Part shown: positions 1-64,000 of the stretch, piece by piece
Layout of the letters: each line of letters begins with the position of its first letter
Numbering within the stretch: the first letter of the stretch is position 1
The notes under the pieces: model-generated
What the model was told of the DNA's origin: nothing
What the model saw: the letters and a program-made list of their open reading frames with translations, nothing else
Databases searched by the model: none
From: Dysidea avara
Lineage: Eukaryota; Porifera; Demospongiae; Dictyoceratida; Dysideidae
Direction of reading: 5' to 3'
Assembly: GCF_963678975.1 (NCBI RefSeq)
Contig: NC_089284.1
Coordinates: 2,479,001 to 2,543,000 of the forward strand
Length of the DNA: 64,000 bases
Made by a program: the position numbers and the translations under genes

Positions 1-911
1 AAACAGTACTACCGTAGAGTCAGGTTGTTAAGAGCATACATATTTCTCATGGTTAACCATGGCTGATAAATGCACGTAACCTCAACATGAGACAAAGCTA
101 CACACAAGAAGAAAAGCAGGAAGCATCGAAAAATTTGTGCCTCCTTGAGTGCTTACGTCTTCTTTGAGGTCTCCCTTCACTGTGTATACAGCAAATCAGC
201 CTTGTGGATTGCGATATACGAAGGATTTCACCCAGAAATGGAGTCAAATATCCTTATACACTGGCATGGTGACCACGAACTACTCTATTATAACATACAA
301 TAGTGGTTCTGTGTTAAACACACCATAATTATTTATTTGGCGTATGTGCCTTACAGACAGTATGATTTTTACAAAAGTTTTCTCCAAAAATTATAAGCGC
401 ATGTGCTTAAAACCCGACTCTACAATACCGTAATGTTTGATATAGGGATTTACCCTTCCACAAAAGCCTGGGGTCAAAACTCACCGAGAAACAATATGTA
501 TGCAATTAAAACAAGCATGCCAATACATACCTTCAGAAAATGATTATAACTCCCTCCCAGTACACTGTATCAAGCTGAAATAAACACTAGTAGTGTAAGT
601 GTCTTAGAGAATTTTGTGGCATCAAATACGCTGCTCAATGGTGTCAATAAGAAAAATTAACACCTTGATGTAATTTCGTTGCATGAAGAAAATGACTGAT
701 TGAAGATAAAAGAAAAGACAAGGAAGGTGCAGAGGGCACACACTTGTCAGAACCGCAAAAGGTACATGCCACTGGTGAGTTTGATATTGTGGCGAAAAAT
801 GGTAGCTGTGTGCTGCTTTGTTTGGCCTCTTGCCTTGTAACTGTGATCAGAGGAAATATTCCAAGTTTTGGTGGCTTTTAAAACTTCTATATCCATGCAG
901 CCATCTGTAAC

Positions 912-1047
912 TACCGCATAGTAAAAAACTTTGGCAGTAAAAAGTGTGACGAAACCCCTCTGTTGAAAAATTGGCGGAAAAAACTTTGGCGATTGAAATA
1001 ATATTTGCCAAAGTTTTTACTGCCAACGTTTTTATGTGCGGTACGTA
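912..1047. mobile_element. Short hairpin MITE, ACTTTGGCAGTAAAA family
   Basis: The left end (CCGCATAGTAAAAAACTTTG, then GCAGTAAAA) is the imperfect reverse complement of the right end (TTTTACTGCC, then TTTTTATGTGCGG). TA dinucleotides sit at both outer edges. About 136 bp long with no coding capacity. A related hairpin lies at about 1430-1528 and a larger relative at 18717-19259. Confidence 0.55.
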
Positions 1048-1429
1048 AGGATAACGACAAGGTGTCAACTCATCAGTTAAGTAGTGTAGTAAGTGTATAG
1101 GTAGTTAGCGTTGTTGTCAGTTGTAGCAGTACTTTTGTAGCTACCGATCTAATGACGTGGTTATCTCCTGCGATGCAGAGAGCAACCGTATTTACTTTTT
1201 CAGTGAACTCCAGTAGCAGAGGTTATCAAAGTATTTGGCCAAATCTATCGTGAGACGATGAACTAGCTGACGTGCGAACGGGAAACCGGTCGGAAATTCT
1301 ATCCTAAGGAGTGCTTACAACAGTGGGACAAATTCCTATGAAGATCTCCAAAGTCAGCTTGATCTTTATTGCGTGGTGGTACGAGCTGACCTTCATCTCA
1401 AGTTCTAGTTACTCAATGTGCTCGTGTGA

Positions 1430-1528
1430 TAATCTAAAATAATTGGTGAAAAAAAGTTTGGCGAATTGAACGCTATTCGTCAAATTTGTCAAAGTTTTTT
1501 TACCACCAAAGTTTTTTACTATACAATA
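1430..1528. repeat. Related hairpin with TTTGGCGAA and CAAAGTTTTTT arms
   Basis: The stretch contains AAAGTTTGGCGAATTGAAC facing GTCAAATTTGTCAAAGTTTTTTTACC, an imperfect inverted repeat with the same A/T-rich core words as the element at 912-1047. The outer boundaries are not clear. Confidence 0.4.
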
Positions 1529-2090
1529 GTTTTTAATGCTGTATTTATTATTCCGTAAAGGTGATTTTTGTCTTGTAAGATGTCTCTGGGATGATTTTAA
1601 AGGTGGAATTTTAGGTAGCACACATCATTTTAGGGGTGATCCCTACTTAAAATGTTTGATATTTTCTACAGTTGAGAAAATACAAAATGCTACCTCAATG
1701 AAACATTCTAATAGAGCAGTCATGTAAAGTGAATCAAATATTCAAAAGTAATCCAGCTAGGGATTAATGCTACAAAGAAATAACAAGAAACCATGATGAA
1801 GTACATATGCACTAAAGCTGAAATGAATAGCAATTTTACCATCCAGTTATCCTGAACAAAATCTTTCCACATATCTTATGGATAGTGACAACATCACTAG
1901 CCATAAAAACGTTGTATATCCTATCATGAACATGCTAGTACTTTAGAATAGAAACAAACATAACACTCATATGAAAATTAAGTTTGTAGTAACATTAAAA
2001 TTGTGGAAGCTATACCAATATTTGTATCAAGCATAAAATTATTAGAAATTATCCTGATGGCTTCAAATTACTATCCGTAGTAAATTATTA

Positions 2091-2624
2091 CAGGTTTTTG
2101 CAATTGAATTAGGCGACTTTGCAATTGAATTCGGCGATTTTGCAATTGAATTTGTCCCGTTTGCAATTGAGTTTATCGCTTTTGCAATTGAATTAGTCCC
2201 GTTTGCAATTGAATTCGTCAGTTTTGCAATAAAGTTCGTCGCTTTTGCAGTTAAATTCGTCCGTAACAAGAATGGCAGCTGGAGAAAACACGAAAACATG
2301 ATGTAGCAGCTGCTACAAGAACTTGTTCAAGTACAACAGTAGTAAACAACTCTTTATAAGGCAATAATTCTTCCTCTACAGCCTATCCAGACAGCTATCA
2401 GCTTTGCTGCATACTACCAGCTCCAATTACCTTCTAGTGTCTCAAGTGTAACTCTCCATGGCGTAAATAATTCATCTCTTAATGAACGGTTAGTTTCTTG
2501 GAGCCGTTTTGTTTATGACGAATTGTAATGCAAACGCGACGAATTCTATTGCAAAACCGAAGGATTCAATTGCAAACGGGACGAATTCAATCGCAAAGGT
2601 GACGAATTCAATTGCAAAAACCTG
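2091..2624. mobile_element. MITE with arrays of a 21-bp subterminal repeat
   Basis: It starts CAGGTTTTTGCAATTGAATT and ends with the exact reverse complement of those 20 bases. TA flanks both ends (2089-2090 and 2625-2626), as expected for a Tc1/mariner-type target duplication. The left arm carries eight diverged units of about 21 bp built on TTTGCAATTGAATTCGTC. The right arm carries five in opposite orientation. The spacer (about 2270-2515) is unique. An open frame across the left array reads Asn-Ser-Ile-Ala-Lys over and over; I regard it as a by-product of the repeat. The element is non-autonomous because no transposase is present. Confidence 0.75.
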
Positions 2625-2789
2625 TATCAGCCCTAGCATGTACCTGTGATAAAATATCTAAAGTCTGGATACTACTTGAATGAATTATGGGATTTATGTG
2701 TGCAGTCTTTGTAACAATGATCTCAAGTCATTTTGTCAACCAACAAATTTAAATTTCTAAACTAGAATAGAATAATAGTTATCACTCAC

Positions 2790-15504
<12,715 letters not shown>

Positions 15505-15669
15505 CGCAGAATTAACTCTAGAACTCTAGCACACGCCAACAGTGTGCAAGGTTTGTAATATTAATTTTCTCGCGTGATTAATTATTATACTAATTTGATA
15601 TTTCCGGTTTAGCGTTAATAAACGGAAAGTTTCGTATTAAGTTATGTGAATTCCTTTTAACGCGCTGTC
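15505..15669. promoter_or_regulatory. Shared head-to-head promoter region of NOS (-) and P2X (+)
   Basis: Only 165 bp separate the two start codons, so this segment must hold both 5' leaders and core promoters unless the genes begin inside each other. Candidate motifs are TTTCCGGTTT (an ETS-type GGAA core on the minus strand), AACGGAAAG (GGAA on the plus strand) and TCTCGCGTGATT. There is no convincing TATA box at the right distance. The segment is less repetitive than the surrounding introns. Motif functions are inferred; the geometry is read directly. Confidence 0.7.
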
Positions 15670-28132
<12,463 letters not shown>

Positions 28133-28384
28133 CAATTGCCCCCAATCCATGCTACAACCTGGATGGCAAACTGAATCATTTGTAATGAACGCTATTAGCA
28201 AGCAATCTATTTTGTATTATGATTTGTTGAAATACATATTTTTGAACACTTGTAAAATTATGAAGTTCCCTGCGTACGTACATGTGAGGTGTTACGTATT
28301 CAGGTATTGTTCACAATGTGCACATGTCAGCTATAGGGCTGTAAGTGGATCAGATGATAGTGTATATATCCATGGACACATAAA

Positions 28385-28390
28385 AATAAA
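28385..28390 (+). terminator. Candidate polyadenylation signal of P2X
   Basis: AATAAA about 250 bp after the P2X stop codon. It is the first canonical hexamer I noticed downstream. The cleavage site was not verified. Confidence 0.35.
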
Positions 28391-29815
28391 TAATTTATAC
28401 TCATTATGTAGACAACTATTCAACCAATAGATACTTTGTCCTTTTGGAAACACTATATTATCACAAATTTCAGGCTCTCAACCAGCAGTAAAGAGTGACA
28501 CCAATGATTTCCCTGTGGTACTGTTGTGTATAACCAGACTACTGTCAGTGTCAACTACATTTTTTCACATGTAGTTGTACATTTCTGCATAGTGACTTGC
28601 TATAAAAAAGGAGTGGAAGCTTCCAATATAGCCTGTACAAAATCACTGTGTTAAGTTTACCTTTGATCAAATTAACACTTCTTCTGGTAATACAGAACTG
28701 TTGATTGGTGCTTATTAGTGTTGATAAGGTCAAGGCTTTATTCTCTGAACAGATGTGTTACTTGACTCAGTAATTTTTCTGGATGTATTCCAGTTAAGAT
28801 ACTCTCTCCCTTAATTGTATTATGAACTCTTATTCTATAGCTAGATGAATTTCTCTCACATCAGTTAGGATTTGACTGCGTGTACTGAACTACAATGAAG
28901 TCCTGCATGCTGAGCAGATTTACTGTTACATTTGTAGCATAGTGTATGGTACTTGTATGCTGTTACCAAAAAGTTACTGCATGTCCCAGATGAAGTCTGC
29001 AACTCTGTCTAGAATAGTTATAGTCACCGGTATAGCTGTAGTTATAGAGTTTATTAACACTCTCAGCTGCACAGTTACAGATATTAGAGCATTTCTATGT
29101 GGAGGAGTAAGCTACTTCAGACTTTGGAATGCTTCAACTCCCCTTCCTTGTGCATGTGTCATGGTTTAAAATTATATATAGTTCAAGGTGTTTATAGTAC
29201 AATAAGCAGTACTACTAAAATTTCCTGAAGGGGCGCATGGCACTATCATAAATCCATGTACCCGTGGATGATGCATATGGGAAACATTAACTGATAGCTT
29301 TATAGCGTAAAAATAATTTAAAATATGACCATTGCCAGCGTGTTAAACGCACACAAGTCTCTATTACTCAAATAAACATTTATAATGAAGTATTCTCCTG
29401 ATTTATGGAAACTACTGTTTTTTCCTTAGTCTCTACTATATCCATTGAGTCTGAATAGAGATCTGTGGCATGGTTGACTCTTCTTTCTCTATTTTAAAAA
29501 ATTGATTTTTATACTAATTTGATATTCATTTATGCATGGATAGCTAACATGATAATAAGAAGTGTCGATGCTAACAGGTATATCAAGTCAGTCATGTATA
29601 GTAGCTGTTAAGTGTTCAGCTAATATTATCAGAGTTAACAAACACCAGTGTATATTGTTTCCTGAGTGTACTTTGTACCTATATATATATATATACAGCT
29701 TTGATATATCCCAACATTGTAGGCAGTGACATGTTGTGGTCAGCAATGGTGTATTTGGGTATGGCTTCTGGTACATATACACTACATGTGCAGCTCTGTG
29801 ACCACAATAAGTCAA

Positions 29816-30491
29816 GGGCAATTGGAAACGGAAATGGTCAAATCGTCATATAAATGCACCCTAGAGTAAAACCTTTGTTCAGTGACCACCTCTGTACAAA
29901 GACCACATTGTAATTAGATCTCAAAGATGGCTAAGGCATACATGATCACCTTTTATAAAGATCACCTCTTTACATTGCAATAATAGCTAGGTTCCAAACA
30001 TCCTACGTATATATGTCATGACCGCTTTATCTAAACAACTAAAAAGAATATGCTCTTAAGGTCATCATCTCCTATGAGACCTCATTTTTCATTGATACAG
30101 TAGGTTGTAGTGTACTAGTTACATTTCACTTGCATGGACTATTTTTGTATGGCACATTCTGGTACCATAGTATTATCTATGCTGGTACAAACTAAGCGAT
30201 GATGGTATATGACTTGAGTGAAGTGTGGACAAACATTGAAATACATGTTTGAAGCTTACCAAATATTACATCATGTTAAAAAAGAGGTGGTCTTTATCAA
30301 AGGTGACCACAAAGTGGTCCTTAGCCATCATTGAGATATAATTACATGTGGTCTTTGTACAGAGGTGGTCTTTATAAGAAGGTCGTCTTTAAGAGGTGGC
30401 CACTAAACAAGGGTTTTACTCTAGGGTACATTTATATGATGATTTGACCATTTCCGTTTCCAGTTTCCATTTCCACTGTTTCCAATTGCCC
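29816..30491. mobile_element. Long-arm foldback element with CCACCTCTGTACAAAGACCA repeats
   Basis: Ends GGGCAATTGG and CCAATTGCCC. GGAAACGGAAATGGTCAAAT on the left mirrors ATTTGACCATTTCCGTTTCC on the right, and ACCCTAGAGTAAAAC mirrors GTTTTACTCTAGGGT. The arms also contain several diverged AAAGACCACCTC words. About 676 bp with no coding capacity. The flanks (AAGTCAA / TTAGTCAA) do not give a clean target duplication. Confidence 0.7.
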
Positions 30492-31018
30492 ATTAGTCAA
30501 GTATGCAGTGGTAGAAACAACAGTGGTGCATGCTCTGGTATGAACTTGTGGTAATAAGGTAATGGTATAGGGTTTCCAAATGAACATGTTAACTGGATAC
30601 TCGTTAACACATATTAGTAATGGTTTCCCTTGAAGAGATAAGTCAGATCAATGGTAAAGTGAACCTACAAGAAGCAAATTTGCTTGAGAATGGATGTTAT
30701 CATTGCGATATGCATTTAAAAATAGGTCATGGACATGAAATACAATAGAGGAAGGTTGTGCAGTAAAAAGTGTCCATATTATCTTGTAGGTCTGTGGAAA
30801 AATGAACAAAGTGACATATTTCAAGATTTTAAAATGTTGTTTGACTTCATATACATCTACTAGTGGAGCTATACCTCTTCCAGATTACCTTCTAAGGCTT
30901 CTTTTGTGATTGAGGGAGCTTTCTAAGGTATATATATACAGTTTTTACAAATACCAAAGTATCATATCTGAGCATCTTAATTATTTTAAAATCCAGCAAC
31001 TGACCAATTCATACTACA

Positions 31019-34000
31019 CTACCAGTAACATTCACCAGTAATACTGTCTCTCCATGTAGATTCAAGAACACATTCCTCAACTTTACTGAACCTCTTAACT
31101 ACAGGGCTATCTTTGTGCCGTTCAACTACTGGGACAATTCCTTGTCTCTGCATCTGTGCAAACAAGTTGGCAGATAGTGCCAGAGCAAGTCCCTTTTGTC
31201 GATGATCTGGCAGAGTTGATAGGTTGGTAGCTAGTCCACAGTCACTGTAGGTACCCCAGGAAACAGGATACATTGGATTTGATCTCAGGAAAACTGCAGC
31301 TGATAACTTGTATGTGAGGAGGATGTTCTTGAAATATTTTGAAACTTGTTGTTTGGTGACTGGATGGAACTCTTTGATCATGGAAGAGTGCTCAGCAATA
31401 AAGTCGGTGTGATCTAGTGAGAGTTTGTCAATGAAGTATTCATTAGGATTTATCCTGTAAGGTATCATCCATAATCTTCAACATTTTCACAAGCATACAC
31501 AGTGTGTACAACCACCTCTCCCAACCCAAAAAATAATGTTGATTGAAATTAGTGTTAATTTTATTGATTTTCCTCACTAGATTTGCTCATCCTTAGGGTT
31601 TGATGGAATGTAGCCATTGACAAAATGTTGCATGGTAGGGATACGTATATACGTAATATATACGTATTATAAGTATATTCAAGGAGGGGAACTTCACAAA
31701 ATGCATATGTTACTGTGCTTTGTGAAATTCATCCTCAACCAAAGCCAGCTTCACCAAGAGTATGCTAGAGGGGGGGGGGGGGGGGGGGTAAACTCAATGC
31801 TATACTGCATGGTCTTAGTAGTACCATATAAAGAAAACGTTTATAATAGAGTGTCAAGGAAACCAATTATTAGTCACAGCTTGACTCTGAATGACTGCTT
31901 TACACCCGCTATGCAACCAAGTGGCGTAAGGGAGGTTGCTTAGCAAGAGCAAAGTTTAAACAAAGTTGCACTATTCATGCGGAAGAGCTCTTGAAGAATG
32001 AAACACTGCTGCTTGCTGCAGTGAGAAGGAAGGTTGCTAAAATATAGCTTATTGGCTTGGTAGAAAAATTCATCAACAGCTTTACATAACATGCAAGAGC
32101 AAACACCACTCATAGACCAGTTACTCTAGAACACATATTTACTATAACAATTATAATGTCCATACCTAGAGGGTATATCATCTACATCACCTGCAAGATG
32201 ATACATTTTGTATGAATATGTAGTAGTTTCTTGCCACTGAGGAAACATAGTCTTAGCTACTCTATCCAGATATCCATTAGTCACAGAATCAATTGCTATG
32301 TACAGTATCACATTTACAGAGTGTAGGAGTAATGCTAACCAGTTATCATGGCTCCCTCTTGTAGAAGTTTAGAGTCATGCATGAAACAAGCAAAGTCTTC
32401 TTCTGAGTCTGACAAGAGCAACAACCTGTAGGTTCGCTACAAAAAGCACAGATTATAGGTGAAATCACTTACAATGTATGAGTCCTCTATAACGTGATCA
32501 TGCATGCTTACCTGATTTCTGGTAGGGAAACACAGTGTGCTGGTCCAGTGTTGGAATATTGCAGTACAACTGAAGTTTGGCCACTTGTCTGTTAGTATTG
32601 ATGGTTGGTCCTTTCCTTTCAACTTGCATAACGCAATGTTTTGGAACTGATCAGAATATTATACCATTTGACATGTAAACGTTTATCCATGCAAGCTGTA
32701 TAAAAAGGGTGCATCCTTCAAAAGCCTAGTGCATTATTAAAATATACATCATTGCAGCCATTTCATGGCTATACGACCTTTGATTTCACAACTTTTTTCA
32801 TCCAAGGTTTTGAAAGCTGCACACTTTTTATACAGCTTAGCTGTTTTGCATGGATTTTGTATTTTAAATATCCTAAAATTGTAAGATGCATGTATACTTT
32901 TCCTGGCTATGGGTACAAGTTTCCCTCAGGTCTTTAATGCTGACTCCGTCTGCATTCATTAGAGCTGCATTAAAAAGCAAATACTGAAAATAGGCAAACT
33001 TGCTTCTTATCCCCACCCTCATCCCTTTTTACCCCACCACCTCTAATTTCATTATTGCTGTTATCAATCATGTGCATACTTATTTTGATGCTAAGGAGGC
33101 TGGCTATCATTTTACAGCACAGTAAATGTCATTTGCACTGTGGTAAAACATAAGTACTAGTTCTTAAAAGGCTATTAGCTAACCTTCATAGTAACAGACA
33201 GGTTGATTTGGAGTATTTTCTTTAATAATGAACAAAGAAAAATGACCTCCCCGCCTGCATGGAAATCCAAATTTTTGTGGATGAGAAACAAGTAATCGAA
33301 TTTGCCTGGCAATATAAACGTGTTTAACAAAGAGGTGTGGTCATAAAAATGTGCCGCATGTGCAAATTACCATGCATTTTTGTAGGGCAAAAGAAATGTG
33401 ATGTCAACTGGAACTTATCAATCAAGCAACGATAAAAACAGGTGGCTTGAGGACTAAAACCATTAATAAACTCAGGCATGGTAAGATAAATTACTTTTCA
33501 GACGTTGAGGTAAGTTTTAGAAGGTAATTTAAATGTCACGTTCATAAACCAGCTATACAGAAAAGTCATTCCATTATTCTTTTTCAGCAAATCCCGAGTA
33601 TTGATAAAGTATGACTACAAGGTTTGTATTTCGGGTAGTGATTACCTGATGCAGTATTGCAGTGCTCAGAAACACTTTGAAAACCTTTGCCCTACATTGA
33701 TTTTCCATCGATCTTTTTGCCATACATAAATCCGAATTACAAAATACAAATAATGTAATATAGTGCCACGTCTTCTTGTTAAACCCATCTATAGATAGTT
33801 TCACTAGTAAATAGAACAATTAAGATCACTCCAATTGGTTCTGGTCCTTTGAATATGTGGGCAGGTCCTGGGAATTCAGTAACAATAAAGTCACTGAGCA
33901 TTTACGATTCTCTATTAGAGTATATGTGATGTACAGTGCCCATTTCCTGCAGGTTTTCACAGATAAAACACAAATTATGACACTAAAACAGTAAGATTTT

Positions 34001-34507
34001 GCATATTTGTTGTAGCCCAATATCAATGATGTATTTCTGAAATTTCACATACTTAAAAAAGGATGCAGGCAGTGCCCATAATTTCCAATTGGAGTGGCCT
34101 AAGGCATTTCAGCTTAGAGTGATTATAAGTATATTAATTGAGAATGAGCATAGGGATTCCCCGTATCTAGTTGTACTGTGCATGAAACTCAGCCACAGGT
34201 GCTGACCTCTGATTACCTACATGCGGGGTGTGCCCTTTCCCTAAAATCTGCCTGTTAGCCTATAACCCAGTAGATACACTACCACTTTATTAGCATTTAA
34301 TACTCACTGCGAGACTCACTGCATGCCGGGAGGTCTAAATCTTACCACATAAGCTCGAGATTTGAAACGTCTTAAAGAGTCAAAGTAGTAGGTTAATTGC
34401 TGATCAGAAACGGTGTGCACATGTTTGCCTCGAAGACAAGCGGAGAGACGTAAGCAAACGTCAACAGTGCCTCTAAGACTTCTCAGCTCACTAGTGCCTG
34501 AAAACAT
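31019..34507 (-). CDS. Glycine N-acyltransferase-like (GNAT-fold) protein
   Basis: Family members transfer an acyl group from acyl-CoA to an amine such as glycine. Exons: 34507-34346, 32646-32512, 32436-32340, 32295-32166, 31454-31019; phases agree, 319 residues (GLYAT about 295). The N-terminal half carries the family motif DKWPNF (usually DxWPDF) and a hydrophobic GLYAT-N domain. The C-terminal half has a GNAT core: LATNLSTLPDHRQKGLALAL matches the acyl-CoA pyrophosphate loop (R/Q-x-x-G-x-A/G), followed by a helix ending in VERHKDSPVVKRF. Exon 1 was chosen because SLRRFKSRAYV joins in phase to FQNIAL and aligns with the vertebrate start. An alternative first exon at 33646-33723 (ATG, good donor, same phase) also fits and could be a second promoter. 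Substrate cannot be predicted. Confidence 0.8.
31770..31788. repeat. Poly-G run
   Basis: Nineteen consecutive G upstream of the last GLYAT-like exon, in the intron. Such runs are prone to assembly error and can form G-quadruplex structures. Confidence 0.9.
32686..32854. mobile_element. Small MITE in GLYAT-like intron 1
   Basis: TCCATGCAAGCTGTATAAAA on the left mirrors TTTTTATACAGC...TTTTGCATGGA on the right, with GTGCATCCTTCAAAAGCC facing GGTTTTGAAAGCTGCAC inside. About 169 bp. Confidence 0.6.
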
Positions 34508-35807
34508 TTCGACTGGTTTGGATATACGGACATATTACGGATTTCCTATCTCTGTTTTGGTCCGGACACAATACGTTGGCATGGCAACATCAAAGCAAGG
34601 GACTAGCTACAGTGGCTGCTGAAGATATCCATAAAGATACACAAGTGGATATTCTAATTGGAGAGATTGGCCGCAGAGCAAATAGCAGATGCAGTCACTA
34701 CGAGCGAGTCACTAGCTATACTGTTGTATACTAAATACCTATCATCACGGTCAGAATCTTTAGAGAAACTGGGGTAGCTACAACATACTTAACTACTCTC
34801 CAATATGATTGGGTTGTTTCTTTAATGTGCACAACCTGGTTAATATCAATGAATTGCTATCACTGTAGAACCATGACAAACAGTCAGACTTCTCATAGCT
34901 GCTTCCTGTCTGGCCGGTACAGCAACTAGACAATAAACAGAGAATACACAATTTTTTTTTGTGTCAAGGCCTCACATAAAAGGGCTGGCACATCCAACAG
35001 TGTACATACACTTTCCAATCAAGTTCAGCAACAGAATTTGTCCAGAATATCATTACATTTCTGCCATGTCATCTTAAGGTCACTCCAGATCTTGGTGCTA
35101 TTTTTGTTTACCTGCAGCCACAACAGAGACTGATGCTGAGATGGAATAAGATCTGAAATCCAAACCAAGGAGACAGAAATACAAACAAAGGACAATGAAA
35201 TGCAACTGGTACGCATGTAGCTAGCAAAGATGATCTGGTGACAGCTTGTGTCATGTTAACATTCACACTTCATAATGAAACATACCCATAAGGTGAGTCC
35301 AATAATTCTATAACTTTCAACAAGGACAGACGATAAAGCAGTGACACTTGTTTACAATACAACAATAGCTTTTGAAGTGGTACACTGATATGGTAATGAG
35401 TTGATTTGCAACAATGAGATATAATATCTCTAAATTGCAAGATTTTATATAAAACCTTTTTAGGATGAAATTTGCCTTTGGAGGATGTTAAAATTGTAGT
35501 TTAAAGGTGCTCAGTAGTGCATAAGTGCTTTAGGTTGTGTGTACATATCAAGTTTTGTATCTATACTGAAAAATTTGACAAGTTCGTTTTTAAAATCTTT
35601 TACAGATCTGGTCATTATGTACACACTTCTGCTATGATAAAATCTCAGAGTCACACAAAAATTAATTAATCAAACAGTTCTTTAAAATATCCCATTGAAT
35701 ACTGTTGAGAAATTATCATCATCATCTTGTGAGCTGTGGGTAGTAGGGTAGAATACATACTGTTCATTACACATAGGCAATTACTAAGCCGGGCTTGTTT
35801 TACTATA

Positions 35808-35976
35808 CAGCGGAACCTCTCTATTACAGACATTTTGAGACCCAGATCGTAATAATTATAGAGGCTTTCCTCTTAAAATGTATTAACCAGACCTGTTGGG
35901 ACCAAAATTTTTGTCATTATGGAGGTTTTTTCTATTGTGTCCTTAATTTGGGAGTTAGTTAAGAGAGGTTCCACTG
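35808..35976. mobile_element. pogo/Tigger-like MITE
   Basis: Ends CAGCGGAACCTCTCT and AGAGAGGTTCCACTG, flanked by TA on both sides. CAGTGGAACCTCTC-type termini with a TA duplication are typical of non-autonomous pogo/Tigger elements. 169 bp. Confidence 0.7.
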
Positions 35977-35978
35977 TA

Positions 35979-36064
35979 GCACGCAAGGAAGTTTTGACGA
36001 GTTCAAATTTGATGAATTAAACCTATTTGTCAAATTTTTCTTACGTCAAAACTTCCTTGTGTAT
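35979..36064. mobile_element. Short hairpin MITE abutting the HFM1 stop
   Basis: CGCAAGGAAGTTTTGACG is mirrored by CGTCAAAACTTCCTTGTG, with internal TCAAATTTGA / GTCAAATTT. It begins about nine bases beyond the HFM1 stop codon and lies directly against the pogo-like MITE. Confidence 0.65.
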
Positions 36065-36072
36065 GGAAATAC

Positions 36073-39000
36073 TCACTTTACACTGCCTGCAGTGAAAAAT
36101 GAACATAATCCAGAATCTAATGTTTTAGGAGGTAAGGATTCTCTGCCTTTGGCTGACTGAATGCTATCATTGCATCTTTCTAATGTGCTAATAACAGTCT
36201 TTGATGTGGTCCTTTGTGCATTATGCAGTAATGGCTTCAATATATGAGAGGATGATGCTTGAGGTGATGTGACAGCAACAGTGGTGATTCTGTTGTTATG
36301 GGGGGGTGACATTTGGGTGAGCATGCTCTCTGGCAAACTAGGAGACCACAAGTCAAAGTCTAAGAATTCACTATCAACTTCATGATAGTAAGTTGCCTGT
36401 GAAGATGGCTTCAAGTTTAGGGGTGTGAAGGGTTTAGACTTTGTGGGTGGGACTGCAGCTGCTTGTTGAGGTTTTGCTAGTGACATAGGAAAAGTTGAAG
36501 TTGATTGCTGAAATTTAGAGGGTGTGGCTGATAAGTGCTTAAACTTTGGAGTAGCTTGCTGGGCAGGTGGTAGCCTAACTTTGGAAGGAGGAAGATAAGA
36601 GAACCGATCAGTTAGGGAAGTTGTACTACTTGTTGCAGTATCTGATGTTAGCTATAAAACAGAATGCATGGACACAACACACAGTACAAGTGTATGTACC
36701 TTGAATCTCTTAGCTGGGGTGGCTGATGGAGTGGCATCAGTTCTGCTGTGCAACTGACTCAAGTAACTATCCATTTGTGTATCACTTTTATCTTTGAATA
36801 GTTTTCTTTTCCTCTACAACCACGCCCAACAATACACTACCATGTACACAATGTAATACTTACCTGCGGTGTAGCTGATGGATTAGCTGGTGGATTAGTT
36901 GCTATTAAGGAATAATGGAATGGGAAAATATTTTTAAATGTATCCACCTGTACTCTTAGGATGAGCAATACGGGCTTTTTGACTTCTCACTTCAACAAAG
37001 TCTTCTACTGCTCCACTGTAGTTCTCCTATACGTATTGTCTAATTAGTATGCACACACAGCGGCGGAGGAAGTAGTTGATATGAGGGGGGGCTCTGCTGG
37101 GCTGACCCAGACTTATTTCTATAGTTTGGTAAGGTGAGACCCAAAAAAAAGTCACAACCAACTAACAATAGCTTTCCACCTCACCAGCTACCATTTCTAG
37201 CTGATAAACTACATAAAAATCCTTACATAGCTCGCTACACACTGACTACTTTATTAGAGTGACTGCTCTATTAGAGTATCTTGATCTTTATCACGGTTTT
37301 CAGCCCCACTCCAAGAAAGATAATTTTGGTGTGATATCATTCTGAGGGGGGGCTAAGCCCCCTAGCCCCCCCCCCCCCTCCTTTCCGCCACCTATGTGCA
37401 CTCATGTTACCACCATTACCTTATTAGAAATGTTGTCATTCTCATAGGAAGGAGTGAACACATTCTTAACATCCACACCCACTATGTGGTTACATATTAT
37501 ACACTATAATCTCATGTGATACACACCATAGTCTAAACTGATCCAATGGAACTTCAGTTCAGCTGATGATCTAGCACTGTGGAACACTTCCATCTTCCTC
37601 ATGAGCAATCCTTCACTGAATGACTCACTACTACAAGAGGGACAGTGTGTTGTAACTGTATCTCTACATGTCTATAGTGTAACACATCATCCAAACACTT
37701 TAGTAGAAAATGCTAATAATTAGGTTTAGTAGGACTAGGGATGGGCGGTATTGGAATTTTAGTGCCCAGGGTATTGTGCAGTAAAACATTGTGATGTTAC
37801 CATTTATTGTAGTTATAATTATAGGTGATTGTTATATTAGAGTGGTTGACTGTTCTATTAGGGTATTTAGAATTTTGCGATAATTTTGGATTTACAAGTT
37901 CTAGGCACTTGTCTTCAGTAGCATCATGTGTTTGTTTGTAGTACAATATAATAATCTTCTGGCCTCAAAAGAGGTTACAAACACTGAAAATAAAAACCAT
38001 GATATTGTAAGATCACTGTTTTACTGAAATCTAGACAATACAGGCATTGTTTCATTGAAATAGTGTGGTATTACTATAATACCAAGACACCGCCCAGCCC
38101 TAAGGAGGACAACATGATGTACCTCTAGAAGATGGCTTGGACTGAAATGTTGGGATTGCAAAAATAGTGGAATGGACTACTAGAATGGTGGAATGAAAAA
38201 ATTATATAAGTGCATTTTTCCTAGCTGGTTGCTAAGTACTAATACTTGCATGTTACAGGAGAAGAAAGGCATCAGTGTAGCTATGAAATTGTGCAGCAAG
38301 AATAAATACAGCAGATTCTCAAAACACACCTCGAATGTAAAATGACTGTTCAATTAGAGTATTTTGTTGTCATTGATGAATGTATGTTCTATTAGAGTAG
38401 TTGAAAGGAGCTCTGTATAACTGAACAAATTCTTGTCTGAACTCTGGTGCTTGGATAAGCAAGGATCCACTATAATTGAGGACTAGATCTTGCTAGTAAA
38501 CCATGATGACTTGCAAGATGTTCCATAGAGTGGCGTATGTCAGAGCAAAAGTTAATGATAACCCTCTTAAGTCTTGGTCAGAGCTACACCATTGTTCTGG
38601 TTTCAAATAGTATACAGGTTGCAATACAAATACAAAAACTACAACAGAAATTACATGCTTAGAGGTTATTTGAACATCATTAAATAAAATCTAGTTTATT
38701 CACTAATGCTCAGTACAGTTACTCTAATAGAATGCACAGAGGCCATGAAATCACTTACATACTCATACCCGTGTTTTTCAACAAAAGTATTCAGATAGTA
38801 ACTGACTTTGATAAATGCTACATTCAATCACTCTAACAGAACACACACCTAATTAAAGGTGTCAATTTACCTCACGCGATGTTTGTACACAACATTGTTA
38901 CTGCTGTCTCCCACTATCAGAACACACCACCTCCTTGGGGAATTTCCTGTTGCCATTGCACCACTGTTACTACATGTAATGGTGACCTGAAGTTCTGCCC

Positions 39001-42000
39001 TGTGACGGCTTAGTCCAGGACACTACAGACAACCACCACTTTGACAGTAATGATTATCAATATTATGTAATTACTTGTTGTATGGACACAACATAGTGTG
39101 GTACAGCTGCTGCAGCATCTTGTAACTGTTGTCAATATACATTAAAATATTATAAAATGTGTAAGACTTACTTGGTTACCAAATGGTGGATGTCTATTGA
39201 CAATCTGAAACAGAAATAAACATCAATATAAAACGTTTTTAGCTTACCAGCTCTAGTTCTCGCGGGTTGGTGGAGGCTATCTTCTCAAAACTGATCATTC
39301 CAGCATTGACCAGAGCATTAGACAATGTTGGACCTATACAGTGTCCATGTACAGATGTAGTGTGTGTATACTGCATCTCAGTGTCTACCTATTTTATCCA
39401 ACTGTTTTGCAACATGTTTGGAGTTCTCCCAAAGTCTACACAGGATAGAATAAGAAGTTGGATAAGAATATTTGTTTAGTCACACTCACTTGCACTGAAT
39501 GCTCTTGTAGAGGAGTACAGCTCCCAATAAGGTCTGGTATTTGCCATTCCTCCATTGTAGTTCCATCATACCTATAACATACAATGATATACACAAGACA
39601 CAGACAGGGTCACACTCACATCTCGACAGTCTTGCTGCAAATCGGAATATCTTCTAAACATGTAAAACAATGCTAGATGACAGTACAATGCAGTTGCTGG
39701 TATGTGAATATATTTGAGAAATAATTCTGGTATTGGGTGCCCAGTATATACAGGCAGGTACTAACAGAGATCGTTCTACTTTTGCATATTACTAAACATT
39801 AGTATTGGCCTGATACCAATTCTAGAAGTAGTGCAGCTCTTTACACACATCTAACCTGTGTATCTTGATTGAGGGCAAAGTCATGTAGTGGCAGACAACC
39901 CAATGCAGCTTGTATCAGACTATTAGTATAGCATCAATATGTATTGTGTCCTCCATTGTGTGCTTACCAGTTAACCTTCATATCAGTAGATTTGATCTTC
40001 CCATCCATTGGATATCTGACCAACAACATATGATTGGTTATATATAGTCTGTGGTGTTACTAACAATACGGTCTGCTTGGTTTTGTTTTTGTTCAACCCA
40101 TTCAGTGTCTTCTTCTCATTTACTCTCAAGTAGATATCCTTAAACTCCTCACAACAAGACAGTTCAGTAACCTGCACACACTATTAACTATTATGTGTAG
40201 TGATTCTTCCTCACAAGATGTCCAAGTGTCTTGTCTCCTCCTAGTTGCAGGAATCTTCTCATTGATTGGTAAGCAACACAATATCTGGCCATCATGCTAC
40301 CAATATCTGCATAATACAAGTGTGTAACATACATGTACTATTAATATAACCTGTGGGTGCTAACTGATCTTCTGTCATAGTGATTAGCATGTCACTGGAG
40401 AGCAGGGTGAGATCTCGTAGACACATTTCTATAGATATAATGTACTATTGAACATGACCACTGTGTTACCTTGTAGCTTGTCTTCTAGCTGCTGCTTGCT
40501 GAGCTCTGCTGGTATATCTTTACCATAATGAGAAGGGTTTTGTTTGATCCTGATGTAGAGGAAGGTTGACTTGATCCACTCAAGGGCAATAGGGACACTC
40601 GTGATTGTATGTAGAACTATCTCAGCATTAAGATGTTCAATAAGATTCTTATGAAGGCTAGAAAATGTATTACTACTCAGTTGATGGCATATCTTTACTA
40701 CTACCCACTTGCTTTCAATGACCTGAGCTCCAGTCAACAGTACTTCATATTTTGACTGTACAAATATAGCTAGTCACAATTGATGTGTCACTCAGATCAC
40801 CTTCTTACTTTGGTAGCATTCCTGGTCATGATAACAACAGTGGCAGTTGTATCAAACTGTTGAGAGACATACATACAACATGAGGTAAAGATTCATATTG
40901 TATACTTGTGGTCTCCCAGCTCTGCCTATCATCTGCAGGACCTGTGTCTCTGAGTACTCTGTGAACATTCCACCGACGTACTGTTGTGTGGACTTGATGA
41001 CCACAAGATGGGCAGGAAAATTGACCTTGAAATGGCACCAACTAAACCATGCACCATGAATTTTGGTTTGCTTACTCCCATGGCCAGAGTACTTGTGCAA
41101 ACTGTAAATATAGAATACTCAACATTTCACACAACAAAAAAAAAAATTATTGGAAACACACTGGGGTTTCACAATATTCGATTGTTTGCTGTGCAACATT
41201 ACAAAAGCTTCTTTGCTTACAGAGAACAGGCAATTCTGCACTAAGGAACATTGTCTCCAACATCTTCCTGTCTGCAGTGTCCAGGCCAGCATGATGGTAG
41301 CCCACACCACACATGACCACCTCTGTACACCAACCATACACAAATGAAGCAACACTCATATTCTAACCTCGTAACTTATTTTCACGGATAGAGTTAGCTG
41401 CTAATTGTAACCTATACAATATAACATGTCAATGGTCTATCGAACGGCTAACATGTACCTTTGTCTGTGTTGTGGACCCATCACAAACCTAGCATCTTTG
41501 ACCAGTGTTGTTGCTGCTTGCTGAGTTGCTTTACGAGTGGAACAGAACTAAGTAGAGCATACCACAACATACAGTATTGTCAAATGGTTGTATATATAAT
41601 CACTGGACTGGACTAGTGGACTGAATTATTGGACTCAGATATTTTTCTTTTTTTACCAAATAATTGGCCAACTGGTTGTAGTCTCGTGTAGTTAGACCAC
41701 TCCCCCACCCATAAAGAAACTTATACCCACACACAAAAGAAAGGTGTGACCGTCAGCATTGCCAGCTGCAGCTGTACATCAGCTATGGAATAGCAAGACA
41801 GTTCTCACTATACTTAGTTTAGCTGACTCGATGACTGTAACTTATATTTAGGATGCATGGTTACTACAACACCACATACACATGTACTGTATGCATGGTT
41901 TGTACTTCATGGTGAGATGAATGGTAGTCATACAATGGAGTCTATGCCAAGAGAGAGTTATTATGCAAATTGCACATAATCCTAAGATGAACAGGCAGTA

Positions 42001-44711
42001 CCAAGTAGACAGGTTCACCTGTGTATTTTACTTTTAAAACCAGTTGCTCAAATATGTATGTGCTAAAAAAGAAAAGAAAAAAAACAACAACAACAAGAAA
42101 GAAAGAAACAAACAAAAAACCTGAGTCCAGTAGTCCAGTCCACCAGTCCAGTACAACCACAGGGTATAACACATACCACAAGTGTAGGTTTGTTATCACT
42201 AAAACTCTGTATCACACCAGCAAGGCGATAGTTTAGGCTCATATCAAATTTGAAGCTGCTAGCAGATTCTGGATAACCCAGTACAACCTTGTGTAGCTTA
42301 ACAGGTCGATTGCTATCGTCTATGCTATGTAGTAATAAATACAGCAGCATCACCAAACGTACACACAATATATACCTGATAGAGACAGCAGGATCCTGTT
42401 CAGTACCCAACCAAGCAGCAATCTAATTGTCAGTAAATAAACAAGTACAATATAGTCACCATTGTATCTTACATCTTTGATATTTGGGATGGTAGCAGAC
42501 ACTGCTATAAAACGTAGAGGGATCGACGTGATTTGCTTCTGACCTGTAACTCCCTCTCTCTGTTGTAGTGATACCCGTACTGTCTTCATACGACTAACAA
42601 TAGCCTCCACTGTTGGGCCTCTACACTCATCATTCAACTGATGTACCTTTGATTATGTTGTAAAGGTAGTATATACATCATGTATGGCGCACCTCATCTA
42701 TGAAGAACAATCTGACTTGTTGTACCAGTGACTGATTATCTCTCCATCTTCTGGTCATACTGTCCCATTTCTCCTATACATATAGAGTTGACCTTTTGTG
42801 CATGTATGCACACACGCACACACACATATGTACACGCATACACACATACAAAGACAGACGCATGCACACAGACACATTCCCCCCATACTGGAGTTGTGGT
42901 GATAATATGGGCACGTTGTAATTCAAAGTAGTCATCCATTTCAGTGTCCCCTGTCAGTTCACAGCAGGTCAATCCTAATGGACCAAACTTGCCATTCCAA
43001 TCAGTGTATCGCTCAGTACACAATGCTTTGATAGGAGCAACTACAAATAAATACAAACGTCAACTAACACAACATAACAATATTCAATACCATATACGAT
43101 CTTGAAAGAACTCTTGGATTGTGTTAACAATCTTATTATAGCCATTTCAAAGATGGCAGTTTTTCCCGAACCAGTAGGTGCAGAAGTTACTATGTGTTTA
43201 TCACTGTGTAGTACCTAATGAGAAGTATACTTAAATGATATTTTAGAACAGTCTTCATACATGATCAAAGGCTTGTGACTGGACTACATTGAAACTAGAA
43301 TATCCACTAAACACTCTACGGTACTCTTCAGCTAAACACAATCAATTAAGTAATCAACATGTACTCTAATTAACTAAAGGATACGTATTTCTTTGACAGA
43401 CCTCAGTCGGCTTACACCATCACTGCTAAACTGATCATGGTCTATTATAAATCATATCACAAGTAGTAGTGATAGTTGCAGTGATGTACCTTGATGGTAA
43501 CCTTGTTGGTAGCTTTGTAATTTAGGTGAGTCAGCATAATAAGATTCATATTCAGCAGTATCATATTGACCTACCAATTAGATTATCTAACACCATCATA
43601 ACATACATTTTACATAATGCTCAAAACACTAGTGAAGCAGGTGGTGAGTCATCAGTACAATTATAGTAAATACTCTAATAGAGTATATGGTGACCTAGCA
43701 AAGTATGCAGCATCATTTGTTTGGCTGTTGCTTTGATGCAAACACGATATATCATACAACAATACTAGAATCTGCATAGCGAGTATATTCTGTGTCTTGG
43801 AAATCTACGAGCTACTACAAGTGTTTGTTCTAGTAATGTCACTGTTGGTTTCACGGTAGTAACATGCTTGAGCTTTGTTAGTGAGAAACACGATATATCA
43901 TACAACGATACTAGAATCTGCATAGCGAGTATATTCTGTGTCTTGGAAATCTACGAGCTACTACAAGTGTTTGTTCTAGTAATGTCACTGTTGGTTTCAC
44001 GGTAGTAACATGCTTGAGCTTTGTTAGTGAGATTCCTTCCTTTAGTGGCGATATCAAGAGTTCACTCTTGGTGATATTTATCTAGCTGTAGAAGTGGTTG
44101 AGTGGATAAACTTAGTACCAGGCAGATAAGCAAACAGAAAACAACAATGACAGGATTCCAAAACGTCTGATGTGCCCAATATGTAGTTTTGCAGGACCAG
44201 ATAACCTCCCAATGACAGGGAATAGCAGTAGTCTTGCCAGCTGGTCAGCCCGTACTTTTCTTTGTTATATGATTGGGGAGAAAGACAACCAAAAAGCTAG
44301 CTGGCCAGACTAGCTGCTAGTAAGAGAGTCCATTCTACAACCCCACAATACTAACTCAATTTATATCTCTGAATTTATTTTATACAATTACTAACAACAC
44401 CTACTATAATACTGTACCATCATGTGTGATGAAACTTGGTGACCTGACTGATTCTTCCAGAACATCGTCTTCTCCAGCACTCTCCGAGTTCACTAAACTT
44501 CCGTCAAAATAGTTTCCTACGACGTAGCTGTTTGCTTTTGTCTTCGTAGTATCAAATAACGGTCCCCTGGTACATGAAATAAAGGTCAACTAGAAGAGAA
44601 ACAAACTAACCTTGCAGAAAGATTACTGCTGACGGGAGAAAAGTTGTAAAAGATGTCGTCAAACAAATCATTTGGGTCTGGGGCTGGAGGAACAAGTGCA
44701 GACGTCTCCAT
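36073..44711 (-). CDS. HFM1: HFM1/MER3 meiotic ATP-dependent DNA helicase
   Basis: Ski2-like 3'-5' helicase acting on meiotic recombination intermediates for crossover formation. Exons: 44711-44611, 44566-44418, 43570-43490, 43441-43385, 43331-43261, 43214-43091, 43040-42889, 42773-42693, 42646-42473, 42422-42376, 42324-42177, 41547-41459, 41411-41368, 41322-41221, 41101-41076, 41025-40906, 40856-40809, 40755-40709, 40657-40470, 40428-40351, 40306-40215, 40171-40065, 40015-39968, 39919-39856, 39653-39620, 39571-39490, 39435-39389, 39333-39248, 39204-39172, 39125-39075, 39022-38871, 37630-37527, 37481-37420, 37026-36948, 36901-36864, 36813-36700, 36651-36073. All phases join: 1,232 residues (human 1,435). 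Motifs: Walker A APTGSGKT; TTP|EKWDSMTRRW; DEVH, split by an intron between E and V; SATIPN; FCSTRK; STLAMGVNFPAHL; QMIGRAGRPQFDTT; then winged-helix and Sec63 regions (LIEHLNAEIVLHTITSVP, VNEKKTLN). The C-terminus is a low-complexity Ser/Thr/Pro tail. The stop lies inside AAAGTGAGT, a perfect donor sequence, so a further 3' exon cannot be excluded. Confidence 0.95.
37058..37395. mobile_element. MITE with GCGGCGGAGGAAG termini
   Basis: CAGCGGCGGAGGAAG on the left faces CCTTTCCGCCACCT on the right. G-runs and C-runs lie just inside the ends, and an internal TGACTGCTCTATTAGAGTAT cassette is present. Located in HFM1 intron 33. The target duplication is uncertain. Confidence 0.55.
37736..38102. 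mobile_element. hAT-like MITE (TAGGGATGGGCGGT termini)
   Basis: Left TAGGGATGGGCGGTATTGG faces right CCAAGACACCGCCCAGCCCTA. The flanking octamers AGTAGGAC (37728-37735) and AGGAGGAC (38103-38110) match at 7 of 8 positions, consistent with the 8-bp duplication of hAT elements. It includes the ATTAGAGTGGTTGACTGTTC cassette. In HFM1 intron 31; a decayed relative is at 4832-5155. Confidence 0.7.
41602..42152. mobile_element. Foldback element with TGGACT-rich arms in HFM1 intron 11
   Basis: ACTGGACTGGACTAGTGGAC... on the left mirrors ...GTCCAGTCCACCAGTCCAGT on the right, with TTGGACTCAG facing CTGAGTCCAG. The same GGACTGGACT word occurs in the arms of the Mutator-like element at 17255-17952, suggesting a relationship. 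A/C-rich low-complexity sequence lies near the right arm. Confidence 0.55.
43741..44032. repeat. Two-copy tandem duplication, 146-bp unit
   Basis: 43741-43886 and 43887-44032 are direct head-to-tail copies differing at one position that I can see (CAACAATACT versus CAACGATACT). In HFM1 intron 2. Near-identity implies a recent event or an assembly artefact. Confidence 0.92.
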
Positions 44712-44913
44712 CAGCTGAGAGTGAAGAGGAAATCCCTGCAACTGGTGTCTATGGCAACCAGAGCGCGCCTAAATTGCAGTCCATGTAAGCGCGTGCTCGG
44801 AAGAGATATTTATTACTTGAGCTGCTTAGATAAGGTCTACGACTAGATACGTGCCGAGCATGGTGTGGAGCGAGGTCTGGAGGGATATTTTGCGTGTAAT
44901 TACGGTAGTCCAT

Positions 44914-44949
44914 CAGCGCCCGCCTTTCTATTAAGAGGGGGCGGGCGCT
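44914..44949. repeat. GC-rich short hairpin upstream of HFM1
   Basis: CAGCGCCCGCCTTT and a GGGGGCGGGCGCT arm pair around CTATTAAGA, about 200 bp upstream of the HFM1 start codon in an otherwise AT-rich setting. It could be a promoter GC box pair or a tiny element. Confidence 0.45.
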
Positions 44950-45059
44950 AGTGTAGCAGGTACTGTCTTCGAAACTGTTTTAGCCCCTCCACATTAAATC
45001 ATAGCCCGGATACAGCATAGGGATCGAATAGAGCAGTCCTAAAAGATTCAAGACCAGTA

Positions 45060-45915
45060 CAGGGGCGGATCTAGGATTTATAAAAGGGGGGGGGGCTAAT
45101 TCAAGGTACTAATCTCTTGGGTAGAGGTGTACAAAGCACACTTCCCAGCAAGCGAAGCATGCTGGAACTAGGGGGGTCTGGGGGCATGCCCCCTCAGGAA
45201 AATTTTGAAAAGTAGATGCTAAAATACTGCAATTTAGAGACATTTCCACATAAAATTCATACCTGTAGATATTTTATATACTGCCTTTAGATTATAGGTA
45301 TGGCTCTCTGAAGCATTTTGCTAATGGAAAAGTTTGGGTAGGTACAGACAACCAAGTACATGATGTACAATTGCACAACACTGAATAGGTGCATGTTAGA
45401 ATAAGAATGTTGAAAGTGGAAAATTTTGAAATTTGAACAATACAAGATTGAATCTGAGAGCATTTTCTATGGAAATTGTGTACCTGAATTAAGTATTGCC
45501 ATACATATTAACTACACAAGTATAGATGCATGAATGAAGCCCTTTAAACAGACCAATGCACTTCATTGTATGTATAAGTGTAGGCAGATTTGGAAAAATT
45601 CCATAACAGAACCAACTACATGTTTCCAGTGAATGTTCTATTAGAGTAGTTAGCTGACTGCTCTATTAGAGTATCTCGATCTTGTACACCTCCAATGCTG
45701 ATCCGGGTCCTTGTTGCATAAACTTTAGCATAAATCCACTGATAATACCTTGGAAAGATGTTATAAGGTGGTTTTATGAGTATTTGTATTATTAGTGATC
45801 ATATAATTATGCTAAGACAAAATTTCATTATAATACTCAGCATATTGATCAAGTAAAGCCTAAATATGAAAGGGGGGGCTTCAGCCCCCAAAGCCTCCCC
45901 CTGGATCCGCCCCTG
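45060..45915. mobile_element. Non-autonomous element with CAGGGGCGGATC termini
   Basis: Starts CAGGGGCGGATCTAGG and ends CCTGGATCCG then CCCCTG. It is flanked by CAGTA on each side (45055-45059 and 45916-45920). Poly-G and poly-C tracts lie just inside the ends. Internal blocks are GGGGGCATGCCCCCTCAGG and two TCTATTAGAGTA words ending in TCTCGATCTT. 856 bp, no transposase seen. A truncated relative is at 50735-51045. Confidence 0.75.
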
Positions 45916-46080
45916 CAGTATCAATACATAGTTGCTTACTTCAAAATAATTTATATGGTTAACCTTTTGTAGCTATGTTACAAACCTTGCAACTATGGCT
46001 TTAGACCTCAAAAATTGCCAAAATTGGCAGCCAGAATTCACAGGCTTTACCCTCTTCACGGGTCCCTAGTGGGATAGCAT

Positions 46081-46450
46081 TTAATAATAAAAGTTGTCCG
46101 GCAAGTTAGACAGCAACTTTTGAACTGCTCTCACTTTCTGAGCAGCAAAAAGCTGCCACTTCAGTTTGGCGCAACTTTTCAACTCATAATTTCCATCTTT
46201 GACAATTTTTGAGCAGGCCAAACTGCTTACTGAAAACTGGCAACTTCTGGTGTGCTTTGAACAACTACAAGCCGGATGGTGTTCAAAAGCTACCAATTTT
46301 GGCCGTAAGTGCATGTATTCCTTTTTTTATATAAAGAATGATGAACTAATCAATTCAGGTGGAATTTAGTTTGCCAAAAATGGCAATTTTTAGTTGGCAA
46401 ATTACTGAATATGTAATTGTCAAAAATGACGACTAGAAATTGCAACTTTT
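46081..46450. repeat. Repeat copy A of a TTGCCAATTTTGG family
   Basis: In reverse complement this reads colinearly with 53050-53450; shared blocks are TTGATTAGTTCA, ATTCTTTATATAA, TACATGCACTTA and TTGGTAGCTTTTGAACA. Both copies are dense in TTGCCAAA and TTTTGGC words. Open frames across it are artefacts of the repeat. Confidence 0.65.
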
Positions 46451-47122
46451 CACTGAACTGCTTTCAATTGCCATTGTGGTAAGTGTTATACATAATTTTG
46501 TTGAAAGTATAACTACATGATATATTAGGACTGTATAGCTATTATAGGGATCATGGAAGTTTGCACCTTTCACAAAAAATGTTGACCAGAAACCAGCTTT
46601 ATACAATCCCTTCATGGCACCTTGGCAGCATTGGTTATAGGTAGAATCAGTGGCGTAGCCAGGAAAATTTTTTTACCGAGGCAAAGTCTATTCATTGAAA
46701 TAATTGAGAGGGTCAGCTTCTGACTCAACTGATTCACACTCACTTTCAAGATTGGGTGGTACAGCATTTGCAGGTTGACTCTCTGTTTGGATGGAAGAAA
46801 TTGTTTCAGAAGACTCTGAGCATTTTCTACATGTCATAATTAATGTTCCAGCTTAGTTAATGCTACAGTATATGCATATCATGCATGCTTCAATTTTTAG
46901 ACTAGTGTAATTACACTCAACACAAAAACTGAATCAGACTACTCCAGAGATATTTATTTATTTATTAATGCTTTATAGTACACACATACAATCATAAGCT
47001 TAGGTACACACACAGATACAAGAATTGACAATACACATGGTGTACTAAAGGTCTGTAGGCTTGTTCCTACAGCCAAAAGTAGTAATTATAAAATAATAAT
47101 AAAAGAACACATGATAAATTGT

Positions 47123-49966
47123 CTAAGACAGTGTGTAGTTAATTGAGAAATGATCAGTAACACACCGACTACAGGGACAGTGGTAGTGCAGTGTATGAGG
47201 GTTGAGGGGGTCAAAGTTATGAATGAAATGATTCCAGAAGTGGGACTTGACTCTGTTCCTGATAGTATCAATAGACAGATTAACGTCAATTAATGGAAGC
47301 GCATTCCATAAGCGACAGATCCTTACAAAGTAAAAGTGTCGTTGCTTGTTAGTGGTGGAGGGATTGTGATGTAATTTGAAGCCTCCTGATCTGGCACTGG
47401 TAGAGAAGGAAATGAAATGGTGAATGTTGAAACTACTGGTTGGATTTTTGATAGATTTGATGAAAAACATGATGTCTGAAAGTTCAAAGGTGTACATTAA
47501 TGGGAGAAGCTCTAGTTTGAGAAGTCTAGTTTTATAGTCGGAAATGTAATCGTTCAAAATATACTTTGTGGCTCGTCTCTGAAGATGTTCTAGGTTACTG
47601 ATGTCTTTCACTAAATATGGACGCCAGATAGGGGAGCAGTACATGAGCTGAGACCTGATTAGAGATACGTATAGCTTAACTTTAGTCAGTGGTGGTATAG
47701 ATGAACTGAAGGTTCTTCGTACAAGACCCAATGTCTTATAAGCTTTACTTAAAATAATGTCATGATGAGTTTTCCATTCAAGATTATCACTTAATGTAAC
47801 TCCGAGATCTTTATGTGATTGTTTAGTAATGATTATGTTACCACTAATAGTATATGATGTAGGATACTTCCGGTTAAAAGATAAATGGCAGCTTTTAGAT
47901 GAGTTAAAATCTAAATTAGAGGATGTACTCCAGCTAAAGAGGTTGTCAATGTCACGTTGTAACAGTTGTTCGCCAGGAGGTGTCTTAATGTGCCTGAAAC
48001 ATTTGGTGTCATCTGCAAAGAGTAAAGCCTCACTGTCAGTAATAGAATTAGGTAGATCATTCATAAACATGATAAAGAGAAGTGGACCGAGAATACTGCC
48101 CTGGGGTACCCCAGATTCAACAGATAAAAGATCAGAGTAACAGTTATTAATAGAAACAAACTGGGATCTGGTGCTAAGGTAGGCTTGAAGCCAAAGCCAC
48201 AAGCTACCTGAAATGTTAAAGTTATGAAGTTTGGACAATAGATAAGAATGGGAAACCGAATCAAAAGCCTTACTGATATCTAAGTAGATGGCATCAAATT
48301 GGTCACGAGAAGAAAATGCATTGTGTAGAAATAGAAGTAGCTGTTGAGTAGTAGACCGATTGCGCATAAATCCAAACTGAGCAGGGTTGATGTAGGCCGA
48401 AATGTGATCAACCATTTTGTTGTAGATGATACGTTCTAGAACTTTAGATGTATTACTGAGTAGAGAAATTGGACGGTAATTTTTCACTGAGGTGGGATCA
48501 CCTGATTTAAAAATTGGAACAATCTTATGGACTTTCCAGTCTCTAGGCAAGTATGAAAACTGAAGCGTTAAATTAAATAAATAGCAGAGAGGTTGATGAA
48601 GGGCTGTGGCACACCTTTGTAAAACAATTGGTGGTATTCCATCAGGTCCCATGGCTTTGGTGGTATCTAAATTAAGAAGAACGTTAAGTACTTCACTATC
48701 AGATATATTGAGCTCAGATAACATAGTATGATGATCAATGTCATCAGGGGGTGCAGGATGGCTTGCTGCTTGGGTGAATACTGAATGAAAATATTTGTTG
48801 AAAAGGGAGGCTTTAGCTGAGTCAGAGTTGGCAGAGATGGAGTCATAATAAACAGAACATGGAATACAATTGGAATTTGTTAAACTTCGAATGTACTTAT
48901 AGATTTTAGAGTTGCTGTAGGAAAAGTTAGAGATCAAAGTAGATTCGTAGTCAGCCTTAGCATTACTTATTTCAGCTTGGAGTTGTGTTTCGTTATTTTC
49001 AAGTTTGATTTTATTCTGTTCAGAGGGATGCTTATTATATTTACGTCTAAGAGTTCGAACACGATTAATATTGTGTCTAATAGAAGAGTTGAACCATTTA
49101 GGCTGATTGTAGCGATTGACTCTAACAGTAGGTACAAACTGTTTTATCCCATCCTTGATAAGTTCACTAATGTAGCACCACACTTGTTCAATATTGTCAG
49201 ACTCAAGGCAAGGAGAGAAGTCCGAATTGCTTAAAAAGTAGCAGAGACCGTTGTAATCACCTTTAGTAAAGTCAAATGATGTTGTTGCTTGGTTATGTAC
49301 ATAATGATTGAGAGTTTGCACATCAAAAGTTACTATGTAATGATCTGAGGGAATAGACAGAGGTGGTACAGAATGAATATTTACATTGAATATGTGATCG
49401 GGAATGTTTGTTAAAATAAGATCAAGCATGTTTCCAGCAATATGAGTTGGTTCACAGATTAGCTGAGAAAGATTCAAATTAAAAATAATATCACAGAACT
49501 TGGCTGAGGCAGGAGAAAGGCCACACAAGGAGTCCCAATTAACATCGCCAAAATTGAAATCACCAAGAAGTAGTAAGTTATCAGTAGCACTGTTGAGTGA
49601 CTGTAGATAATTAAAAAATTCTATTAAGTACTCTTCAGAGGAGTTTGGGGGAATATATACTAAGCAGTAGATAATTGAAGAGCTTGATCCAATACTAACT
49701 GAAAGCACTTCTAAACAAGGAGGAGAAGGTAAAACTTTGTATGATTTGGAATTATGGACAGCTAGCATGACTCCACCACCACGAGAGCCACGATCTTTGC
49801 GAATCAGTGAATAGTTTGAGGGTAGAATTTCATTATCATAAATTTTGCTAGACAGCCAGGTCTCAGTTATTCCTATAACATCAGGGGATCTTGAATAAAC
49901 ATAGTCCTGGAAAATTTTTAACTTATTTACTATACTACGTATGTTGATTAGACAGACATGATCTAG
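47123..49966 (-). CDS. LINE ORF2: AP endonuclease plus reverse transcriptase
   Basis: 947 codons open from the TGA that ends ORF1 to the stop at 47123. Domains in order: endonuclease (INIRSIVNKL, ITETWLSS, RGGGVMLAV, LLGDFNFGDVNW, SDHYIVTF), linker, then reverse transcriptase (FKSGDPTSVKNYRPISLL, YLDISKAFDSVSH, GVPQGSILGPLLFIMFMNDL, LLFADDTK with the FADD active site), and a C-terminal region ending RLWNALP. The first Met (49768) lies inside the endonuclease domain, after its conserved N-terminal motif. Translation must therefore start earlier, by reading through or reinitiating near the ORF1 stop, or by a non-ATG start. Family placement near CR1/jockey is by motif style only. Confidence 0.88.
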   Translation of the reverse strand, partial: LDHVCLINIRSIVNKLKIFQDYVYSRSPDVIGITETWLSSKIYDNEILPSNYSLIRKDRGSRGGGVMLAVHNSKSYKVLPSPPCLEVLSVSIGSSSSIIYCLVYIPPNSSEEYLIEFFNYLQSLNSATDNLLLLGDFNFGDVNWDSLCGLSPASAKFCDIIFNLNLSQLICEPTHIAGNMLDLILTNIPDHIFNVNIHSVPPLSIPSDHYIVTFDVQTLNHYVHNQATTSFDFTKGDYNGLCYFLSNSDFSPCLESDNIEQVWCYISELIKDGIKQFVPTVRVNRYNQPKWFNSSIRHNINRVRTLRRKYNKHPSEQNKIKLENNETQLQAEISNAKADYESTLISNFSYSNSKIYKYIRSLTNSNCIPCSVYYDSISANSDSAKASLFNKYFHSVFTQAASHPAPPDDIDHHTMLSELNISDSEVLNVLLNLDTTKAMGPDGIPPIVLQRCATALHQPLCYLFNLTLQFSYLPRDWKVHKIVPIFKSGDPTSVKNYRPISLLSNTSKVLERIIYNKMVDHISAYINPAQFGFMRNRSTTQQLLLFLHNAFSSRDQFDAIYLDISKAFDSVSHSYLLSKLHNFNISGSLWLWLQAYLSTRSQFVSINNCYSDLLSVESGVPQGSILGPLLFIMFMNDLPNSITDSEALLFADDTKCFRHIKTPPGEQLLQRDIDNLFSWSTSSNLDFNSSKSCHLSFNRKYPTSYTISGNIIITKQSHKDLGVTLSDNLEWKTHHDIILSKAYKTLGLVRRTFSSSIPPLTKVKLYVSLIRSQLMYCSPIWRPYLVKDISNLEHLQRRATKYILNDYISDYKTRLLKLELLPLMYTFELSDIMFFIKSIKNPTSSFNIHHFISFSTSARSGGFKLHHNPSTTNKQRHFYFVRICRLWNALPLIDVNLSIDTIRNRVKSHFWNHFIHNFDPLNPHTLHYHCPCSRCVTDHFSINYTLS

Positions 49967-50635
49967 TCACTTGTCACTACTGACCTGGGTGGTGGTGGTT
50001 GACTGGGAGGGATCAGAGGTAACTAGATTTGGTGAACTAAGATTGATTAGTGGAGACTGGTCCATCTGTTGAGGATGGGAAGTTGTGTTTTGTGGAGTTG
50101 GAATTGTCTGTGTAGAACGTTGGAATTGGGAGTTGATAACTTTCCCATACAGTTGGTTGTTGAGATAAATGCAGCTGCGTTGACTGTTAAGCTTGATTGA
50201 TTTTCTAGAGTGACCATTCTGGATTAGAGACCACCTTTCTTTTAGTAAGATGGACTCGATAGCTCGCTCAGTAGGTGACAAGTCAGGCTTGATAAATATT
50301 GGAGATGCCAGTGAGCTTCGGTTGGCAAGAATGGTAGCTGCATCGATTGCACGGTGTAACTTCACAAGGATCGGTCTGGGCCTGGTTTGTTGGGACTTAA
50401 ATTTTCCCAGTCTAAAGCAGTCCAGGATTTGGTTTGGTTCGACGTGAACATCAATGCTACCAAATATCTTTGATACTTCTTTAGTATCTCTAACTATACG
50501 AGCACTCCTTAGAGTATTCTGAGGACATTCTTCAATACCAAACACTACAATATTAGACTTGCGATCATTGGATGTCACAGCAGATTTTGAGTGAACAGGC
50601 CATCGTGGACTGCATTGGTAGTCATAGTCATGCAC
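49967..50635 (-). CDS. LINE ORF1 (nucleic-acid-binding protein, probably 5'-truncated)
   Basis: 222 codons from the ATG at 50635; the frame is open 14 codons further upstream before a TGA. SNIVVFGIEE, DCFRLGK and RPRPILVKL are typical of the RRM-like fold of LINE ORF1 proteins. The C-terminus is Pro/Gln/Ser/Thr-rich. It ends AAG TGA CTA GAT in the same frame as ORF2. Just upstream, another frame reads EHHIKEIISDLK, a coiled-coil-like piece, hinting at either truncation or a frameshift there. Confidence 0.6.
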   Translation of the reverse strand: MHDYDYQCSPRWPVHSKSAVTSNDRKSNIVVFGIEECPQNTLRSARIVRDTKEVSKIFGSIDVHVEPNQILDCFRLGKFKSQQTRPRPILVKLHRAIDAATILANRSSLASPIFIKPDLSPTERAIESILLKERWSLIQNGHSRKSIKLNSQRSCIYLNNQLYGKVINSQFQRSTQTIPTPQNTTSHPQQMDQSPLINLSSPNLVTSDPSQSTTTTQVSSDK

Positions 50636-50734
50636 ACTACTTTTTCAGTATTGATCTGCTGTGATGTTTTAAGTCAGAGATTATCTCTTTGATGTGATGT
50701 TCAACTGCATGTGCTAATGATGTCAAGCTAGTGA

Positions 50735-51045
50735 GTCTAGGGGCATGCTCCCTTAAGGAAATTTTTGAAAATAAGTTATATGCTTTGAAATGGTATGAGG
50801 AGGTTATTTTTTATTGTAACTGCTAATACACGATATGCATGATCAATTGATTAACATAAATGTAAATGATTTAGACCAAGCAGTGCAATGAGAACAGTGG
50901 CTATAATCTGTACTGAATGTTCTATTAGAGTGTATTACGCTGACTGCTCTATTAGAGTATCTCGATCTTTTTTACAAACTCAAGTAGCTGAAAAGTGATC
51001 CATCCAATGCCGGATGTGTTACCAAGGGTCTGGCCCTGCTTAGTA
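50735..51045. mobile_element. Truncated relative of the CAGGGGCGGATC element
   Basis: Colinear with parts of 45170-45720: CTAGGGGCATGCTCCCTTA, GAATGTTCTATTAGAGT, CTGCTCTATTAGAGTATCTC and a CCAATGC...GGTC end. Both termini are missing. Confidence 0.55.
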
Positions 51046-51245
51046 CTACAGCCATAGATACTATTGTGTGTGGTACAGTAAGGCCAATGAAACTTGATTA
51101 CCAGTTTCTCGCTCAGATTTTTGAAAATTGGATGCGGGCGGGCGGTTATTATTCATTATTCATTATTTTCCAAAAGCACAACGCACATCCCAAACATGAA
51201 GATTTCTGCCAAAAAAAGTGAGATCTACATTGATTACTCTTGCAT

Positions 51246-51634
51246 TAGGCCACTCCAAATAAATTCTCTGTTTCCCGTCCTGGACTCAGGCATATTTGCA
51301 CGCGGGCGGGCGGTCCATTTCCATTATTTCATTATATTATAAAGATTAGCTAGCTTTTCCAGCCATTATTTGCCTGGCACAGCCAAAAAGGCTGCATAAA
51401 AGCATGCTTAAGCTTGTTCCTTCTTTGTAAGTTGCAAAAATAACTCAAACATGAAGTTTGTGTTGACTTGATAGCACTGCTGACACTGTTTCAAGATAGC
51501 TTTTAATGAGCCTATCAGTATGCAAGAATAACCGGAAAATAATGGAAGAATACGGAATAATGGAATATTTAGAGTTGGCAGTAACCAGATGCGGGCGGTG
51601 GACGGGAAACAGAGAATTTATTTGGAGTGGTCTA
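51246..51634. mobile_element. MITE with 32-bp TIR (GGCCACTCCAAATAAATTCT)
   Basis: TAGGCCACTCCAAATAAATT... at the left is mirrored by ...AATTTATTTGGAGTGGTCTA at the right, continuing through AGAGAAT / CTCTGTTTCCCGTCC. TA lies at both edges. GC-rich GCGGGCGG words occur near both ends. Nested in the composite hAT-like element. Confidence 0.75.
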
Positions 51635-52007
51635 GTAATGTTTGAGTAGAAAATTCGGGGTGCCAAAACTCAGGCCTGCTCAGCCTGTTCAGTTGAGTTT
51701 TTTTGTTTTTTTTACCGAGGCAGCTGCCTCGGTTGCCTCAATGGTAGCTACGCCACTGAGAATCAAACCCAAAAGTGTCTTAAGAGTGATCATAAAACAC
51801 TTCAAATAAGATAAGCTAAATGGTCTATTCACCCATAGCTGCATAAAAATTCACTCATTTCTGCCATCACTATATTTTATGATACCGTGAAACTGATTGC
51901 CCGAAAAGCCTCCTCTATATCACTGCAACCTAGCTGCGGGTAAGAAAGTGTCTTTAAGGTTGTGTTGCAGGTGGTGATTAATGATGTAACTATATTACAC
52001 TGTTAGC

Positions 52008-52371
52008 CAGGGCCGCCCACAGGGGGGGGGGGGGGGGCAACTGGGGCATTTTGCCCCGGGCCCCAGCCTGAAAGGGGCCCCAGGAGGCCCCATGAAGGGC
52101 CCCCTGAATACCTGTTTAAAAGATCGATATACTCTAATAGAGCAGTCAGATCTAAATACTCTAATAGAGCAGTCACAGTATTCTTCAGAGGAGCAGTGTA
52201 GCAAGCTTATAGATAAGGAGATATGGTTGGTGATGGGTAGTTATTGTCATTGCCAGCAGGTTGTGACCTTTTTTTTTTTTTTTTTTTTTTTGGTCTTCAC
52301 CTTACAACTTGGGTCAAGGGCCCCACTTTAACTCTTTGCCCTGGGCCCCTTAATTTCTCTGGGCGGCCCTG
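52008..52371. mobile_element. hAT-type MITE with perfect 8-bp target duplication
   Basis: Starts CAGGGCCGCCCAC and ends GTGG-like GGGCGGCCCTG. It is flanked by the identical octamer CTGTTAGC at 52000-52007 and 52372-52379. It contains a G17-class run, a poly-T tract of about 22 and two ACTCTAATAGAGCAGTCA words. 364 bp, non-coding. Confidence 0.88.
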
Positions 52372-53049
52372 CTGTTAGCTGTAACTTGATACTTGCAATA
52401 CTTTAAAAATTGTGTTTATAACACTTGCTTTTATGCATATATAGATACAGGCCTACAGCCATAATGAACCATTGTTATTTATGTATAGTGACAGCCTTAC
52501 TGATGAAAGGTCGGCAAACATTTATTGTTATATACTGACATTTGCAGTATAGTGATCAAATTGCATAATGCCTGGTGTGAGTGCGAGCATAGGCTTCGAT
52601 TATAACCGCAAAGAGGCTACTACACTGTCATGCTCTATGCCGCACGATTCAAACAGAGATGCAAATGTCAGTAGAGCTAGCAGGCATAAACTATAATTTC
52701 TTGGGTATGCAAAATTGCACATTATTTTTGGTAATTTTGTGTTGGGCAAATTATTCTGCCATATTTGGCAATACTAGGATATAAAACATCATTAATTTTT
52801 TGGACTATATTTATATCCCATAATCAATTATAGTTAATTGTCCTTTATAGACAAGGAGTAGACTTATTGCCACATTTGGTAGCTACCTCTTGAGTCATAG
52901 CATCTTTTAAAGTTAACTTTGGTAGCTAAAGTTGCCAATTTTGGCCCAAAAAACAAAGTCAATTTTGGCCCAAAAAACAAAGTCAATTTTGGAAACTAGC
53001 TATCAGATTAGCTAAAATTAAAGTGTCAGTTGAAAGTTGCCAAAAAGTG

Positions 53050-53450
53050 AAACTTTTCGATACCAAATTTGCAATTGTGAGTAGCTATAAATTCTGGCCA
53101 ACTTCAGAAATTTCCATTGTTGGTAAACTAGATCCCACAATTGATTAGTTCACTCATAGATCCTGTAAGGATCTATGGTTCATTATTCTTTATATAACTA
53201 CATGCACTTATTGTGGCCAGAATTGGTAGCTTTTGAACAGCATCTTGTGGCTATTCAAGCTTCCAAATTTGGAAACTCTGACCAGTTTCCATGCAGTTTT
53301 GGAACTTTTGGCCTACTTGAAAACTATGGTTAGCCAAAAAGAATTGCCAGCGTGGAAGTTGCCAAAGGTGGAACAAGAACTTCTGGTTTTGTCAAAAATG
53401 ACAATTTCTGCCAGAGCTTCCAAAATTGGACTTGTAACACTATAGGTATG
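53050..53450. repeat. Repeat copy B of the TTGCCAATTTTGG family, inverted relative to copy A
   Basis: See 46081-46450 for the shared blocks. This copy carries an extra palindromic insertion ATAGATCCTGTAAGGATCTA at about 53156-53175, absent from copy A. Directly repeated CAATTTTGGCCCAAAAAAC units lie upstream (about 52937-52990). Confidence 0.65.
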
Positions 53451-53523
53451 CCTTATCATAACATTGGCATGTGGGTGTAATTATATATTCACATGATTGT
53501 GTAGCCTTTTTTTTGTGTGTCCG

Positions 53524-53914
53524 ACTATAGTATGTTCACGCTGAGCTGAATCCTGAAAAACAGCTAAAAATTAAAAGTGGATTTTTCTCAACAGAGTTAA
53601 CATTTCAGCCAACCAGATGATTATTGGTAACAGCAAAGGTGTCAACAACAGACATGTACGGTTTGGCTCCGTTGCAAGTTCGGGAAAGGGCTGTAATGGA
53701 CACTGTATTTATATGGCTTCCCCATAGGAAATGTATTGTGAAAATTTTGATTGGCCATAAATATTATGTCAAACATTTGAACAAAAAGATTTCAAAATAT
53801 TTTTAGCGGATCAAGCAGTACTACAAATGAGCCAAATTTCAAGATCATGTGTAATTGCATCCATGAGTTGTTAAATGTTTTTGAGGATTCAGCTCAACGT
53901 GAACGTACTATAGT
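53524..53914. mobile_element. MITE with ACTATAGTA(C/T)GTTCACG termini
   Basis: Left ACTATAGTATGTTCACGCTG and right CAACGTGAACGTACTATAGT are inverted repeats extending over about 35 bp (GAGCTGAATCCT / AGGATTCAGCTC). 391 bp with no conserved coding sense. Confidence 0.75.
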
Positions 53915-54530
53915 GCCGGTGCCAGTGGCTGGTAGCTATGACACAGTTTTCACAGTACCGACTGAGTTCCTAAACTACAAAAAAATATGTACCCAAGCTA
54001 TCACTCCTCGGAATATCAGCTAACAGCGAAAGCTACCACTGATCCCATGGCAAGTAGCCGACACACCCTACGAATATCACTGAAGAGTCCCGCATAGCTA
54101 ATAGAGAAGAGTCTATAAGTAACTTCGTTAGTAGCCGCTATAAATATTCAAACAGTTCAGTTCATCTGAGTGTATGCTCTGTAGAAAACGTCAACATTGA
54201 AATGTTTGTATCACCATCATAACTAATACTAAAGCCTGGAAAAGATATGTGCACACTAAGATGTTGGCTATAGGCATAGCTTTAAATGATTGTATCAGCA
54301 ACGGTGGGCACTGTTTTGACTAGCCATGTGAATCACAAGGCTGCTGGTTATACTATGGATTGTATATTATAACCCCTGCGAGCCCCTGGAATCCACGTAT
54401 ACATTCAACATCTCATGTGGAGGGAAAGTCCCTGTATCCATAGTAACGCTAAAATACATCAGCAAGCCTAACTTTGCAATCTGAGAAATATTATTCGAAA
54501 GAAGTAACGGACGTGTCAGAGGCTACAGAA

Positions 54531-55982
54531 ATGTCGGCAATGGAAGGAATATATTTCGACGAACTGTCGAAGATCCGTGTACTGCAGCCGGAAGTCTTAA
54601 CGCAAACCGAAGAGCTGAAGGATGAATGCAAGCAGTTCGTAGACAGTAAGTTTGCGCGCAAAAGTTAATACTGGTCTTAAATCATCGATCTATGCTTAGA
54701 TATACATGCATACACATACATACAGTGTATTCTACTTAATGCACACCCAAACATTAACTTTTTTTTTTTTAGAAATTGGAGAATTCCAGACAGTCGTGGG
54801 AGGATTCATTGACATTGTAGATAGACTGGCTAAGCAGGTTGAACAAGAGAAAATGATGGTATGAAACATTGAGTTTTTATTAGGGTACAAACTGTACATT
54901 AACTCCCCTCCCTCCTTCCTTAATGTCACACTAGAAAAAGAAGTACCGATCAGCGTACCAAAATTAGTTTGGAGTTTCTATAGTGGGGACCATGCCAAAG
55001 TCTCTATAATAGTATGGTTTATTTGTGGTCATGATAATTAACCCAATGATGTACTTTTTGTAATGTGCAACTTAGCATGACGATTGAAGTTGGCATTGTC
55101 AGTATGAAGTCATTTTGTCGCCTTTACAAGAGTATGTGATGTGTAGTTTAGCGTTCGTTTCTTAGCTAGGAAGAGCCACCACACAAAGTGTTGGGGTGGC
55201 TGAAAGAAGGGCTCTGGGAATCAATAACAATTTGCACTTTAGAATACTTTGTTGATATTGAGGTGTTGGGATTGAACTTTTCTTTGAGATCATGATGATG
55301 TGTGACCTGCCTCCTCTGGTTTCAGGAGTTGAAATGTATATCCTAATGCAATAGAAATGGACAAGTGTCAAGATTTCTACTGTATTGCCTCTGCATGTGC
55401 TATCACAACAAATAACATTACAAGATAGTTGTACCTGTATAGTGTAATACATGCCAAAGTACTGGCTGATGGTTGGTATATATGAATTGTGTTGTGTCTG
55501 GTACCTCCCTAGGGAAGTCCTAATAGTGTTGCTCCCATGACACCACTTCCTTAGGGATGATACAATGCTATTTGTCACATAATATGTTCTGTTGTTCATA
55601 GGCCATCGGTGCCAGAAACACTCTCAAGTCAATAGCAAAGGAAAGAGAATCACAGAAGCACCAACTGCAGACTCTTATAGCTGAGAAACGGATACAGTTA
55701 GAGAGGTAAGAGATAAACAACCGCTTTTGCGGCTGTGTTTAACAGGATGTGATATGTCCATTAACGACATTTACTAAAGCTTCCCAACTATTGTGGGTAC
55801 CTGCTGTGAGGAACAGTCTAGTGGTAATGCGTCCCTTCACCCCTCTGCATCCTGTTTACATAATCTGTGTGGCCATGTGCTATTTTCTTTCCCACCACAG
55901 GCTTCGGCTGCAGTATGAATCTCTGTTACAAGTGGAGTCATCACAGAACGAATTTATTGAAAATTTTGCAGTTCAAAAGTAA
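54531..55982 (+). CDS. IFT20: Intraflagellar transport protein 20
   Basis: Small coiled-coil subunit of the IFT-B complex that moves cargo from the Golgi to the cilium. Exons: 54531-54645, 54773-54858, 55602-55705, 55901-55982; phases agree, 128 residues (human 132). Recognised from [61 protein letters not shown] and the C-terminal [16 protein letters not shown]. The chosen ATG is the first true ATG in the frame; the open frame extends 5' without another one. Converges with the globin gene, 136 bp between stop codons. Consistent with an animal that has motile or flagellated cells. Confidence 0.97.
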
Positions 55983-56048
55983 ACTCTTATATAATAAGTT
56001 ACACATACACAACTTCACAATGTAAATATATATGTATATGCACAATGA

Positions 56049-56054
56049 AATAAA
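56049..56054 (+). terminator. Polyadenylation signal of IFT20
   Basis: AATAAA 67 bp after the IFT20 stop codon and 65 bp before the end of the globin coding sequence on the other strand. Confidence 0.6.
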
Positions 56055-56118
56055 ATGTTCGAACTGATAAATAGGGGTTAAAAATAACTACAGTCTATGG
56101 GTGCTTTTGAGGGACCAT

Positions 56119-57240
56119 TCAAGCGGTGATTCCATCTTCCATTCCTTGTTCCATCAAGCTTTGAACTACTCCATAAAGAGCAACCCAGGCTGCTTTGACC
56201 TCAGGTGTAAACTTATCTTGCAGAGCTGCCTGCAGAGTCTCAATGAGGGAATTTCCAACAGGCTAAAAGATAAAATGTTCAATGTAAGAATGTATTCTCC
56301 AATGCTGAAAAAGGCTTACAGCAAAGTGTTGTGAGGTGACTCCATGGATATGGTGCACAGCCCCCAGAGAGATTAGCTCTTCCTTTAGCTGGGGAACATC
56401 ATCCAAGATTTTGATGCATGCATCAATCGACGTCATTACAGTCAGTGAATGAGCCTTCATCCCTGCATGATCATCAGTTAGCTCGTCACCAGCAAAAGGG
56501 AACAAATTCTGCAATTCTGGTGACACCTCAAACAACCTGAAAGTAACACCATAAAGCATCCAACTCTACACACAAAAATGCAGTTTGACTTTCTCACTTT
56601 AAATACCATATCCTGCCCAATTTACATAAGTATATAAGCTGAAACCACACTAGTTAGCCAAAAATACTTTCCTGTACTGATCCCATGTGTAATTCCTACA
56701 ATTGAGCTAAAAAAATTGACAATCTACTATTGGTGGATCTGTAAGAATCGCTAAGCATAGCTGGTACATCTGTGAAGGGCGTAGGTAGGTAGTGTGTTAA
56801 AGGTAGGTACACGTTGTGTTAAAATTCAGGTGTGAACATCAAAGCTAAGTTGCGACAGAACACATGTACGCAACACAAGTGACAACAGGTCGGTGTTGAG
56901 TGGGACAAAGTACGTAGCCAAAGTGTCAATAGCAGCCGCAACAAGGCCACCTGACACATTGATTAAAGTAGGAAAGTGTCGATTCCCCTGTGTTGACAAG
57001 ATAACGGCAAAAGCAACAGCTTTTCGACAAGAAAGGACTGTGTTTTCAGCACACAGAAACACATGTACATACACAAACATACATGAGTACACCTGGTACA
57101 TCATAACAAGATAAACAGGCAGATAAAATGCACAACCTTTTAAACATGACTATTCCTGCTTCTTGTAGCCCAAACTTCTGCACCGAACTCCAGCTCTCCT
57201 TGATTTCCGCACGTTGTTGGTCGCTGAGAGGGTGTCCCAT
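56119..57240 (-). CDS. Globin, neuroglobin/cytoglobin-like
   Basis: Heme protein of the 3-on-3 globin fold. Exons: 57240-57137, 56536-56320, 56262-56119; 154 residues. Visible: A-helix LSDQQRAEIKESWSSVQ, CD region PELQNLFPFAGDEL, distal E7 His in MKAHSLTVM, proximal F8 His in LGAVHHIHGV, G/H helices FTPEVKAAWVALYGVVQ. The introns fall in phase 2 after the B helix (MFKR) and phase 0 in the G helix, i.e. the ancestral B12.2 and G7.0 positions. The sequence style resembles the neuroglobin/cytoglobin side of the family, so a redox or NO-handling role is as likely as O2 storage; NOS lies 41 kb away in the same window. A minus-strand frame inside intron 1 (56826-57104) is not needed for the globin. 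Confidence 0.95.
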
Positions 57241-57609
57241 TGTTCACTATTTGCCCTGCAATAGATTTTATTATAAGTAAAAATCATATGGTTATATCAC
57301 CCACGCTTAGTGTACACAGAAATTGATTACACACGTTGAGTAACCGCGTGGCTCCGCTTAATCTTCCTTGCAAAGGAGAATGAGTCTCAGGTAAAAAGGT
57401 CGCTGCTGCAACGTCCAAATCGTCGACTGGAGGAGAGCTCGGCGCACATCCGGGTTTTATACAGCCGCAAAAAGGAAGCACAAACGTGTTAATTGGTACC
57501 ATAGCCGGTTATATTTTTCACCAATCTTCGGTTACCCACATTCAAAAAGTTATCGCTATTCGTATCGTTTGGCATCCCATTAGTTGTTATGCAAAATAAA
57601 CATTATATA
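57241..57609. other. Globin promoter and BACURD 3' region
   Basis: 369 bp between the BACURD stop and the globin ATG, both on the minus strand. It must contain the BACURD 3' UTR and the globin promoter. Minus-strand ATTGG (an inverted CCAAT-type word in CGAAGATTGGTG) at about 57517-57528 is a candidate promoter element. The open frame at 57284-57502 has no recognisable homology. Confidence 0.5.
57267..57272 (-). terminator. Candidate polyadenylation signal of BACURD
   Basis: AATAAA on the minus strand 338 bp beyond the BACURD stop and only 27 bp before the globin ATG. If used, BACURD transcripts would run through the globin promoter. Confidence 0.35.
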
Positions 57610-58875
57610 TTATAATTCATCTTCAGATAAAATTGCTTCAGGTGTCCTACTACCAATTCCTCTAAGTCTTGCAGCTTTTGCTTTCTCCTCCTCTTCACAT
57701 CGCATCTCGTACAACATAATGTTCAACGTCTCCTCTAAAATTTTTGCTTCAGGAAATTCAATCTTTGTCTGTTTTCTCTCAGTTGCATACACAATAGATT
57801 CACAACAGACTTCTGTGACCTTCTTCCCACTGCCATAGAACATCCAGTAACAGATTTCTCCTCTTCCGGTGCCACAAATGTCCTTGACAAATCTCACACG
57901 ACCGCTAAATTTCACTGACAACTTATCAAACAGTTCAATGTTTTTTAGCAGGTTATCGTCAGAGGTGCTGTGAAAAAATTGGCCACATAAAAATCACAAA
58001 ATTTTTGGTTATGCTTACATACTTCGTGTAAGAGTATTTGTTGTTTGCTCGATTATACAACAATTTAATCATCGGCTAAACAGAAAACATAATAAAAACT
58101 GTTAAGGAAAGAATAAAACCTTTACCTTGTTAGACTTTGATAATATTTTTTGCTCCTCTTCGATGCAAGTGATTACGGGTACTCGACATATCGGTAGCTG
58201 TTCATCTAAGTCTTGTAGATGTGTCTCTAATTGTTGCCTCAAACCATCAATAAGGTAGTACCTGCAGATGAAGGAGTTTGACAAGCTAAACAGAACATTC
58301 AGTAAAAGTTGGCCTGGAGGCATCAGTAAGTTTAGCAATTGCTTCAATCAAAACACTAGTTATTAGAATTTAATTTCGTGGTGTAGTAGAATAGTTAGAG
58401 GCTACAGAGCTTCAGCACAAAACACACAGTGACCTAAAGCAGGAAGAGCCTGGAGTAGCAGGCTACCATAAAACCTTAGAGGAAATCCTGATTAAGCAAT
58501 CGTACAATAAGCAAGCTGACATGTGGATTGCTAAGACATGGACACACACTATAAAGGAATCACAAGTTAACTATATAACAATTCATATTACATCTAACTC
58601 TGTGTATAACTATTCATACAATAATTCCTAAAATTTATTATCATAGAAATCGACCAAAAAGCCACAGGCCTCAACCTCAAAGACTTGCTGATTGTGAAAT
58701 ACCCAAGTGTACCAGAATCACTGTGAAATTTTTACACACAAGCAGCTTACTCACTTTGCCTCTGCAAGAAGTTCCTGAGTTTCCTTCTTTGCCTCTGGCA
58801 GTGGGACCGACCCATCACGGAGATAGTTGAGCATGGTCCCAAAATGTCTCCCATCTCTATCAATCAATACCCAAC
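57610..58875 (-). CDS. BACURD / KCTD10-TNFAIP1-like BTB adaptor (5' exons not found)
   Basis: Substrate adaptor for CUL3 ubiquitin ligase; vertebrate members target RhoA. Exons seen: 58875-58755, 58261-58126, 58075-58023, 57967-57610; phases agree. The first visible exon is the second half of the BTB domain ([39 protein letters not shown]). Then follow [40 protein letters not shown], and a C-terminal domain with [22 protein letters not shown] and a charged tail. The exon with LNVGG and the start codon should lie upstream (above 58875); I could not find it before 64000, so it is outside the window or too diverged for me to see. Confidence 0.92.
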
Positions 58876-61800
58876 CTAATGAGACAGGATATTAGATGAA
58901 TGAATAACATCAATGAACTGACCAGCCCAGGTAGCAACTAATAAAACTATAATCACTAAAACAAACTATGCAGGGTGTTTCACTGACTGACATATAACTA
59001 ATTAAAAATTGAGAATTGAGACAATAGGCATCAAGTAGTATTTGGAATATAGAGAATAATGAAATACCTCATGCATATGTTACTTTCCATGGTTTATTTT
59101 GAATATAGTTTGATTCTAAGTTAGTTCCATTTAAGTAAAGACTTCACTTTGGGAATTTATCCATGCAGATAACATTTACGAAGTACTTAGCTGAATAATA
59201 TATTTAAAGGAGTTTATTTATATGCTGGGGACACATTGCACATAGACAGTTCCTTGGTCTTATTTCACTGAACTGTCTCCAAGTTCTCTTATCTGTTTAG
59301 TTAGATTTTATTAACCTACAAGTTTTCTGTACCAATGACCTTGGTTGATATCATATAGAATGATGACTATGTCTGAACAAGTCATGCACATACTGTCACT
59401 ATGGCACCATATACACAAATCATGTCGTTATACTGGGTTACGTCATAACACAGAAAGTGATCATATTATCATCACAAGTATCTGATAAATTTAGTATGGT
59501 ATCTCACTAGCAAAAAAGAAAAAAACTAAAAATTCTGGGACAATAATCTCCTGTTTCTATTATGACATATTTATTTCTTGTAAATAAACTTTTGAAAGGA
59601 ACATGAAATACTACAAAGGTATACTGAATAGGCAGAAAATTTGAAAGGGGATTATCACTGAAATTGTCAAATTTTAATCTGCAAAGATTGAAAATGCAGA
59701 GAAATCCAAGGGAAGCACTATGAACCTACACAGGTTATTCTGATGAAGATCTAGAAGATATACTAGCTACTGAGCATGGTCCCACAGCTGCAGCCAGATG
59801 TATCTTTTATGTTTCTCCAGAGGCACCCAGTGCAAGGTGTGTTCTCCTACTCCCACATACCAGATAGCTATTGTAGCTACATTGCTCATGGTCTCAGTAT
59901 TGGATGAAGCTGTAATACTTGAAGCTATCGTTTGAGCTGATATGACTAGCGCTTAGACTTTCATGACGCCATCTGAAATTTTGAAAGCAGTCTGTACAAG
60001 ATTAACGTGGGCCCCTGTGAGCAAGATGAAAACCATCAAATTTATCAATTCATCAAAAGACAAATTGTTTAATTTGCCAAATATTTTCCCAATCACAATT
60101 TATACTTTTACGGAAGCAGATTATGCCATTCTCATTAATCCTTGAGGTGCTGAGGGTTACTGTAATTGTCTTGTGTGGCTGTGCAAATTTATTGTTATCA
60201 CTTTATCATTCATAGGTTAAAAACAAGATGCCATTAGGCTTCTTGATGAGTTTAACAAATGAAACATGTGGATTGTTCCGCAAGCGCTTTATTCGAAAGT
60301 TTAAAATATGGTGATTTTGGCTGTTCGTCTTGGCCTTCCTCGCTTCTTGATGAACTCTCAATGTACAAAAAAAATTCTTTTCAACCATAGTAGTGTATTA
60401 CATCTAGTGATACTCCACTGAGGGATCGACAAACTCATGGAGACAAGATTTTGAAATCTTTACGATTTCAAGATTTCCATAATACTTTAATTATCGTTAA
60501 CTAGACCATCAATCTACAACATTTCAGGCCAGGCTTCTTTCGGGTCCCTCGGATTTAGACTGGAAGCCTCTTGTATGGCTCTTTAAATTAACGAGCCTTC
60601 ATGGATCACGTGGTCGGTGTACTACAAAAGGCTACTGTAATGCCTAGCAGGATTATGGTCCACGTGATGTCCGATGTGTTGTCACACAAATACTAAGTTA
60701 CTACACTATTCGCTGCACTTGTTTTGTGCAAATTTGAGCCAAAGCTACTGTAAGTTGTTCATTACGTACAAATTGCATTTTTATGGTGTGCTAACCAAGG
60801 TGATCATAGTAATTGTGGCAGAAATTGGGACAAAGCAGCAAAGTCAATCCACACGTTGTCACCTGCTACTACAGATCTGGAGATAGTACATCCATATGTT
60901 TATTTAAAGGTTTTACACAATAGTGCTTCATTTACATTGTACTTTGCATGGGAGAACCAAAGTATGCTGTATACTATAGCTAAAGCACCACCACCACCAC
61001 CACCACGTGTGTGTACGGAAAAAGCAGCACAAGGGTGTGTGTCGAGGTTGTATTTCTGTATACATGCACAGTGGTGCTTTTAGGTAATAAGGTGGACCAA
61101 TTTATTGTGCATTCCACTGGGGAAACCAACCTACAGAACTATTCATATATGGCTTGTCACTTTAACCCTGCAACAAGATTACAAGGGAAGTACAGTACAC
61201 ATAGACAATGTCAACAGTACTAGTAGAACATAAGGTGTGAAAATGAGCACTCTTGTTACTAAAAATAACACTCTCTAACATATAGCCTTTTAGCATCTTG
61301 CCCATGCTTCATTATCTACCATATAGCACTCATAGCCCCGGGTGATAGTGAATTACAAACTTACAATAAAATCACCCACAGAAACCGGAACTTTACAACC
61401 CTACACTAAAAACCACAAAAGTGCAGAAATTCTAGGTATAACTGCTATACAATATTCAAATTGTTCACAAAAATCAAGTTAATGGCAAGCGAAAACATTA
61501 AAAACACTACAAAGTACCCAACCATACATATATTAATCCTGTATAACATAGCGAAACAAGTGTTCCAACTTTTGAAGGGAAATTATTACTTATGTAACCA
61601 CTCACTTCAAAATGGAAATCACATAATACAGCACCTCAGAGTAAACATAAATGAAAAGGTATAAGCGGAAGGGATAATATTTCCAAGAGTTCATACAAAT
61701 ATTATGAGCTCTTGATATTTCCTATCAATGAAATACATGTACAAGATCACAATACCCCAGTCAGTACAAAGCCAAAACAGTGAAAGCTACTCCAGCTGAG

Positions 61801-64000
61801 CCCAGCAAATATACAATAACTGTTTATTCACTGTGAAAGGTTCCTATGGTAACACAACCTAAGTTGACTCAGCAAACCCTAGTTTTTGAAAGTTTAGGTG
61901 TACACTATTATGGTACATTACTTTGTCTACATTCAACATTAAGTTAGGTATGTGGCTTCTGTGTAAGTCCCTGCACTAATATTGTGTGTAAACATTACCA
62001 AAAATGTTAACAGTTTCTTCTTAGAGATTTGAAAGCCTAATTATTGTGACATACAATCATGATCCTAAGAACCTGTTTGTGCTATTTAGCTGTAGTAAAC
62101 AAGCAGACAGAGCATTACAATACATTGTACCATAATCTGTCCAAGACATTAACAAAGTAATTGGGACTTTCTTACAAAGAAAAAAAAATTATCCTAACGT
62201 TTTGATCACAACAGGCTTGCTTGGTCCCGCATGCATTACTATAGAGTACAAATAACTGTGTGCAGTAAGTGTTTAAAAATAAAAAAAATGTACAAACCAA
62301 ACACAGAGGAACACATAATTATGCATGTAGCACTAAAAAGTATTAAAGACAGATGATCAAATCACAAAATACATATGAGCTGTTATTCATAGGTAAAAAA
62401 CCAACTACACTACCAGACTGTTGGTTTTAACCCTCACTATGGTTTTAACCCTCACTACAGCTTTATAACTTTGCCTATACCCTTAGCTGTCATCCTAGTC
62501 CATTTTGAAGCCTACCTGGTGAACAGCCCACCACCCCCAGTGTAATAATAAATTGATACATCTTATTGGTAAATTCTTTACACATATAATTGTGGCGAGT
62601 ATAATTTTTAAATCGTTTATCTTGAGGTGCAGTTTGAACAAACCAGTCACATCATACAGTACTGTACTGTAAAGGTCATGAAGGTTCGGGCTTTCCTGTC
62701 CACCCAGTCTCATTTGACCTTCACAACAGCTTGGTAGATTGACTAAACAGCTACACCTGCAGGTGTAGGCAATTTTTCTTGTACTTCATAATTAATTGAC
62801 CACGCATACCACATAGCAAGACTCCAGACATATCATAAAGCACATTTCACATCAGAACACATACCCCAACTATTAATTACTGCTTCGTTTTCATAGTAAT
62901 GTCCCGCCCGTTACACAGCGCAACAAACAAAGAACAATACAAGAAATACCTCTGCAATCAATCCAATCACTACAGATCTGTGATAGTCAGCACTAGAAAC
63001 CATTACGTGCTACCTGTGAATCAATACCTACATAGTAGTGCAGAAAGAAACGAGTGATGCGTCTATTGTAACTGCTGTGGTGCACAAACGGTGGACCAAA
63101 ACAATGTCACAGTGAAGAAATCAAGCCCATAGTTTTAACTATAGTTAAGTCTTGCTTGGCTGCATGAAGGCATCAGTCAATTAGAAGAAAAAATTCAGAT
63201 TTAAAATAATAATTCGATAGAAACTTGTTGAAAGGGTTGGGGGTTGCTGTGAAGGCATTTTAGGGTTTGATTATGCCTAAGGGATATTTAATCCCTTATC
63301 TTCAATCATGGTTATACTACTGACTAACTATAAGACTGAAGTAGAGATTAAATGTCCACTACATAGTTGCAGGTATAGGCAACTTTCCTTGTTTGACAAA
63401 ATACCCTTCTCTTTTTCTCGTGCATGATCTCTACAATCAAGAATTCATATATATATATATACACTGAGGATAGTACCTTACTCTCATATACCCCTGTAGA
63501 AGGGTGTATCATGAAGTTATGACGTGTTGTGGTTTGTAACATAAAAGCAGTTACAAAAGTGCAAAGTTGTTAGTATTGTGCCACACTTGCAACACTCTGG
63601 ACGGCTAAGGGAGCCTACACAGCAGGCATGTCTATAAAATGAATCCAGTAGGTGGAAAATGCATCTACTGTGGGCTATTAGCCTGCAAATAGGCATGACA
63701 CGCATTAGTGTCATATACCTAAAACCACAGGTGAGTATATACTTACCTAACTGCAAGTGAATATATAGACATATTGCAATCTAGGGTGTGGCACTATAAA
63801 ATCATGTGCGCACAGTAAGATGCCATTTTCGAGAGCAAAAAATGTATGTGTGAAGGAATCGTGTACTGAAAGATAGACTGTTGGTACTTCAAATGAAGTT
63901 AGTAGGTAAAAGTACATAACATACTTGTGCTGTGGTGACTAATTCTGCTTAGGGAAGGTTTTTGCAATAGAACGTTTGATACTTTTGCCCTCACATTTTA
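58876..64000. other. Upstream of the visible BACURD exons, probably a large intron
   Basis: No conserved exon found on either strand. Contents: AT-rich unique DNA; a MITE at 60981-61082; a duplicated TTTTAACCCTCACTA word at about 62435-62459; a pair of diverged about 30-bp repeats (CTGCAGGTGTAGGCAATTTT near 62757, TTGCAGGTATAGGCAACTTT near 63366); a short (AT)n near 63450. A plus-strand stretch at about 59725-59860 (YSDEDLEDILATEHGP in one frame) looks protein-like but is isolated and unidentified. Confidence 0.45.
60981..61082. mobile_element. Second member of the TAAAGCACTACCACGTGTGT MITE family
   Basis: TAAAGCACCACC...ACCACGTGTGTGTACGGAAA on the left and TGTATACATGCACAGTGGTG then CTTTTA on the right. 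It matches the element at 16251-16409 at both ends but has a (CAC)n expansion in the left arm. Confidence 0.6.

Follow-up and report, generated by a model that had tools for sequence, protein, structure and literature searches.

The two open reading frames of a LINE in the sponge Dysidea avara lie in a single frame broken only by a TGA followed by CTA, and readthrough of this UGA-CUA, joining ORF1 and ORF2 as in retroviral Gag-Pol, very probably explains the arrangement. The copy described here lies in a window of 64,000 nucleotides (NC_089284.1, positions 2,479,001 to 2,543,000), and it would represent one family (family A) of a deep APE-type LINE lineage in which the ORF1-ORF2 frame is interrupted by one UGA and the CUA behind it. 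The majority of ribosomes would terminate at the UGA and release the ORF1 protein, composed of a PHD finger and a conserved C-terminal domain, and a minority would insert an amino acid there, yielding an ORF1-ORF2 fusion that carries the endonuclease and the reverse transcriptase. The leakiness would come from the short UGA-CUA(G) context, with no contribution from a downstream RNA fold. The occurrence of readthrough, its frequency and a function of the fusion in retrotransposition are what we infer from the comparisons below.

The family A element and its two reading frames

The minus strand of the window reads ...GAC AAG TGA CTA GAT CAT G..., with TGA CTA GAT at 49961-49969. The preliminary description, in which ORF1 ends in AAG TGA CTA GAT and its frame continues without a stop over 947 more codons, is borne out on this strand (49966-47126), as is its placing of the endonuclease start between the stop and the first in-frame ATG: the Asn of codon 8 and the Glu of codon 35 both precede the ATG of codon 67 (Table 1). 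The upstream reading frame of the window spans 49967-50644. When the copy was compared by blastn with nine other loci, the similarity started at 46950-46951 in all nine and reached 50587 in four; since family homology ends at 50587, this upstream frame consists of a truncated ORF1 and a stretch of flank. In copy L005, ORF1 is 370 amino acids long. Family copies are dispersed, some beginning inside the element, and no target-site duplication of at least 5 nt was found at the window copy.

Table 1. Features of the family A LINE copy (positions are those of the window)
Feature	Position	Strand	Basis
Family A LINE copy lacking its 5' part (truncation within ORF1); 3' end an (AATA)n-like tail	46951..50587	-	blastn
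Chance-open flank, about 19 codons, upstream of truncated ORF1	50588-50644	-	homology limit
ORF1, 3' part, about 206 of about 370 codons, same frame as ORF2	49970..50587	-	ORF and homology limit
Proposed readthrough codon, the TGA that separates ORF1 from ORF2	49967..49969	-	sequence and family comparison
CTAG immediately 3' of the TGA, putative readthrough context	49963..49966	-	sequence and family comparison
ORF2, 947 codons, endonuclease and reverse transcriptase; terminal TAG at 47123-47125	47126..49966	-	ORF and Pfam
Asn, codon 8, endonuclease start	49943..49945	-	invariant in eight-family alignment
Endonuclease domain Exo_endo_phos, residues 9-209	49340..49942	-	Pfam, E=2.6e-08
Catalytic-like Glu, codon 35	49862..49864	-	profile alignment to 8uw3, LINE-1 ORF2p 'QETH' Glu
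First in-frame ATG past the TGA, codon 67; 3' of Asn and Glu	49766..49768	-	sequence
Reverse transcriptase RVT_1, residues 494-722	47801..48487	-	Pfam, E=2.7e-33

ORF2 contains an exo_endo_phos endonuclease followed by a reverse transcriptase in a single reading frame, the arrangement of APE-type LINEs. It is also matched by Exo_endo_phos_2 (Pfam, E=1.6e-08), and its profile matches LINE-1 ORF2p across positions 15-733 (E=2.3e-32). The Asn of codon 8 and the Glu of codon 35 are residues that we take to be catalytic. ORF1 carries an N-terminal PHD finger, its profile built from seven families matching MLL PHD3 (E=4.2e-07) and the Pygopus PHD, with the Pfam PHD match below the cut-off in all six proteins scanned; it is accompanied by a conserved domain of 150 amino acids for which no RRM or transposase_22 match was found in PDB or Pfam. 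According to the available text of PMC4120745, type IIC LINEs of the Jockey superfamily (L2 subgroup 6 and CR1 subgroup 5) likewise have an ORF1 with an N-terminal PHD finger, there combined with transposase_22, and an ORF2 with an APE endonuclease and a reverse transcriptase; a word search of that text returned neither 'stop codon' nor 'readthrough'. The likeness is one of domain content, and the tree of elements was drawn from nine families of the Dysidea avara genome. No relatives appeared in viral contigs, in phages or in one scan of genome contigs. Among plasmids, seven records matched at 23-29% identity; of these, three are annotated as ltrA and one resembles clone contamination.

Conservation of the junction across LINE families

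The junction was surveyed within the window's own genome, where it could be read in 62 cases, drawn from 12 families of LINEs. TGA is found in 60 of the 62, the window copy counted, and in all 12 families. The two other junctions both belong to family C5 and read CGA (L042) and TGG (L062), so a sense codon exists at least in single copies, and it is not the rule of a family. The codon after the TGA is CTA in 11 families and CTC in C5. Full CTAG is present in six of the 12, including family A, and CTAC in five; the junction of family E2, CTAGGC, equals the OPRL1 context given in the accessible text of PMC4132726, which also backs the view of UGA-CUAG as an efficient readthrough context. Families with CUAC or CUC are expected to show lower readthrough. 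In 12/12 families the last codons of ORF1 are in frame with the first of ORF2, and the frame beyond the junction is open; an out-of-frame or overlapping ORF2 start is thus not the rule either. Genome-wide, 119 of 133 places that span the junction have a TGA and four appear to lack one; where the joint frame measures at least 1280 amino acids, the TGA is present without exception (21/21). The comparison with other copies that the preliminary description had proposed as a check therefore turned out in favour of its reading as programmed readthrough, which the in-frame TGA-CTN supports at the sequence level: it is kept with an open downstream frame in family A and 11 further families, although the full CUAG is confined to half of them.

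The strength of this conservation can be judged against the divergence of the elements. ORF2 identity between nine representative families is 46-75%, and identity at four-fold sites is 24-48% (eight families), so that synonymous sites look close to saturation. At 35 invariant leucine columns the most frequent codon is common to at most four of the nine families, and the junction CTA is common to eight; among 109 invariant columns with four-fold or six-fold degenerate amino acids, only one reaches 8/9. The terminal stop of ORF2 is TAG or TAA in all nine representatives, unlike the TGA of the junction. In family D, this terminal TAG also precedes CTA. Together, the comparison supports selection on the junction TGA-CTA for programmed readthrough across a deep LINE lineage. 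The heptamer TGACTAG is not rare in itself, with 9 occurrences in the window against 10.6 expected; what lifts it above chance is its persistence from family to family.

Other features that might act at the junction were considered. A stimulatory RNA fold 3' of the UGA was rejected, no stable downstream structure being found in the 12 families (z -1.8 to +2.5). A 24-nt GT..AG-like stretch at the family A stop is too short for an intron and, by eye, absent from the junctions of the other families, and inspection by eye of the junction translations revealed no NPGP (2A) motif.

Alternative routes to ORF2

To our knowledge, the translation of ORF2 in two-ORF LINEs is known for few elements only, by reinitiation or by stop-start coupling. 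Termination and reinitiation, in which ribosomes would terminate at the UGA and initiate anew at a start codon a short way downstream, is the published route of SART1 and has been proposed for LINE-1 (PMC5972666, available text); it resembles the present case in that a LINE RNA with two ORFs has to yield the product of the second, but it depends on a start codon of ORF2 and does not require a shared frame. Such a start exists in four of the nine representative families, where an in-frame ATG precedes the Asn of the endonuclease (codon 7 in B and B', codon 63 in C2, codon 19 in C3), and reinitiation could therefore work in these four; in family B, a TAATG overlaps the codon-7 ATG. In the other five no ATG is usable, the first one coming too late for an intact endonuclease: at codon 67 in A and in D, 241 in C1 and 179 in C4 it lies 3' of the Glu, and at codon 29 in C5 it lies 3' of the Asn, with another C5 copy containing no in-frame ATG within 80 codons. 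The out-of-frame ATG located 7 nt past the family A stop opens an ORF of merely three codons. A stop-start overlap of the SART1 type (UAAUG) is not what joins these frames, UGA-CUN being found in all 12 families, and no ORF1 stop overlaps an ORF2-frame ATG in eight representatives. Reinitiation requires neither the shared frame nor the CUA, both of which are kept, and we regard it as improbable, though it is the least improbable of the alternatives.

A separate transcript for ORF2 is somewhat less probable still. The TGA-CTA would then be kept as an RNA signal, an ORF2 promoter or a splice signal, and there is a precedent in the Candida LTR element Tca2, whose in-frame UGA, in the accessible part of PMC2194720, gave no readthrough in yeast reporters, the junction proving to contain a promoter. 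Outside the stop codon and the codon behind it, however, most families have different flanking nucleotides, with A and B more alike. The spacer between the TGA and the Asn ranges from 6 to 63 codons and is in frame and stop-free in 9/9 representatives, a pattern hard to explain without translation across the junction, and this disfavours a separate transcript. In five of the nine families the spacer has 6-7 codons, and its openness there carries little evidence value.

Decoding of the UGA as selenocysteine, its reassignment, or its editing to UGG could be read into the single C5 copy with TGG, but the probability of all three taken together is slight. No SECIS element occurs among 13 Rfam matches from the six elements scanned (E up to 5), and selenocysteine was rejected. 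Reassignment was likewise rejected, since the Trp codons of eight ORF2s are all TGG, with zero in-frame TGA, and no fold that would suggest RNA editing was seen. These options would leave the conserved CUA unexplained. Least can be said for a private or fossil nonsense mutation, which would mean that functional elements have a sense codon in place of the TGA and a single fused ORF. This is very improbable indeed: the C5 copies with CGA and TGG speak for it, and elements with a single ORF are on record for subgroups of L2 and CR1 (PMC4120745, text as available), but the TGA is shared by other copies and families and by every one of the longest joint frames, and a private mutation was rejected.

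Relation to known systems and consequences

Readthrough at UGA-CUA would place these LINEs beside the UGA-CUA(G) systems of alphaviruses and of OPRL1, OPRK1, AQP4 and MAPK10 (PMC4132726, available text), with which they have in common a conserved UGA-CUA, often CUAG, and the lack of an evident downstream structure. They differ in that the putative signal joins ORF1 and ORF2 of a non-LTR retrotransposon and in that half of the families carry CUAC or CUC. The gammaretroviral Gag-Pol of Moloney murine leukaemia virus, as presented in the available text of PMC5009743, likewise consists of an upstream protein and a polymerase separated by one in-frame stop codon, but there a UAG is combined with a 3' pseudoknot, whereas the LINEs have UGA-CUA with no evident fold, and the two types of element are unrelated. 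No report of ORF1-ORF2 readthrough in a LINE was present among the literature matches listed, a set that excludes subscription papers and Repbase notes. We lean, with some reserve, towards the wider reading that a whole ancient LINE lineage makes its endonuclease and reverse transcriptase only as a UGA-CUA fusion, the Gag-Pol strategy having evolved independently.

A lineage in which a short putative readthrough signal is kept over near-saturated divergence provides a test of selection for readthrough, with many natural variants in CUAG, CUAC, CUC and the sense codons. Elements of this kind also pose a hazard for annotation, as they can resemble decayed or two-gene LINEs. If readthrough operates as proposed, the endonuclease and reverse transcriptase of a LINE may arrive fused to ORF1, which would alter the workings of ORF1:ORF2 stoichiometry and cis-preference. 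On the wider reading, the mobility of these elements would hinge on the control of termination by the host, and C5 copies with a sense codon in place of the TGA would by nature make the fusion in excess.

Structure of the window copy and its surroundings

As the preliminary description had stated, ORF1 of the window copy ends in AAG TGA CTA GAT and the frame beyond stays open for 947 codons, which encode both the endonuclease and the reverse transcriptase domains. An Asn that is invariant across eight families is found at codon 8 of this ORF2, and codon 35 encodes the Glu that aligns with LINE-1 ORF2p; we take both to be catalytic residues. The first in-frame ATG after the TGA is codon 67, so initiation there would drop the two residues; the start of the endonuclease thus does lie between the stop and the first ATG, as had been proposed. 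The upstream frame was correctly described as ORF1, but it is not whole: given the limit of homology to other copies, the element is 5'-truncated within ORF1, and flanking sequence makes up the first 19 codons of what looks like ORF1. The heptamer TGACTAG occurs nine times in the window (10.6 expected), and therefore is no proof by itself.

Features of the window
Feature	Position	Strand	Remarks
ORF1 end, AAG TGA CTA GAT	49961–49969	minus	
Terminal stop of the downstream frame	47123–47125	minus	TAG
Limit of homology to other copies	50587		reached by 4 of 9 compared loci
Long imperfect palindrome	17268–17926		about 85% self-complementary over ~660 nt; resembles a fold-back element
Tandem duplicate of a 146-nt unit	43740–44032		units 99% identical, so duplication probably recent
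Inverted 63-nt pair	50913–50976 and 52113–52175		83%; repeated motif CTCTAATAGAG; arms ~1.1 kb apart, immediately upstream of the LINE; perhaps ends of a short DNA transposon

By sequence, ORF2 belongs to the APE-LINE type. ORF1 contains an N-terminal PHD finger, detected by profile match (Pfam PHD is below cut-off), and a conserved 150-aa domain, whose identity as an RRM was not confirmed by sequence searches. In domain content the lineage resembles L2 subgroup 6 and CR1 subgroup 5, with which it shares the N-terminal PHD; their ORF1 is described as carrying this domain and a transposase_22 domain (PMC4120745, in the text available, where the words "stop codon" and "readthrough" are absent). 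A separate database record, "plasmid unnamed3" of Alicyclobacillus fastidiosus (NZ_CP104070.1), has the look of a cloning vector, with an IncFIA replicon and catA1, and the insert carries a reverse transcriptase gene that is LINE-like (28% identity); our guess is clone contamination deposited as a plasmid.

The junction in other copies

Other copies were sought in the same genome (550.8 Mb, 108 contigs), and junctions were taken from one search, in which the best 48 of 15968 candidates were scored, and from further ones. Seventy loci (L002–L071) were examined. Six were left out because the match begins past the junction (L011, L013, L015, L016, L018 and L019), as were L064, the same place as L053, and the frame-shifted L061. 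The remaining 62 junctions, among them that of the window copy, fall into 12 families whose names and boundaries are ours, drawn by similarity; E1–E3 are defined solely by 501-nt junction windows and search rows, with 46–47% identity to D. Two loci, L010 (A) and L045 (B), were counted by the letters TGA CTAG, their upstream part being out of frame.

Junctions read in each family, by the sequence that follows TGA
Sequence after TGA	Families (junctions read)
CTAG	A (12), B (11), B' (2), C2 (3), D (6), E2 (1)
CTAC	C1 (4), C3 (5), C4 (1), E1 (1), E3 (4)
CTC	C5 (12, two of them with a sense codon in place of TGA)

This comparison, which the preliminary description had put forward as a check, found TGA at 60 of the 62 junctions and in all 12 families. 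The next codon is CTA in 50 of these 60, covering every family except C5, ten copies of which have CTC. The two exceptions, L042 (CGA) and L062 (TGG), both belong to C5 and are natural ORF1–ORF2 fusions. Some copies have a decayed ORF1: the sole C4 copy read has an extra in-frame TGA inside it, and the E1 copy has stops upstream of the junction.

A genome query of 121 residues across the junction, with the best 150 of 1017 candidates scored, gave 133 places that span the stop (query start at most 59, end at least 70). At least one TGA is present in 119 of them; the rows are partly redundant, and in unread places the TGA was taken from the table, its exact position at the junction not being guaranteed. 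The 14 places lacking it comprise six C3 copies aligned along the long spacer, with the TGA outside (five were read, and have it), two C5 sense-codon copies, two rows of garbled copies whose other rows contain TGA, and four counted from the table with their sequences unread. Among the same best 150, 21 places have a joint frame of 1280 aa or more when TGA is taken as a residue; every one of them contains TGA, and one contains two.

Conservation of the stop and the following codon

Nine families were taken as representatives; their ORF2 proteins are 46–75% identical and split into deep, well-supported groups in a tree. Agreement at 4-fold degenerate sites between families (eight of the nine) is 24–48%; synonymous divergence is close to saturation. 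In 35 all-Leu columns the top codon is common to three or four families and CTA to at most four, CTA making up 185 of 984 Leu codons. Invariant columns of 4- or 6-fold degenerate amino acids number 109; in one of them a single codon is common to eight of nine families, and in none to all nine. When every amino acid that has more than one codon is included (223 invariant columns), 21 columns reach 8/9 or 9/9, so strong sharing does occur at less degenerate residues. Set against these variable Leu codons, the junction CTA is common to eight of the nine representatives (binomial 1e-05, a guide only, since families were treated as independent). The terminal stop of ORF2 is TAG or TAA in all nine and TGA in none; in family D this TAG is also followed by CTA. 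Stop identity and the following codon are thus conserved at the junction, while synonymous positions elsewhere vary.

Readthrough and reinitiation

Stop-codon readthrough is already known both in the UGA-CUAG context and between retroviral Gag and Pol. For four human genes, 12 nt of 3' sequence are reported to suffice for maximal readthrough, with 1.5% for UGA-CUA alone and about 31% for OPRL1 (PMC4132726, as far as available). No fold downstream of the junctions of the 12 families is clearly above expectation (z −1.8 to +2.5), which is consistent with this short UGA-CUAG type. No SECIS was found in the six elements scanned, and Trp is encoded by TGG alone in eight ORF2s. Among the open-access papers listed in our literature search, seen mostly as titles and abstract openings, we saw no account of a LINE whose ORF1 and ORF2 are joined by readthrough. 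According to the accessible part of PMC5972666, SART1 expresses ORF2 via coupling or reinitiation, as is proposed for LINE-1, and termination–reinitiation could serve families B, B', C2 and C3, where an in-frame ATG precedes the Asn. However, the first in-frame ATG lies past the Glu in A, C1, C4 and D, and past the Asn in C5. The spacer from TGA to Asn (6 to 63 codons) is in frame and free of stops in all nine families, its alternative frames often being closed; the five spacers of 6–7 codons carry little weight individually.

An in-frame UGA junction may fail to read through in a reporter, as the available part of PMC2194720 indicates. That UGA readthrough takes place at the LINE junction in cells, at whatever frequency, is our inference. 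The best explanation, and a very probable one, is programmed UGA readthrough, by which ribosomes would produce an ORF1–ORF2 fusion.
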